From: an uncultured Pseudomonadales bacterium
GTDB lineage: Bacteria; Pseudomonadota; Gammaproteobacteria; Pseudomonadales; Pseudohongiellaceae
Direction of reading: 5' to 3'
Assembly (NCBI GenBank): GCA_947259995.1
Contig: CAMYOK010000006.1
Location: 62,001-126,000 of the forward strand
Length of the DNA stretch: 64,000 nt
A program made the position numbers and the translations under genes. The notes under the pieces are model-generated. The model saw only the letters and a program-made list of their open reading frames with translations, made no database searches and was not told the DNA's origin. This document shows positions 1 through 64,000 of the stretch, piece after piece; position 1 is the stretch's first letter; each line of letters begins with the position of its first letter.

Positions 1-108
1 CCTAGGCCATGTCTTCCCCGATGGCCCAGAGCCCACAGGCCTAAGATACTGTATTAATTCAGCATCGCTGCAATTGGAAAAGGAATAACATCGAACAGAT
101 CCTCCGAT

Positions 109-175
109 GTGGAGGCCCTGCCCGCGATTAAATCTAGCTCCGTGGTAAAAAATCGCGGGCAAGGCCCGCCCCCAC
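109..175. repeat. REP-like imperfect palindrome downstream of the FecR gene
   Basis: Two inverted arms, 109-132 and 149-175, share the core TGCCCGCGATT and its complement, flanked by GGCC and by TGTGG/CCACA ends. The core resembles the extragenic palindromes (REP) common in Pseudomonas-like genomes. It lies just past the stop of the minus-strand FecR-domain gene, so it could also end or stabilise that transcript. There is no long T-run, so a terminator role is only inferred. The rest of 1-209 shows no gene. Confidence 0.6.
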
Positions 176-209
176 AGGCAGTGGTTTTAATTAGTACAGG
201 GGGGAGGGG

Positions 210-5174
<4,965 letters not shown>

Positions 5175-5218
5175 AATGTTTGCTCATTCGGCACTGTGTC
5201 TTTGGCAGCGCTGTGGTT

Positions 5219-6565
5219 TTATAACTGAAAGTTAAAACCAGCTTGGTATTTGAATCGTGTGAACTCGAAAAGCGGGATATTGCTGCTCGTGTCGTTGTAG
5301 CCCATCTCGCTGTTAAACGATAAACGTTGCGAGTATTGCCATGTCCAGCCTAAAGTCGCGGATAAATTGCCATCGTCACGGACATCGTTGAAAAACACAG
5401 GATGCCTGTCATCGTATTCTGTTGTTTGATAGGACAGACGCACATAGGGGGTGTGCTGGCCATTGAATCGCCACAGTACGCTATGGGCGACGCCGTAAAA
5501 GTTGCGGCCGTTGTGTTCGCCAGCGGAATCTCGCGCTGCGTCTTGGGCATAAAACACCGTAAAGGTATTAGTAAAGCGTTCGCTGAGTTTGGTTAAAGAG
5601 CCAGAGAGCAGTACCTGGTTCGTGTCTTTGAGCTCATTATTTGGTGCCTGGCGCGTATTGACGTTGCGCGTGGTTGATAGCGAGCCGGACAGGCTCTGAT
5701 ACCAACCATTCTGGCCAGCGCGTTGCCAGGAATTATTGAAGCGATAGGTGTCTATAAAGCTTTGCCCGTCGAGGTAGACTTTTTGCGCCTGCAGGCTGTG
5801 GCGGAAACGGTGTGTATTGTTGCCGTAGCTATAGGATAAGTCCCCAAGGGCATAGTCGATATCGAACTGATCGCTACTTTGGTTGTCGTGCCGATTCGCA
5901 ATAACGGTGACGTCGATGCTGCGATCCCGTGTAATGGGTTTTTTGTATCCAAGGCTGACGGTGAGATCGGTGAAGTCGTCTGCTGTTTTAAGGCCTTCTG
6001 AGTTTAGAGTGATTTCACCAATCAAGGGGGTGTCGATTAAGCCATTGCTGGTGGCACTGTTGATGTTGTCATCGTGGCCGAACACCGGAGAGATGGCGAA
6101 GCTGAAGCTAGAGTTTTGGTTTTTCTTGCGTTCATCGATAAGGGTGAGGAAGGCTTGGATATTGCTGCGCACGTTCGCCGGTGGGTTTGTGGCAAGCACC
6201 TGGGTGAATAGGCGTTCAGAGGCCGCTAGGTTGTTGGTGAGCAGGTGGGCCCGGGCAAGTTCCAAACGGGCCCGTTCGCGGGTGACCGGGCGCGACGCTG
6301 TGTTCGCAACTCGTTGAAAAGCGAAAACGGCTTCGTTTGGGTTGCCGCTCTCTATCGCTGCAATACCGTATAAGAAGTCGAAGTCGGTATCACCCTCCCA
6401 AGCGGTCAAATTGCTATCGGCTAGTTGATAGGCATCGGAATAGCGGCCAGCGCTAATCATTTCATTTAGTGCATCAATTGGGGGAGGAGCGCTTTGAGCA
6501 AGCGTCAATGCGGGCATTAGACTTGCGACTAAGAGGGAGAGTAGCGCAGCGCGAGGAGTTCTCAT
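5219..6565 (-). CDS. TPR/beta-barrel outer-membrane protein, SLAM-like (DUF560 type)
   Basis: 448 residues. A signal peptide (about 1-23, ALTLA before QS) is followed by helical tetratricopeptide-like repeats (about 27-150) and then a C-terminal stretch of alternating beta strands (about 155-448) ending in FNFQL, as expected for an outer-membrane barrel. This order, TPR then barrel beginning with a P-x-F-x-H-D-D-N-x-N segment, matches surface lipoprotein assembly modifiers, which move proteins with small C-terminal barrels to the cell surface. The next gene downstream (44 bp) encodes a protein with several barrel-like repeats, a plausible substrate. Another TPR-porin family remains possible. 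It is the first gene of the apparent two-gene unit; no strong promoter is seen upstream. Confidence 0.65.
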   Translation of the reverse strand: MRTPRAALLSLLVASLMPALTLAQSAPPPIDALNEMISAGRYSDAYQLADSNLTAWEGDTDFDFLYGIAAIESGNPNEAVFAFQRVANTASRPVTRERARLELARAHLLTNNLAASERLFTQVLATNPPANVRSNIQAFLTLIDERKKNQNSSFSFAISPVFGHDDNINSATSNGLIDTPLIGEITLNSEGLKTADDFTDLTVSLGYKKPITRDRSIDVTVIANRHDNQSSDQFDIDYALGDLSYSYGNNTHRFRHSLQAQKVYLDGQSFIDTYRFNNSWQRAGQNGWYQSLSGSLSTTRNVNTRQAPNNELKDTNQVLLSGSLTKLSERFTNTFTVFYAQDAARDSAGEHNGRNFYGVAHSVLWRFNGQHTPYVRLSYQTTEYDDRHPVFFNDVRDDGNLSATLGWTWQYSQRLSFNSEMGYNDTSSNIPLFEFTRFKYQAGFNFQL

Positions 6566-6848
6566 AACAGTGAATTTTCCAGTTAGAGTTCACCAAACAG
6601 GGCAAACGAGTACAGCTTTGCGCCAAAAGAGGCTGCAAAGTCGCGACTAGGTTGATTTTTAGGCAACTTTACATGGTAATTGCTATATTTCAAAGGTTTA
6701 GCTGCAGTACTTGTCTGTATTGTGAACTGGTTTTGTAATCTCTCCGAGTATTGGGGGAGAAGACTTACTCAAGGTTGTCGGACGCTGTTGCTAAAACTTT
6801 GACAATTTTCCTACGCAAAGGTACTTTCCCACGCAAAGGGAGGCTCGA

Positions 6849-7652
6849 GTGCGAAACCTAAAAGTAGTATGGAAAATTGCAGTAGGGATGGGCCTTTCAG
6901 TGCATGCGTGGGCGCAGGAGACGGAGTCTTCTGCGGCGGCCAATGAATTATCGGGCGGCGTTTATTACGCGACCGGTGATTACGGGCAAGACGTTGATAC
7001 CTCTATCTATTATCTTCCGTTGTCGTTTGAACGCCATATCGGTAACTGGAATCTACAACTGAGCACTGCTCATCTAGAGATCTCCGGTGCCGGAAATGTG
7101 CTTGTGAACGTAGGTGGTGTGGGGCGCAATGAGCTCGAGCCAATCGATGGAATAGAGTCGCAGAGCCAAAAAGGGCTTGGCGACACCGTGTTATCTGCCA
7201 CCTATCAACTGCCGAGTTATTCTGCCACAGCCCCATTCTTTGATCTCGGCTTGGAGGTCAAAATACCTACCGCTAATGAAGAGCAAGGCCTAGGCACTGG
7301 CGCCTACGACTATGGCTTGCAACTTGATGCTTATCAACAGCTTGGGGAATCTACTTTATTCGCTACTTTAGGTTATAAGCTGCGTGGAAAGTCGGATTTA
7401 TTCGACCAAATGCAAGACTCTGCATTCGTTTCATTAGGTATTTCACGGCCCTTAACGGCACGCCTGAGTTACGGTCTCATCTACGATTATCGTGAGGCCG
7501 CATCAAAGAGGTCGGGTGAAACCCATGAGTTATTGCCGTTTGTGTCATTCGCGCTTGCCAATGAATGGACGCTGATGACGTACGTGGTGAAGGGCTTTAC
7601 GCAGGACAGTGCCGACATTGCCGTCGGCACACAACTTAATTATCGTTGGTAG
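6849..7652 (+). CDS. Outer-membrane beta-barrel protein (transporter-like)
   Basis: 267 residues from a GTG start preceded by a good GGGAGG ribosome-binding site. The signal peptide runs to about 23 (HAWA before QE). The mature part is alternating strands with aromatic girdles and ends NYRW, a typical barrel C-terminus. The general look fits the broad Phenol_MetA_deg-like/transporter outer-membrane family, which has no firm substrate. It is divergent from the SLAM-like gene and ends 2 bp before the convergent Gly/Pro-rich gene. A function beyond an outer-membrane pore or channel cannot be given. Confidence 0.6.
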   Translation: MRNLKVVWKIAVGMGLSVHAWAQETESSAAANELSGGVYYATGDYGQDVDTSIYYLPLSFERHIGNWNLQLSTAHLEISGAGNVLVNVGGVGRNELEPIDGIESQSQKGLGDTVLSATYQLPSYSATAPFFDLGLEVKIPTANEEQGLGTGAYDYGLQLDAYQQLGESTLFATLGYKLRGKSDLFDQMQDSAFVSLGISRPLTARLSYGLIYDYREAASKRSGETHELLPFVSFALANEWTLMTYVVKGFTQDSADIAVGTQLNYRW

Positions 7653-7654
7653 TT

Positions 7655-8428
7655 CTAAATATGCATCGGTTGGATGCGTGGTGGCAACAATGCTGGGCGT
7701 TGCACCGGGCGAATGCGCTGGAACGGAGGAATCTCTGGCCGCTGAATGCGATCGGGGAGGTCGCCGCGCGCCCGACTTGCCTCTTCCTCTTCTGTTTCTG
7801 TCTCTAGCTTCACCGCCATAGTCTCAGCAAGTTGCTGCGGAGCCTCTTCAACGATGTCAGCGGGTTCTTCTCGTACTGCCTCAACAGGCGTTAAGGCTAG
7901 TTGCGGCTGTTCAGCTTCAGGCTTGACCTCGACCTCGACCTCTGGAAGGGCAACTAGTTGCACCGGGGCAGGTTCTTCTTCCACCACCAATGGGGCTTGC
8001 GTCTCTAGGCTACCTTGGGCGATCTCAATGTCGGTTTGGGCGCGCATGGGGTTGCTTTCAATCGTCTCTATGATCTCGTTCTGCAGCGCGCTGTTGGGGG
8101 CTTCTTGTTGAACCGGTGGCACATCTTGAACCGCGATGGCTGGAGCAGGTGTTGTATCGGCTTGTGCGTCCTGGGAAGCTGCGTCCGGTGTGCTCGTATC
8201 AAAGCTAGTGAAAAATGGTGAGGGGCCGCCAGTGCCACCAAAGCCACTGCCGCCAAATTCGCCAGATTTACCGGTGCCACCCATGCCACTGCCGCCATCA
8301 CCGCCGTCACCGCCATTGCGGACTTTGCCTAGGCTACCTGCTGTAATTAGTAAGGTGGCGATAAAGAATAATACCGCTAATAGAATAGTCGCGGGGTAGG
8401 TGCGCATTGCTAGAATTGCTCTAGGCAT
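7655..8428 (-). CDS. Gly-rich then Pro/Glu-rich membrane-anchored hypothetical protein
   Basis: About 257 residues, not recognised. One hydrophobic segment near the N-terminus (TILLAVLFFIATLLITAG) is followed by a Gly-rich block (about 30-75, GGxGG repeats) and then a long acidic/Pro-rich disordered region with many Glu, Gln, Val and Pro. The end is basic and Pro-rich with repeated R-P/I-P motifs. The chosen ATG at 8428 overlaps the DUF6502 stop (ATGCCTAG), which implies translational coupling. An upstream ATG at 8452 is possible. The layout suggests an envelope-tethered, extended protein, perhaps a partner of the DUF6502 protein or of the nearby surface genes; this is inference. Confidence 0.55.
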   Translation of the reverse strand: MPRAILAMRTYPATILLAVLFFIATLLITAGSLGKVRNGGDGGDGGSGMGGTGKSGEFGGSGFGGTGGPSPFFTSFDTSTPDAASQDAQADTTPAPAIAVQDVPPVQQEAPNSALQNEIIETIESNPMRAQTDIEIAQGSLETQAPLVVEEEPAPVQLVALPEVEVEVKPEAEQPQLALTPVEAVREEPADIVEEAPQQLAETMAVKLETETEEEEASRARGDLPDRIQRPEIPPFQRIRPVQRPALLPPRIQPMHI

Positions 8429-9305
8429 CGTGTTCACCTTCGCTGTTTGCACTGTCTGATGGCAGTAGCGCGTTGTAGTTAAAGACCCCGAAATTCATCC
8501 GATAGTTCCTATCGTCCTTGTCTTGATCTTGTTGCTGAAGGGCGAGAGCTGCTTTGTTGATCTTCGTGAGAGCCTGCATCCCCGTGTCATTGGCGATTTC
8601 TGCGAGCTTGGCGATAGACTCTTGGCTTAGCTTGTCATAATAAACACTTCTATCGAAATAGGAAGGTGTATTGCCGAGCAAGTTATGGGCACTAGCACTG
8701 AGATGGTCGTGCAAGTTTTTACCGAAATAGAAGGCTTTTTCATCGAAGCCCTTGTCTGGGGTGAAGGCGCCGGTGTTCAAGCGAATGCGTCCTTCGCTGT
8801 CTTGTGTGGCGATCCCTAGATTTAGCCATTCATCCAGAATAACGCGTGGGCGAATATCTTGTTTGCAGACAAACTCTACGAGATCGTCGAATGTTTTATC
8901 CTGGGTCGGCTTGGATGCGCTGCGAAGGGGCAAGGGCATTGGCTGGCCCTGGCCATCCAAGAACTCTTCGGCCCCTAACCAATAGGCGATTAATTGCGCA
9001 CCGATGGAGATGTTCTTGGGGGCTATCAATTCTTCATTAGCTTCACTGCGCAGTCGTTTTACATCTTTACGGTGAACGCCAGTGAGGAGGGTGATACGGC
9101 TGTCAGTCTGGCGTTTCTCATCGACGGCAAACTCTTCATCGGCCACTTCAACGTAGAGTGATTTGAGAAGATTGACCAAGAAAGGGTAGGTGATCTGGTA
9201 ATGCAGCAGTAGGCGCACTAAAGGCCGTAAAAGCTTACGAATAGCGGCTACCAGCACTGCAGGAGGCTGGGCCGGGTTGCTGATTTGCTCATCTGGCGTA
9301 GTCAT
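8421..9305 (-). CDS. DUF6502 family protein, putative DNA-binding regulator
   Basis: 294 residues from the ATG at 9305. The open frame extends to 9344, but the extra 13 residues overlap an apparent -10 box and operator. Residues around 55-80 (DSRITLLTGVHRKDVKRLR) look like a helix-turn-helix, and the layout fits the DUF6502 family, which has no established function. The C-terminal half is helical and mixed-charge. It is translationally coupled to the Gly/Pro-rich gene downstream. Upstream, a TATACT box (minus strand, 9312-9317) would start transcription about at the ATG, giving a nearly leaderless message, with a 17-bp palindrome (9326-9342) just upstream. Autoregulation is inferred. Confidence 0.65.
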   Translation of the reverse strand: MTTPDEQISNPAQPPAVLVAAIRKLLRPLVRLLLHYQITYPFLVNLLKSLYVEVADEEFAVDEKRQTDSRITLLTGVHRKDVKRLRSEANEELIAPKNISIGAQLIAYWLGAEEFLDGQGQPMPLPLRSASKPTQDKTFDDLVEFVCKQDIRPRVILDEWLNLGIATQDSEGRIRLNTGAFTPDKGFDEKAFYFGKNLHDHLSASAHNLLGNTPSYFDRSVYYDKLSQESIAKLAEIANDTGMQALTKINKAALALQQQDQDKDDRNYRMNFGVFNYNALLPSDSANSEGEHDA

Positions 9306-9325
9306 GGCCGCAGTATAGCGCAAGG

Positions 9326-9342
9326 GTGGGAAACTATCCCAC
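9326..9342. promoter_or_regulatory. 17-bp palindromic operator upstream of the DUF6502 gene
   Basis: GTGGGAAACTATCCCAC. The arms GTGGGA and TCCCAC are perfect reverse complements around 5 bp. It lies 21 bp upstream of the DUF6502 start, over the region where its -35/spacer should be. A near-identical palindrome occurs 94 bp away in the opposite gene's promoter. Confidence 0.6.
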
Positions 9343-9381
9343 ATCTTTATTTGCGCAATTAAATTTCATGTGTTGCCCGCG

Positions 9382-9397
9382 AGTGATCGAGATCACT
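9382..9397. promoter_or_regulatory. CRP/Vfr-like binding site
   Basis: AGTGATCGAGATCACT, a two-fold symmetric sequence matching the GTGA-N6-TCAC core of CRP-family sites. Its centre is about 61 bp upstream of the start predicted from the adjacent promoter, the classical class I activator position. Confidence 0.6.
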
Positions 9398-9414
9398 TTT
9401 CGGACTTTATTGTG

Positions 9415-9443
9415 TTGACGTGGGAATTATTCCCACCTATTAT
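9415..9443 (+). promoter_or_regulatory. Sigma70 promoter of the hydrolase-fold gene
   Basis: TTGACG (9415-9420), a 17-bp spacer and TATTAT (9438-9443). The spacer is almost wholly a palindrome (9420-9436). This drives the gene starting at 9506 and leaves a leader of about 55 nt. Confidence 0.65.
9420..9436. promoter_or_regulatory. Second 17-bp palindromic operator inside the promoter spacer
   Basis: GTGGGAATTATTCCCAC, same arms as the palindrome at 9326-9342 and likewise 17 bp long. A protein bound here would block RNA polymerase. The neighbouring DUF6502 protein is the obvious candidate ligand; this is inference. Confidence 0.6.
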
Positions 9444-9505
9444 CGCTGCAAGCTTTAGGAATCACTCCTAGCATCGTCGCGCTTAGACTCGCTAAAGGCT
9501 GATTA

Positions 9506-10498
9506 ATGCAATCACACATCTTGGACAAACGCTTAAGCACCATCGTCCCACTAGACGTTGAGCGCGATGCTGAAAATGTTCGCTTAATGCAAATGCAAGA
9601 TGGCAGGCGTTTAGCCTACACCGAGTATGGTGATCGTAATGCCTACCCCCTCATTCATTGCCACAGTCATGGCAGCTCCCGCTTAGAGGCCGCTAGTTTT
9701 CATAAAGCGGCGATCGCCTATGGATTTCGCATCATTGCGGTAGACCGGCCGGGCGTTGGCCTTTCAGATTTCATCGAACAGCAGGCAGTGCAAGGCTTTG
9801 CACAGGACTTGCTAGCATTAGCGGATAAACTGCGTTGTAAACAATTTGGGCTCTTAGCCAACGGCGCAGGTGCGAGCTATGCATTGGCTTTGGCGGCAAT
9901 GGCGCCTGAGCGTGTACAAGTGGTACTGGGCTTGTCTTGCCAGTTCCCTATGATGACCAAGGCTAGCGCCTTGCTGCGTAAATCTGCGGCTATTGCCATT
10001 AGGCTGTCGATTTACTGTCGGCATTTTGTGGCCTCGCATACGCCGAGCCGTTACTTGCCGCGTATTCTGGATACGCTCTCGTTTGCCGATAAACGCCTAC
10101 TGGATAATCCAAAACTACTCGCCTATGTTGAAAACGATATGAAAGAGTCACTGCGGCAGGGTGTGAAAGGGCTCGCTCAAGACAGCGCGCTACAATTTAG
10201 CCACACCGCCATGGATTATTCGCGTTTGCAGATGCCTTGTCATTTTTGGCAGGGCAGTGCCGATTGCCGTCGCACTCGTCATTTGGCGGAGAGTTTTATC
10301 GCTCGCTGTCCGCAAGGCAGTTTGCACGAGCTTGCTAACCGCGGCCGGTATTTTTATCTGCGTAATGTCGAGAATGTGTTGGCGAGTGCCAATCATTTGC
10401 TGGGGCGGGAGCAGAGCAAAATCCCTTCAAACTCAGTGTACTTCAATCACGCTACACCAAAGAACCTAGTGGACCAGGTTAAAACCGCCAACCTTTAA
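9506..10498 (+). CDS. Alpha/beta-hydrolase-fold protein with degenerate catalytic triad
   Basis: 330 residues. The fold markers are clear: DGRRLAYTEYGD start, an HCHSHGSSR oxyanion-type loop, IIAVDRPGVGLSD, and a helix ASYALALAAMAPERV after the nucleophile elbow. The elbow reads L-A-N-G-A-G-A where active relatives have a G-x-S-x-G. Aligning on the following YALALA helix puts Gly in place of Ser. The usual C-terminal G-H-F reads G-R-Y, so the His also seems lost; an acid (SADCRRTR) remains. The protein may be a non-enzymatic relative. Its promoter has a CRP-like site and a palindromic operator. It ends tail-to-tail with the HD-GYP gene, sharing the palindromic stop TTAA. Confidence 0.7.
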   Translation: MQSHILDKRLSTIVPLDVERDAENVRLMQMQDGRRLAYTEYGDRNAYPLIHCHSHGSSRLEAASFHKAAIAYGFRIIAVDRPGVGLSDFIEQQAVQGFAQDLLALADKLRCKQFGLLANGAGASYALALAAMAPERVQVVLGLSCQFPMMTKASALLRKSAAIAIRLSIYCRHFVASHTPSRYLPRILDTLSFADKRLLDNPKLLAYVENDMKESLRQGVKGLAQDSALQFSHTAMDYSRLQMPCHFWQGSADCRRTRHLAESFIARCPQGSLHELANRGRYFYLRNVENVLASANHLLGREQSKIPSNSVYFNHATPKNLVDQVKTANL

Positions 10499-12510
10499 TC
10501 GTGCGCATGCTCTTCATGCAGGTCAAAGTCACAGACATGATGGCTGTAGCCTTTGCCGTTCTCTAATCCCGCTGCATAATTCTGCTCATTAATGCACTTA
10601 TAAGCATCGCTAGCGATGAACACGTCGATCAAAGATTGATCTACGGCTCCAGCCTTGGCCTCTTGGTTGAGGATGTCTAGCGCAAACTCTGCAGGCACAG
10701 CCGCTTTGTAAGGGCGGTCAGAGGCGGTGAGGGCATCGTAGATGTCGCAGATAGTCATAATCTTAGAGGCGAAAGGAATCTCGTGGCTTGCTTTGCCATC
10801 GGGGTAGCCAGTGCCATCGAGTTTTTCGTGATGAGCCCCGGCAATCTCTGGTACTTGCTTGAGCTCATCGGTCCATGGAATCAACTGCAGGAAGTTGCGG
10901 GTGTGCGTTACGTGCGACTCGATCTCTAGACGTTCGTCTTGCGACAAGCTGCCTTTCGAAATTGCCAACATGGAAAACTCCTCTGGGCTGACGATCGCAA
11001 AGCCATGGGTGCGCTCAAAGGGGTTGCAATACGCTGCAATGCGGTTGAGATCGGTCTTCTTGCCGGCATCGAGCAGCATAGGCTCATTGGACTCAACAAT
11101 CGTGGTGAAGAAGTTCTCCAGTTGTTCTAGCTCTCTTGCGAGATTGACCTCGATTCGGTGGTTGATGTCTTTGTCGAACTTGCCCGCGCGGTGCATCTGC
11201 AGCTGTTGTTTCAAGGCTCTGTTCTTGAGTTTTTCTTGCGCCAATAGAATGCGGTAGCGAATGCTTTGAATATTGTCATCGGTGAGCTTTTTCGATTTCA
11301 CCAACACCGATTCGCGCACACCGACCTTGCCAAAGTCGTGTAGCAACGCCGCATAACGAAGCTCGCGGATCTGCGTCTCGTTGTGTGTTTGCATGCGATG
11401 CTGTGGGTGATCGCTGAGATTGACCGCGCGGGCAAGCGCCACGCATAGGTCTGCTACTCGAAAGGAGTGTCCGCTAGTGGTGGGGTCGCGTTGTTCGATG
11501 GCCATGACTGAGGCATTGACGAAGCCCTCGAAGAGCTTTTGGATATTGTTATGCAGGATCGCATTCTCGATAGCGACCCCCGCTTGGCCCGCTAATGCTT
11601 GTAGAAGGAGAAAGGACTCTTCATCGAAGGGGATGACTTCTGCGCGGGTATTGGGCCCTAAGAGCGTCGTTCGCGAGCGCTTTTTGTTAATGAACTGCAG
11701 TACGGCAATGACATTTTTCTGCTTGTTCAGCGCCGGCAAGGTCAACATGCTGACCGTTTCGTAACCGGTCGTGGTGTCAAAGCTGCTATTGAATTGATAC
11801 ACGCTCTCGGCTGGGATGGCATAAGCATCGGCAATATTGAGCGCCGCTTTGTTTTGCGCAACATAGCCAGAAATAGACTTCGCATCCAGCTTGAACTTGC
11901 TCTCTTGAAAGGGAAAGTCTATCGAGTCGTTCTGCGTCAGCTTGAAGGTGATGTGTTCGCCGTCGGGATCAACAAGAAAGAGCGAGGCGGCATCGCAGTT
12001 AGAGATGTTTTGTCCTTCGATCAAAATTTTGCGCAGCAGGGTTGTGAGGTCATTTTCCGCGGCCAGCGCAATGCCAACACTCGCGAGTTTGCTGAGGTTG
12101 CTGCCCAGCGACTGCATGACTAAGTCGCTATCGTGCTCACGCTTGCGCGCCAAACAGCCTTCGCAGGCTAATTTAATGATTTTTTGCGATTGCTGCACAG
12201 GGAGCTCGTCACTAAGAATGAGGTCTGTGTCGATCTGCAAATGCTGCTCACTTAAGAATATGCAGTGTGGTAGGCATTCGCGCCATTGTTCAAGGCTGGT
12301 GTCGGCGCTTAACTCGGCATCTAAGATAACGATATCGGCCTGTTGTTCTTTGGCCTGGGCGCAGGAGGCGATGACGGAACAATGTAAGGGGTTCTTGTCG
12401 ATTTTCGCCCATAGCGGATGCGCAGCGTAGCGCTTTGGGTAGCATAGCCGAAGACTATGGGAGGCGTTGTTCAGGGGAGCCACATCGGATGTGGCATTAT
12501 TTGCGCTCAC
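10495..12510 (-). CDS. GAF and HD-GYP domain protein, probable cyclic-di-GMP phosphodiesterase
   Basis: 671 residues. An N-terminal region (about 20-115) looks like a receiver-type alpha/beta domain without clear phosphoacceptor context. A GAF domain follows (about 145-315, ending GQAGVAIENAILHNNIQ), then an HD-GYP domain with LLHDFGKVGV (about 387-396) and HHEKLDGTGYPDG (about 557-570). These are the metal-binding and GYP signatures of cyclic-di-GMP hydrolases. About 100 mostly helical residues are inserted between the KKLTDDN and LSQDERLEIESH segments that are normally adjacent, so the domain is longer than usual. No other cyclic-di-GMP gene is nearby. It is probably cytoplasmic, as no membrane segment is seen. 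Confidence 0.85.
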   Translation of the reverse strand: MSANNATSDVAPLNNASHSLRLCYPKRYAAHPLWAKIDKNPLHCSVIASCAQAKEQQADIVILDAELSADTSLEQWRECLPHCIFLSEQHLQIDTDLILSDELPVQQSQKIIKLACEGCLARKREHDSDLVMQSLGSNLSKLASVGIALAAENDLTTLLRKILIEGQNISNCDAASLFLVDPDGEHITFKLTQNDSIDFPFQESKFKLDAKSISGYVAQNKAALNIADAYAIPAESVYQFNSSFDTTTGYETVSMLTLPALNKQKNVIAVLQFINKKRSRTTLLGPNTRAEVIPFDEESFLLLQALAGQAGVAIENAILHNNIQKLFEGFVNASVMAIEQRDPTTSGHSFRVADLCVALARAVNLSDHPQHRMQTHNETQIRELRYAALLHDFGKVGVRESVLVKSKKLTDDNIQSIRYRILLAQEKLKNRALKQQLQMHRAGKFDKDINHRIEVNLARELEQLENFFTTIVESNEPMLLDAGKKTDLNRIAAYCNPFERTHGFAIVSPEEFSMLAISKGSLSQDERLEIESHVTHTRNFLQLIPWTDELKQVPEIAGAHHEKLDGTGYPDGKASHEIPFASKIMTICDIYDALTASDRPYKAAVPAEFALDILNQEAKAGAVDQSLIDVFIASDAYKCINEQNYAAGLENGKGYSHHVCDFDLHEEHAHD

Positions 12511-12671
12511 AGCTTAATTTCCGCTGGCGTGTCGCCAAATAAATCAAAGTGAGTGGGAGTGTACCGCAGAGAGTTTATTCTGGCGATATTAAGTGCAGGT
12601 GAATTAGCTGTGTCGAGATAGTTCGTTTAGCCTCCCCAGCATTAGGGGTAAACGCTAGGAGAGGCTGTAGA

Positions 12672-12953
12672 CTAATGACCAAACCCTGCTGGGGTCATTA
12701 TTTGCTCTGCAATCGAGGCGATTGCATTGCGGCGTAAGTGCAGTTTTTGCGATCTAGCGGCTTCAGCTTCTTTGCTTTGAATATCGCTAATAAAGCTTGC
12801 GAGCATTTGTCGGGCTTCTGACTCATATCTAAAGGGGCCAACTTGGCCACCTTCTCTCGTGCGGAAATACCACAGTCCACTGTCATCGAAAATGCGTTCT
12901 GAACGAGCGTAGCTGGTATGGGTGAGGCTATCTTGTTTTCGGAGGCTGCTCAT
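12672..12953 (-). CDS. DUF6316 family small protein
   Basis: 93 residues from the ATG at 12953, chosen because a strong AAAGAGGAG site precedes it; a longer frame to 13010 is less likely. The core SGLWYFRTREGGQVGPF (about 26-42) is the recognisable signature of DUF6316 proteins, which occur widely in this group with no known role. The C-terminal half is helical and charged. It is monocistronic between the HD-GYP gene and mobA. A hairpin at about 12630-12667 (AGCCTC/GAGGCT arms) lies downstream. Confidence 0.65.
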   Translation of the reverse strand: MSSLRKQDSLTHTSYARSERIFDDSGLWYFRTREGGQVGPFRYESEARQMLASFISDIQSKEAEAARSQKLHLRRNAIASIAEQIMTPAGFGH

Positions 12954-13386
12954 GATGGTTCTCCTCTTTGTTGGTCTCCGTCGACTTAAGCTTGCCCCTT
13001 GCAGTTGCAAGGTCCAACGAGTGGGTGGGCAAGCCTAAGTCAACGAGTGTTTGCAAATTAAACCTCGTTTTGAAAACTGAGAAGGGCGCAAAAAATGTGC
13101 CATTAATTTTGGCTAAGGAGTACTTGGCGCTCTTGGTGAAAAAGCTAAAAACAATTGCAATAACAGTGAGATGAGCGAGCATTTACACATTTTAGCCGTT
13201 AGCATAAATCTATTAAAAACAAATGCTTATTGCATTATCTTGAGTCTTTACCTTTTTCGGATTTCAGGCCATGCAAATCTGCACTTAGGAAAAATCGTTC
13301 AATTAAAAATGTTGTGAATATAAGCACTTGCAGAAGCCTCGGAAATAAAAATATTTTTCCTGGCTGTGATCTGGGTCTCGTTTGCG
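12954..13386. other. AT-rich intergenic region, no gene seen
   Basis: The only content recognised is the DUF6316 ribosome-binding site at its left edge. Short frames on both strands lack ribosome sites or family features. An unannotated small RNA cannot be excluded. Confidence 0.5.
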
Positions 13387-14016
13387 TTACGTCAAAGTGC
13401 CGCTGCGCAGAAGGTTTTGCGCAAACTGCAGGTCCTCGGGAGTGTTGAGGTTGGCAAACTGACCCTCCGGGCAGTGATCGAGAGTTACTACGGCGTTTGC
13501 TAATGAGAATATTAAGCCCATTGGACTATAGACGCCATTATTAAGGGCGCGCTCAATGTCGGCGAACAGGCTTGTGGACCACAGTGAGAATAGTGGTTGT
13601 CTCTGCCCATCGGTGCACAGCCAAGTGACAGGGACCTTATTAGCCTGCATCGCTTCGGCCAACAAAGCGACGGTATTGGCTGGGAACCAGGGCACATCGG
13701 CAGGGCAGCAGAACACGGTGCCGGTATCGGGGTGTTGTGTTTTTAGCCACGCCATTGCTGTGTAAATGCCCGCGATCGGCCCAGCATCAGAGCCAAAGGT
13801 GTCTGTGAGCACCGGAACTCCCAGTTGTTCGTAAGTCGCAAGATTGCGATTCGCGTTTATGGCCAACGGTTCGACTTGGGGGGCAAGATTGCTAACGATA
13901 TAGTCGATAACGCGCTTATCCCCTAGGGGGAGTAATGCCTTATCTTGATGCTGCATTCGAGAGGATTGGCCGCCTGCTAAGATGATGCCTGCGCTATTGC
14001 TTACTGCTTTGCTCAT
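13387..14016 (-). CDS. mobA: Molybdenum cofactor guanylyltransferase
   Basis: 209 residues. The protein begins with the nucleotide-binding signature LAGGQSSRMQ followed by DKALLPLG. It has TDTFGSDAGPIAGIYTAM (GPLxG-type motif) and CCPADVPWF (metal-binding Asp), and ends with NLNTPEDL. These define MobA, which attaches GMP to molybdopterin to give the bis-MGD cofactor of molybdoenzymes. It stands alone; no other cofactor gene is in the window. Confidence 0.92.
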   Translation of the reverse strand: MSKAVSNSAGIILAGGQSSRMQHQDKALLPLGDKRVIDYIVSNLAPQVEPLAINANRNLATYEQLGVPVLTDTFGSDAGPIAGIYTAMAWLKTQHPDTGTVFCCPADVPWFPANTVALLAEAMQANKVPVTWLCTDGQRQPLFSLWSTSLFADIERALNNGVYSPMGLIFSLANAVVTLDHCPEGQFANLNTPEDLQFAQNLLRSGTLT

Positions 14017-14366
14017 GGTGGAAGGACAGATCTCTAAGAGAAGTAAAAGTTTGCAAGCTGTGCTTAGACAGCCTTTGACAAGAGGGCTTGAGGATAGGGC
14101 AGGCTTAGATTGCTCACAAGATTATTTATTGAATAAAATAAGGCGGTATGGGAGAATCCCGCACTTCGGATAACGGGGTAAAGTTGCTAAGCCATTGAAT
14201 TTAAAAGAGTTTAAAATCTTTGTTGCTTCTATGGTGTGTCTTTACTCCTAGTTGATTTAATTTCCCAACTGAAAATTTGCCGATTTATCGTTTTGATAAG
14301 GCTAATTTTAATAATATTGATCGCGATTGGCTGATGACTTGATCAGTCTTTCTTAGAGGGTTTTTC
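14017..14366. other. Intergenic region upstream of tig, no gene seen
   Basis: AT-rich leader between divergent mobA and tig. The tig ribosome site GAGGG lies just before the ATG. A small inverted repeat (CTGAT...ATCAG, about 14331-14346) is visible. No clear sigma32 or sigma70 promoter could be fixed by eye. Confidence 0.45.
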
Positions 14367-15689
14367 ATGCAAGTTTCCATCGAAACAACTTCTGGGCTCG
14401 AGCGTCGTATGACGGTCGGTGTGCCTGCGTCTGTCATTGAAACTGCCGTTAATGCACGGCTCCAGGAAGCGGCGGGTACCGTCAAGCTGAACGGGTTTCG
14501 TAAAGGGAAGGTTCCCTTCAGTGTCGTTAAGAAGCGTTTCGGACGCGGTGTGCGTCAGGAAGTCCTCGGCGAAGTAATGAGCAAGACGTATTACGATGCC
14601 ATTAACGAGCAGAAAATTAAGCCTGCTGGCCAGCCACGCATCGAACCTAAGACGGTAGAAGAAGGCAAAGACCTAGAGTTTATTGCGATCTTCGAAGTGT
14701 ACCCAGAAGTGGAGCTGTGCGACTTCAGCAAACTGAAGGTTGAAAAACTGGTTGCCGAGGTGGGCGACGAGAATGTCGACAAAATGATTGAAACTCTACG
14801 TCAGCAGCGTCAGACATGGGAGCCAATTAAACGTCAGGCGAAGAATAAAGATCGCTTGAATATCGATTACGTTGGCACCATAGATGGAGAAGAGTTCGAA
14901 GGCGGCTCCGCGCAAGGCACTAATCTTGAGCTAGGCTCTAACCGAATGATCCCAGGGTTTGAGAAAGGCCTTTTGAAAGCCAAAGCGGGCGATGAGATCG
15001 TTCTAGACCTGACTTTCCCAGAGGACTACCAGAACAAAGACGTGGCAGGAAAAGACGTCCAGTTTAAGGTCACTGTGAACTCTTCAAGCCAAGCAGTATT
15101 GCCAGAGCTCAACGATGAGTTCTTCGCTGTATTCGGCATTGACGAAGGTGGTGAAGAGGCATTCCGCAAAGAAGTGGCTGCGAACATGAACCGCGAGCTC
15201 AAGAATGCGAGCAAAGCGAAAGTGAAAAACCGCGTGATGGAACAGCTATTGAAAGAACACGAAGTAGATCTACCTGCCAGCCTTGTAGCTGGTGAGATCG
15301 ACTCGCTGCGACAGCAAGCCATGCAGCAGTTTGGTGGTGGTCAGAACAACATCGACCCATCAATGTTGCCAGATGAGCTCTTTAAAGAGCAGGCAGAGAA
15401 GCGCATTGCGCTCGGCCTAGTGCTGGGTGAAGTCATTAAAGTCAAAGGCCTAAAGGCCGATCCAGACTTAGTGAAGAGCACAATCGAAGACATTGCATCG
15501 ACTTATGAAACACCTGAGCAAGTGGTGCGTTGGTATTACAGTAATAAAGAGCAACTCGCCTCTGTTGAGTCCTCGGTACTAGAGGATCAAGCGTTCGAAG
15601 CCATTTTGGCAGACGCGAAAGTAACAGAGAAAAAAGTGAGCTATGACGAAGTCATCAAGCCGGATGCGCCAAAAGACGGCAAGAAATAG
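14367..15689 (+). CDS. tig: Trigger factor, ribosome-associated chaperone
   Basis: 440 residues, the normal length. The N-terminal ribosome-binding domain carries GFRKGKVPFSVVKKRFG (about 44-60). The central FKBP-type prolyl isomerase domain has NIDYVGTIDGEEFEGG and an RMIPGFEKGL segment. The C-terminal helical arm runs to about 430. It is first gene of the tig-clpP-clpX-lon block, 6 bp before clpP. Binds nascent chains at the ribosome exit tunnel. Confidence 0.97.
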   Translation: MQVSIETTSGLERRMTVGVPASVIETAVNARLQEAAGTVKLNGFRKGKVPFSVVKKRFGRGVRQEVLGEVMSKTYYDAINEQKIKPAGQPRIEPKTVEEGKDLEFIAIFEVYPEVELCDFSKLKVEKLVAEVGDENVDKMIETLRQQRQTWEPIKRQAKNKDRLNIDYVGTIDGEEFEGGSAQGTNLELGSNRMIPGFEKGLLKAKAGDEIVLDLTFPEDYQNKDVAGKDVQFKVTVNSSSQAVLPELNDEFFAVFGIDEGGEEAFRKEVAANMNRELKNASKAKVKNRVMEQLLKEHEVDLPASLVAGEIDSLRQQAMQQFGGGQNNIDPSMLPDELFKEQAEKRIALGLVLGEVIKVKGLKADPDLVKSTIEDIASTYETPEQVVRWYYSNKEQLASVESSVLEDQAFEAILADAKVTEKKVSYDEVIKPDAPKDGKK

Positions 15690-15695
15690 GAAATT

Positions 15696-16310
15696 ATGGA
15701 TTATTCGCAAGAGCTAGTCACTAACGCGCTTGTCCCGATGGTGATCGAGCAAACCTCACGTGGGGAGCGGTCTTACGACATCTACTCACGTTTGCTGAAA
15801 GATCGCGTTATCTTTGTGGTCGGCCAAGTGGAAGACCACATGGCTAACTTGGTGGTTGCGCAATTGTTGTTCCTTGAATCAGAAAACCCTGACAAGGACA
15901 TACATTTGTATATCAATTCACCGGGCGGTTCGGTGACTGCTGGCTTGTCTATCTATGACACGATGCAATTCATCAACCCTAACGTGAGCACCATGTGTAT
16001 CGGCCAAGCGGCTAGCATGGGGGCGTTACTGTTGGCAGGTGGCACTAAGGGCAAGCGATTTGCGCTTCCTCACTCTCGCATGATGATTCACCAGCCAAGC
16101 GGCGGGGCTCAAGGCCAAGCGGCGGATATTGAAATCCAGGCGAATGAAATCATCAAATTGCGCCATCAATTGAATAAAATCATGGCAGATCACACAGGCA
16201 AAACGCTTGATGAGATCGCCAATGATACCGAACGCGATAACTTCATGAGCGCTGAAGAGGCCGTTAAATACGGGCTTATTGATCAAGTATTGAACCAGCG
16301 TGTAATGTAA
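15696..16310 (+). CDS. clpP: ATP-dependent Clp protease proteolytic subunit
   Basis: 204 residues. The catalytic triad is visible: Ser107 in [12 protein letters not shown], His132 in MMIHQPSGG and Asp181 in TERDNFMS. It forms the double-heptamer chamber that works with ClpX, encoded next, or ClpA. It follows tig by 6 bp, so co-transcription is likely. A 172-bp gap separates it from clpX. Confidence 0.98.
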
Positions 16311-16482
16311 CCAAGCCGAGAGAGGCGTCGGAAAAGCCAGTAAATATTCGCACATTGTACTGTGGAAGCTGCGAAATTGGCCGATGACTTATCTAAGGCG
16401 TACGAATTACCAGCATTTAGGGTATTGGAGAGATCTCCAAAGTCCTGTAGTCTGGTCATGAATCGATTTTGAGGGAATTTGA

Positions 16483-17772
16483 ATGTCAGATGATCGTTTC
16501 AACAAAGGCGATGACAGCGGCAAACTGCTCTATTGTTCCTTCTGTGGAAAGAGCCAGCATGAAGTACGCAAGCTAATTGCAGGACCGTCAGTGTTTGTCT
16601 GCGACGAATGCGTAGATTTGTGCAACGATATAATCCGAGAAGAGATTCAAGAGAAGGACTCAGAGACTGGCACGAAGAAGCTGCCGATCCCTGAGGAGAT
16701 CAAGAACACTCTCGATGAATACGTCATTGGTCAAGAAAATGCCAAGAAAGTATTGGCTGTGGCCGTCTACAACCACTACAAGCGCCTGAATTACGAAAAT
16801 TCAGCCGGTGGGGTGGAGCTAGGCAAGAGTAATATCTTAATGGTTGGGCCTACGGGTACCGGTAAGACATTACTGGCCGAGACCCTTGCTCGCCTGTTAG
16901 ACGTCCCCTTCACGATTGCAGATGCCACGACACTGACCGAAGCAGGTTATGTGGGTGAGGATGTCGAGAACATCATTCAGAAATTGCTGCAAAAGTGCGA
17001 TTACGACGTTGAGAAAGCGCAAATCGGTATTGTCTATATTGACGAAATCGACAAGATCTCGCGCAAGTCAGATAACCCCTCGATTACCCGCGACGTCTCG
17101 GGCGAAGGGGTACAACAAGCCCTGCTTAAATTGATCGAAGGCACCGTTGCGTCGGTACCGCCGCAAGGTGGTCGTAAACATCCGCAGCAAGAATTCCTGC
17201 AAGTCGACACGGCCAATATTCTGTTTATCTGTGGCGGTGCGTTTGCAGGCCTCGATAAAATCATACGTGACCGTTCTGAGAAGAGTGGCATAGGCTTTAG
17301 TGCCGAAGTGCGCAGCAAAGATGCCGAGCATCGTGTTGGTGAAACTTTGCGCGATGTGGAGCCTGAAGATTTAGTAAAATACGGTCTCATTCCCGAATTC
17401 GTCGGTCGTCTGCCGATGATTGCGACTTTGGATGAGCTAGACCTAGATGCCTTGGTTCGTATTATCAAAGAGCCCAAGAACGCTCTCATCAAGCAGTACC
17501 AAAAACTGTTTGAGATGGAGAACGTAGAGATCCAGTTCCGTGATGAAGCATTGATAGCAGTTGCACAGAAAGCCAAAGATCGCAAAACAGGTGCTCGTGG
17601 CCTGCGCTCGATCATGGAAGCCGTGCTGCTTGACTCGATGTACAAGATTCCATCAATGGAGAAGGTCAGCAAAGTGATTATCGATGCGGCCGTTATCAAT
17701 GGTGAGTCTGAGCCTTTATTGGTCTATGAGAATCGTGAGCAGCCTACTCGGGCCGCCACCGACGAGCATTAG
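16483..17772 (+). CDS. clpX: ATP-dependent Clp protease ATP-binding subunit ClpX
   Basis: 429 residues. An N-terminal C4 zinc-binding domain (CSFCGKS...CDECVDLC, about 19-47) recognises adaptors. The AAA+ module has Walker A GPTGTGKT (about 122-129), Walker [11 protein letters not shown], a pore loop (GYVGEDVE) and sensor motifs (RGLRSIME). An IGF-type ClpP-docking loop appears as SGIGFSAEV. It unfolds tagged proteins for ClpP. Followed by lon after 149 bp. Confidence 0.98.
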
Positions 17773-17833
17773 ACGGGGCTTACGCCGCTTTGCGCACAAG
17801 TTATCCAAGTCAGGGCTTCGCTCAAAGCGGCGG

Positions 17834-17862
17834 ATTGAAATTGTCACAATAAGCCCCCACAT
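17834..17862 (+). promoter_or_regulatory. Candidate sigma32 heat-shock promoter of lon
   Basis: ATTGAAA (17834-17840), a 14-bp spacer and CCCCACAT (17855-17862), close to the sigma32 consensus CTTGAAA-N11-16-CCCCATNT. It lies 59 bp upstream of lon, a gene under heat-shock control in related bacteria. Confidence 0.55.
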
Positions 17863-17921
17863 AAGCGCCTGTACTTAATGAGACTGCAAAGTCTCACAAC
17901 ACATTATTCAGGACGTTAACT

Positions 17922-20357
17922 ATGGGTCTTACTACAGACACTTCCGAAGTTGCCAAAACCATCCTTCCACTTTTGCCTCTGCGCGATGTGGTGGTGTATC
18001 CCCAAATAGTCCAACCCCTGTTTGTTGGTCGCCCCAAGTCAATCAAGGCACTTGAGATTGCGATGAACACTGGCAAGCAAGTGTTGCTTGTGGCGCAGAA
18101 AAACCCCTCCGATGATGACCCTAGCACCCGCGATATCTTCGAGATTGGCACGGTCGCTAGCATATTGCAGCTGATTCGCTTGCCCGATGGCACGGTTAAG
18201 GTCCTTGTAGAAGGGGTGAGTCGTGCCAAGATCAAATCTGTTGAGTTAGAGACTGATTATTTTCAGGCGCAGATAAGCGAACTCACTGCCGAAGAGATGG
18301 ACGAAAAGCAGGGCGAATTACTGGTTCGTTCACTGCTTTCGCAGTTTGAACAGTATGTGCAGTTAAGTAAGAAAATCCCGCCCGAGGTCATGACCTCAAT
18401 CTCCAGCATTGATGAGCCAGGTCGCTTGGTCGACACCATCGCTTCGCACATGTCTTTGCAGATTCAAGAGAAACAGAACCTGCTGGAGCTAGTCAGTTTA
18501 CAGGCTCGTATCGAACATCTGATGGGTCTCATTGAATCGGAGATCGATCTTTTCCAAGTAGAAAAACGCATTCGCGGTCGCGTTAAGAAGCAAATGGAGA
18601 AGAGTCAGCGCGAGTATTACCTCAACGAGCAGATGAAGGCGATCCAGAAAGAGATGGGCGAGATGGATGATGCGCCCAATGAAGCGGAAGAGCTAAAGCA
18701 GCGCATCGATGAAGCTGGCATGCCTGCCGAGGCGAAAGAGAAGGCCCTGTCGGAGCTTAACAAGCTGCGCATGATGTCGCCTATGTCTTCGGAAGCCTCG
18801 GTTGTACGCACCTATATCGACTGGATGGTTAATATCCCTTGGAAGGCGCGCAGCAAAGTTCGTTTAGATCTTAGTAAAGCAGAGGGCGTTCTTGAGAACG
18901 ATCACTACGGCCTCGAAGAAGTGAAAACTCGCATCCTCGAATATTTGGCCGTGCAAAAACGCGTCAAAAAACTCAAAGGCCCCATATTGTGTTTGGTAGG
19001 CCCGCCCGGAGTTGGTAAGACCTCGCTAGGGGAGTCGATCGCGCGTGCGACTAATCGCAAGTTTGTTCGTATGGCGTTAGGTGGCGTGCGTGATGAAGCT
19101 GAGATTCGCGGGCATCGTCGCACCTATATCGGTTCATTGCCTGGCAAACTCTTGCAGAAACTTTCTAAAGTAGGGGTCAAGAATCCCTTATTTCTGTTGG
19201 ATGAAATCGACAAGATGGGCATGGATAACCGAGGGGATCCCGCCTCGGCATTGCTCGAGGTTTTAGACCCAGAGCAAAACCATAGCTTTAATGACCACTA
19301 TTTAGAGGTCGATTACGATCTCTCTGAGGTGATGTTCGTGTGTACGTCCAACACAATGAATATTCCCGGTCCGCTATTGGATCGTATGGAAATTATTCGT
19401 TTGCCTGGTTACACAGAGGACGAAAAAACCAATATCGCGAGCCGTTATTTAGTGCCTAAGCAACAGAAAAATAATGGTCTGAAGAAGGGCGAACTAGAGA
19501 TTGGCGAAGAATCTATTCGTGACTTAGTGCGTTATTACACGCGTGAGGCAGGTGTGCGAAATCTTGAAAGAGAGATCGCAAAAATATGCCGTAAAGTTGT
19601 TAAAGAAAATACTAGCGATAAGAAGCCTAAGCCGTTAGTGCTTACCGGTGAATTACTCGAAAAATACTCCGGTGTGCGCAAATTTGATTTCGGCGTGGCA
19701 GAGGAAGACAACCTAGTTGGTCAGGTCAATGGTTTGGCTTGGACCTCTGTGGGTGGCGAGTTGCTAACGATTGAAGCTGTTGCCTTGGAAGGCAAGGGCA
19801 AGACGATTAAAACCGGCTCGCTTGGCGACGTGATGCAAGAGTCCATTCAGGCGGCAATCACAGTAGTGCGCAGCCGCGCTGGCGTTCTAGGGCTAAAGCC
19901 GGGCTTCCATGAAACCGTGGATCTGCATATCCACGTGCCAGAGGGCGCTACTCCTAAAGACGGCCCAAGCGCCGGTGTGGGTATGTGTACGGCTCTTGTC
20001 TCGGCGTTAACTGGCATACCAGTTTGTGCCGATGTGGCGATGACAGGGGAGATCACTTTACGCGGCCAAGTTCTGCGTATTGGTGGCTTAAAAGAGAAGT
20101 TATTAGCCGCGCACCGAGGCAATATAAAGCGTGTGATTATTCCGGCCGATAACGAACGAGATTTGAAAGAAATCCCCGATAACGTAAAAGCAGAATTAGA
20201 AATCTTCCCAGTGAAATGGATAGATCAAGTCCTTGAGTTGGCACTAGAGCGACAGCCCGTGCCAATTGAGGGTGCAGTCGCGCCAAAATCGGGAATTTCG
20301 TCTGGCTCGGAAGAGGCTGATAAAAGCAAGGATGAATTGCACATAAATACGCACTGA
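17922..20357 (+). CDS. lon: ATP-dependent Lon protease
   Basis: 811 residues. The N-terminal substrate domain begins with [13 protein letters not shown]. The coiled region (about 215-260) is followed by an AAA+ domain with Walker [10 protein letters not shown] (about 360-368) and Walker [11 protein letters not shown]. The protease domain has the catalytic Ser in PKDGPSAG (about 683) and Lys in [13 protein letters not shown] about 40 residues on. The last 20 residues are a charged tail. It degrades misfolded and regulatory proteins. Confidence 0.98.
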
Positions 20358-20383
20358 ATCACACGAAAAGCCTGTGTTTACTG

Positions 20384-20413
20384 TTGACACAGCTTTCCGT
20401 GGCTTGGTATAAA
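20384..20413 (+). promoter_or_regulatory. Sigma70 promoter of hupB
   Basis: TTGACA (20384-20389), an 18-bp spacer and TATAAA (20408-20413), giving a leader of about 130 nt before the GTG start of hupB. Confidence 0.65.
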
Positions 20414-20552
20414 GTGCCGGTCGTATTGCTTATCAGGCCGAAATTTCGGATAAAAAAATCAGACAGAATAACAATACTAGAGGCGCACAATGGACTGTCA
20501 TTGTTCGTTTGAGTTTTCAAGCACAATCATCATAGAAAAATAAGGGGATACC

Positions 20553-20828
20553 GTGAACAAATCAGAACTAATCGATGCTGTAGCAGCAGGTGCCGACATA
20601 CCAAAAGCAACAGCTGGACGCGTAATTGATTCCATGATCGATGCGATCACAGACTCACTAAAAAAGAGCGACCCAGTGGTACTAGTAGGCTTTGGTACAT
20701 TCGCTACTAAAGAGCGCGCAGCACGTCAGGGACGTAATCCCCAAACTGGCGCTACTATCCAGATCAAAGCGGCGAAAGTTCCATCTTTCAAAGCTGGTAA
20801 AGCATTAAAAGACGCAGTTAATATTTAA
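20553..20828 (+). CDS. hupB: DNA-binding protein HU-beta
   Basis: 91 residues, the standard HU size, from a GTG with an AAGGGG ribosome site. [11 protein letters not shown] start, [19 protein letters not shown] (beta-arm, about 44-62) and the C-terminal [14 protein letters not shown] are diagnostic. A nucleoid-organising dimer; it follows lon as in many proteobacteria but has its own promoter and terminator. Confidence 0.98.
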
Positions 20829-20937
20829 CTTGTAGTCAAAATTCCCAAGCTAGACGGTGCAGTGAGTCTGCAACAAAGACAAGACTTTCTGCTCCGCCTC
20901 ATGGGAGAGAATTCTCCCAAGCAACTTTGGAATTTTT

Positions 20938-20965
20938 AAGGCGCATCAGTGATGCGCCTTTTTAG
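20938..20965 (+). terminator. Rho-independent terminator of hupB
   Basis: Perfect 11-bp arms AAGGCGCATCA/TGATGCGCCTT followed by TTTT. A second hairpin TGGGAGA/TCTCCCA lies about 20 bp upstream. Confidence 0.9.
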
Positions 20966-21044
20966 TTTAAGAAGGGCTCTTGCCAATGTCGCTATTTAGG
21001 CGACAAAACGAAACGCAAGACATAACAATCCGACGGGAACAGAT

Positions 21045-22937
21045 ATGCTGCAGACAATTAGAGAGAATTCACAAGGCCTAATCGCGAAGGTGATAATCGG
21101 TTTTATCATCGCTGTAATGGCGCTTTTTGGCGTTGAATCAATTGTGGGCGGTTTGACCAATAACTCCACTGTTGCCGAAGTCAACGGTGAAGAAATATCA
21201 GAGACTGAGTTAGCCAATAACGTGCAAAACCTGATTGCTAGCGTTGGTGGCAATCTAGGGGATCTCGACGAAAGTCTGCTGCGACAGATCGCCTTGAATC
21301 AGCTGATCGAAGATCGCTTGCTGCGGCAAGCAGCGCGCGACGGCAATATGACGATCTCAAGTGATGCGATCGACATGCAGCTCATCAATAACCCCCAGTT
21401 CCAATCTGGCGGAGTGTTCAACTCGGATCTCGCGATGCGCACGATGGCGACTCAGGGTTTCTCAGTGCAAGGTTACCGCGATGCCTTAGAAGAGCAAATG
21501 GTAGTGGGGCAGATCGTCAATGCGTTTGCCTCTACGAGTTTTGTCACTGAGGCTGAGCTAGACCGTATGGCGGCACTCTCTTCACAAACTCGTGATTTCC
21601 GCTTTGTTTCAGTGACCCTCGGCAGTCGCACTATGGGCGAGTCGATACCCGATGAGCAGATCGAAGCCTATTACCAAAATAATGAATCTCGTTTCATGCT
21701 CGACGAAGAAGTCGGTGTGGATTATGTCGTCTTGGACAAAAACGCCATTTTCGATGAAGTAGTCGTTGATGATGCCGATGTACAAGCGCAATACGAAATC
21801 GAAAGTGCCGCTGTTAACTCGGCCACTTCGCGTCGCGCTTCGCATATCCTGCTTGAAACAGGGGGCGACGTAAGCGAAGAGGAGGCTTTAGCGGCTGCCG
21901 CGGCGCTGAAGGAGCGTTTAGACGCCGGTGAAGACTTCGGGGCATTGGCCTTAGAAGCTTCCTCAGACACTATTTCAGCGGAAGATGGCGGAGATATCGG
22001 TTATACCGACGGGACAGCCTTCCCGCAAGCTTTAGAGAACGCCTTGGCGAATATGCAAGTCAATGAGATCTCCGAGCCAATCGTCAGTGAGTTCGGTGTG
22101 CATATCGTTAAACTCACGGAAAACTCTGTTAACGAATTTCCACCGCTCGAAGAAGTAGAAGAGCGTATCCGTCGCGATTTAGCGACGGCAGAGGTGGATG
22201 CCTTGTATTTTTCTCGCTTAGAAGACTTGGCGAACTTGGCATTCGAGACGACTGGGCTCGACGATATCGTCGCGGAATTAGGTATAGAGCCAATTCAGAG
22301 TGAGATGTTCACGCGCCTTGGTGGCACCTCCGAGATCACGAGCAATGCAAACTTCATTGCCGCTGCCTTCTCAGATGAAACCCTGCTGGATGGCAATAAT
22401 AGTGACGTGATCGAACTCGGTGGCGATCGTGCGGTTGTCCTGCATGTGCGTGAGCACAATGAGCCAAGCCTCCAGCCTCTTGCAGAGGTTCGGGCCGAGA
22501 TCGCTGCGATCTTGCGCCAGGAGCTTGAGAGAGAGCGTGCGACGGCTTTGGGTGAGTCTTTGTTAAACGCGTTGCAGAGCGGCGCAAGCATTGACGAGAC
22601 AATGGCTGAGAATGGCTTGCAGTGGATTGCGCAGAACAATGCGGCCCGCGATCAGGCCGGTTTGAATGGTGAAGTATTGCAAGCGGCTTTCTCCATGCCA
22701 GCACCTGCTGAGGGCGAAACTGAGCTCAATGGCTTTTCGTTAAGCAATGGCACGTATATCGTTTTAGAGTTACAGGATGTCGAGCGTGGCAGTCTTGCAG
22801 ACCTTGAGTTGTCCGAACGCGCAACGATGACCAATACCTATATTGAGCGTACTGGCCGTGCTAGCTTCGATGCGTTTCTAGCCAATACTCGTCGCAATGC
22901 CGAAATCGAGAACAAGCTAGAAGAGTTGGAGTTTTAA
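21045..22937 (+). CDS. ppiD: Periplasmic folding chaperone / peptidyl-prolyl isomerase PpiD
   Basis: 630 residues. One N-terminal membrane anchor (about 15-38) is followed by a SurA_N-like domain (AEVNGEEISETELANNVQ) and a parvulin domain (about 265-365: SRRASHILLE... and ISEPIVSEFGVHIVKLTE). A second parvulin-like/C-terminal chaperone part follows. PpiD sits at the inner membrane near the Sec translocon and assists exported proteins. Placement after hupB is the usual gammaproteobacterial order. It ends 4 bp before convergent mltD with no terminator between. Confidence 0.95.
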   Translation: MLQTIRENSQGLIAKVIIGFIIAVMALFGVESIVGGLTNNSTVAEVNGEEISETELANNVQNLIASVGGNLGDLDESLLRQIALNQLIEDRLLRQAARDGNMTISSDAIDMQLINNPQFQSGGVFNSDLAMRTMATQGFSVQGYRDALEEQMVVGQIVNAFASTSFVTEAELDRMAALSSQTRDFRFVSVTLGSRTMGESIPDEQIEAYYQNNESRFMLDEEVGVDYVVLDKNAIFDEVVVDDADVQAQYEIESAAVNSATSRRASHILLETGGDVSEEEALAAAAALKERLDAGEDFGALALEASSDTISAEDGGDIGYTDGTAFPQALENALANMQVNEISEPIVSEFGVHIVKLTENSVNEFPPLEEVEERIRRDLATAEVDALYFSRLEDLANLAFETTGLDDIVAELGIEPIQSEMFTRLGGTSEITSNANFIAAAFSDETLLDGNNSDVIELGGDRAVVLHVREHNEPSLQPLAEVRAEIAAILRQELERERATALGESLLNALQSGASIDETMAENGLQWIAQNNAARDQAGLNGEVLQAAFSMPAPAEGETELNGFSLSNGTYIVLELQDVERGSLADLELSERATMTNTYIERTGRASFDAFLANTRRNAEIENKLEELEF

Positions 22938-22941
22938 AGAC

Positions 22942-24597
22942 TCAGTTTAATTGATTGACACCCGGGCGTAGCAATAATTGCTGCCCTGGGTGTATCAAGT
23001 CCCCGATATTGATAGAGTTCAACCGCGCCAACTCTTCTGTGCTGATTCCCGCATTGCGCGCGATACGCGCCAAGGTATCTCCAGAGCGCACCTCGTAGAT
23101 GCTCGCTTCCTCATTAGCCACTTCAGACTGAACCCCAGCCAAACTATTTTGAGATTGTAACTGCAATACCTGCCCTGGTTTGATAATGCTATTCGCGTTA
23201 AGGCCATTGAATTGGGCGATGCTGGCGACTGTGAGATTATAGCGATTGGCAATCTTCCAGAGACTGTCACCGGAACGTACCTGATAGCGGGTAGGCGCCT
23301 CGGTTTGCATTTGGGCGATGCTGCCACTGCTGTATTCGGGCGCGTTCGGAATATTGATCGGTGAGTCTGAATTATAGGCGCGCGGGATCAATAAAGACTC
23401 GCCCGCAATGATGCGGCTGCCTGAGATCTCATTGACCTGCTGTAATACCCCAACTTGCGTTCTAAATTGCTGAGCGATCTTGCTGAGTGAGTCGCCACTT
23501 TGCACGATGTAACGATCCCATGTGACATTACTGCCGCCTTGGTGTTCGGCCAGCGCGGTGGTGAAGTGTTCAGCGGCCTCGATCGGGACTAACAGGCTCT
23601 GCGGGCCATCCGGGTGAGTGGCCCATTGCAGGAAGCCTGGGTTTAATTGATAGAGGGTCTCAGAGTCGATGCCGGCGATCGTTGCGGCGAGCGCCAAATC
23701 GAGTTGGTAACCAACCTCAACTCGTTTTACAGCCGGGGCGTTGAGGACATCAGCGAGCTCCATGCCGTAGTGATTGGGTTCGGCCACCAAGCGGCTCAAG
23801 GCGATCAATTTGGGGGCAAAGTCTTCCGTGATCGATGGCAGGTTCAAGGACCAATAATCCACGTCACGATCGCGTTGCTCATTACGACTAATGGCCTTGC
23901 GCACATTGCCAGGGCCCGTGTTATAGGCCGCCAATGAGAGAAGCCAGCTTTCGTCGAACATTTGATTGAGGGTAATTAAATAGTCCAAAGCTGCCGAGGT
24001 CGATGCAATGGGGTCGCGACTGCCGTCATACCACCAGTCTCGTTTAAGCCCAAGGCTTGGGGCTGTGCCTGAGGCAATTTGCCAAAGCCCGACGGAATTG
24101 CCAGGAGAGACGGCATTGGGGTTAAAGGCGCTCTCGACAATGGGCAGCAGGGCAAGCTCTGTAGGCAAGCCGCGGCGCTCGACCTCTTCGACGATCTCGA
24201 AAATAAAAGGCCTTGCACGCTCGGTGACGATTTTAAGGTAATTGGGATTGTTCTTATAGAACTCGAGTTGTTCGTCGATACGGGCGTTGTCATAGTTGTA
24301 AGCGAATTGCAGCCCGGCACCGATGCGCGCCCATATGTCCGTAAAGACTTCGCTCTCGGAGCTAAAGCCGTCGCCAGTCTCTATGGAAACGCGCGCGGGG
24401 GCATCGCGTTGTGACACCGATCGTAAAGGGTGATCTTCAGTATCGAGGTTGCTGTCTGCACTATTGTCAATGCTGCTACAGGCGTTTAAGAAGGCAAGGC
24501 CTGTAATAAGGAGGCAAAGTCGTTTAACCCGAAAGCCACTAATGGCTTCTGATTTGGCGTTAACATGGGGTTTAGATTGGTAATTCGATGGCATCAA
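22942..24597 (-). CDS. mltD: Membrane-bound lytic murein transglycosylase D with LysM repeats
   Basis: 551 residues. A signal peptide with lipobox LNAC (Cys about 41) marks an outer-membrane lipoprotein. The SLT catalytic domain has LLPIVESAFNPNAVSPGNS (catalytic Glu) and VGLWQIASGTA. Three LysM domains follow (about 365-408, 440-483 and 500-545; starts YIVQSGDSL, YQVRSGDSL, YEVRSGDTL), which bind peptidoglycan. It cleaves glycan strands to 1,6-anhydro ends. Divergent context with gloB on the same strand upstream. Confidence 0.96.
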   Translation of the reverse strand: MMPSNYQSKPHVNAKSEAISGFRVKRLCLLITGLAFLNACSSIDNSADSNLDTEDHPLRSVSQRDAPARVSIETGDGFSSESEVFTDIWARIGAGLQFAYNYDNARIDEQLEFYKNNPNYLKIVTERARPFIFEIVEEVERRGLPTELALLPIVESAFNPNAVSPGNSVGLWQIASGTAPSLGLKRDWWYDGSRDPIASTSAALDYLITLNQMFDESWLLSLAAYNTGPGNVRKAISRNEQRDRDVDYWSLNLPSITEDFAPKLIALSRLVAEPNHYGMELADVLNAPAVKRVEVGYQLDLALAATIAGIDSETLYQLNPGFLQWATHPDGPQSLLVPIEAAEHFTTALAEHQGGSNVTWDRYIVQSGDSLSKIAQQFRTQVGVLQQVNEISGSRIIAGESLLIPRAYNSDSPINIPNAPEYSSGSIAQMQTEAPTRYQVRSGDSLWKIANRYNLTVASIAQFNGLNANSIIKPGQVLQLQSQNSLAGVQSEVANEEASIYEVRSGDTLARIARNAGISTEELARLNSINIGDLIHPGQQLLLRPGVNQLN

Positions 24598-24650
24598 TAA
24601 GTTTCTTAATCTAGTGGGCTTAAATAAGTCGTGAACTCAATGGCTTGCTG

Positions 24651-25439
24651 TTAAAAATTGTCTTTCCAAGCACGTAGCTGCGCGAAGGTTGTCGTCGTAT
24701 CTTGTACTTCTACGCCGCAATGCGCCGCAACTGTCTGTGCGATAACTTCCTTATGACAACGTAAAAAGGGATTGGTTCTGTTTTCCCAATCAATCGTTGA
24801 GGGCAAAGTGGGTTTATGTGCCTGCCGCACACGCGTCGATGTGGCCATACGCTCTTGCAGGTCTTGGTTGTCCGGTTCCGCGGCGAGCGCAAAACGTAGG
24901 TTTGCCAGTGTATATTCGTGGGCGCAATATACACGAGTGCTTGCATCGAGGCCGCTTAATTTTTGCAAGGACGCCAACATCATCGGGGCTGTGCCTTCGA
25001 AAATGCGCCCACAACCGGCCGCAAATAGAGTGTCCCCACAAAACAGTATTGGGGGGTGTTGATCGCTAGCGCTAGCGAAGTAAGCGATATGGTCGAGCGT
25101 ATGGCCTGGCACTTCAAGCACAGTAAAATCGACTCCGAGCACAGTGACGGTTTGATCCTGTTTGAGGGTGTGATTAAGGCAGTGAATCTTTGCCGACTGA
25201 GGGCCATAGACCTGCACCGCGGGGAAGGCGGCTTGCAACTGCGCAACGCCGCCGATGTGATCGGCATGGTGATGCGTGATTAAAATGCTCTCTAAGGTCA
25301 GCCCCTGCGCTGTTAACAGGGCTAATACCGGCGTGGCGTCGCCTGGGTCGACGACACATACGCTAGGGTTGTTATCCTGCTGCAACAACCAAATATAATT
25401 ATCATTGAAAGCAGGAATTGGCCTTATCTTTACAGTCAT
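24651..25439 (-). CDS. gloB: Hydroxyacylglutathione hydrolase (glyoxalase II)
   Basis: 262 residues from the ATG at 25439 (MTVKIRPIPAFNDNYIW), which fits the family start; the longer frame to 25484 is less likely. The metallo-beta-lactamase motif THHHADHIGG lies at 55-64, with further metal ligands in PGHTLDHIAY and FCGDTLFAAGCGR. The family C-terminus (NPFLRC) is present. It hydrolyses S-lactoylglutathione in methylglyoxal detoxification. It is divergent from the methyltransferase gene. Confidence 0.96.
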   Translation of the reverse strand: MTVKIRPIPAFNDNYIWLLQQDNNPSVCVVDPGDATPVLALLTAQGLTLESILITHHHADHIGGVAQLQAAFPAVQVYGPQSAKIHCLNHTLKQDQTVTVLGVDFTVLEVPGHTLDHIAYFASASDQHPPILFCGDTLFAAGCGRIFEGTAPMMLASLQKLSGLDASTRVYCAHEYTLANLRFALAAEPDNQDLQERMATSTRVRQAHKPTLPSTIDWENRTNPFLRCHKEVIAQTVAAHCGVEVQDTTTTFAQLRAWKDNF

Positions 25440-25594
25440 AGCATTTGATTTCATTAATAAAAGAAAGCAATGATAGTGCAGCAATTAGGTCTGATAAACT
25501 AGTTTTCTTAACCTGCACGGGTGTGTAAGTGATATCGTCTTGATAAACTTAGACTTTCACCTAGTGGCTCACGGAGTATTCACAAATTAAGCAC

Positions 25595-26407
25595 ATGGGA
25601 TTACTCGACGACTTTAAAAATTTTTGGCGCAAACGCGCACAGGTGCCAACGCCTAATGACTTGCATCTAGAAATGACCCAGTGGCTAGCCTCGCCCTTGG
25701 GGCAGGCATTGTTGGAGTCTGAAGCCGCGCTCTTGGAACCGATTCTTGCGCGCATTTTCGGCTATCATTTCTTGCAGCTTGGCGTCAGTGAGTATTCGAT
25801 GCTGGCGGCTAGCCCTGTTGGGCATAAGCTAGCGTTTGTGCCGCATTACAAAGAAGGGCAGAGCGATGTAGCGGCCAGCAACGAGGCACTGCCATTGCAA
25901 AATGAAAGTGTTGATGCGGTTTTGATTCATCATGCTTTAGACTATACCCCCAATAACCACCGTCTGTTAAGAGAGGCGGCGCGGGTCTTAATGCCCGGCG
26001 GGAAACTCCTGATAGTCGGTTTTAATCCTCTCAGTAGCTGGGGGTTGCGTAAAATGTGCCGCTGGCGCCATGTTACCCCTTGGAATGGCCGCTACACCTC
26101 TTGCTCAAGAGTGCAAGACTGGCTGAAATTGCTGGAATTTACTGTCGACAAGGTAGAGCATGGCGGGTATCTGCTTCCCTTCGCTCACTCTAAGCTCGTA
26201 GAGGCGGCGCCGCGCATCGAAACGTTGGGGCAAAAACTCAGCGCTCCTCTGGGGGCCGTGTACGTGATTGTCGCCTGCAAACAGCTTATGCCTGTGACAC
26301 CTATCATGCCTCGTTGGCCGAAAATGCCGCGCCCAGTGTTGGTACGGCCAGTGGGGGAGAGTGCACGCACACGGCCGCAAGCGGCCAAAGTAAAACTAAA
26401 CTCATAA
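25595..26407 (+). CDS. SAM-dependent methyltransferase, YafS-like
   Basis: 270 residues. A class I methyltransferase core is seen: [45 protein letters not shown] (motif 4 to motif 5 region, about 101-145). The first glycine motif is weak. Its place between gloB and rnhA matches E. coli yafS, a gene of unknown substrate. It is probably cytoplasmic and co-transcribed with rnhA and dnaQ. Confidence 0.8.
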
Positions 26408-26441
26408 GCAGGTAACACAACGCTCAAAGGAATCAATCAGT

Positions 26442-26882
26442 TTGTCAAACACAGTTAAGATGTACACCGATGGCGCTTGCCGTGGCAACCCAGGCAAGGG
26501 CGGTTGGGGCGCGTTATTGCGTTACAATGGCGCGGAGAAAACCTTTCATGGTGGCGAGGGCCACACCACAAATAACCGCATGGAATTGATGGCCGTCATT
26601 CAAGGCTTCCAAGCGCTCACTAAACCGGGTTGCGATGTCATCGTCTACAGCGATTCAAAGTATGTTCTCAATGGCATCAGCGAATGGATGCCTAACTGGA
26701 AGAAACGTGGCTGGAAGACAGCGGCTAAAAAACCTGTTCTTAATGTCGATTTATGGCAGGCTTTAGATGCCTTGGTGCAAAAGCACAATGTGCAGTGGGA
26801 ATGGGTGAAAGGGCACAGTGGGCACCCCGAGAATGAACTGGCCGATGCACTGGCCAACCTTGGCATCGACGAACTTACTTAA
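26442..26882 (+). CDS. rnhA: Ribonuclease HI
   Basis: 146 residues from a TTG start preceded by AAAGGA; an internal ATG at 26460 is the alternative. The four metal-binding acids are Asp10 ([11 protein letters not shown]), Glu48 (TNNRMELM), Asp71 (YSDSKYV) and Asp135 (NELADALAN). It removes RNA from RNA:DNA hybrids. It lies 21 bp before dnaQ in tandem, unlike the divergent E. coli arrangement. Confidence 0.97.
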
Positions 26883-26903
26883 TCCTGATCCGATAGAGAT
26901 TTT

Positions 26904-27623
26904 ATGCGACAAATTGTACTGGATACCGAAACGACGGGCCTTGACCCATCACAAGGACACCGAGTCATCGAGATTGGCTGTGTCGAAATCGAAAATCGCC
27001 GCCTCACTGGACGTCATTTTCACTGTTATTTGAACCCTGACCGAGAAATCGATGACGGCGCGGTGCAAGTCCACGGCATCACTTCCGCGTTTCTTGCCGA
27101 CAAACCCCGTTTTAAACAAGTTGTACACGATTTTGTCGAATTTGTGCGCGGCGCAGAACTGGTCATCCACAATGCGCCTTTCGATGTAGGGTTTCTGAAC
27201 CATGAGCTAAACTTGCTCGCAGATGGGCACTGCTCTGTAGAGGAGATTTGCGGCATTATCGATACCCTCGTCATGGCCCGTAAGAAGCATCCTGGGCAAC
27301 GTAATAGCCTGGATGCGCTATGCAAGCGTTATGAGGTCGATAACTCTCAGCGCGAGCTGCACGGCGCTCTATTGGATGCTGAGATACTGGCCGATGTCTA
27401 TTTGTTGATGACTGGTGGGCAGACCACGCTGCAACTGGCAAGTGAAGAGGCGAGCGAGGAGAGCCGAGAAGGCCAGTCGCGCACTCGCGATCTATCGCGC
27501 GGCCCATTAGTCGTGGTTGCCCCGACAGAGCAGGAGTTGCAAGCACATGAGCAATTTCTCGCAAAGATCAATAAGCAAAGTAACGATCAATGCGTATGGA
27601 CCCGTGAAAAGGCGGCAAACTAG
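26904..27623 (+). CDS. dnaQ: DNA polymerase III epsilon subunit (proofreading exonuclease)
   Basis: 239 residues. The DEDDh motifs are visible: LDTETTGLDP (ExoI), HNAPFDVGFLNHEL (ExoII) and ALLDAEILADVYLLM (ExoIII) before a GGQTTLQLA stretch. QTTLQL corresponds to the clamp-binding motif of E. coli epsilon. The C-terminal tail binds the alpha subunit. It is followed 3 bp later by nudC. Confidence 0.97.
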   Translation: MRQIVLDTETTGLDPSQGHRVIEIGCVEIENRRLTGRHFHCYLNPDREIDDGAVQVHGITSAFLADKPRFKQVVHDFVEFVRGAELVIHNAPFDVGFLNHELNLLADGHCSVEEICGIIDTLVMARKKHPGQRNSLDALCKRYEVDNSQRELHGALLDAEILADVYLLMTGGQTTLQLASEEASEESREGQSRTRDLSRGPLVVVAPTEQELQAHEQFLAKINKQSNDQCVWTREKAAN

Positions 27624-27626
27624 GCC

Positions 27627-28442
27627 ATGAATACCCCGAATACCTATTTCTATCATGCCGGCGAAATGCGCGGTGATGAGCAGGTAATCTTGTTTCATAA
27701 GGGCGAGGTGCTGCTGCGTGATAATGCCTTTCTTTGGCCAAGTAGTGTCTTAGAAGAGCTGCATAAGGACTGGTATCCGCTTTTACTTGTCGGAGTGTTC
27801 GCCGAGCGCCGCGTGGTCGCATTAAACCTTCCCGCCGATTGGACTCAGGATGATTTCGAGGTCGCTAGGGCTAGCCCACGGCAATTACTCTTTGAGCGCA
27901 ACCTAGAAGACTTCACGGCAGTAGGCCGAGCTAATCAGCTTATCAATTGGTTTGATCATCACCGTTTTTGCGGAAAATGCGGGTCGCCAACGACGCCGCA
28001 TGGAAACGACCGAGCCCTAGTGTGTACCGTTTGTGATGGACATTTCTATCCGCGCATTAATCCCTGTGTCATCGTTCTAGTCACCAAAGGAGATGAGTTT
28101 CTCCTAGCCCTGCATAAGAAGGGCCGCGGTGCCTACTACTCCTGCCTTGCTGGGTTTATGGAAGTAGGAGAGACGCCTGAGGAAACTGTACACCGTGAAG
28201 TACTAGAAGAAGTTGGGCTAGATGTCGGCAATATTCGTTATGTTAAGAGCCAATCGTGGCCATTTCCCTCGCAATTAATGCTAGGGTTCTTTGCCGATTA
28301 TCAAGGCGGTGAGATCGAGGTCGATGGCGTCGAAATTGAAAAAGCACGCTGGTATAAGGCGGAGGACCTCCCGCAAATACCCTCAGCTGGGATCAGTGTT
28401 GCGGGGCAGCTCATTGAGTTATTCTTGCAAGGCAAACAATAG
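27627..28442 (+). CDS. nudC: NAD+ diphosphatase / NADH pyrophosphatase (Nudix)
   Basis: 271 residues. A C4 zinc ribbon (CGKCG...CTVCDGHFYPR, about 117-140) precedes the Nudix box GFMEVGETPEETVHREVLEE (about 176-195). The SQPWPFPxS-type motif reads SQSWPFPSQLM, the marker of the NudC subgroup that cleaves NADH and removes NAD caps from RNA. It is likely in one operon with dnaQ. Confidence 0.94.
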   Translation: MNTPNTYFYHAGEMRGDEQVILFHKGEVLLRDNAFLWPSSVLEELHKDWYPLLLVGVFAERRVVALNLPADWTQDDFEVARASPRQLLFERNLEDFTAVGRANQLINWFDHHRFCGKCGSPTTPHGNDRALVCTVCDGHFYPRINPCVIVLVTKGDEFLLALHKKGRGAYYSCLAGFMEVGETPEETVHREVLEEVGLDVGNIRYVKSQSWPFPSQLMLGFFADYQGGEIEVDGVEIEKARWYKAEDLPQIPSAGISVAGQLIELFLQGKQ

Positions 28443-28475
28443 ACAGAATTAAGCGTTAATCAAAGGAGAGCGTGC

Positions 28476-29558
28476 TTGGAGTACCTTATAGAATACGGTT
28501 TGTTTTTGGCGAAAGTGGCCACATTGGTGGTTGCATTCATTATGGTCGTTAGTGCTTTGGTCTCGGCCGGGTCGCGTGGCAAACGTGGGGGCAACGCCAA
28601 CAAAGGCGATATCAGTATCGTGCGTTTAAACGACGAACTCGATGATATGCGCGAAACGATGAAAAAGACGATTCTCGACAAGGCCGATTATAAGATCGAG
28701 CAGAAAATAGAGAAAAAACGTCAAAAACAAGAAGATAAAGACAGTAAGAAGAAAGCGAAGGCGCGTCTTGCGCCCACTAACGAAGCTGAAGATGAGTTGA
28801 AGAAACGGGTTTATGTGCTTGATTTTGATGGTGATATTGAGGCAAGTGCAGTAGAGTCTTTGCGTGAAGAGATAACCGCCGTGTTGTCGATGGCGACGAG
28901 CAACGATGAAGTGCTGCTGCGATTAGAAAGCCCTGGCGGCATGGTCCATGCCTACGGTCTCGCATCTTCGCAATTGCTGCGCATCCGCAATCAGAAAATC
29001 CCCCTGACGATCTGCGTCGACAAAGTGGCTGCCAGCGGTGGCTATATGATGGCTTGCCTAGCCAGTAAGTTGATTGCAGCCCCTTTTGCGATGATCGGCT
29101 CGATCGGCGTACTCGTGCAATTGCCTAACTTCCATCGCCTGTTGCAAAAACATGAAGTGGATTACGAGACCATTAGTGCCGGTGAGTTTAAAACCACGCT
29201 CAGCACTTTTGGGGAAATCACGCAGAAAGGGCGCGACAAAGTTAAAGAAGATGTTGAGGAGATGCACACGCTGTTTAAAACTTGGGTGAAGGATCATCGC
29301 CCAGCGGTACAGATCGATTCCATCGCAACTGGAGAGACTTGGGTCGGGGTGCAGGCCTTAGAGCGCAATATGATTGATGCGGTAATGACCAGCGATGAGT
29401 GTATTGTGCAAGCCTGTGAAAATGCTGATGTCTATTCCGTCAGTTATGATATTCGTCGCTCGCTAGGGGACAAGCTCGGTGCAGCCATTCATAAGAGTGT
29501 CGATAGCACAGTGATGGCCTGGTGGAAGCGCATTCGTGAGAACGGCTTTTATTCCTAA
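28476..29558 (+). CDS. sohB: Inner-membrane S49 peptidase SohB
   Basis: 360 residues from a TTG start with a strong AAAGGAG site 8 bp upstream. An N-terminal membrane segment (about 8-30) and a Lys-rich coiled linker (about 70-100) precede the S49 domain, with VAASGGYMMACLA (catalytic Ser region) and IGSIGVLVQ. SohB is a presumed periplasmic signal-peptide-peptidase-like serine protease. It is followed by the reductase gene after 8 bp. Confidence 0.94.
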   Translation: MEYLIEYGLFLAKVATLVVAFIMVVSALVSAGSRGKRGGNANKGDISIVRLNDELDDMRETMKKTILDKADYKIEQKIEKKRQKQEDKDSKKKAKARLAPTNEAEDELKKRVYVLDFDGDIEASAVESLREEITAVLSMATSNDEVLLRLESPGGMVHAYGLASSQLLRIRNQKIPLTICVDKVAASGGYMMACLASKLIAAPFAMIGSIGVLVQLPNFHRLLQKHEVDYETISAGEFKTTLSTFGEITQKGRDKVKEDVEEMHTLFKTWVKDHRPAVQIDSIATGETWVGVQALERNMIDAVMTSDECIVQACENADVYSVSYDIRRSLGDKLGAAIHKSVDSTVMAWWKRIRENGFYS

Positions 29559-29566
29559 GGATTTTT

Positions 29567-30583
29567 ATGACTGCAATACCGAAGCACTTTAAGGCGCTAC
29601 GAGTCGAAGAGGCTCAAGATGGCGAGGCACTGAGCTATAGCAGCGCGGTGGTCGAGCGCAGCCTGAATGAATTGCCCGCCAATGATGTGCTTATCCAAGT
29701 GCATTATTCGTCGGTTAATTACAAAGATGCCTTGTCAGCCTCTGGTAATAAAGGCGTTACACGCCAGTATCCTCACACCCCTGGTATCGATGCCGCCGGG
29801 GTAGTCGTGCGCTCACAAGATAGCAGTATTGCCATCGGTCAGTCGGTGATCGTTACGGGGTATGACCTAGGGATGAACACCTCTGGAGGTTTTGCCCAAT
29901 TCATTGCCGTGCCTGCGCAGTGGGTCGTGCCATTGCCCGAAGGTTTGAGCCTGTTTGAGTCCATGGTCTTAGGCACTGCTGGGCTTACTGCCGCACTATG
30001 CGTCGAGAAGCTGTTGAATAACGGCCTGACGCCTGAGCAAGGCGAAGTGCTAGTGACAGGGGCCAGTGGTGGCGTGGGGTCGATTGCGGTTGCCCTATTG
30101 TCCAAGCTAGGGTTTAGTGTCACAGCCTGTTCTGGCAAAGCCGACAGTCAGCCCATGCTGAAGAGCTTGGGCGCGCAGGCCATCATCACGCGCGAAGAAT
30201 TACTCGGGCAAGGAAATCGTCCCCTACTTAAAGAGCGATGGGCAGGGGCTGTGGATGTGGTCGGTGGAGAGATGTTGTGGAATGTCATGAAATCCCTGCG
30301 CTACGGGGGTAGTGTGGCCTGTTGTGGCCTTGTCGGTTCTCCTAAAATAGAGGCGACAGTGTTCCCATTTATCCTGCGTTCTGTGAATCTATTGGGGGTG
30401 GACTCGGTCATGGTACCGCTAGCCCATAAAACCGCCCTTTGGACGCAATTGGCATCGCACTGGCACTTAGAGCACTTGGCTGATTTGGCCAAGATTATTA
30501 CGCTAGATGAGCTACAGGCCGGTATTGATAGCCTATTACAGGGGCAGGGCAAGGGGCGTTTGGTCTTGGAGCTAGGGCGCTAA
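29567..30583 (+). CDS. YhdH/AcuI-type acrylyl-CoA reductase (MDR family)
   Basis: 338 residues. A medium-chain reductase with a GroES-like front (VNYKDALSASGNKGVTRQYPHTPGIDAAG) and a Rossmann part VTGASGGVGSIAVALL (about 164-179). The sequence closely follows the YhdH/AcuI family, NADPH-dependent acrylyl-CoA reductases that protect against acrylyl-CoA, for example in DMSP use. No DMSP genes are seen nearby. Convergent with the DUF934 gene. Confidence 0.9.
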   Translation: MTAIPKHFKALRVEEAQDGEALSYSSAVVERSLNELPANDVLIQVHYSSVNYKDALSASGNKGVTRQYPHTPGIDAAGVVVRSQDSSIAIGQSVIVTGYDLGMNTSGGFAQFIAVPAQWVVPLPEGLSLFESMVLGTAGLTAALCVEKLLNNGLTPEQGEVLVTGASGGVGSIAVALLSKLGFSVTACSGKADSQPMLKSLGAQAIITREELLGQGNRPLLKERWAGAVDVVGGEMLWNVMKSLRYGGSVACCGLVGSPKIEATVFPFILRSVNLLGVDSVMVPLAHKTALWTQLASHWHLEHLADLAKIITLDELQAGIDSLLQGQGKGRLVLELGR

Positions 30584-30599
30584 GGCGCCCTGAACCCAG

Positions 30600-31106
30600 T
30601 TAAGAGGCTCTGCGTCGGAACAGCGGCAGAGGTTTATCAACGCTAGCTTGGTAACCGTCGGCGAAATCGTCGAAGGCTTGCAGAGCCACTTCTATATTTT
30701 GGTCATCACGCAGGGCGAATGCATCGAATCCACAACGGGCCATGTAATAGAGTTGGTCGCGCAAAACATCCCCAATAGCACGAACTTCGCCTTTATAAGC
30801 TAAATTATTGCGTAATTCGCGCGCCGAAGAATACGCTCTGCCGTCAGCAAAGGTAGGGAAATGCAGGGCTATGAGTTCAAAGCCATGTAGGTCATCGCCT
30901 AACTCGCTGGGCAACTCATGGCTCTTGAGCCAGACCGCACAGCGACCGGAACGCTGTTGCAGGGCCGTTTTATGTTCCTGCCAAGCTTGTAAAGGCACAA
31001 TGATCGCTTGCTCATTGAACTGGGCGATCTCTTCTAGGTTGGCAACTTCCTGGATTAGTGTCCACGGGTCTTGTGCCAAGGCTCTGTTCTTAATTAGTTT
31101 TGGCAT
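30600..31106 (-). CDS. DUF934 family protein, sulfite-reduction associated
   Basis: 168 residues from the ATG at 31106 with AGGAAG upstream; it overlaps the end of the sulfite reductase gene by 17 bp. The features LPSELGDDL, FPTFADGRAYSSARELR and RAIGDVLRDQLYYMARCGFDAF are diagnostic of DUF934, which is regularly linked to cysI/cysH. Its biochemical role is not settled. Coupled expression with the reductase is evident. Confidence 0.92.
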   Translation of the reverse strand: MPKLIKNRALAQDPWTLIQEVANLEEIAQFNEQAIIVPLQAWQEHKTALQQRSGRCAVWLKSHELPSELGDDLHGFELIALHFPTFADGRAYSSARELRNNLAYKGEVRAIGDVLRDQLYYMARCGFDAFALRDDQNIEVALQAFDDFADGYQASVDKPLPLFRRRAS

Positions 31107-32748
31107 AGACTTCTTCCTTAAACGGCGCGATTCCGATGCGATTAAACGTTTCAATGAAGCGTTCGCCTTTTAAGCGTTGACGCATATACACCGTAATGAT
31201 TTTCTGGATCACAGTAGGGACTTCTTCTTGCGAAAAAGATGGCCCGACGATTTGCCCAAGTGCCGTGTCGTTGTCGGCTGAGCCGCCCAATGAGACCTGA
31301 TAAAACTCAGACCCCTTCTTGTCGACGCCCAAAATGCCGATATTGCCCACATGGTGGTGCCCACAGGCATTCATGCAGCCAGAAATATTCAAGCTCAACT
31401 CACCAATTTCGCGTTGCAAAACAGGGTCGTCAAATTGCCGCTGGATGGACTCCGCAATGGGAATCGACTTGGCATTGGCAAGGGCGCAGAAATCGCCGCC
31501 CGGGCAGCAAATGATGTCAGAGATTAGGCCGAGATTGGCCGTGCCTAACTCTTTGCTCTTCAATGCTTGCCACAGCTCATAGAGAGCATCCTGTTCCACA
31601 TCGGCGAGGATGACATTCTGCTCGTGGCTCACACGGATCTCGCCGAAGCTGTATTGATCGGCGAGGGCTGCAATGAAGTTTAGTTGCTCAGTGGTCACAT
31701 CGCCTGGTGCGACACCTGTCTTTTTCAAGCAAAGCGTGACAATGGCATAACCGGGTTTCTTGTGCGCATCGACGTTTTGCTGATACCAGCTAGTGAACAA
31801 GACGTCGCGCGCTAGCGCTTCCTGCAAGGCCGCACTGTGCTCTGCTAAGGCTTTGTAGTCAGGGTCGTGGAAGAAGCTCTTGCAACGAGCAATCTCCTCT
31901 TCCGTTAATAGCAGCGGTCCGCCCTTTATGGCTTGCCACTCTTTTTCGACTTTATCGCGGAAGGCCTCGACGCCCGTCTCTTTAACTAAGATTTTAATAC
32001 GTGCTTTGTACTTGTTATCACGACGGCCTTCGCGGTTATACACACGCAAGATGGCGTCTAAATAAGTCAGTAGCTCTTCTTTGGGCAAAAACGCGCGAAT
32101 CTCTTTGCCGATGACAGGAGTACGACCAAGCCCGCCGCCGACCAGCACGCGAAACCCTAACTCTCCGGCCTCATTGCGGACGATAAATAAGCCAATATCA
32201 TGCACCTGAGTCGCTGCCTGATCGTCTGCTGTGCCGCAGACGGCGATCTTAAACTTGCGCGGGAGATAGGCGAACTCTGGGTGGAACGTCGACCACTGAC
32301 GGATAATTTCACAGTAAGGGCGGCTATCTTCTATCTCGTTCTTGGCACTGCCGGCAAATTGATCAGTCGTAGTGTTGCGTATGCAATTGCCGCTAGTTTG
32401 GATCGAATGCATTTCAACTTCGGCTAGATGCGCCAAAATATCAGGGACATCGGTCAAGGCAGGCCAGTTAAATTGAATGTTTTGACGCGTTGTAAAATGC
32501 CCATAGCCTTTATCGTAGTGATCAGCGATATAGGCCAGCTTGCGTAATTGCGTGCTTGAAAGCATGCCATAAGGCACGGCAATTCTTAGCATCGGTGCCA
32601 TACGCTGAATGTACAGACCATTTTGCAAGCGCAACGGCAAAAACTCATTGTCAGCCAATTCGCCTTTTAAAAATCGAGCGGTCTGGTCGCGAAATTGTGC
32701 GACGCGATCCTCGAGCATTTTGTGGTCGTAATTATCGTATCGATACAT
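31090..32748 (-). CDS. cysI: Assimilatory nitrite/sulfite reductase (siroheme, 4Fe-4S)
   Basis: 552 residues. Two ferredoxin-like half domains (start PMLRIAVPYGMLSSTQL) are present. The siroheme/4Fe-4S ligands are CPGGDFC (about 418) and SGCMNACGHHHVG (about 457). The T-S-G-N-C-x-R-N substrate segment reads TSGNCIRNTTTDQ. Coupling to DUF934 favours sulfite over nitrite as substrate. It reduces sulfite to sulfide for cysteine and for the metH/nfuA chemistry encoded nearby. It has its own upstream region shared with a small membrane gene. Confidence 0.92.
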   Translation of the reverse strand: MYRYDNYDHKMLEDRVAQFRDQTARFLKGELADNEFLPLRLQNGLYIQRMAPMLRIAVPYGMLSSTQLRKLAYIADHYDKGYGHFTTRQNIQFNWPALTDVPDILAHLAEVEMHSIQTSGNCIRNTTTDQFAGSAKNEIEDSRPYCEIIRQWSTFHPEFAYLPRKFKIAVCGTADDQAATQVHDIGLFIVRNEAGELGFRVLVGGGLGRTPVIGKEIRAFLPKEELLTYLDAILRVYNREGRRDNKYKARIKILVKETGVEAFRDKVEKEWQAIKGGPLLLTEEEIARCKSFFHDPDYKALAEHSAALQEALARDVLFTSWYQQNVDAHKKPGYAIVTLCLKKTGVAPGDVTTEQLNFIAALADQYSFGEIRVSHEQNVILADVEQDALYELWQALKSKELGTANLGLISDIICCPGGDFCALANAKSIPIAESIQRQFDDPVLQREIGELSLNISGCMNACGHHHVGNIGILGVDKKGSEFYQVSLGGSADNDTALGQIVGPSFSQEEVPTVIQKIITVYMRQRLKGERFIETFNRIGIAPFKEEVYAKTN

Positions 32749-32954
32749 GGGTATAATCTTATTCCAAAAAGTTCTAAGGAGCGGTGGAAATTGGGGCAGT
32801 ATTGTATATCAATGCTAGCGAACTACGCTAGTCTCATGCATTGTTCGACACCTTGTTGTCAGTTTGCGTAGCGTTGATGCATGTTTCACTTGATTCTGGA
32901 GAGCGAGGCTATAAAATGCCGGTTGTTTTCAGTCAACACTAATGGAATATCACT

Positions 32955-33092
32955 ATGAGTCATCACGACGTGTCAGAACCAGTTCAATACAATGAAGAAG
33001 TCGCCGAAGCTAATAGCCGTGCAGATATGCTGGCGTTGGTGTCTCTTGTGGCAATTGTTGTTGTCATGGCGGTATTTTACGTAAGCCGTTAA
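32955..33092 (+). CDS. 45-residue single-pass membrane protein, unknown
   Basis: ATG at 32955 to TAA at 33092. An acidic N-terminal half (MSHHDVSEPVQYNEEVAEAN) is followed by one hydrophobic segment (LALVSLVAIVVVMAVFY) and a short basic end. A TATAAA box lies about 40 bp upstream and a strong terminator follows 18 bp after the stop, so it looks like a self-contained transcript. It is too short for family recognition and lies divergent from the sulfite reductase gene. Confidence 0.6.
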   Translation: MSHHDVSEPVQYNEEVAEANSRADMLALVSLVAIVVVMAVFYVSR

Positions 33093-33110
33093 TCGGGCGG
33101 TCTTGCAATG

Positions 33111-33148
33111 AAAGAGCCAAAGTGGTGCAAACCCTTTGGCTCTTTTTC
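33111..33148. terminator. Bidirectional hairpin terminator
   Basis: Arms AAAGAGCCAAAG and CTTTGGCTCTTT around an 11-nt loop, with T-rich flank on the plus strand. It lies between the small membrane gene and the convergent DUF2970 gene. Confidence 0.9.
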
Positions 33149-33149
33149 G

Positions 33150-33374
33150 TTACGGCAGTACGCTACTGACCACTACAACAAGCGTCAATACAAATAAAAC
33201 GGTAAAGATGATTGCGGCGGCAATAAAGCCTTTTACCGAACCATTGGCAAAATCCCTTTCTTTATTTTTTTTGCTCTGCACCCCAAAACTGGCCTGCATG
33301 ACGCTCAACATCGTCTTCCAAAAGGGCAGTTCTTGCTTTTCCGTGCTGTTCTCATCTTGCTCTTTATCGCTCAT
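33150..33374 (-). CDS. DUF2970 family membrane protein
   Basis: 74 residues. The stretch FWKTMLSVMQASFGVQSKKN followed by KERDF is the DUF2970 signature, and one C-terminal membrane helix (FIAAAIIFTVLFVLTLVVVV) follows. Role unknown. It is 13 bp downstream of metH on the same strand and may share its transcript. Confidence 0.85.
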   Translation of the reverse strand: MSDKEQDENSTEKQELPFWKTMLSVMQASFGVQSKKNKERDFANGSVKGFIAAAIIFTVLFVLTLVVVVSSVLP

Positions 33375-33387
33375 TTTACTGCCCTCA

Positions 33388-36300
33388 CTAAATAATATTA
33401 GGTCTTAACAAGGTTTGGACTTCGTCTAGGCTGACACCCTTGCGCTGGGCAAGTGATTCGACTTGGTCTTGATCGATTTTACCGACAGAGAAATAACGTG
33501 ACTCTGGGTGGGCAAAATAGAAGCCGCTTACGCTCGCCGCAGGGTGCATCGCAAAGCTGTCCGTCAGCTCCATGCCGATGGTGCCGTCGATGCCAAGCAA
33601 TTTAAACAGTGTCACTTTGTCTGAGTGTTCAGGGCATGCCGGGTAGCCTGGGGCAGGGCGGATACCTTGATATTTCTCATTGAGTAAGTCGTCATTACTT
33701 AGATCTTCTTGTTTAGCATAAGACCAGTATTGCGTGCGAACCCGCAGATGCATTAACTCGGCAAAGGCTTCGGCTAGCCGGTCTGCTAAGGCTTTCACCA
33801 TTAAGGCATTGTAGTCGTTATTCTCCGCTTGGTACTTCAGGGCGAGCTCGTCGGCGCCAATGCCCGTGGTCACAGCGAAACCGCCCACATAGTCGCGATA
33901 ATCACTGTCTTTTGGGGCCACATAGTCGGCCAGTGAAAGATTTGGAACCCCCTGGGCCTTAGTGGATTGCTGGCGCAGAAAACTGAAACGAGCGAGTTCG
34001 GCGTTGCGAGTATCGTCTGTAAAGAGTGTCACATCGTTCAAGTTCTCTTGGCCAGCGGGCCAGAAGCCGATGACCGCTTGGGCTTTTAGGCGTTTATTGT
34101 CGATGATGTCCTTGAGCATGGCTTGTGCGTCAGCAAACAAGTCACGGGCAGCCTCACCGACTACCTCATCTTTAAGTATTGCTGGGTATTTGCCGGACAG
34201 GCTCCAGGTAATGAAGAAAGGGGTCCAGTCAATATATGGCACTAGCTCTTCTAACGGGAAGTCCTCAAACACCTTCGTGCCTAGAAATTCGGGCGTTACC
34301 GGTTTGTGCGCCGCCCAGTCAGCCTTATAAGCGTTCTCATTGGCTGACTCAAAGCTAATGATGTTCTTGCGGTGATCGCGATTGGCGTTGCGAGCACGGA
34401 CTGCATCGTATTCGCTGTGTACCTTCGCTTTGAACTCAACACCACCGTCTTCGCTGAGCAAATTACTGACGACCGTCACGCTGCGAGAGGCATCGGGCAC
34501 GTACACTGTGGCATTGTTGCTGTAATTCTCTTCGATCTTCACTGCTGTATGGGCTTTCGAAGTGGTGGCGCCACCGATCAGTAATGGAATGGTGAAGCCT
34601 TGGCGTTGCATCTCTTTAGCCACATGCACCATCTCATCGAGTGATGGTGTGATGAGGCCGCTAAGGCCAATGACATCGACTTTTTCTGCGATAGCGGTCT
34701 GCAGGATCTTCTCGCAAGGCACCATCACGCCAAGATCGATGATGTCGTAGTTGTTACAGGCTAATACCACCGCTACGATGTTCTTGCCGATGTCATGTAC
34801 ATCGCCTTTCACGGTTGCCAGCAATATTTTACCCTTGGCTTTAACAACTTGACCCTTCTTGCTTGCCTCGATATAGGGCAGGAGATAGGCAACAGCTTGC
34901 TTCATCACGCGGGCGCTTTTCACAACCTGAGGAAGAAACATTTTGCCGCTCCCAAATAAGTCGCCGACCACGTTCATGCCGTCCATCAATGGCCCTTCGA
35001 TCACCTCGATTGGCATCGGATAGAGCAGGCGGGCCTCTTCTGTGTCTTGTTCGATATAACGTGTGATGCCTTTGACTAGGGCGTGTGTGATGCGTTCGCG
35101 AACGTCGGCTTCACGCCAGCTAAGGTCTTCATGGCTCTCAGTAGTCGATTCGCCGTTATATTTGGCAGCAATTTCCATCAAACGGTCTGTGCCGTCGGGG
35201 CGACGGTTAAGAACGATGTCTTCGACGCGCTCTTTTAGCTCGGCGGGTATTTGGTCATAGACGGTTAATTGCCCCGCGTTGACGATACCCATCGTTAAGC
35301 CAGCCTTGATAGCGTAGTAGAGGAACACCGAGTGAATCGCCTCGCGCACGCTGTCATTGCCACGGAAGGAGAACGATACATTGCTCACGCCACCGGAGAT
35401 AAGGGCGTGGGGGAGTTCGCGGGTAATGTATTCACAGCTGCCGATAAAATCGACAGCGTAATTATTGTGTTCTTCGATGCCTGTGGCGACAGCGAATATA
35501 TTCGGGTCGAAGATGATGTCCTGGGCAGGGAAGCCAACCTTGTCGACCAATACATCATAGCTGCGCTTACAGATTTCGCACTTTTTCTCTAAAGTGTCAG
35601 CTTGCCCATTTTCGTCAAACGCCATGACGACAATGGCGGCGCCATACTGCATGCACAAGCGTGCTTTTTCGATGAACTCTTCTTCACCTTCCTTCAAACT
35701 GATCGAATTGACGATGCCTTTACCTTGAATGCAGCGCAGACCGGTTTCAAGAATCTCCCACTTAGAGGAGTCGATCATGATCGGTACTCGGCTGATGTCG
35801 GGCTCGGATGCAATCAATCGTAGAAAGTGCGACATGGCAGCATTGGAGTCCAGCATGCCTTCGTCCATGTTGATATCGATGATCTGGGCGCCAGCTTCCA
35901 CTTGTTGTAAAGCAACATCTAGGGCTGTCGCAAAATCGCCTTCGCGAATTAATCTAGCGAAGCGTTTTGAACCGGTAATATTGGTTCGCTCACCCACGTT
36001 AACGAACAAGGAGTCGGGAGTAATATTAAAGGCTTCCAAGCCACTTAAGCGGCAAGCGGGGGGGATATCTGGAATTGCCCGTGGCTTGTGTTGTGCCACA
36101 GCTGCTGCAATGGCACTGATGTGCTTTGGCGTAGTGCCACAACATCCGCCAACGATATTGAGGAAGCCGCTTTTGGCAAATTCTTCAATAATATCAGCCA
36201 TTTCCTCAGCGCTTTGGTCATACTCGCCAAACTCGTTTGGCAGGCCAGCGTTTGGGTGGGCTGAAACGTGTGCACTCGCGATACTCGCGATCTCTTCGAT

Positions 36301-37071
36301 ATGAGGGCGCAATTGCGTGGCCCCTAAAGCACAGTTAAAGCCAATTGAAACGGGCTTGGCATGGGCCACGGAGTTCCAAAATGCTTCTACGGTTTGGCCT
36401 GAAAGAGTACGCCCGCTGGCATCGGTAATCGTGCCTGAAATCATGACAGGAATTTCGGCGCCAATGCGTTTGCCGTGCTCTTGGATAGCAAAAATGGCAG
36501 CTTTCGCATTGAGGGTATCGAATACTGTTTCGATTAATATTAGGTCTGCGCCACCGTCCACTAAGGCTTCGGCACACACGAGATAATTCTCCACCAACTC
36601 ATCGAAGGAAATATTGCGAAACGCTGGGTCATTAACATCCGGTGAGATCGATGCCGTGCGGCTCGTCGGTCCAATGATGCCCGCCACAAAACGCGGCTTG
36701 TCGGCAGTGCTCATCTCATCACAGGCGGCGCGTGCGAGTTTTGCAGCCTCAAAATTGAGTTCGTATGCCAAGGCCTCTAATTTATAGTCCGACTGCGAGA
36801 CAGCGGTAGAGTTAAAGGTGTTGGTCTCGATAATATCGGCACCAGCCAACAAGTATTCTTTATGAATCTTGGTGATAAGGTCGGGACGAGTGAGGGTCAG
36901 TAGATCGTTATTACCGGCAAGATCGTCTGGGTTGTCTTTAAAGCGCTCGCCTCTAAAATCAGTTTCACTCAGTTTTGCATTCTGAATCATGGTGCCCATC
37001 GCGCCATCAAGGACGAGGATACGCTTCTTCAACGCTTGTGAAAGGGATTCTTGGGACTTCAATATTTGCAT
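33388..37071 (-). CDS. metH: Cobalamin-dependent methionine synthase
   Basis: About 1227 residues; ATG at 37071 preferred (GGTGG 8 bp upstream), a GTG at 37083 is possible. Order of domains: homocysteine-binding ([12 protein letters not shown]... GGCCGTTP, about 16-325), methyltetrahydrofolate-binding ([12 protein letters not shown]... from about 360), B12-binding (GDVHDIGKN, axial His, about 755), and the C-terminal AdoMet reactivation domain ([15 protein letters not shown]). It makes methionine from homocysteine. No cobalamin riboswitch was recognised in the 190-bp leader. Confidence 0.97.
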
Positions 37072-37258
37072 GATATCAACCACCAGAAAGGGGACCTTGC
37101 CAAAAACCGCGCATTCTAGCAGAACTGTGCCTGTGCGGCATGTGCAAATCTGTGTTGATGCTGGGGCAGGGTAATAACCTAGTAATTTAGTCTAGTATTT
37201 AATTTAAGCAAAACATAGCGTAAACTGCGCCCATCCAATTTAAGAGCTAGGAACCCCT

Positions 37259-37840
37259 ATGATCACGATTACTGAGTCAGCGCAGGAATATCTTGCCGAA
37301 CTTCTCAGCAAACAAGACTGTGAAGGCATTGCCGTACGCATCTTTATTCTCGACGCGGGCACGCCGAAGGCAGAAACCTGCATCTCCTTCTGTCGACCTG
37401 GTGAATCACAAGAAAGCGACGAGCTGCGCACCTATCCAGCCTTTAATGCTTACTTAGAGGCTCGTAGTATTCCGTTTTTGAAAGATGCCACCGTGGATTA
37501 CTCCAAAGATGCGATGGGCGGGCAATTGACGATTAAAGCACCTAATTCACGCCTGCCACAGGTCAATGACGACAGCTCAATCGAGGATCGGGTGAACTAT
37601 GTGCTGTATAACGAGATAAATCCTGGTCTGGCGTCCCACGGCGGAGTGGTCACACTAGAGGAGATTTTCGAAGATAGCGTGGCAATTTTAAAATTTGGCG
37701 GCGGTTGCCAAGGCTGCGGAATGGTTGACGTTACTCTCAAAGAGGGGGTAGAGAAAACTTTGTTAGAGCAGATCCCACAGTTGACTGAAGTCCGTGATAT
37801 CACAGACCACAGCCAAACTGAGAACGCCTATTTCAAATAG
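37259..37840 (+). CDS. nfuA: Fe-S cluster biogenesis protein NfuA
   Basis: 193 residues. A degenerate A-type scaffold half ([16 protein letters not shown]) is joined to an Nfu domain with the cluster-binding C-x-x-C in [15 protein letters not shown] (about 148-162). NfuA carries 4Fe-4S clusters to target enzymes. It is divergent from metH. Confidence 0.96.
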
Positions 37841-37855
37841 GCCCTCGTGCCGAGG

Positions 37856-38521
37856 TCAATCAGGGTATCGGTCTACGAGCCCTTGATACAGCAGTTCTGG
37901 ATAGCTTGGATCGGTCGCATTCAAGCTATCCATTAACTCTACCAAATGTTCGTTGTCTTCACGCCCATGCCAAAGCTTCTGGTAGCTCCCATCTTTGTAG
38001 CCAAAATCCTGACGGAAGAAATTCAGCACATTTTTACTGACATATTGCCGATACAAAGAATCCCAGTCTAACTGACACTCGTGCATTATCGCCTGAAATA
38101 GGCCGATATCGATGCGTTTCGCCGCAGAGATGCCAATTAAGAGCTCTAGTTTCTCAACGAGGTTGAGAGAGTTTAAAGAGTAATGCGCGCCATCAAACTC
38201 CACTTCGCTGTGGTCTTCGACTGCCGCGACGGCGTTGAGCAAAAAGCGCGCTGCCTGCTCCTGTTGATCTTGCGTGTTGAGCAGAATCTCTGAAAGCACA
38301 AAATGCCAGATATCGATGATCTCCATCTGCAGCTGTGGAAGATCGCACTCCTGTTTTTTCCACCACTTCCAGCCATGATGTTCGATCGCCTCGGCCGCTT
38401 CGATAACGACTGCGCGCAAATAAGGGAAGCGTTTAGAGACCCATAGTGGGTCAACTTTGGCATTCATACGGGATTGCAGAGATAGCATTAATTCGGCTTG
38501 CGTGGCGTGTAAAGAGCTCAT
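37856..38521 (-). CDS. Dimeric (all-alpha) dUTP diphosphatase
   Basis: 221 residues. The helical MazG-related fold is marked by EAAEAIEHHGWKWWKK (E-x-x-E metal ligands, about 38-53) and EIIDIWHFVLSE (E-x-x-D). FFRQDFGYKDGSY follows near the C-terminus. This is the dUTPase_2 family, which replaces the trimeric enzyme in some bacteria and phages. It hydrolyses dUTP to dUMP. The two genes downstream in the minus direction are unrelated. Confidence 0.88.
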   Translation of the reverse strand: MSSLHATQAELMLSLQSRMNAKVDPLWVSKRFPYLRAVVIEAAEAIEHHGWKWWKKQECDLPQLQMEIIDIWHFVLSEILLNTQDQQEQAARFLLNAVAAVEDHSEVEFDGAHYSLNSLNLVEKLELLIGISAAKRIDIGLFQAIMHECQLDWDSLYRQYVSKNVLNFFRQDFGYKDGSYQKLWHGREDNEHLVELMDSLNATDPSYPELLYQGLVDRYPD

Positions 38522-38539
38522 GACTTCCTTCGGGCGGGT

Positions 38540-38767
38540 TTAGCGGAGTTGTTTTTGTAATGCGGCGAGCATGTCTTGGCGACTGCGCAGCATGTCGATG
38601 TATTTTGCATTGAGTGCAGCGACCTTTTGGTCTTTTTGGGATTGCCGCTGCGTAGTTGTTATCCAGTGTTCTATAAGCGCTATTTCTTCGAGCAATTGTG
38701 CTTCCGCCGTCGCTTTAAGCTCGGGGTCAATCACGATGCTTTTAGGTGAATTGCGCTTGTCTTTCAT
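38540..38767 (-). CDS. 75-residue helical hypothetical protein
   Basis: Start at the ATG 38767, since the longer frame has no ribosome site. Mostly Gln/Lys/Glu-rich helix (about 16-75), possibly coiled coil. Not recognised. It lies 18 bp upstream of the dUTPase gene on the same strand, so it may be co-transcribed. Confidence 0.5.
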   Translation of the reverse strand: MKDKRNSPKSIVIDPELKATAEAQLLEEIALIEHWITTTQRQSQKDQKVAALNAKYIDMLRSRQDMLAALQKQLR

Positions 38768-38916
38768 ACTTGATCCGGCAGCATCCCCACGAGTGTAGTG
38801 GTTCTCGGGCAGGCCCAGAGTAAGCCTGTTACGGATCAATTTGGCACAGGCTTATTAGGCGGTCAAGGCGCGCAAGTGCAAATTAAGTGGTTTGCGCATC
38901 ACTAGCAGTTTTCGCA

Positions 38917-39651
38917 CTACTTTAAAGTACTCAGTAATTGCTGCCATTGCCTTGCATGCAATTGGCGCATGTGAGTGTGTGTATTAGGCTCGCCCCAAGC
39001 CTGGATCATCCACTTAATATCAGTTTTGCTCAATAACGGCAGCTGTTCATATCCTAAGTCATTATAGGGTGTGTTCATGTGCGCAAATTCACTGTAGTCG
39101 ACTTTCTTACTAGCACTGGGGCTAAGGGGTTTTACACCCGTGGCTTTGCTGTGAAAAAAACTGGCCAGCGCGGCAAGATGATGGAGCTGCTCGAGCGCTG
39201 CATTAGAGTCTTGCTGTGCTTTTTTTAGCGTCCTGATTTGCGCACGAAGAATGAGGCAACTTTGCTTAAATGCCCCCATTTGCGGCAATGCAGCGCTACA
39301 AGTGCTTAGCGCCGCAGTGAAATCTCCAACCGCTTGCTGCTCTTTACTGACTTCTAGCCATTGGTCGAGGGCGGCAGTGGCTGTTGGATCCGAAGCTTGC
39401 ACAGTGGTGCTAGGGGAGGGCTGCTCCGACGCTGGTATTTTACTCTCTTGGACTGAGGATGGGTTCAGGCCGAGTATTTCCTCGGGATCGCTTAAGTCAT
39501 CCTCATCGGATTCACGAAGCTCCAGGGGTGGCAACGGCACGGTGCGGTCCACCGTTTCGACATTCTCCTTTTGCTGATACTTGTGCAAAGCCCAAATGAT
39601 TAAGATGAGCAAGCCAATTCCAGCGATGATGCTAAGCCCTACAAATAGCAA
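38917..39651 (-). CDS. Membrane-anchored hypothetical protein
   Basis: 244 residues, not recognised. An N-terminal membrane helix (LFVGLSIIAGIGLLILIIWAL) is followed by an acidic linker (about 45-85) and a helical, TPR-like soluble part (about 90-165). The last part is Trp/Leu rich. The layout (anchor, disordered linker, helical domain) suggests an inner-membrane protein with a cytoplasmic or periplasmic interaction domain. Confidence 0.5.
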   Translation of the reverse strand: MLFVGLSIIAGIGLLILIIWALHKYQQKENVETVDRTVPLPPLELRESDEDDLSDPEEILGLNPSSVQESKIPASEQPSPSTTVQASDPTATAALDQWLEVSKEQQAVGDFTAALSTCSAALPQMGAFKQSCLILRAQIRTLKKAQQDSNAALEQLHHLAALASFFHSKATGVKPLSPSASKKVDYSEFAHMNTPYNDLGYEQLPLLSKTDIKWMIQAWGEPNTHTHMRQLHARQWQQLLSTLK

Positions 39652-39964
39652 ATCGTTACTCCGTTGTTCTTAAAAACCTATTAGCGGTGTGCCAATAATG
39701 TTGAATGACAATAGCAATGCGATAGCCGTGTAATTTTAGCAATCAATGAGACTTTGGTCGATTAATGTTTGTTGTTGTTGACACAGGCACCGGCTTATCG
39801 CTTACAATGCCGCCGCGCATGTCACTCAACGGTGATAAGAGCTGAAAGTTCAGAGTCAGAAAACGCTTAATTTTGATTTTTATAAATTAACGCTTGACGA
39901 GAACGGTAAGGGTTCCTAAAATGCGCCGCTTTCTGCAATTAGGTAGAAACATTGTTTGACTCTA
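39652..39964. other. Intergenic region upstream of tRNA-Glu
   Basis: No gene seen. It contains the tRNA promoter described separately and, further up, a second TTGACA/TACAAT pair (39778-39808) with a long 19-bp spacer that is only a weak candidate. Confidence 0.5.
39894..39922 (+). promoter_or_regulatory. Promoter of tRNA-Glu
   Basis: TTGACG (39894-39899), 17-bp spacer, TAAAAT (39917-39922), placing the start about 36 nt before the tRNA. The GCGCCGC after the -10 box resembles a stringent-control discriminator. Confidence 0.7.
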
Positions 39965-40040
<76 letters not shown>

Positions 40041-40045
40041 TATTT

Positions 40046-40076
40046 AAAAGCCCGACTTTTAGTCGGGCTTTTTTTT
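40046..40076 (+). terminator. Terminator after tRNA-Glu
   Basis: Perfect arms AAAAGCCCGACT/AGTCGGGCTTTT with a 3-nt loop and T8. Confidence 0.95.
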
Positions 40077-40210
40077 GCCTGAAATTCCTGTAGCTGGTTG
40101 CTTAAGCTCACTCTCCAATAGCGCCTAGCAAATAGCGTGAACCGCTTCGTTTTGTTATGCTTGCGGCTGTTAAAAATCCTGCCACCTCACCACGCCAAGA
40201 AGTTACTAGT

Positions 40211-41131
40211 ATGACGAGCGCAATTTCGATTTCGGATTTACACAAGACTTATGCCAACGGCTACCAAGCCCTAAAAGGGGTCAACCTCGAAGTAGAGAAG
40301 GGTGATTTCTTTGCGTTGCTCGGTCCTAACGGCGCGGGTAAGTCTACGACCATCGGTGTAATCTCGACCCTAGTTAAACAAAGCTCTGGTAAGGTCTCGG
40401 TGTTTGGCAAAGACGTGGCCACGAACGTCTATGAAACCAAGCTTGATCTGGGGATCGTGCCGCAGGAAGTAAACTTCAGTCTCTTTGAAAAAGTAGGGGA
40501 CATCGTTACCACGCAAGCAGGGTACTACGGGTTGCCGAGAGCACTAGCGCGTGAACGAACTGAAAAGTATTTGAAGAAACTCGGGTTATGGGACAAGCGA
40601 GATAATCGCGCGCGGATGCTCTCAGGAGGCATGAAGCGTCGTTTGATGATTGCACGGGCGCTAGTGCACGAACCGCGCCTGCTCATTCTTGATGAGCCGA
40701 CCGCCGGTGTCGATATCGAGCTGCGACGTTCAATGTGGGAATTCTTACAAGAGCTTAACCGCAACGGTACAACTATCATCTTAACGACACATTATCTCGA
40801 AGAGGCTGAGAGCCTCTGCCGTAATATCGCCATAATCGATGAAGGGCGAATTATCGAGAACACTAGCATGAAAAAACTGCTCAACAAGTTAGATTCGCAG
40901 ACTCTGGTGTTCGACCTGCGTGACGAGTTGCAAGAGCAAAAGTTTGAAGAGCTGGCGATCCCTCGCAGCAAACTTGTTGATGTCCACACCTTCGAAGTGG
41001 ACTTGGGCAAAGATGAGGATATCAATGGTGTGTTTGAGCACTTGCAAGCACATAAAATTGCTGTGAAGGCTATTCGCAACAAATCTAATCGTCTCGAGCA
41101 ACTGTTTTTGAATCGCTTAAATGGCGCCTAG
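40211..41131 (+). CDS. ABC transporter ATP-binding protein, YadG-like
   Basis: 306 residues from the ATG at 40211 (AAGAAG upstream); an earlier ATG at 40157 adds 18 non-family residues. Walker A GPNGAGKST, signature LSGGMKRRL and Walker B LLILDEPTAGVD are present. The subfamily (DNVYETKLDLGIVPQE region and short C-terminal domain) matches E. coli YadG. It pairs with the permease 32 bp downstream to form an exporter of unknown substrate. Confidence 0.93.
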   Translation: MTSAISISDLHKTYANGYQALKGVNLEVEKGDFFALLGPNGAGKSTTIGVISTLVKQSSGKVSVFGKDVATNVYETKLDLGIVPQEVNFSLFEKVGDIVTTQAGYYGLPRALARERTEKYLKKLGLWDKRDNRARMLSGGMKRRLMIARALVHEPRLLILDEPTAGVDIELRRSMWEFLQELNRNGTTIILTTHYLEEAESLCRNIAIIDEGRIIENTSMKKLLNKLDSQTLVFDLRDELQEQKFEELAIPRSKLVDVHTFEVDLGKDEDINGVFEHLQAHKIAVKAIRNKSNRLEQLFLNRLNGA

Positions 41132-41163
41132 CGCTGTCATCATTCATTTTAGGTCCGCACTTT

Positions 41164-41937
41164 ATGCTATCTAATTACAGATTTATCGCATTCGAAACCA
41201 TCTTAATAAAAGAGATAAGGCGCTTTGCCCGTATATGGGTGCAAACACTCGTGCCACCCGCGATAACCATTGGATTATATTTTTTGATTTTTGGTAATCT
41301 CATTGGTCGTCGAATTGGTGAGATGGGTGGCTTCGATTACATGCAGTTCATCGTGCCAGGCTTGATTATGATGGCGGTGATTCAAAACTCCTATGCCAAC
41401 GTCACATCTTCGTTTTTCAGCCAGAAGTTTCAGCGCAGCATCGAAGAGTTGATTGTCTCGCCTGTTCCTAATTACGTCATTCTCATGGGGTTCATTGCCG
41501 GTGGGGTTGCGCGTGGCTTAGCCGTTGGCTTTATTGTGACGCTGATGTCCTTTGTTTTTACCGACTTAACAATTCACAATCTTCCTATCACCATTCTTGT
41601 GGTGCTAATGACTGCTATTGTGTTCTCGCTTGCAGGCTTTCTAAATGCCTTATATGCAAATAGCTTCGATGATATTTCGATTATCCCGACCTTTGTGTTA
41701 ACGCCGTTGATCTATTTGGGCGGCGTCTTTTATTCAATCGATTTGTTGCCCAGCGCTGGCCGTATTGTGTCTTCGTTTAATCCAATTTTTTATATGGTCA
41801 ACACCTTTCGCTACGGGATCTTAGGGTCTTCCGATGTCAATATTTATTGGTCTATTGGCATGCTCTGCGTGTTCGTCGGGATACTCTACACGATTTGTAT
41901 TTACCTATTGAATAAGGGGACTGGGCTGCGTCATTGA
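41164..41937 (+). CDS. ABC-2 type permease, YadH-like
   Basis: 257 residues with six membrane segments and the ABC-2 signature region around PTFVLTPLIYLGGVFYSIDLLP. The N-terminal ETILIKEIRRFARIW motif is shared with YadH. It forms the channel for the YadG-like ATPase. The next gene, queF, begins within or just after its stop. Confidence 0.93.
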   Translation: MLSNYRFIAFETILIKEIRRFARIWVQTLVPPAITIGLYFLIFGNLIGRRIGEMGGFDYMQFIVPGLIMMAVIQNSYANVTSSFFSQKFQRSIEELIVSPVPNYVILMGFIAGGVARGLAVGFIVTLMSFVFTDLTIHNLPITILVVLMTAIVFSLAGFLNALYANSFDDISIIPTFVLTPLIYLGGVFYSIDLLPSAGRIVSSFNPIFYMVNTFRYGILGSSDVNIYWSIGMLCVFVGILYTICIYLLNKGTGLRH

Positions 41938-41957
41938 TCAACGGCCCTGAAAACTCT

Positions 41958-42779
41958 ATGAAAGAAAATCCACTTGGCAAAGCGAGTGAATATCCGTCGC
42001 AATATAGCCCTGAGCTATTGTTTCCGATCGCGCGAAAGACAAATCGAATAGCGCTTGGAATTGCAGGCGATCAACTGCCATTTCGTGGTTACGATCTCTG
42101 GCGCGCCTATGAAGTGTCTTGTGTAGACAATAAAGGCAAGCCCATGGTGGCCACGGCTGAGTTTATCGTGCCGGCGAACTCTGAATTTATTGTCGAGTCT
42201 AAATCCTTAAAGCTGTATTTAAACTCTTTGAATCAAGCGAGGTTTGCCAGTTTAGAGCAATTGCAAAGCACTATTGCGAACGATTTGTCGAACACTGCTG
42301 CGAGCCCAGTGATTGTGCAGCTCTACGATTTACACAGTGATGATGGCTTTGCTATTAGCCGCCCGAGTGGTGTTTGCCTGGATAATCTTGAACTCAGTGT
42401 CGATGCTTATACTCCCGATGCCACTTTGTTGAATTGCTCAGCGAAGGAGATAGTGGAGGAGCAACTTTATTCGGATCTGTTCAAATCGAACTGCCCAGTC
42501 ACCGGTCAACCGGACTGGGGGAGCGCTATCGTTCACTACCGAGGGCCAGCCATCGATCATGCAAGCTTGCTGCGGTACTTGATCTCCTTTCGCCAACACG
42601 AAGGTTTTCATGAAGACTGCACCGAGCATGTGTTTCAAGACATAGTAAAATACTGTCAGCCCGAGAGTTTAAGCGTGGCGATCCACTTTGTCCGCCGGGG
42701 TGGCCTTGAGATAAACCCGGTGCGCAGCACCGCCCCGATAGAACTCGAATTCCCTGCGGATAGGTTTTTACGCCAGTAA
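41958..42779 (+). CDS. queF: NADPH-dependent 7-cyano-7-deazaguanine reductase
   Basis: 273 residues from the ATG at 41958; an upstream TTG at 41934, overlapping the permease stop, would add 8 residues. This is the long bimodular QueF. The active-site Cys lies in SNCPVTGQPDWG and the substrate-binding HEGFHE follows. It reduces preQ0 to preQ1 for queuosine in tRNA. Confidence 0.95.
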   Translation: MKENPLGKASEYPSQYSPELLFPIARKTNRIALGIAGDQLPFRGYDLWRAYEVSCVDNKGKPMVATAEFIVPANSEFIVESKSLKLYLNSLNQARFASLEQLQSTIANDLSNTAASPVIVQLYDLHSDDGFAISRPSGVCLDNLELSVDAYTPDATLLNCSAKEIVEEQLYSDLFKSNCPVTGQPDWGSAIVHYRGPAIDHASLLRYLISFRQHEGFHEDCTEHVFQDIVKYCQPESLSVAIHFVRRGGLEINPVRSTAPIELEFPADRFLRQ

Positions 42780-42859
42780 GGGTTCGGCTTGTAATTGCGT
42801 ATTGGCTGTTATAAAGTGTCGCGCCTTCAAATCGCAGTATACAGGCGTTGTGAAGATAC

Positions 42860-42949
42860 GGTGAGGTGTCCGAGTGGTTGAAGGAGCACGCCTGGAAAGT
42901 GTGTATAGGTTAATCCCTATCGAGGGTTCGAATCCCTCTCTCACCGCCA
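42860..42949 (+). tRNA. tRNA-Ser (anticodon GGA)
   Basis: 90 nt with a long variable arm and encoded CCA. Acceptor GGTGAGG pairs with the 3' strand TCTCACC (one G-T pair), the anticodon loop contains GGA and the T-loop is GGTTCGAATCC. Confidence 0.97.
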
Positions 42950-42985
42950 CTATGCAAAAAATGCCCTAGATGGCATATCCCCCCC

Positions 42986-43012
42986 AAAGCCCGCACATGC
43001 TGGGCTTTTTTT
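42986..43012 (+). terminator. Terminator after tRNA-Ser
   Basis: Arms AAAGCCCGCA and TGCTGGGCTTT (one bulge) followed by T-rich sequence. Confidence 0.85.
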
Positions 43013-43121
43013 ATGCCTACGTCATCCACATTCTGAGTCAGATCGTAAGATTAAGCATACTAAATAGCGTCTGCGTAAACAGGGCGCTAGTGGTGCTTGT
43101 CTAATCGTTTGGAGAGGATGC

Positions 43122-43856
43122 ATGACTGCTAGGCCGATGAATATTGTTGTTATTGGCGCTTCGGGCGCCATTGCAGGTGCCTTTATCAAGCGCTTGGCCG
43201 CCGAAAATCCTGAGGCGAGCATCCATGCGTTTTCGCGGCATCAGGATCAGTCTAAAGCTAGCTACGCGAATGTTTTGTACCTGACCATGCATTACGAGGA
43301 TGAGTCCTCTATCGAGCGCTGTGCGCTTTTGGCATCAGTGCACAGCCCTATTGATTTGCTGCTGGTGAACAATGGAATTTTACATGCAGATCAATTGGAT
43401 CCGGAGAAATCGCTAAAAGACCTATCTGCTGAAAATTTTCAGCGAGTGTTTGCGATCAATACTATCTTGCCGGCCTTAATTGCCAAGCATTTCTTGCCAA
43501 AATTAAACAAGCAAAGCCCCAGTATATTTGCCGCCTTATCGGCACGTGTAGGGAGCATCTCTGATAATCGTCTCGGAGGCTGGTATGCGTATCGAGCCTC
43601 GAAGGCCGCGCTGAATATGATTATTAAAAACGCTGCGATTGAAACGAAAAGAACCAATAAACTCGCCATTATCGTTGGCTTGCACCCTGGCACTGTGGAC
43701 AGTGAGTTATCGAAACCGTTTCAGGGCAATGTGCCGGAAGGTAAACTTTTTTCAGCCGATTATTGCGCAGGACAACTGCTCGGTGTCTTGGCAACACTGA
43801 CGAGTGCAGATAGTGGCAAATGTTTTGCCTGGGATGGTCAAGAGATTCAGCCTTGA
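43122..43856 (+). CDS. Short-chain dehydrogenase/reductase (CsgA-like SDR)
   Basis: 244 residues. Rossmann start NIVVIGASGAIAGAFIKRL (about 7-25), NNGIL motif (LLVNNGILHAD) and active-site S...Y-x-x-x-K (SARVGSISDN... YRASK, Tyr about 162). Similar to the C-factor/CsgA-type SDR group found beside photolyase-like and DCC genes in marine gammaproteobacteria. Substrate unknown. It is directly upstream of a decayed DCC-family gene. Confidence 0.88.
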   Translation: MTARPMNIVVIGASGAIAGAFIKRLAAENPEASIHAFSRHQDQSKASYANVLYLTMHYEDESSIERCALLASVHSPIDLLLVNNGILHADQLDPEKSLKDLSAENFQRVFAINTILPALIAKHFLPKLNKQSPSIFAALSARVGSISDNRLGGWYAYRASKAALNMIIKNAAIETKRTNKLAIIVGLHPGTVDSELSKPFQGNVPEGKLFSADYCAGQLLGVLATLTSADSGKCFAWDGQEIQP

Positions 43857-43884
43857 GCAAGTTTAACTCAGCTAAGAGAGCGTT

Positions 43885-44062
43885 ATGATTACAGTGTTTT
43901 ACGATGGAAAATGTGGTTTGTGCTCTAAAGAAATCTACCACTACAGAAAGATTGTCGCTGATTCGCCATGTTAGTGGTTTTGGCTACAGATTGTTTGCGC
44001 AGTGGCGCTTTAAAAGGCTTAAACACTGTCAATTGGCAGCGACACAGGATACGCCCACGTAA
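43885..44062 (+). pseudogene. Decayed DCC-family (DUF393) thiol-disulfide oxidoreductase
   Basis: From the ATG at 43885 the first 28 codons give an intact DCC start (MITVFYDGKCGLCSKEIYHY, motif D-G-x-C-x-x-C) and then hit a stop at 43972. The next frame over carries a plausible family C-terminus (GYRLFAQWRFKRLKHC) ending at 44062. The middle of the usual 120-140-residue protein is missing, so an internal deletion has joined the two ends out of frame. No function is expected. Confidence 0.75.
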
Positions 44063-44181
44063 GTGTTCGTTTTCCTTGCCACTTCAGCAAGTCGACACTT
44101 GATTAAGCAGGCGGTTTTCACCATAATGCACGGCTGTGATGGCACGTACTGGTGTATTCACGTTTGATGGTATCTCTTGTT

Positions 44182-44280
44182 GGTCCCCTCGCAATGATAA
44201 GCTGTGAACCCCGCCAGGCCCGGAAGGGAGCAACGGTAATAGCTGACTCATGTGCCGTGGTGTGGCTGGCAGGAGGTACC
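44182..44280 (+). ncRNA. ffs: 4.5S signal recognition particle RNA
   Basis: The highly conserved SRP apical hairpin is present (GCCAGGCCCGGAAGGGAGCA, GGAA tetraloop, 44213-44232) with CTGACTCATGTGCCGTGGTG on the 3' side. The outer ends GGTCCCCTC and GAGGTACC pair. Small-type bacterial SRP RNA of about 99 nt; ends are approximate. It lies just upstream of dnaX, the usual position in this group. Confidence 0.93.
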
Positions 44281-44351
44281 TCCAACTCTAAGACGTTTTA
44301 CATAACGTCGCGCAGCCATTAGATACGCCTTTTGATATTGACCGGAATCAG

Positions 44352-46103
44352 ATGACTTACCAGGTATTGGCGAGAAAGTGGCGACCTAAGTCTTTCAGCG
44401 ATATGGCTGGTCAAGAGCATGTCCTGCAAACGCTGGTGCATGCACTGGACAATCAGCGTCTTCACCACGCCTATCTTTTCACTGGCACCCGCGGTGTTGG
44501 TAAAACCACCATCGCTCGCATCTTTGCAAAATGTTTAAACTGCGAAGAAGGCATCAGTTCGACTCCTTGTGGTAAATGTTCGGCCTGTACCGACATTGGT
44601 GAAGGTCGATTCATCGATCTCATCGAAGTTGATGCTGCCTCGAAGACGAAAGTCGAAGATACCCGCGAATTACTCGAGAACGTACAATACGCCCCGTCTG
44701 TAGGCCGCTATAAGGTCTACCTAATAGACGAAGTGCACATGTTGTCAAACCACAGTTTCAATGCCTTATTGAAAACCCTCGAAGAGCCGCCACCCCATGT
44801 GGTGTTCTTGTTGGCCACAACAGATCCGCACAAATTGCCCATTACGATTCTTTCGCGCTGTCTACAATTTAGCCTAAAGAACCTAAGCCCACAGAAAATC
44901 GAAGAGTATTTGCGTTCGGTGTTGATTGCTGAACAGATTCCCTTTGAAGAGGGTGCTCTGTGGAGCATTGCGAAAGCGGCGCAAGGCAGTATGCGCGATG
45001 CATTAACTTTATTGGATCAAAGCATTTCCTTCTGTGCGGGTAATGTGACTGACGCCGAAGTTAGTACATTATTAGGCACGCCAGACCAAGCGCTCATTCT
45101 CGCCATAGTGGAAGCGCTAAATGCCGAGAATGCCAATGAGCTTCTCGAGTTGGTGAGTGTTGTCTCGTCACGCTCCTTTGACTACTTCATGCTGCTCGAC
45201 AACTTATTAGCACTTCTGCATCGCATTGCCGTGGCGCAATTGGTGCCAGGCGCAGTCGATAATAGCCAAGGGGACCGAGAGCAGATTATCAATATTGCTA
45301 AGAAGCTGACTGCCGAAGAAGTGCAACTTTACTACCAGATTGCACTCAATGGTAAGCAAGACATGAGTGCCGCTTTCGATGCGCGTATGGCATTTGAGAT
45401 GTTATTGCTGCGCATGTTAGTGTTTTCGCCGCAAGCGCCGGAGCAAACGCAAAATAACCCTGCGATTGACTCTGAGCCAAATTCAGAGCAAAAAAAAAAG
45501 ACTGAGCTAGACCTGCCGTCTCAACAGAGCGCACAAGCTCCAGAGCCTGAGATTGACCTCCCCGAGATTCCTCCAGCCGATTCCTATCAGGAAATTAGCG
45601 CGCAAGATGAACCTGAGATAAAGAGCGTTGTCGAAGAGAAAACCACCCAAGAAGTAGCGACACCAAAGCTGACAGAAGAGGCTGCACGTCAAGAGCAGCC
45701 GGTTCTAGCCATCAATGCCCAATGGCATCAGGTAGTAAGCGAGCTAGGCGTGACGGGCATTACTGGCAATCTATTGGCTAACTGTGTGCTGACGGCCAAT
45801 GTAGACAATGTGATTACGCTGGTCTTGGATCGCAATCAGAGCGCACTATACAATGATGAGCACGACCGACGCATCAAGCTGGCATTGAACAACTATTATG
45901 GGGCCGAGTATAAAATCGAGCTGAGCATTGGGGATATAAGCAGTGAGTCGCCCGCACAGTATCAGGCACGACTGCGAGCGGAGGCGCTAGAGAATGCCCG
46001 CACAGAATTTGCAAACGATGAACACGTACAAGCGCTAATCGAGACTTTTTCAGCACACATCGTGCCCGACAGCGTGAGCATAATTAATGAGGTGAAGAAA
46101 TGA
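44352..46103 (+). CDS. dnaX: DNA polymerase III tau (and probable gamma) subunit
   Basis: 583 residues. The AAA+ clamp loader has Walker A GTRGVGKTT (45-53), a zinc module with Cys63, Cys73, Cys76 and Cys79, and the sensor ATTDPHKLPITILSRC. The acidic linker (about 370-450) is followed by the tau-specific C-terminus, ending at an ATGA overlap with ybaB. An A10 run at 45490-45499 sits at the domain III/IV border. A -1 shift there gives stop TGA after two codons, i.e. a gamma-like 384-residue form. It opens the dnaX-ybaB-recR operon. Confidence 0.97.
   Translation: MTYQVLARKWRPKSFSDMAGQEHVLQTLVHALDNQRLHHAYLFTGTRGVGKTTIARIFAKCLNCEEGISSTPCGKCSACTDIGEGRFIDLIEVDAASKTKVEDTRELLENVQYAPSVGRYKVYLIDEVHMLSNHSFNALLKTLEEPPPHVVFLLATTDPHKLPITILSRCLQFSLKNLSPQKIEEYLRSVLIAEQIPFEEGALWSIAKAAQGSMRDALTLLDQSISFCAGNVTDAEVSTLLGTPDQALILAIVEALNAENANELLELVSVVSSRSFDYFMLLDNLLALLHRIAVAQLVPGAVDNSQGDREQIINIAKKLTAEEVQLYYQIALNGKQDMSAAFDARMAFEMLLLRMLVFSPQAPEQTQNNPAIDSEPNSEQKKKTELDLPSQQSAQAPEPEIDLPEIPPADSYQEISAQDEPEIKSVVEEKTTQEVATPKLTEEAARQEQPVLAINAQWHQVVSELGVTGITGNLLANCVLTANVDNVITLVLDRNQSALYNDEHDRRIKLALNNYYGAEYKIELSIGDISSESPAQYQARLRAEALENARTEFANDEHVQALIETFSAHIVPDSVSIINEVKK
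45490..45499 (+). other. A10 slippery tract for programmed frameshift or transcriptional slippage
   Basis: The frame reads CAA AAA AAA AAG. A -1 shift yields AAA GAC TGA, so termination is at 45503-45505. A 6-bp hairpin (CTCTGA/TCAGAG) ends just before the tract. Downstream pairing looks weak. Confidence 0.7.
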
Positions 46104-46420
46104 CTGACTTGAACGCATTGATGCAACAAGCCAAGCAAATGCAAGAGCAGATGCAAAAAGCCCAACAAGAAGCTGCTAACACAGTTCATATTGGTGAATC
46201 CGGCGCTGGGCTTGTGAAAATACATATGACAGGCCGTCATGATGTTAAGCAAGTTGAGCTTGATGATGGTCTGCTTGGCGAAGATAAAGACGTGATTGAA
46301 GACCTTATCGCGGCAGCGGTTAATGATGCGGTCAAGAAAATTGAAGAAAACAATCGCGACAATCTGTCAGGAATGGCCGCAGGCATGAATCTTCCTGCTG
46401 GGTTCAAACTGCCTTTCTAA
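46100..46420 (+). CDS. YbaB/EbfC nucleoid-associated protein
   Basis: 106 residues. Long helix with MQQAKQMQEQMQKAQQE and the core GAGLVKIHMTGRHDVKQVELDD. Ends GMNLPAGFKLPF as in the family. A DNA-binding dimer always paired with dnaX and recR. ATGA overlap with dnaX shows translational coupling. Confidence 0.97.
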   Translation: MTDLNALMQQAKQMQEQMQKAQQEAANTVHIGESGAGLVKIHMTGRHDVKQVELDDGLLGEDKDVIEDLIAAAVNDAVKKIEENNRDNLSGMAAGMNLPAGFKLPF

Positions 46421-46443
46421 TTCAATAACTGGAATATCCAGCG

Positions 46444-47049
46444 ATGTTTGCCAGCCCATTAATCGAGAAATTAGTAGAATCTTTGCGCTGCCTGCCAGGG
46501 GTAGGGCCTAAATCCGCCCAACGGATGGCGCTGTATCTATTGGAGCGGAATCGCGAGGGTGGGCGACACTTGGCCGCAGTACTAGAAGAGGCGCTTGCGC
46601 AAGTAGGGCACTGCCAGCGTTGTCGCACGCTTACTGAAGACGAGTTTTGCCGCATCTGCACTAATAGCTCGCGTAATCCGCATTTGCTTTGCGTCGTCGG
46701 TTCTCCGGCTGATGTTCATGCTATTGAGCAGACCGGTAGCTACAAAGGTTACTATTTTGTGCTTAGGGGTCATTTGTCACCTATTGATGGCATTGGTCCC
46801 GAAGAGATCGGAATCCCTGAACTCATCACCAATATGCAAGAAAATCCTGTTGAAGAGGTCATATTAGCCAGCAACCCGACAGTAGAGGGTGAAGCTACCG
46901 CTTACTATATAGCAGAACAACTCAAACGTTTCGACGTCCTTATTTCACGAATAGCCCACGGCGTGCCTGTGGGAGGAGAGCTAGAGTTTGTTGACGGTGG
47001 AACGCTAAGTCATGCGTTTAACGGCCGACAAATATTGCGACAATTATGA
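46444..47049 (+). CDS. recR: Recombination protein RecR
   Basis: 201 residues. A helix-hairpin-helix start ([14 protein letters not shown]), a C4 zinc finger ([16 protein letters not shown]) and a Toprim domain ([15 protein letters not shown]... [12 protein letters not shown]). Works with RecF/RecO in gap repair. ATGA overlap with rnd. Confidence 0.97.
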
Positions 47050-48197
47050 CCGTCGACACGATATCGATTACCCCTCCTGTGTATGTCACAGACAATGATG
47101 TACTCGCACAATTATGCCAACAATGGCTGCAACTAGACTTAATCGCTCTAGATACTGAGTTTGTGCGAGTCGATACCTTCTATCCTCGTATTGGCCTGAT
47201 CCAAGTGGGTGACGGTGAGAATAACTACCTACTTGACCCATTGCAGATTGACCAGTGGGATTGTTTTATCGAGTTATTAAACAAGCCTAGCGTTTTAAAG
47301 GTCTTGCACTCATGCTCCGAAGATCTTGTCGTGTTTAAAGAATTCTTTAAGCAAGTCCCAACGCCAATGTTCGATAGCCAAAAGGCAGCGGCTTTCCTTG
47401 GCTATGGTTATAGCATTAGCTATCAGAATCTTGTCAAAGAAGTGTTGTCAGTGGAGATTAGCAAGGATCAGACGCGCTCGGATTGGACTAAACGTCCATT
47501 AACAGAAGAGCAATGCAATTATGCCGCGCTCGACGTGGCCTATCTGCCTGAGATCACGCGTTTTCTGCAAGAACAGCTTATCAAGATAGGGCGAGCGGAC
47601 TGGCTTGCCCAAGAGTGTGAACAGATGTTGGCACTAGCCTCACCAGAGGCCGTTCAGGTCGCATGGCGAGATTATTATCTTACGCTCGGGGGGGCTTGGC
47701 GCCTAGGCACGCCTGAGTTAGAAGCCTTGCAACGCCTATGCGAATGGCGCGAGGGTGAGGCTAGACGCCGTAATAAACCTCGTAATTGGATAGCCAAAGA
47801 CGCCGAGTTGCTCGCCATTGCCAACGCATTGCCGAGCGATCAAACCGCTTTAAGCGCAATCCCAGATTTACCTCGCCCGCTGGTCAACCGAGACGGGGCG
47901 AAAGTCCTAGAGTTAGTGGCGGCTGCTCATAGCGGGCCAGCCGTGCAAGCTGAATTAGTTGAACAACCCTTGAGTGCGCAGATGCGTAAAACACTCAAGC
48001 AGTGTCAGGCCGTCGTTCGCGCTGCGGCTGAAAAACTTGATATTGCATCAGAACTGCTTGCACGCAAGAAACAGCTCTTGCCCTTGATTGGCCTTGCCGA
48101 ACGTAACAGCGACTTTGACTGGCCAGAAGAATTAGGAGGCTGGCGCCGTGAATACCTTGAAGCGCCTATTCGCAAGGTGTTAAACGAGAGTATCTAA
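47046..48197 (+). CDS. rnd: Ribonuclease D
   Basis: 383 residues. DEDDy exonuclease motifs: [27 protein letters not shown] and the ExoIII block [13 protein letters not shown]. Two HRDC-like helical domains follow (about 215-370). It trims tRNA 3' ends and stable RNAs. Overlaps recR and lies 1 bp before ycgN. Confidence 0.95.
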
Positions 48198-48198
48198 G

Positions 48199-48666
48199 AT
48201 GACAACCACACCCCCGCAATTATCCGAACGATTTTGGGAGCTGCCATTAGAGCAGCTCAACCGAGATGAGTGGGAAGCGCTATGTGATGGCTGTGGCCGT
48301 TGCTGCCTTAAGAAGCTAATCAATAAGAAAGACGAATCCGTGCATTACACTCGTGTTGTGTGCCAATACCTCGATACCCAAGCTTGTGCCTGTACCGCTT
48401 ATGGGCGTCGCCAAACACTTGTGCCAGATTGCCTCGTGCTCGACTTAGAGATGTTAGCGCAACTACACTGGATTCCAGATACTTGTGCCTATAGACTGCG
48501 TTATGAGGGTAAGCCATTGCCAGATTGGCATCCGTTAATAGCGGGTTCGCGCGCTGCCATCAACGCACAGCAAATTTCGGTTACAGGGAAGGTGATCTCG
48601 GAGGAGTTTGTGCACGAAAAGGGGTTGGAGGAACATATCATTCGTTGGGTAGAGGCCGCATGTTAG
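48199..48666 (+). CDS. YcgN family Cys-cluster protein (UPF0260)
   Basis: 155 residues. The N-terminal cysteine cluster CDGCGRCCLKKL (about 31-42) and the later CQYLDTQACACTAY, VPDC and PDTCAYRL motifs define YcgN. Eight-odd Cys suggest metal binding. Function is unknown. It is coupled by overlap to the membrane protein gene that follows. Confidence 0.93.
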   Translation: MTTTPPQLSERFWELPLEQLNRDEWEALCDGCGRCCLKKLINKKDESVHYTRVVCQYLDTQACACTAYGRRQTLVPDCLVLDLEMLAQLHWIPDTCAYRLRYEGKPLPDWHPLIAGSRAAINAQQISVTGKVISEEFVHEKGLEEHIIRWVEAAC

Positions 48667-49022
48667 ATCTGTTCGATTATATTGTCGGTTGGGCCGTGTA
48701 TATATTGGCAGGCACCGTGTGCTATATGATTTTTTATCGTGTTACTGGCGGCATAAAAATCAAAGCGATTGCCAATTCACTGCGGGGAATACTCATCGCG
48801 TTAATGTTCACTCCATGGTATGTCAGTCCAGAAGCAGACTTATTAGCGCCCGCGTTAATGGTAATGATGCTAGACATGGTCACCGTTGGTGATACAACTT
48901 TCGTGCGGGCACTCGTGCCGCTTACTCTTGCGATTATCTTTGCGATTTTAGTGGCGTTATGTGTGCCATTGATTAAGCGTTTATTCGGTCGCGCCAAAAA
49001 AGAACCTGCCTCCTCAAGTTAA
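48660..49022 (+). CDS. Conserved three-helix membrane protein, unknown
   Basis: 120 residues. The start ATG at 48660 overlaps the ycgN stop (ATGTTAG). Three hydrophobic segments are seen (about 8-28, 40-75, 85-105), with TPWYVSPEADLLAPALMVMMLD as a notable conserved-looking loop, and a basic/Ser tail. Not recognised by family name. Position in the rnd-ycgN-moxR-vwa run suggests a shared job. Confidence 0.65.
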   Translation: MLDLFDYIVGWAVYILAGTVCYMIFYRVTGGIKIKAIANSLRGILIALMFTPWYVSPEADLLAPALMVMMLDMVTVGDTTFVRALVPLTLAIIFAILVALCVPLIKRLFGRAKKEPASSS

Positions 49023-49061
49023 AGTTTTTTCTATCACTTTACGAAAGGTCATGCGCAGATA

Positions 49062-49907
49062 ATGATGAAATTCGAAGGCACAGAGCAATACGTCGCCACA
49101 CCCGATTTACAAATGGCAGTCAATGCCGCAGTTAGTCTTCAACGCCCGCTTCTTATAAAAGGTGAGCCTGGCACGGGTAAAACCATGTTGGCCGAGCAAG
49201 TCGCGCAAGCACTCGGTTTTCCTCTCATTCAATGGCATATCAAATCTACTACCAAAGCCCAACAAGGCCTTTATGAATACGATGCGGTGTCGCGTTTGCG
49301 TGACTCGCAGCTTGGCGATGAGAAAGTGCATGATATTGCCAACTATATTCTTAAAGGAAAAGTGTGGGAAGCTTTTGAGTCAGATCAGCAAGTAGTGTTG
49401 TTGATCGATGAGATAGACAAAGCTGATATCGAATTTCCCAATGATTTATTGTTAGAGCTCGATAAAATGGAGTTCTTTGTGTATGAGACGCGCCAACGAA
49501 TTAAAGCGCGCCATCGGCCAATCATTATCATTACGAGCAATAATGAAAAAGAGCTGCCCGATGCTTTTCTGCGCCGCTGCTTTTTTCACTTCATTAATTT
49601 CCCTGATGCCGCCACGATGGAAAAAATCGTTGCTGTGCATTACCCCAATATTAAGCAAGACTTATTGCGTCAGGCGATGGAGATTTTCTTTGATATTCGC
49701 AAGGTACCAGGGCTAAAAAAGAAGCCCTCGACTTCCGAGCTAATCGATTGGCTGAAGTTGTTATTGGCCGATGATATTCCTGAGCAGATCTTAAAAGATC
49801 ACGAGAACAAGAATGCAATTCCGCCTTTATACGGCGCCTTGCTGAAGAACGAACAAGATGTTCACCTGTTAGAGCGACTTGCATTCATGCATAGAGCCAA
49901 GCGGTAA
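49062..49907 (+). CDS. MoxR-type AAA+ ATPase
   Basis: 281 residues. Walker A GEPGTGKTM (about 34-42), Walker B VVLLIDEIDKAD, sensor 1 IIITSNNEKELPDAFLRRC. This MoxR/CoxD-like subfamily works with VWA proteins as chaperone pairs for metal-enzyme or complex assembly. The partner VWA gene starts 4 bp after its stop. Confidence 0.93.
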   Translation: MMKFEGTEQYVATPDLQMAVNAAVSLQRPLLIKGEPGTGKTMLAEQVAQALGFPLIQWHIKSTTKAQQGLYEYDAVSRLRDSQLGDEKVHDIANYILKGKVWEAFESDQQVVLLIDEIDKADIEFPNDLLLELDKMEFFVYETRQRIKARHRPIIIITSNNEKELPDAFLRRCFFHFINFPDAATMEKIVAVHYPNIKQDLLRQAMEIFFDIRKVPGLKKKPSTSELIDWLKLLLADDIPEQILKDHENKNAIPPLYGALLKNEQDVHLLERLAFMHRAKR

Positions 49908-49911
49908 GCGA

Positions 49912-51126
49912 ATGTTGATTCAATTCTTCCAAGCATTACGCGCGGAAAAAATCCCCGTGACCTTGTCAGAGCTGTTTGCACTTTTAGAGTGTCTCGATCG
50001 GCAGATTGTATTCGCCGATATGGAGGCATTTTATTTTCTCGCTCGCCTTTGTTTGGTCAAAGATGAGAAGCATTTTGATCGTTTCGATCGCGCCTTTGCC
50101 AAATATTTCGATACAATCGCGAAGTTTGACGATGTGCTAGAGGCCTTAATTCCGCAAGATTGGTTGCGCAAGGAATTTGAGTCGAGCTTAAGTGATCTTG
50201 AGAAATCCCAGATCGAAGCGATGGGCGGGCTAGAAAAGCTATTCGAAGAGTTTCGCAAACGCCTAGAAGAGCAGAAAGGCAAGCATCAAGGTGGCAATAA
50301 GTGGATAGGAACAGGTGGCACTTCGCCTTACGGCGCCTTCGGCTATAACCCAGAAGGGATTCGAATAGGCCAGGGCGAGTCGCGCCACCAACGCGCTGTG
50401 AAAGTGTGGGATAAACGAATGTATCGCGATCTAGATGACGATGTCGAAATTGGGACTCGCAATCTTAAAATGGCGCTACGGCGATTGCGCAAATTTGCGC
50501 GTACTGGTGCGCAGGACGAACTCGATATCTCCGATACCATTAGTGCAACCGCCCGCAATGCCGGTTTGCTGGATATCAAAATGGTGCCCGAGCGGCACAA
50601 TGCTGTGAAAGTGCTATTATTTTTTGATGTGGGCGGCTCAATGGATCCTTATGTGCGGATCTGCGAAGAGCTGTTCTCGGCAGCCAGGTCGGAATTTAAG
50701 CACCTAGAGTATTTTTATTTTCATAACTTCGTTTATGAGTCGGTATGGAAGAAAAGTCATCGGCGCATGGCCGAATCTACGGCGCTCTATGACATCCTCT
50801 ACCGCTATCCCAAAGACTATAAGGTGATTTTTGTAGGCGATGCGACGATGGCCCCCTATGAGATTAGCCACGCCGGTGGCAGTATAGAGCACTACAATGA
50901 AGAGTCTGGGGCTACCTGGATGGCACGGCTCACGGAACGTTTCGAAAACCTTGTGTGGCTAAACCCAGTTAGCAAGGAGTATTGGGAGCATAATTATTCT
51001 ATCGAATTGGTCCGTGAGCTCGTTGAAGATCGAATGTTTCCTCTGAGTGCTAGCGGTTTAGAAGACGCGATGGCATTGCTTAGTGGCAAAAATCGCAAAT
51101 CTCCAGCAGTATTGAGCGATAATTAG
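49912..51126 (+). CDS. CoxE-like von Willebrand A domain protein
   Basis: 404 residues from the ATG at 49912; the longer frame overlaps moxR. The CoxE-type N-terminal half (about 1-215) is followed by a VWA domain starting KVLLFFDVGGSMDPYV. The MIDAS motif D-x-S-x-S reads D-V-G-G-S, with the first Ser replaced by Gly. IFVGDATMAPYEI carries a later ligand. It pairs with the MoxR ATPase; the client is unknown. Confidence 0.92.
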   Translation: MLIQFFQALRAEKIPVTLSELFALLECLDRQIVFADMEAFYFLARLCLVKDEKHFDRFDRAFAKYFDTIAKFDDVLEALIPQDWLRKEFESSLSDLEKSQIEAMGGLEKLFEEFRKRLEEQKGKHQGGNKWIGTGGTSPYGAFGYNPEGIRIGQGESRHQRAVKVWDKRMYRDLDDDVEIGTRNLKMALRRLRKFARTGAQDELDISDTISATARNAGLLDIKMVPERHNAVKVLLFFDVGGSMDPYVRICEELFSAARSEFKHLEYFYFHNFVYESVWKKSHRRMAESTALYDILYRYPKDYKVIFVGDATMAPYEISHAGGSIEHYNEESGATWMARLTERFENLVWLNPVSKEYWEHNYSIELVRELVEDRMFPLSASGLEDAMALLSGKNRKSPAVLSDN

Positions 51127-51157
51127 CTTCAAACACCTATAAGAATGAGAAAAAACT

Positions 51158-52834
51158 ATGACAGCAGCGCCTACAATAGCAATGGTCGATGACTTAGACC
51201 CACAAAAGTACTCGCATCTGTATGAGATGTACGCTGACGTATTCAAAAAATATCCCGAAAATCCCGCTTTTACAGCCCTCGGGCATACCATCAGCTTCGC
51301 GCAACTTGAACAATTGAGTAATGAATTCTGTCATTACCTTGTGCATAAGACCTCGTTGCAGCCCGGCGACAGAATCGCCATTCAGTTGCCCAACGTCCTG
51401 CAATTTCCGATAGTCGCTATTGCCGCCGTCAAGGCCGGTTTGGTGCTGGTCAATACCAACCCTTTGTACACCGAGCGCGAAATGGAGCATCAGTTTATCG
51501 ATTCAGGTGCTAAAGGCATTGTCATATTGAGCAGTTTTGCCGATAAGCTTGAGCGCATTGTTAAACACACGCAAATCGACACGATCATTGTGACCGATGT
51601 AGGCGATGCTCTGCCTGGTTTGAAGCGCCTGCTGGTGAACGCTGGGGCTAAGTATTTGAAGAAAATGATTCCTTCCTATCATTTGCCGGGTGCGGTGAAA
51701 TGGAACACCATCATTGGCAAACAGACATTCAATGCGAATGAAGCTCCGGTCAGCTCAGGCACTGATGTGGCTATCATTCTCTACACTGGTGGTACTACGG
51801 GTGTGTCTAAAGGCGCGATGCTGACGCACGCAAACCTATTGGCGAATATGATGCAATTGCGTGCGGTGAGTAAAAGTGTGATTCACGACGCTCAAGACAG
51901 CATTATCGGCCCATTGCCGCTCTATCATACCTACGCGTTTATGATGCATTGTTTGGCGATGGTTTACGCTGGCAATCACAGCATTCTCATTCCGAATCCT
52001 CGCGATATCGATGGCCTAGTTAAGGTAGTTCGTGAGAGCAAGCCAAACGGCTTTCTGGGGATCAATACCCTTTACCTAGCGCTATGCCGTCACCCTAAAA
52101 TTGCAGAGGTCGATTTCAGCCAATTACGCTTCTGTGCCGCAGGCGGTATGGCCCTAACGGTTAGTGTTGCGCAAGAGTGGACGCGTATAAGCAATTGCGA
52201 AGTGTTCGAAGGCTACGGTCTGACAGAGTGTTCGCCAGTGGTCTCCGTCAATCTTCCTGGACAAGTGAAACTTGGCACTGTTGGGTTTGCCGTACCCCTT
52301 ACGCAGTTGCAAGTGGTAGATGACGATGGGCAAGTGTTGCCACAGGGCGACAAAGGGGAACTTTGGATTCGTGGGCCACAAGTCATGAAAGGGTACTGGG
52401 GGCAGGAACAAGCAACCGCCGAATCCCTGACCGAGGATGGCTGGTTTAAGACGGGCGATTTTGCGCAGATTGATGAACAGGGCTATATACGCATTGTCGA
52501 CAGGAAGAAAGAGCTCATACTCGTTTCTGGCTTCAACGTCTACCCAAGCGAGGTAGAAGAAGTGGTGAATACCCATGAAGACATCTTCGAAAGTGCAGCC
52601 ATCGGCCTGCCTTGTGAAAAAACAGGTGAGAAAGTAAAACTTTTCGTCGTCCGTCGTGGTGATAAACTAAGCGTCGAAGAGGTCATCAAACACTGTCGGG
52701 CGGGGCTAACAGCTTATAAGGTCCCGAAAGAAGTCGAGTTTGTCGATGAGCTTCCTAAATCCAATATTGGCAAGGTCTTGCGCCGCGAACTGCGCGAACA
52801 AGAACTCGCCAAACTGGGCAATGACGCTAGCTAA
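51158..52834 (+). CDS. fadD: Long-chain fatty acid-CoA ligase
   Basis: 558 residues. AMP-binding motif LYTGGTTGVSKGAM (about 210-223), FEGYGLTECSP (adenylate site), TGDFAQIDEQGYIRIVDRKKEL (hinge) and the C-terminal Lys region LPKSNIGKVLRRELR. Length and motifs fit FadD, which activates long-chain fatty acids at the inner membrane. Confidence 0.95.
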   Translation: MTAAPTIAMVDDLDPQKYSHLYEMYADVFKKYPENPAFTALGHTISFAQLEQLSNEFCHYLVHKTSLQPGDRIAIQLPNVLQFPIVAIAAVKAGLVLVNTNPLYTEREMEHQFIDSGAKGIVILSSFADKLERIVKHTQIDTIIVTDVGDALPGLKRLLVNAGAKYLKKMIPSYHLPGAVKWNTIIGKQTFNANEAPVSSGTDVAIILYTGGTTGVSKGAMLTHANLLANMMQLRAVSKSVIHDAQDSIIGPLPLYHTYAFMMHCLAMVYAGNHSILIPNPRDIDGLVKVVRESKPNGFLGINTLYLALCRHPKIAEVDFSQLRFCAAGGMALTVSVAQEWTRISNCEVFEGYGLTECSPVVSVNLPGQVKLGTVGFAVPLTQLQVVDDDGQVLPQGDKGELWIRGPQVMKGYWGQEQATAESLTEDGWFKTGDFAQIDEQGYIRIVDRKKELILVSGFNVYPSEVEEVVNTHEDIFESAAIGLPCEKTGEKVKLFVVRRGDKLSVEEVIKHCRAGLTAYKVPKEVEFVDELPKSNIGKVLRRELREQELAKLGNDAS

Positions 52835-52871
52835 TCGTATTGCCCGTACTGCTGTAAAAGGATCGAACTGA

Positions 52872-55800
52872 GTGCAGGTTTCATTAGAGTCATTGATTGC
52901 CAATTGTATGATGGTCGATCAACATCCATTGCGCATGGCAATCTCCCGGTTAGAGAAGCAGAAAAAAACTTCTCAATCCCCAGCAGGTGAATTGGAGAAG
53001 CTTAAACAGCGCATTCAAAGATCGATCGAGAAAGCTGAGCAACGTCGTGCCTCTATTCCCGTTGTTGATTACCCAGAAGAGTTGCCGGTCTCGCAAAAGC
53101 GTGACGAAATTGCCAACGCGCTGCGCGATAACCAAGTGGTGGTCTTAGCAGGGGATACGGGGTCTGGTAAAACCACACAGTTGCCTAAACTGTGCCTTGA
53201 TTTAGGCTTTGGGGCAAAGGGGCTAATTGGCCATACACAGCCTAGGCGCATCGCCGCACGCTCCGTCGCCACTCGCATTGCCGAAGAGCTAAAGGTTCCC
53301 CTAGGCAAGAGTGTCGGCTACCAAGTTCGTTTCACCGACAACACGGACGAGATGACTCTGGTCAAGCTCATGACCGATGGCATTTTGTTGGCTGAGATTC
53401 AACAAGACCGCTTCCTCAATAAATATGAAGTGCTCATCATCGATGAGGCGCATGAGCGAAGCCTCAATATTGACTTCCTGCTAGGTTTTTTAAAGCAGCT
53501 TGTTGCTAAGCGTAAAGACCTAAAAGTCATCATTACCTCAGCCACCATCGATGTCGAAAAGTTCTCTAAACATTTCTCTGCTGCGCCGATTGTTGCCGTG
53601 TCTGGGCGCACCTATCCTGTCGATGTTCTTTATCGTCCACCGGAACAAGACGACGATGATCCAATGAATGACGCGGTCATTGCGGCGTTGGAAGAGATCG
53701 AACAGATTGAGCGACAAAGCCACAAAGGCCCCGGGGATGTGCTCGTGTTTCTCAGTGGCGAACGAGAGATTCGCGACCTTGCCCAGCAACTGCGCAAGCA
53801 ACAAATACGCAATAGTGAGGTGTTGCCACTTTACGCGCGCTTAACACCCGCGGAACAGAATAAAATCTTTGCGCCACACCGTGGGCGGCGCATTATTCTG
53901 TCGACCAATGTGGCTGAAACCTCGCTTACCGTGCCGGGTATCGTTTATGTAATCGATACAGGTTTTGCGCGTATCTCCCGCTACAGTGTGCAAAGCAAAG
54001 TACAACGTTTGCCAATTGAACGTATCTCTCAGGCCAGCGCTAATCAACGCGCGGGTCGTTGCGGGCGAGTGAGTCATGGCACTTGTATAAGGCTTTACAG
54101 CGAAGAAGATTTTCTGAGCCGACCGGAATTTACTGACCCAGAAATACAACGGACTAATTTAAGCGCCGTGATTCTGCAGATGTTAATGCTTAGGCTAGGG
54201 GAGATCGATGCCTTTCCCTTTCTTGATATGCCAGAGCAAAAAGCCATAAACGATGGTTTTAAATTACTCTATGAATTAGGGGCGATCAACAAATCACGCA
54301 GCCTCACAAAGATTGGTCGTAAGATGGCGGCGTTGCCGACCGACCCAAGGCTAGGGCGCATGTTGATCGAGGCAGCTGCACGCGGGTGCCTGCAAGAATT
54401 GCTGATCATTGTCAGTGCCCTAAGTGTTCAAGACCCAAGAGAGACTCCGCCAGAAAAGCGCCAAGCCGCGCGCCAAATGCACGGAGAGTTTGCGCATCCA
54501 GAGTCTGATTTTTTGTCATGGGTGCTGCTATGGAGTAGCTTCGAAAGACAACGCCAAGATTTAAAACAGAATGCGCTACGACAGTACTGCAAAAAACATT
54601 TCTTATCGTTCATGCGAATGCGCGAATGGAGAGAGACTCATCGTCAACTCCATTTGACTTGTCAACAACTTGGATTCAAAGAGAACCGCCGGGCCGATAG
54701 CACGCAAGAGCTTGCAGAGATCGACTATGAGGCGGTGCATCGGGCCATCCTGAGCGGTTCACTCAATCAACTGGGTATGAAGAGTGAGGACGGACAATAC
54801 CTAGGGAGCCGAGCCCGCAAGTTCTCAATTTTCCCAAGCTCCACTCTGTTTAAAAAAGGCCCCAAATGGGTTGTGACGGCAGAGTTAATTGAGACTTCGA
54901 AATTATTTGCGACACTTGCGGCTCGGATTCAACCACAGTGGGCTGTGAGTGCAGCGGGTGATTTGGTCAAGCGAGACTATGCAGAGGCGCACTGGGAGAA
55001 GAATCGTGGACAAGTGATGGCCTTCGAGAAGGTGTCACTGTTCGGGCTAGTCTTGATAGAAAAACAACGAGTGGCCTATGCCCATATCGACCCAGCATTG
55101 AGCCGCGAGATTTTTATTCGCGAAGCATTAGTGGGCTTAAATTTTAAGACCAAAGCGCCCTTTTATGAGCACAACCGCAAGCTGTTAGAAAGCCTACGTA
55201 AAGAAGAAGAAAAACAACGTCGCCCCGATATCATTGTGGGTGAAGAGCAGATATACGATTTTTTCTCGCGGCAAATTCCATTGGATATTTGTGATGCGCG
55301 CTCTTTGGAGTCTTGGCTTAAGAAAGAAGGGCAGAAGGGGAATAAGCAACGTCTGTTCATGGCTAAAGAGGATTTATTGCATCGAGATTTGGATGCGCAG
55401 ACCGAACATTACTTTCCTGATTCGACATTGGTGCAGAACAATCCACTGGATATTGCCTACGCCTTTAAGCCCGGCAGCAAGGATGATGGAGCATTTGTCG
55501 ATCTTCCCGTGGGCATCTTGGCGCAAATGCGCGAACAAGACCTCGACTGGATGATCCCTGGCACGATCGAGGAACGCAGTGTCGTCACCCTCAAAGGCCT
55601 ACCAAAACATTTACGCAAGCAGTTTATCCCAGTGCCCGATTTTGTTGCCGAGTTTATGGCCACGCTTGATCTTGGGCCCGATAAAGAATTGCCGGCTTTG
55701 GCCTTATTGCAACTTCTGCGTGAGTTTGCCAAACGCAAAAAGAACATTGATTTGCCAGTGGCAGATTTGCAACGCGTAGAGCTTCCCCCGTACTTGCGGC

Positions 55801-56795
55801 CTTGGTTGCGTGTGCTCGATGACCAAGGGCAAGAGTTAGCGCGCGGTCAGAATCTACAGAAACTGCAGGAGCGCTATTGTAAGGGGGCGGTAACAGCCCT
55901 TGCCGAACAAACTAAACACGCTATTGAGCGCACGGGCATTACTGCTTGGGATTTTGGAGAATTGCCTAAGGAGATCGTGATTGATGCTCAGATACGCGTG
56001 CTGCGGTATCCCGCGTTGGTCGATCATGGCGATAGTGTCGCCATTGTGTTGCAAGAAACTCCTTTGTTGGCACAGAGTTTGACACGAGAAGGGCTCATCA
56101 CGCTTTTCGTGTTGCGCACCACACAACAAAAGCGCGCTATCTTGGAACAATTGAAGAAACTACGTAAATCCTTGTCTCTCAAAGCCTCCAGCCTGAGCGA
56201 GCAATTTGCAGAAGAAGGGCTTAGAGCGGTATATCAACTTGCGTTTGAGACGAGCACCCTCAAGATTCCCCATGACAAGGACACATTTGAGAAGCTCCTT
56301 AATGCAGGTAAATCCGAATTAATCCCGTGTGCGGAGCGTTTCTGCAGGCTCATGAGTGAGATCACAGAGCTGGTGTTTGATCTGCGCCGGCAATTAAATT
56401 CGTATCAGGCCATTGAATTTAAAGAGGCACGACATGATATAGAGGGCCAACTCGACAAATTGCTGGCACCGGCTTATTTACAGAGCACCCCGGCCATGTG
56501 GTTGACCGAGTATCCACGCTACTTGAAAGCGATCATGATGCGGCTCGAAAGGCTGCCGCGACAGGGCCCTAAAGACTTAGAATTTACAAAATCTATCAAT
56601 GAGTTAGCACATAGGGTCGAAAAGGGACTGAACAGCAATCCAGGCAATGTCTCACTCATTGAGCTGCACTGGCATATCGAGGAACTAAGAGTGTCCCTGT
56701 TTGCCCAGACGCTGGGGACTAAACTGCCTATGTCTGTGAAGCGCCTAGAAAAACGCTTAGAGGAGTTGAGTCGACACGGCTTAGGCAATCTCTAA
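52872..56795 (+). CDS. hrpA: ATP-dependent RNA helicase HrpA
   Basis: 1307 residues, full HrpA length, from a GTG start. GDTGSGKTTQLPK (motif I), IIDEAHERSLNIDFLLG (DEAH, motif II), ITSATID (III), and QRAGRCGR (VI) are present, then HA2, OB and the long DUF3418-type C-terminus. HrpA unwinds RNA and rescues stalled ribosomes in E. coli. Monocistronic by spacing. Confidence 0.96.
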   Translation: MQVSLESLIANCMMVDQHPLRMAISRLEKQKKTSQSPAGELEKLKQRIQRSIEKAEQRRASIPVVDYPEELPVSQKRDEIANALRDNQVVVLAGDTGSGKTTQLPKLCLDLGFGAKGLIGHTQPRRIAARSVATRIAEELKVPLGKSVGYQVRFTDNTDEMTLVKLMTDGILLAEIQQDRFLNKYEVLIIDEAHERSLNIDFLLGFLKQLVAKRKDLKVIITSATIDVEKFSKHFSAAPIVAVSGRTYPVDVLYRPPEQDDDDPMNDAVIAALEEIEQIERQSHKGPGDVLVFLSGEREIRDLAQQLRKQQIRNSEVLPLYARLTPAEQNKIFAPHRGRRIILSTNVAETSLTVPGIVYVIDTGFARISRYSVQSKVQRLPIERISQASANQRAGRCGRVSHGTCIRLYSEEDFLSRPEFTDPEIQRTNLSAVILQMLMLRLGEIDAFPFLDMPEQKAINDGFKLLYELGAINKSRSLTKIGRKMAALPTDPRLGRMLIEAAARGCLQELLIIVSALSVQDPRETPPEKRQAARQMHGEFAHPESDFLSWVLLWSSFERQRQDLKQNALRQYCKKHFLSFMRMREWRETHRQLHLTCQQLGFKENRRADSTQELAEIDYEAVHRAILSGSLNQLGMKSEDGQYLGSRARKFSIFPSSTLFKKGPKWVVTAELIETSKLFATLAARIQPQWAVSAAGDLVKRDYAEAHWEKNRGQVMAFEKVSLFGLVLIEKQRVAYAHIDPALSREIFIREALVGLNFKTKAPFYEHNRKLLESLRKEEEKQRRPDIIVGEEQIYDFFSRQIPLDICDARSLESWLKKEGQKGNKQRLFMAKEDLLHRDLDAQTEHYFPDSTLVQNNPLDIAYAFKPGSKDDGAFVDLPVGILAQMREQDLDWMIPGTIEERSVVTLKGLPKHLRKQFIPVPDFVAEFMATLDLGPDKELPALALLQLLREFAKRKKNIDLPVADLQRVELPPYLRPWLRVLDDQGQELARGQNLQKLQERYCKGAVTALAEQTKHAIERTGITAWDFGELPKEIVIDAQIRVLRYPALVDHGDSVAIVLQETPLLAQSLTREGLITLFVLRTTQQKRAILEQLKKLRKSLSLKASSLSEQFAEEGLRAVYQLAFETSTLKIPHDKDTFEKLLNAGKSELIPCAERFCRLMSEITELVFDLRRQLNSYQAIEFKEARHDIEGQLDKLLAPAYLQSTPAMWLTEYPRYLKAIMMRLERLPRQGPKDLEFTKSINELAHRVEKGLNSNPGNVSLIELHWHIEELRVSLFAQTLGTKLPMSVKRLEKRLEELSRHGLGNL

Positions 56796-57035
56796 AGCTG
56801 TCCGAATCAGGGCGTAATAATGGGTGCTAGACGACAAATTCTGTATTTTCCGAGAATCCCCATGATGGGGGATGTCTTTCGCATACAGGGTTTGGGATAA
56901 TGCCCGCGTTTTCGTGGTGGCTGTAACTTTTTGCCCCTAATGTGCGTCTAGTCACTAACGCCGAGGTCAAATTAAGAGATGCTACTGCGGATTGTCTAAA
57001 AGTGAATCCCATGGGTTTTCAGAGGTTTTATTAAA

Positions 57036-57725
57036 GTGAGTAGGGTATTGAAATTTGCCTCTTGGGGCCTGCTGGTGACATTGCTCGCCACAAGCCCGCT
57101 CGCCCTCGCGGCAGACCCTTGGGAAGAAACTAATACCAAGATTTACGCCTTCAACAAGAAGTTAGATGGCTTGATTTTGCGTCCTATCGCGATCACTTAT
57201 GTAAAAATAACGCCGATGATCGTGCGCCAGGGTATTGGCAACTTCTTCAGTAACATCGATGACGTGAATGTCCTAGCGAATGATTTGTTGCAGCTGAAAT
57301 TTCGTGACGCAGCTTCGGATACGGGACGCTTGCTAATCAACACGACTGTAGGGGTGGGCGGCATCATCGATGTAGCCTCATCGGTAGGCTTGTCCAAGAA
57401 CGAAGAAGACTTTGGCCAGACCTTTGGCCGCTGGGGTGTGGGCGCCGGCCCTTATGTCGTGCTGCCGTTCTTTGGGTCCAGTTCAGTGCGTGACTCGTTC
57501 GGCTTGGTGCTAGACACGATGTTTAACCCTATCCAGTACTACCAAGAGGATGGCGCGAGAACGACGCTAACGGTATTGGGCTTTGTCGATGATCGCGCGT
57601 CGGTTCTATCGCTTGAGGGCTTGATCTCTGGTGACGAGTATTTGTTTGTTCGCGAGGCCTATTTGCAGCAGCGCGAATACCTCGTCAATGATGGCGCCTA
57701 TTACGACGATTTCGACGACTATTAA
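57036..57725 (+). CDS. mlaA: MlaA (VacJ) family outer-membrane lipid-asymmetry protein
   Basis: 229 residues from a GTG. Signal peptide (about 1-25, LALA before ADPWEE). The MlaA core WEETNTKIYAFNKKLD, NFFSNIDDVNVLANDLLQ and GRWGVGAGPYVVLPFFG is clear. It removes phospholipid from the outer leaflet with the Mla system. There is no lipobox Cys, so it is predicted to be non-lipidated. The other mla genes are not in the window. Confidence 0.94.
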   Translation: MSRVLKFASWGLLVTLLATSPLALAADPWEETNTKIYAFNKKLDGLILRPIAITYVKITPMIVRQGIGNFFSNIDDVNVLANDLLQLKFRDAASDTGRLLINTTVGVGGIIDVASSVGLSKNEEDFGQTFGRWGVGAGPYVVLPFFGSSSVRDSFGLVLDTMFNPIQYYQEDGARTTLTVLGFVDDRASVLSLEGLISGDEYLFVREAYLQQREYLVNDGAYYDDFDDY

Positions 57726-58195
57726 GCGTGTCCCGCCTCTAGACGTTCTTTGACCGCCAATTTCGTGCGAATGAAATCGCTGTGGCGCACATAGATTAAA
57801 TCACTGACCTTGCGTATCAAATGCTCTTCATAGCGATCTAGCTTGGTGTCGGCAAACGCCACACGCCAAAGATTTTCGATTAGCTTAACGCGTTGATCGT
57901 AATCATAGTGCTCATTCACCATGCTGGTGAACTCGTACAAGGACGTCGCCTCATGGGCAGCAGACTCTGCAAGGGTGACGAGGTTTGCAACCGTCGCATT
58001 ATCTAGGTGAAAAGTATCGCGAAGCACAGCGGTAAGAGCTTGTTTTTCCCTTGCATCAATCGTCTCGTCGGTTTTCATCAGCTCAAACATCAACGCCGCT
58101 GTTGCTAGCTCAATTTTCTGATCGTTTTGTTCGCTGCCCGTCTCAGAACTGGTTGTTAGTTTTTCCTCAAAGAATTGTTTGATCGCAAGTAACAT
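57722..58195 (-). CDS. TerB-like protein
   Basis: 157 residues. Helical domain with LATAALMFELMKTDETIDAREKQALTAVL (first metal-type motif) and VAFADTKLDRYEEHLIRKVSDL. This is the common TerB/co-chaperone-like family; despite the name, tellurite resistance is not implied. Convergent with mlaA, overlapping by 4 bp, and 15 bp downstream of dusA. Confidence 0.85.
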   Translation of the reverse strand: MLLAIKQFFEEKLTTSSETGSEQNDQKIELATAALMFELMKTDETIDAREKQALTAVLRDTFHLDNATVANLVTLAESAAHEATSLYEFTSMVNEHYDYDQRVKLIENLWRVAFADTKLDRYEEHLIRKVSDLIYVRHSDFIRTKLAVKERLEAGHA

Positions 58196-58210
58196 ATTGA
58201 ATTCCTAAAA

Positions 58211-59227
58211 TTAAGGCATTGGTATTGCCGGTTCATCGAAGCGGGTAGAGATTCCTGCCACTAGTGCCAATGCATCCTCTAGAACGGCAATGCCGGCTTC
58301 TTTCTTGTACGCATTTTCGCTGAGATGTCGTCGAAAGGCTTTGCCACCAGGCATGCCATGAAAAATCCCGAGTATGTGCCGCGTCATATGCTGCAGAGTT
58401 GTCCCTCGGCTCAACTCTTCGGCGACATAAGGCAAAAAGGCCTCGACGATATCGAAGCGGGTGCGCTCGTTGGCAGCTTCGCCATAAAATAATTCATCCA
58501 CTCGGTTTAGAATCCAAGGGTTGTGATAGACCTCGCGGCCGATCATTACTCCATCGACAGTCTCAAGCAGGCCGAGCGCCTCAGTGAGGCTGCGAATGCC
58601 GCCATTGATAATGATTTTAAGTTGCGGAAAACGTTGTTTTAACCGAAATACGCGCTCGTAATTAAGAGGAGGGATGTCGCGATTCTCTTTCGGGCTTAGT
58701 CCTTTTAAAATAGCGATGCGCGCATGAATGATAAAAGTAGTACAACCGGCACTCGCGACTTTCTCGACGAACTGAAATAAGAAATCGTCAGAGTCGAAGT
58801 CATCAATGCCAATACGGCATTTGATAGTGGTAGGGATATCCACGTGTGCTCGAATCGCTGCAAAACCGTCGCTAACCAACGCCGCATCTCCCATTAAACA
58901 GGCACCAAATCTGCCCGATTGCACTCTGTCGCTTGGGCAACCTATATTCAGGTTAACCTCGTCATAGCCGACGTCCAACGCCATCTTGGCGCATTGCGCG
59001 AGAGCTTCGGGCTGGCTACCACCTAATTGCAAAGCGATTGGGTGTTCTTGTTGGTGGTAGGCGAGGTGGCGTGCCGCGTCACCGTGGATCAGCGCACCCG
59101 TGGTGACCATCTCCGTGTATAACATAGCCTTGCTGCTGAGCAGGCGCAGGAAATAGCGCTCATGTCGATCGGTCCAATCCAACATGGGGGCAACGCAAAA
59201 ACGGTGTGAAAACGCCATAGAACTCAT
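58211..59227 (-). CDS. dusA: tRNA-dihydrouridine(20/20a) synthase
   Basis: 338 residues. FMN TIM barrel with VAPMLDWTDRHERYFLRLL start, catalytic Cys in NLNIGCPSDRVQSGRFGACLM and FMN-site INGGI...GVMIGREVYHNPW. The D-x-H-x-R-x-F start marks DusA. A second ATG at 59218 is possible. It is divergent from gltX. Confidence 0.96.
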   Translation of the reverse strand: MSSMAFSHRFCVAPMLDWTDRHERYFLRLLSSKAMLYTEMVTTGALIHGDAARHLAYHQQEHPIALQLGGSQPEALAQCAKMALDVGYDEVNLNIGCPSDRVQSGRFGACLMGDAALVSDGFAAIRAHVDIPTTIKCRIGIDDFDSDDFLFQFVEKVASAGCTTFIIHARIAILKGLSPKENRDIPPLNYERVFRLKQRFPQLKIIINGGIRSLTEALGLLETVDGVMIGREVYHNPWILNRVDELFYGEAANERTRFDIVEAFLPYVAEELSRGTTLQHMTRHILGIFHGMPGGKAFRRHLSENAYKKEAGIAVLEDALALVAGISTRFDEPAIPMP

Positions 59228-59399
59228 AATCAGCTAAAGCTTGGGGTTGATAGCGCCAATCGCGACGCTGTGAGTGCAAAACGCTAAGTATAACGTAAAA
59301 GAGAAGGGGCTAAACACGGATTCCTATGTTTCGAGACCCTAGGGCTATAGCGTATAATCGCCGCTTCTTCGAATTATTGACCACCGTGACAGGATATAT

Positions 59400-60884
59400 A
59401 TGCAGAAAGTACGCACTCGTATTGCGCCATCTCCCACCGGCGACCCCCATGTGGGCACCGCCTATATCGCGCTCTTCAATCGTTGCTTCGCCAAACAGCA
59501 CGATGGTGAATTCATCCTGCGCATAGAAGATACGGACCAACAACGCAGCACAGATCGTTCGGAGAAAGACATCTTCGCCGCATTGCGTTGGTTAGGTTTG
59601 GACTGGAACGAAGGGCCAGATGTCGGGGGCTCGTTTGGCCCGTATCGCCAGAGTGAACGCAGCGATATATACGCCGAGCACAGCAAGATACTGCTCGAAA
59701 CAGGGCATTCGTTTCACTGTTTTTGTTCGCCTGAGCGCTTGAGTGAATTACGCGCCCAACAAATGGCCGACAAAGCCCCATTAGGTTATGACGGTCACTG
59801 TTTGCATTTGAGTCAGGAAGAGATCGCAGAGAAGCTCGCTAGTGGCGTCGAACACGTGATTCGAATGCGCGTACCGCGTGAAGGTGAATGTAAATTCAAA
59901 GATATGCTGCGAGGCGACATCGAGATTAGCTGGCAGCAGATCGACATGCAGGTGCTAATGAAGTCTGATGGCCTGCCTACCTACCATTTTGCCAATGTGG
60001 TCGATGACCATCTTATGCAGATCAGCCATGTGATTCGTGGTGAAGAGTGGATCAACTCCACACCTAAGCACTTATTGCTGTATCAATACTTCGGCTGGGA
60101 AGCGCCGACTTATTGTCATTTGCCACTACTGCGTAATCCAGACAAGAGCAAGCTCAGTAAGCGTAAAAACCCCACGAGTATCAATTACTATCGCGATATG
60201 GGTTATTTGCCAGAGGCGCTTGTAAACTACCTAGGCATGATGGGCTGGACGATGCCCGATGGCCGCGAAGTGTTCTCCGTTGAAGAGATGACCGAGGCTT
60301 TCGACCTTTTACGTGTATCGCTTGGCGGGCCCGTGTTCGATGTAGAGAAATTGAATTGGCTGAACGGAAAATACATTCGTGAACAACTCACTACTGAAGA
60401 CTTTATCAAGCAGTTTGCCCAGTGGGCATTCGAAGCTGGGAAAATGCAGCAGATTGTGCCCTTACTGCGTGATCGTGTAGAACGCTTTAGCGATGTTGTA
60501 CCACTAGCGGGATTCTTCTTGGCAGGCTTGCCAGAGATCGATGAGCAGAGCTTTGCGCACAAGCAGTTGGATGCGGCGCAGATGCGTAAAATCCTGCAAT
60601 TCACTATATGGGAGTTGGAGCGTAGCGAAGATTTAAGCCGTGACGGCGTTGAGGCGCTATGTGTGCGACTTGCGCAGTTTACGCAGATGAAGATCCGCGA
60701 TTTCTTATTTCCGTTGTTTGTGGCGATGACAGGCAAGGCCGTATCGGTTTCTGTCATCGATGCAATTAGCATCATCGGCCTGGATGTGACGCGGGCGCGT
60801 TTGCGTCATGGGGTGACAATCCTGGGAGGGGTCTCGAAAAAGGAGACGAAAGTTCTGGAGAAGGAATACAGAGACTTGGCTTAA
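59400..60884 (+). CDS. gltX: Glutamyl-tRNA synthetase
   Basis: 494 residues. HIGH motif SPTGDPHVGTAYIAL (about 9-23), KMSKS as KLSKRKNP (about 254-261), and the GEEWINSTPKHLLLY region. Size matches the Pseudomonas-type GltX. A TATAAT box (59353-59358) lies upstream with a poor -35. Charges tRNA-Glu (a tRNA-Glu gene lies 20 kb away). Confidence 0.97.
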   Translation: MQKVRTRIAPSPTGDPHVGTAYIALFNRCFAKQHDGEFILRIEDTDQQRSTDRSEKDIFAALRWLGLDWNEGPDVGGSFGPYRQSERSDIYAEHSKILLETGHSFHCFCSPERLSELRAQQMADKAPLGYDGHCLHLSQEEIAEKLASGVEHVIRMRVPREGECKFKDMLRGDIEISWQQIDMQVLMKSDGLPTYHFANVVDDHLMQISHVIRGEEWINSTPKHLLLYQYFGWEAPTYCHLPLLRNPDKSKLSKRKNPTSINYYRDMGYLPEALVNYLGMMGWTMPDGREVFSVEEMTEAFDLLRVSLGGPVFDVEKLNWLNGKYIREQLTTEDFIKQFAQWAFEAGKMQQIVPLLRDRVERFSDVVPLAGFFLAGLPEIDEQSFAHKQLDAAQMRKILQFTIWELERSEDLSRDGVEALCVRLAQFTQMKIRDFLFPLFVAMTGKAVSVSVIDAISIIGLDVTRARLRHGVTILGGVSKKETKVLEKEYRDLA

Positions 60885-60898
60885 ACATGCGCAAGTCA

Positions 60899-60927
60899 TT
60901 GACAGGGGGGTAAGTGCTGCTTAGAAT
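60899..60927 (+). promoter_or_regulatory. Promoter of tRNA-Ala
   Basis: TTGACA (60899-60904), 17-bp spacer, TAGAAT (60922-60927), with the start expected about 23 nt before the tRNA. The GCGCG after the -10 fits a stable-RNA discriminator. Confidence 0.85.
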
Positions 60928-60956
60928 GCGCGAACTTTAATTTTCAGCACCTTTTG

Positions 60957-61032
60957 GGGGCCTTAGCTCAGCTGGGAGAGCGCAACACTGGCAGTGTTGA
61001 GGTCAGCGGTTCGATCCCGCTAGGCTCCACCA
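60957..61032 (+). tRNA. tRNA-Ala (anticodon GGC)
   Basis: 76 nt with encoded CCA. Acceptor GGGGCCT pairs with AGGCTCC (one G-T pair), anticodon loop CTGGCAG, T-loop GGTTCGATCCC. Confidence 0.97.
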
Positions 61033-61065
61033 AACTTTGATCCGAAGTAATTCGGTATCTGCTCC

Positions 61066-61092
61066 AAAGCCTCGCATTGCGGGGCTTTTTTG
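61066..61092 (+). terminator. Terminator after tRNA-Ala
   Basis: Arms AAAGCCTCGC/GCGGGGCTTT (one T-G pair) followed by a T-run. Confidence 0.9.
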
Positions 61093-61105
61093 TTTCTGGG
61101 GGGTT

Positions 61106-61484
61106 GTGCTTCGTAGTGACGACACGTGGGGTCGGCAGAAGAACTCTGGAGACGCCAAAGGACTCACATCCCTGTGAAGGCTCGACGGCCGCCGTCCTGG
61201 CGCCCGACGCTCCTGAATTCTTCTACCGCCCCCACGCGTCTGACATTGTGCGAACGTCAGGCCATAAACTTATGGTGTGGGTGTTTATTCTTAACAAGCG
61301 TCTGCTAATCCTCAAACATTTAAATCATCATCGCCCAAAGCAAACACTTATCGAGACACACGTAGTCCTTAGGCCTATGCGGGAGCGTCGGGCGCCAGGG
61401 ATGGCGGCCGTCGAGCCTTTACACGGACGTAAGCATTTTGGCGTCTCCCGAATAGGCCTAAGAGCTGCGTGAGTCGTCAAAAGT
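61106..61484. repeat. Tandem structured repeat, copy 1 of 3
   Basis: 379 bp from GTGCTTCGTAGTG to GTCGTCAAAAGT. The first part (about 61125-61240) is itself a long imperfect palindrome with CGTGGGG...GAAGAA and TTCTTC...CCCCACG ends. A second arm (about 61378-61450) repeats the middle of that element in inverted orientation (GTCGGGCGCCAGG... GGCGTCTCC). The 131-residue open frame through it is judged non-coding. Confidence 0.9.
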
Positions 61485-61503
61485 ACTCTGCAAGTGCCTT
61501 TTA

Positions 61504-61882
61504 GTGCTTCGTAGTGACGACACGTGGGGTCGGCAGAAGAATTCTGGAGACGCCAAAGGACTCACATCCCTGTGAAGGCTCGACGGCCGCCGTCCTAGCG
61601 CCCGACGCTCCTGAATTCTTCTACCGCCCCCACGCGTCTCGCAATGTGCGAACGTCAGGCCAGAAGCTTTTGGGGTGGGTGCTCATTCTTAACAAGCGAC
61701 TGCTAATTCTCAGACATTTAAATCATCATCGCTCAACACAAACACTTATCGAGACTCACGTAGTCCTTAGGCCTAGGCGGGAGCGTCGAGCGCCAGGGAT
61801 GGCGGCCGTCGAGCCTTTACATGGACGTAAGCATTTTGGCGTCTCCCGAATAGGCCTAAGGGCTGCGTGAGTCGTCAAAAGT
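61504..61882. repeat. Tandem structured repeat, copy 2 of 3
   Basis: Same 379-bp unit in direct orientation, 398 bp from copy 1. By hand count it has about 22 differences from copy 1 (about 94% identity), with no insertions or deletions. The 19-bp linker before it is ACTC-N12-TTA. Confidence 0.9.
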
Positions 61883-61901
61883 ACTCAGAAAAAATGGATT
61901 A

Positions 61902-62280
61902 GTGCTTCGTAGTGACGACACGTGGAGCCGGCAGAAGAATTCTGGAGACGCCAAAGGACTCACATCCCTGTGAAGGCTCGACGGCCGCCGTCCTGGCGCC
62001 CGACGCTCCTGAATTCTTCTGCCGCCCCCACGCGTCTCGCAATGTGCCAACGTCAGGCCAGAAGTTTTTGGGGTGGGTGCTTATTCTTAACAAGCGTCTG
62101 CTAATCCTCAAACATTTAAATCATCATCGCCCAACGCAAACACTTATCGAGACTCACGTAGTCCTTAGGCCTAGGCGGGAGCGTCGGGCGCCAGGGATGG
62201 CGGCCGTCGAGCCTTTACAAGGACGTAAGCATTTTGGCGTCTCCCGAATAGGCCTAAGGGCTGCGTGAGTCGTCAAAAGT
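61902..62280. repeat. Tandem structured repeat, copy 3 of 3
   Basis: Same unit, again exactly 398 bp on. The linker before it is also ACTC-N12-TTA but with an unrelated N12. After it comes a short GATAAACA-type simple repeat (62281-62307) and then gltA's 3' end. The arm order and open frame are as in the other copies. Confidence 0.9.
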
Positions 62281-62377
62281 GCGATAAGCAGATAAACAGA
62301 TAAACAGATGGAGAATAGAGGAGGGGGGAAGAAACCCACCGAGCAGCATGATTACTACCCGGTGAGTGAATTACATC

Positions 62378-63658
62378 TTACTTCTTCGGATAGTCACGCT
62401 GCGTACTGCCTGTGTACAACTGACGTGGACGACCGATCTTGTATGGCTGGCTAATCATTTCGTTCCAATGTGAGATCCAACCTGGCGTTCGCCCAAGCGA
62501 GAAGATCACGGTGAACATTGACGAAGGAATACCAATCGCCTGCAAGATGATGCCTGAATAGAAATCAACGTTCGGGTAAAGTTTACGCTGGATGAAATAA
62601 TCATCTTCAAGTGCGATTTTCTCTAGACGACGCGCGATGCGGAACAACGGATCGTTCTCAACACCTAAGTCTTCCAATACCTCGTCACAGATCTTGCGCA
62701 TCACTTTCGCACGTGGGTCGAAATTCTTGTAAACACGGTGACCAAAGCCCATTAGACGGAAAGGATCATTCTTGTCTTTCGCCTTATTAATGAACTCCTC
62801 GATGCGAGACTCGTCTTCGATCTCGTACAGCATGTTCAATACCGCTTCGTTGGCGCCGCCATGTGCTGGGCCCCAAAGTGCCGCGATTCCAGAAGAGATG
62901 CAGGCATAAGGGTTGGTGCCAGTAGAGCCTGCCAAACGCACAGTAGAAGTAGAGGCGTTTTGCTCGTGGTCGGCGTGCAATAAGAAGATTACGTCCATCG
63001 CCTTGGCAAGAATTGGGCTCACTTTCGCCTCTTCGCATGGTGTGTTGAACATCATGTGAAGGAAATTTTCTGAGTAGCTAAAGTCGTTGCGGGGGTACAT
63101 GAAGGGCTGGCCGATGGAGTGCTTGTAACACATGGCTGCGAGCGTTGGGATCTTAGCAATCAAGCGGTGAGCGGCTAATTTGCGATGCTCTGCGTTGGTG
63201 ATGTCCAAGGCGTCGTGATAGAAGGCGGATAATGCTCCCACCACACCGACCATGATCGCCATCGGGTGCGCGTCACGTGGGAAACCTTTAAAGAATTCAT
63301 AGACTTGCTCGTGAACCATCGTGTGGTATCGAATGCTGTTCGTGAACTCTTCTTTCTCAGTTGCGTCGGGCAACTCACCGTTGAGAAGCAAAAAGCATGT
63401 TTCTAGGAAATCTGAATGCTCGGCTAGTTGGTCGATTGGATAGCCGCGATGCAGGAGCACGCCTTTGCCACCATCAATATAGGTAATTGCCGACTCGCAG
63501 GCGGCTGTCGACATGAAACCAGGGTCATAAGTAAAATACCCTTTTGCAGTAAGCCCCCCAACGTCAACAACATCCGGCCCTAAAGTTCCGCTTAATACCG
63601 GTAAGTCTATCGGCTCGGCGCTGCCATCAAGGGTCAGCTTGGCTACTTTATTACTCAT
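62378..63658 (-). CDS. gltA: Citrate synthase
   Basis: 426 residues, type II (hexameric, NADH-sensitive) length. Catalytic residues are visible in [29 protein letters not shown] (His) and [13 protein letters not shown] with a following Asp. The N-terminal [25 protein letters not shown] is family typical. It catalyses entry to the TCA cycle. In this group, sdh genes usually lie divergently upstream, beyond the window edge. Confidence 0.98.
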
Positions 63659-64000
63659 GCATTACTCCTGTGTAAATCTAGGCTCGTGATTTTTGCCCGC
63701 TAAGATAAGATTAAATTATCGCGACTACAAGCAGTGCTAGCGCAAAATAGCTGTTTAGGGCACTTTAAGCCACTGCTTGCTGGTGAATTAAAGGGGTATT
63801 CTACCGCTGTTGAAGCGATATAGCTCCCCAGTAGACAACCTGTTGTCAACATTCGCGAAATTGAGTGCTGTTTTATTGTATTCCCTAGGGTAGGGGACTA
63901 TACTTCTGCCCCTAGTTACGCGTGCAAACACTGCACATTTAAACAAGCAGGCCAACTTTATCAAAGTTGGGCTATTTCATTAATCGTGCCCTCCCGGGCC
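63659..64000. other. Intergenic region upstream of gltA, no gene seen
   Basis: Contains the gltA leader and probably a divergent promoter at the right edge: TATACT at about 63899-63904 on the plus strand, flanked by CCCTAGGG and CCCCTAG palindromic bits. No ORF with a ribosome site. Confidence 0.4.

Follow-up and report, generated by a model that had tools for sequence, protein, structure and literature searches.

The intergenic region between two divergent genes in the window, the 64,000-nucleotide stretch of an uncultured Pseudomonadales genome analysed here, carries a pair of identical palindromes and raises the question of which regulator, if any, they serve. One gene encodes a DUF6502 protein and the other an alpha/beta-hydrolase, and the original prediction had been that the palindromes are DUF6502 sites. 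Our analysis favors the view, with a probability of about 0.83, that DUF6502 is a helix-turn-helix (HTH) regulator, probably a dimer, that recognizes inverted TGGGA half-sites and most likely represses both promoters in the window. The features are as follows:

9326–9342, no strand: operator 1, GTGGGAAACTATCCCAC, an exact GTGGGA-N5-TCCCAC that covers the −35 position of the DUF6502 promoter
9420–9436, no strand: operator 2, GTGGGAATTATTCCCAC, an exact GTGGGA-N5-TCCCAC in the −35/−10 spacer of the divergent hydrolase promoter
9415–9420, plus strand: predicted −35 hexamer TTGACG of the hydrolase promoter, from the sequence; TTGAC is conserved in relatives
9438–9443, plus strand: predicted −10 hexamer TATTAT of the hydrolase promoter, from the sequence; a −10-like hexamer (at most two mismatches to TATAAT) is present in relatives
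9312–9317, minus strand: predicted −10 hexamer TATACT of the DUF6502 gene, from the sequence; a TATA is likewise placed in most relatives printed
9506–10498, plus strand: divergent alpha/beta-hydrolase gene (Pfam Abhydrolase_6), predicted target of operator 2
8421–9305, minus strand: DUF6502 (PF20112) gene, proposed regulator, 294 aa, identified by Pfam, alignment and a conserved ATG at 9305
9045–9104, minus strand: codons of the predicted HTH (residues 68–87, DSRITLLTGVHRKDVKRLRS), from AF2 helices and near-invariant residues
7655–8428, minus strand: next gene of a presumed operon, encoding an N-terminal hydrophobic stretch and then GxGGTG repeats; from the ORF, the repeats and their linkage

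Two palindromes over a divergent promoter pair

Both palindromes are 17 bp long, with identical 6-bp arms and 5-bp spacers, and their starts are 94 bp apart, as had been described. That the window holds no third copy was also borne out: there are two exact matches, and the third match (37762) has two mismatches. Since three matches with up to two mismatches compare with 1.44 expected by chance, only the two exact copies stand out. The same two are the only exact copies of GTGGGA-N5-TCCCAC in the window's genome, which is 93% complete. One-mismatch sites add eight more to this genome, and because the resulting total of ten, including the two exact sites, is barely above the six found with a reversed-pattern control, these sites are not trustworthy singly.

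The placement of the palindromes agrees with the original prediction. Operator 2 fills the 17-bp spacer of a TTGACG/TATTAT promoter, and the G with which it begins also ends the −35 hexamer; operator 1 lies just upstream of TATACT, at a distance of 8 bp and over the −35 position. Both promoter arrangements were seen again in relatives, and a comparison of upstream regions showed that the position of operator 1 is conserved; the flanks around the palindromes have diverged among the relatives, while the palindromes were kept. The DUF6502 promoter has no clear −35 element. Its TATACT ends 6 nt from the ATG at 9305, with similar spacing in most relatives printed, and the DUF6502 mRNA is therefore probably leaderless. 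A mechanical ORF call places the start at 9344, just past operator 1, so that the ORF would run through the operator; the start conserved in relatives is 9305, not 9344.

The layout at operator 2 was defined as TTGAC directly before the operator and a −10-like hexamer (at most two mismatches to TATAAT) at its end or one base past it. It was found in 34 of 70 aligned loci, with one operator in each. Counted by operator, 34 of 114 lay in the spacer of a TTGAC/−10 promoter, versus 100 of about 44,200 for the remaining offset-strand positions of these regions. Repression is the likely outcome of such an arrangement, because a protein on operator 2 would occupy the stretch between the two hexamers of a well-formed promoter. 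DUF6502 would thus bind both sites, operator 1 at the promoter of its own gene and operator 2 in the hydrolase −35/−10 spacer, and RNA polymerase would most likely be shut out at both, resulting in autoregulation, which we infer to be negative, and co-regulation with the hydrolase.

We also considered whether the palindrome acts not as a DNA operator, but as a hairpin in a leader RNA (GUGGGA-loop-UCCCAC). The arms are complementary, and several of the remote sites described below lie 10–63 bp from start codons. However, the predicted transcription start lies downstream of operator 2 in 34 loci, and one-sided arm changes that would break a hairpin have been kept, such as GAGGGA...TCCCAC in L023–L025, making an RNA element highly improbable.

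Two further properties of the region were noted. A CRP-like palindrome, AGTGATCGAGATCACT, is located between the operators at 9382–9397, about 60 bp upstream of the predicted hydrolase start, and similar sequences are found in L006–L008; matches of such quality numbered 17 in the window versus 26 expected by chance. The spacing of 43 operator pairs had a mean near whole helical turns at 10.5 bp (R 0.40), and this phasing was not counted as significant because R was 0.33 on the 20 unique spacings.

Conservation of the sites with DUF6502

A protein search identified DUF6502 homologues in 28 of 57 relatives, the window's genome included. The palindrome was present upstream, with at most one mismatch, in all 26 of the loci L005–L030, and 19 of these had two copies, while L031 and three distant paralogues (L032–L034) had no site within three mismatches. 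The divergent DUF6502/hydrolase pair is conserved in L005–L021 and L028–L030. In L022–L027, no divergent hydrolase was detected within the 1.5-kb flank and the palindrome persists, indicating that the site goes with DUF6502.

The comparison was extended by scanning a collection with one genome per species, which gave 440 relatives. The best 80 of the 440 were used, some of them from genomes shared with the set of 57, and 70 of the 80 were aligned with the window protein (nine were left out for brevity, and L188 because of a stop codon). Within the 330 bp upstream of the matched stretch, 68 of the 70 aligned homologues had a site with up to two mismatches: 48 exact, 19 with one mismatch and one (L190) with two. 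L149 and L176 had no site within two mismatches in this interval. Of the 70, 45 had at least two sites with no more than one mismatch, and the homologues with a site belong to the Alpha-, Beta- and Gammaproteobacteria. A partly overlapping count, made on the 72 of 80 loci that remained after the ORF caller missed eight, gave a site in 71 of 72 called genes (48 exact, 21 with one mismatch, two with two, and one gene with none). Random 360-bp windows from the same loci served as a control and yielded 17 sites in 1157 windows, seven of them exact, of which some are perhaps real sites. The motif is thus present upstream of DUF6502 orthologues, the opposite of the outcome that the original prediction had set against itself, and the assignment of the palindromes as predicted DUF6502 sites is supported. 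That the two palindromes arose by chance, or are a functionless local repeat, would fit with the presence of only two exact copies in the window's genome, but sites with zero or one mismatch upstream of 67 of 70 homologues in three classes, amid diverged flanks, leave such an origin with a negligible probability.

The exact AT-centred motif, GTGGGAWWWWWTCCCAC, was then counted in whole genomes. It occurred in 20 of the 57 relatives, all 20 of which have a DUF6502 homologue, and in none of the 29 relatives without one. In a sample of 293 genomes from the order, the motif was found in 15, every one among the 46 genomes with PF20112, and in none of the 247 without DUF6502; a reversed control gave three sites in the 293 genomes. 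By our assignment, a protein of the window's clade (the N5 clade) is encoded in 19 genomes of this sample (20 counting the divergent G070), and 13 of them have the exact motif. The two others with the motif, G075 and G250, have only the other clade's DUF6502, and their copies are inside called ORFs, at about chance level. Fisher P values overstate independence here because the genomes are related, and neither these co-occurrence counts nor the conservation counts are independent, genomes and homologues both being related.

Outside the window's clade, the half-sites have a different spacing. TGGGA-N6-TCCCA was found beside the start in 23 of 38 DUF6502 loci (at most one mismatch), compared to two of 546 control windows; it was wanting in the other 15, and the N5 form was found in none of the 38. 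(Four further loci were missed by the ORF caller.) Four exact copies of TTTGGGAWWWWWWTCCCAAA (TTTGGGA-W6-TCCCAAA) were found among the 293 genomes, each a short distance ahead of a DUF6502 gene, versus three sites for the reversed control. Among 165 distinct homologues, 107 had the N5 core, 30 the N6 core, one both and 27 neither (at most one mismatch), and on a FastTree tree with 137 labels the N5/N6 label changes only twice, one change being the odd locus L149. A phylum-wide sample contained PF20112 in 21 of 398 genomes; the 21 loci read besides the window's own included 13 with the N5 core (one of which, in G070, also belongs to the order sample), one with N6 and seven with neither. The window's clade would thus recognize TGGGA half-sites 5 bp apart, as GTGGGA-N5-TCCCAC, and the second clade half-sites 6 bp apart, as TGGGA-N6-TCCCA, with TTTGGGA-N6-TCCCAAA as the fullest form. 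The operator interpretation is supported for much of the DUF6502 family.

DUF6502 is also encoded in 75 plasmid records, 66 of them from Rhizobium. Among six plasmid loci read, exact sites are present at the Azospirillum, Methylocystis and Microvirga loci, whereas the three Rhizobium loci have no site within one mismatch across about 7.6 kb. Because the helix is retained in the Rhizobium proteins and a frame containing GGTG comes next, this lineage appears either to have lost the site or to control other promoters. Two of the site-less, plasmid-borne Rhizobium DUF6502-DUF5666 operons (L217 and L218) are located beside flagellar hook and chemotaxis genes. Two phage records carry a distant DUF6502 relative with 30% identity over 69% of the query, one location being CAKLQH020000029.1:1144-1722 of Acinetobacter phage MD-2021a.

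The three site-less Rhizobium loci would be compatible with a scenario in which a different regulator bound the palindromes and controlled the DUF6502 gene among others, DUF6502 being merely a target. Against this stand the confinement of the exact motif in the order sample to genomes with DUF6502 (the copies in G075 and G250 being chance-like and within ORFs), the fact that the N5 or N6 form follows the DUF6502 clade, and the nature of the conserved neighbour, a GxGGTG protein rather than a recognized transcription factor. We consider a separate regulator improbable, and DUF6502 itself the preferred candidate.

Predicted fold of DUF6502 and its likeness to HetR

The window protein scored 116.5 bits against PF20112, above the Pfam gathering score of 27, and all 71 rows of the protein alignment matched the family. 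The AF2 model of the full protein had a mean pLDDT of 82, with helices at residues 40–58, 68–75 and 79–87 and a block pLDDT of 84–94 over residues 61–90. The HTH-like segment noted in the original prediction corresponds to a predicted HTH at residues 68–87 in this model. Residues 39–93 could be aligned, at Z ≈6 to 7, with HTH segments from sigma factors, TrpR and IscR, and DUF6502 is thus predicted to fit the trihelical HTH class, with a conserved recognition helix. A PDB search with the DUF6502 profile returned no solved structure by sequence up to E 1. The literature and database searches made found no function, target or solved structure for the PF20112 family, and no mention of DUF6502 or of the operator strings tried was found in the open-licence PMC literature.

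TetR and MarR-type autorepressors provide a familiar parallel, with divergent promoters and palindromic operators over promoter elements beside the regulator's own gene. In contrast, none of the 71 DUF6502 members matches a Pfam HTH family better than E 0.01, and the half-sites of TetR/MarR-type regulators are not known to resemble the TGGGA half-site of DUF6502.

Co-variation between the recognition helix and the site was also considered: L160, L162, L168 and L173 combine GTGTGA half-sites with a changed helix (LLSGVHRKDVKRLG). This was not taken as evidence, because GTGTGA half-sites go with different helices in L165, L172 and L200, and in L169 an ordinary site accompanies the RLG ending.

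HetR is the best fold match to DUF6502 in the model comparisons, and sequence profiles do not confirm kinship. HetR is the master regulator of heterocyst formation in cyanobacteria, where it is known mainly as an activator, and it pairs with PatS/PatX, which carry the peptide motif RG[S/T]GR. With the full DUF6502 model, Foldseek placed HetR first (probability 0.77, E 0.015), and VIA gave HetR a Z of 7.0, tied with sigma-factor HTH rows (6.9). A separate model of residues 97–294 was also made (mean pLDDT 78). Its top five rows in VIA were all HetR entries, with Z from 8.0 to 6.9, and the next unrelated fold had 6.4; a Z near 8 is at the edge of the range reached by common folds. The best HetR row had an rmsd of 2.4 over 77 residues, matching DUF6502 97–185 to HetR 98–219. 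Foldseek again placed HetR first, but with an E of 0.2 and a probability of 0.21, and E was never below 0.001 in either model. For a flap-domain fold after the DNA-binding domain, the VIA rows speak in favour of HetR, and the sigma-factor tie and the Foldseek E values speak against reading much into them. The HetR structures were PDB entries 3qod, 4j00, 4hri and 4yrv.

The likeness to HetR bears on the sign of regulation. DUF6502 might bind the operators and activate, as HetR does at many promoters; its closest fold match is a protein known mainly as an activator, and operator 1 could serve activation because the DUF6502 promoter has no clear −35 element. However, operator 2 separates a near-consensus −35 from a −10 element by the optimal 17 bp, a repressor geometry that 34 of 70 loci retain, and we regard activation as unlikely and repression as the preferred reading for both promoters.

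At the sequence level, kinship between DUF6502 and HetR was not confirmed: three versions of an hhalign comparison gave a best E of 0.21, with a score within the null. The HetR profile contained only two near-identical sequences. The null consisted of 150 random ORFs from the studied loci, of which 47 with a profile probability of at least 50 were taken as DUF6502 and dropped; of the remaining 103, 29 equalled or exceeded the HetR score against the N6 clade, none of them with an alignment of 100 columns or more. HetR_C (PF18460) had no match in the 71 DUF6502 members at E up to 10, and none in the window's genome. No HetR relatives for a deeper profile were found in plasmids or viral contigs. 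The terms HetR-like and HetR homologue were not found in the open-licence PMC literature, and a looser search of the same literature gave no proteobacterial HetR, judged by title among the matches listed, which dealt with nitrogen fixers and in one case with heterocysts.

HetR is described as requiring GGG-N5-CCC and as being released from DNA by the peptide ERGSGR (PMC4649674; PMC4192349). DUF6502 has a similar length, with its HTH at a similar place, and HetR has a 17-bp G-triplet palindrome in the hetP promoter and its own gene as a target (PMC4649674; PMC4192349). The spacing differs, however: DUF6502 sites read GGG-N7-CCC in the N5 clade and GGG-N8-CCC in the N6 clade, not the GGG-N5-CCC described for HetR (PMC4649674).

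The gene that follows DUF6502 encodes the GxGGTG-repeat protein, and its ORF (7655–8428) and the end of the DUF6502 gene overlap by 8 bp. For the N5 clade, 63 of 68 loci encode GxGGTG in the 2.2 kb that follow DUF6502 (two of the 70 loci were too short; the misses were L149, L177, L180, L182 and L191), compared to one of 64 on the upstream side and two of 38 in the other clade. Ten GxGGTG proteins were included in a Pfam scan: eight had DUF5666 above the cut-off, and the protein of L148 and the window's own had no family above it. In records of Azospirillum, Methylocystis, R. etli and R. leguminosarum, a DUF5666 gene comes next and overlaps DUF6502 by 4 bp. The GxGGTG protein is probably exported, because the window's protein has an N-terminal hydrophobic stretch. 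DUF5666 is mentioned in four papers of the open-licence PMC literature, and searches for GGTG repeat strings there gave unrelated-looking titles among the matches listed.

Taken with the fold match, this linkage (63 of 68 versus 1 of 64) is the evidence for a bolder reading, in which DUF6502 would be a non-cyanobacterial regulator of the HetR kind, controlled by GxGGTG as a short glycine-rich peptide motif of the protein encoded directly downstream, resembling the pairing of HetR with PatS/PatX. Peptide binding is speculation, and this reading is doubtful.

Remote sites and a possible regulon

In N5-clade genomes, 13 exact sites are located on a different contig from the DUF6502 gene or at a distance of over 1 kb from it. 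Nine are 10–132 bp upstream of a called start, and the other four (L075, two in L079, and L087) overlap the 5′ end of a mechanical ORF, with a plausible start just downstream as judged by eye. In the order sample, nine remote sites compare with ≈0.2 expected from the reversed control.

Ten target proteins were subjected to a Pfam scan; exact sites accounted for six of them and one-mismatch sites in the window's genome for the other four. The targets at exact sites were Beta_propel proteins in two bacterial families (L073 and L083), a trypsin (L080, in G301), a 7TM-transglutaminase/ATP-grasp protein (L078, in G182) and a DUF5648 protein (L087, in G006); the L085 target had no Pfam family. The one-mismatch targets were another DUF5648 protein (L040), a reprolysin-like protease (L038), an RTX-repeat protein (L035) and a mannosyltransferase-like protein (L036). 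Judged by N-termini, the trypsin-like and 7TM genes have similar-looking, site-bearing counterparts in the sister genome (G182 and G301), as do L085 and L086, whose similar-looking counterparts also have sites. The remote exact copies sit at the starts of genes whose products mostly appear to be secreted or to belong to the envelope, which suggests a trans regulon, and in several genomes DUF6502 may act on such remote genes as well as at its own locus.

In G010, a third exact palindrome (L084:3186-3202) is found within the DUF6502 cluster, between outer-membrane-protein and TPR genes. The equivalent place in the window has no match within three mismatches. Beside the cluster in the window, positions 210–6565 encode a TPR/DUF2860 protein and a FecR-domain protein of 1654 aa that contains a long EP-rich repeat.

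Computation shows where the sites lie, that they are conserved and occur together with DUF6502, and that their spacing is clade-specific, and it predicts an HTH; from these results we infer that DUF6502 binds the DNA directly, forms a dimer and represses rather than activates. DUF6502 appears to be a regulator family, because related palindromes precede its genes widely and its predicted shape resembles HetR. A family of no assigned function, present in several classes of Pseudomonadota, thereby gains a testable role as predicted transcription regulators, with a predicted DNA code of TGGGA half-sites and a 5- or 6-bp spacer depending on clade, and with secreted proteases and envelope proteins such as lipoproteins in its predicted regulon. 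The linked GxGGTG/DUF5666 protein family is brought to attention as well. If the HetR fold match holds, the flap/hood regulator, whose folds were described as novel in cyanobacteria, has proteobacterial relatives, and if the bolder reading were true, a GxGGTG regulator-peptide circuit would be widespread in the Alpha-, Beta- and Gammaproteobacteria.
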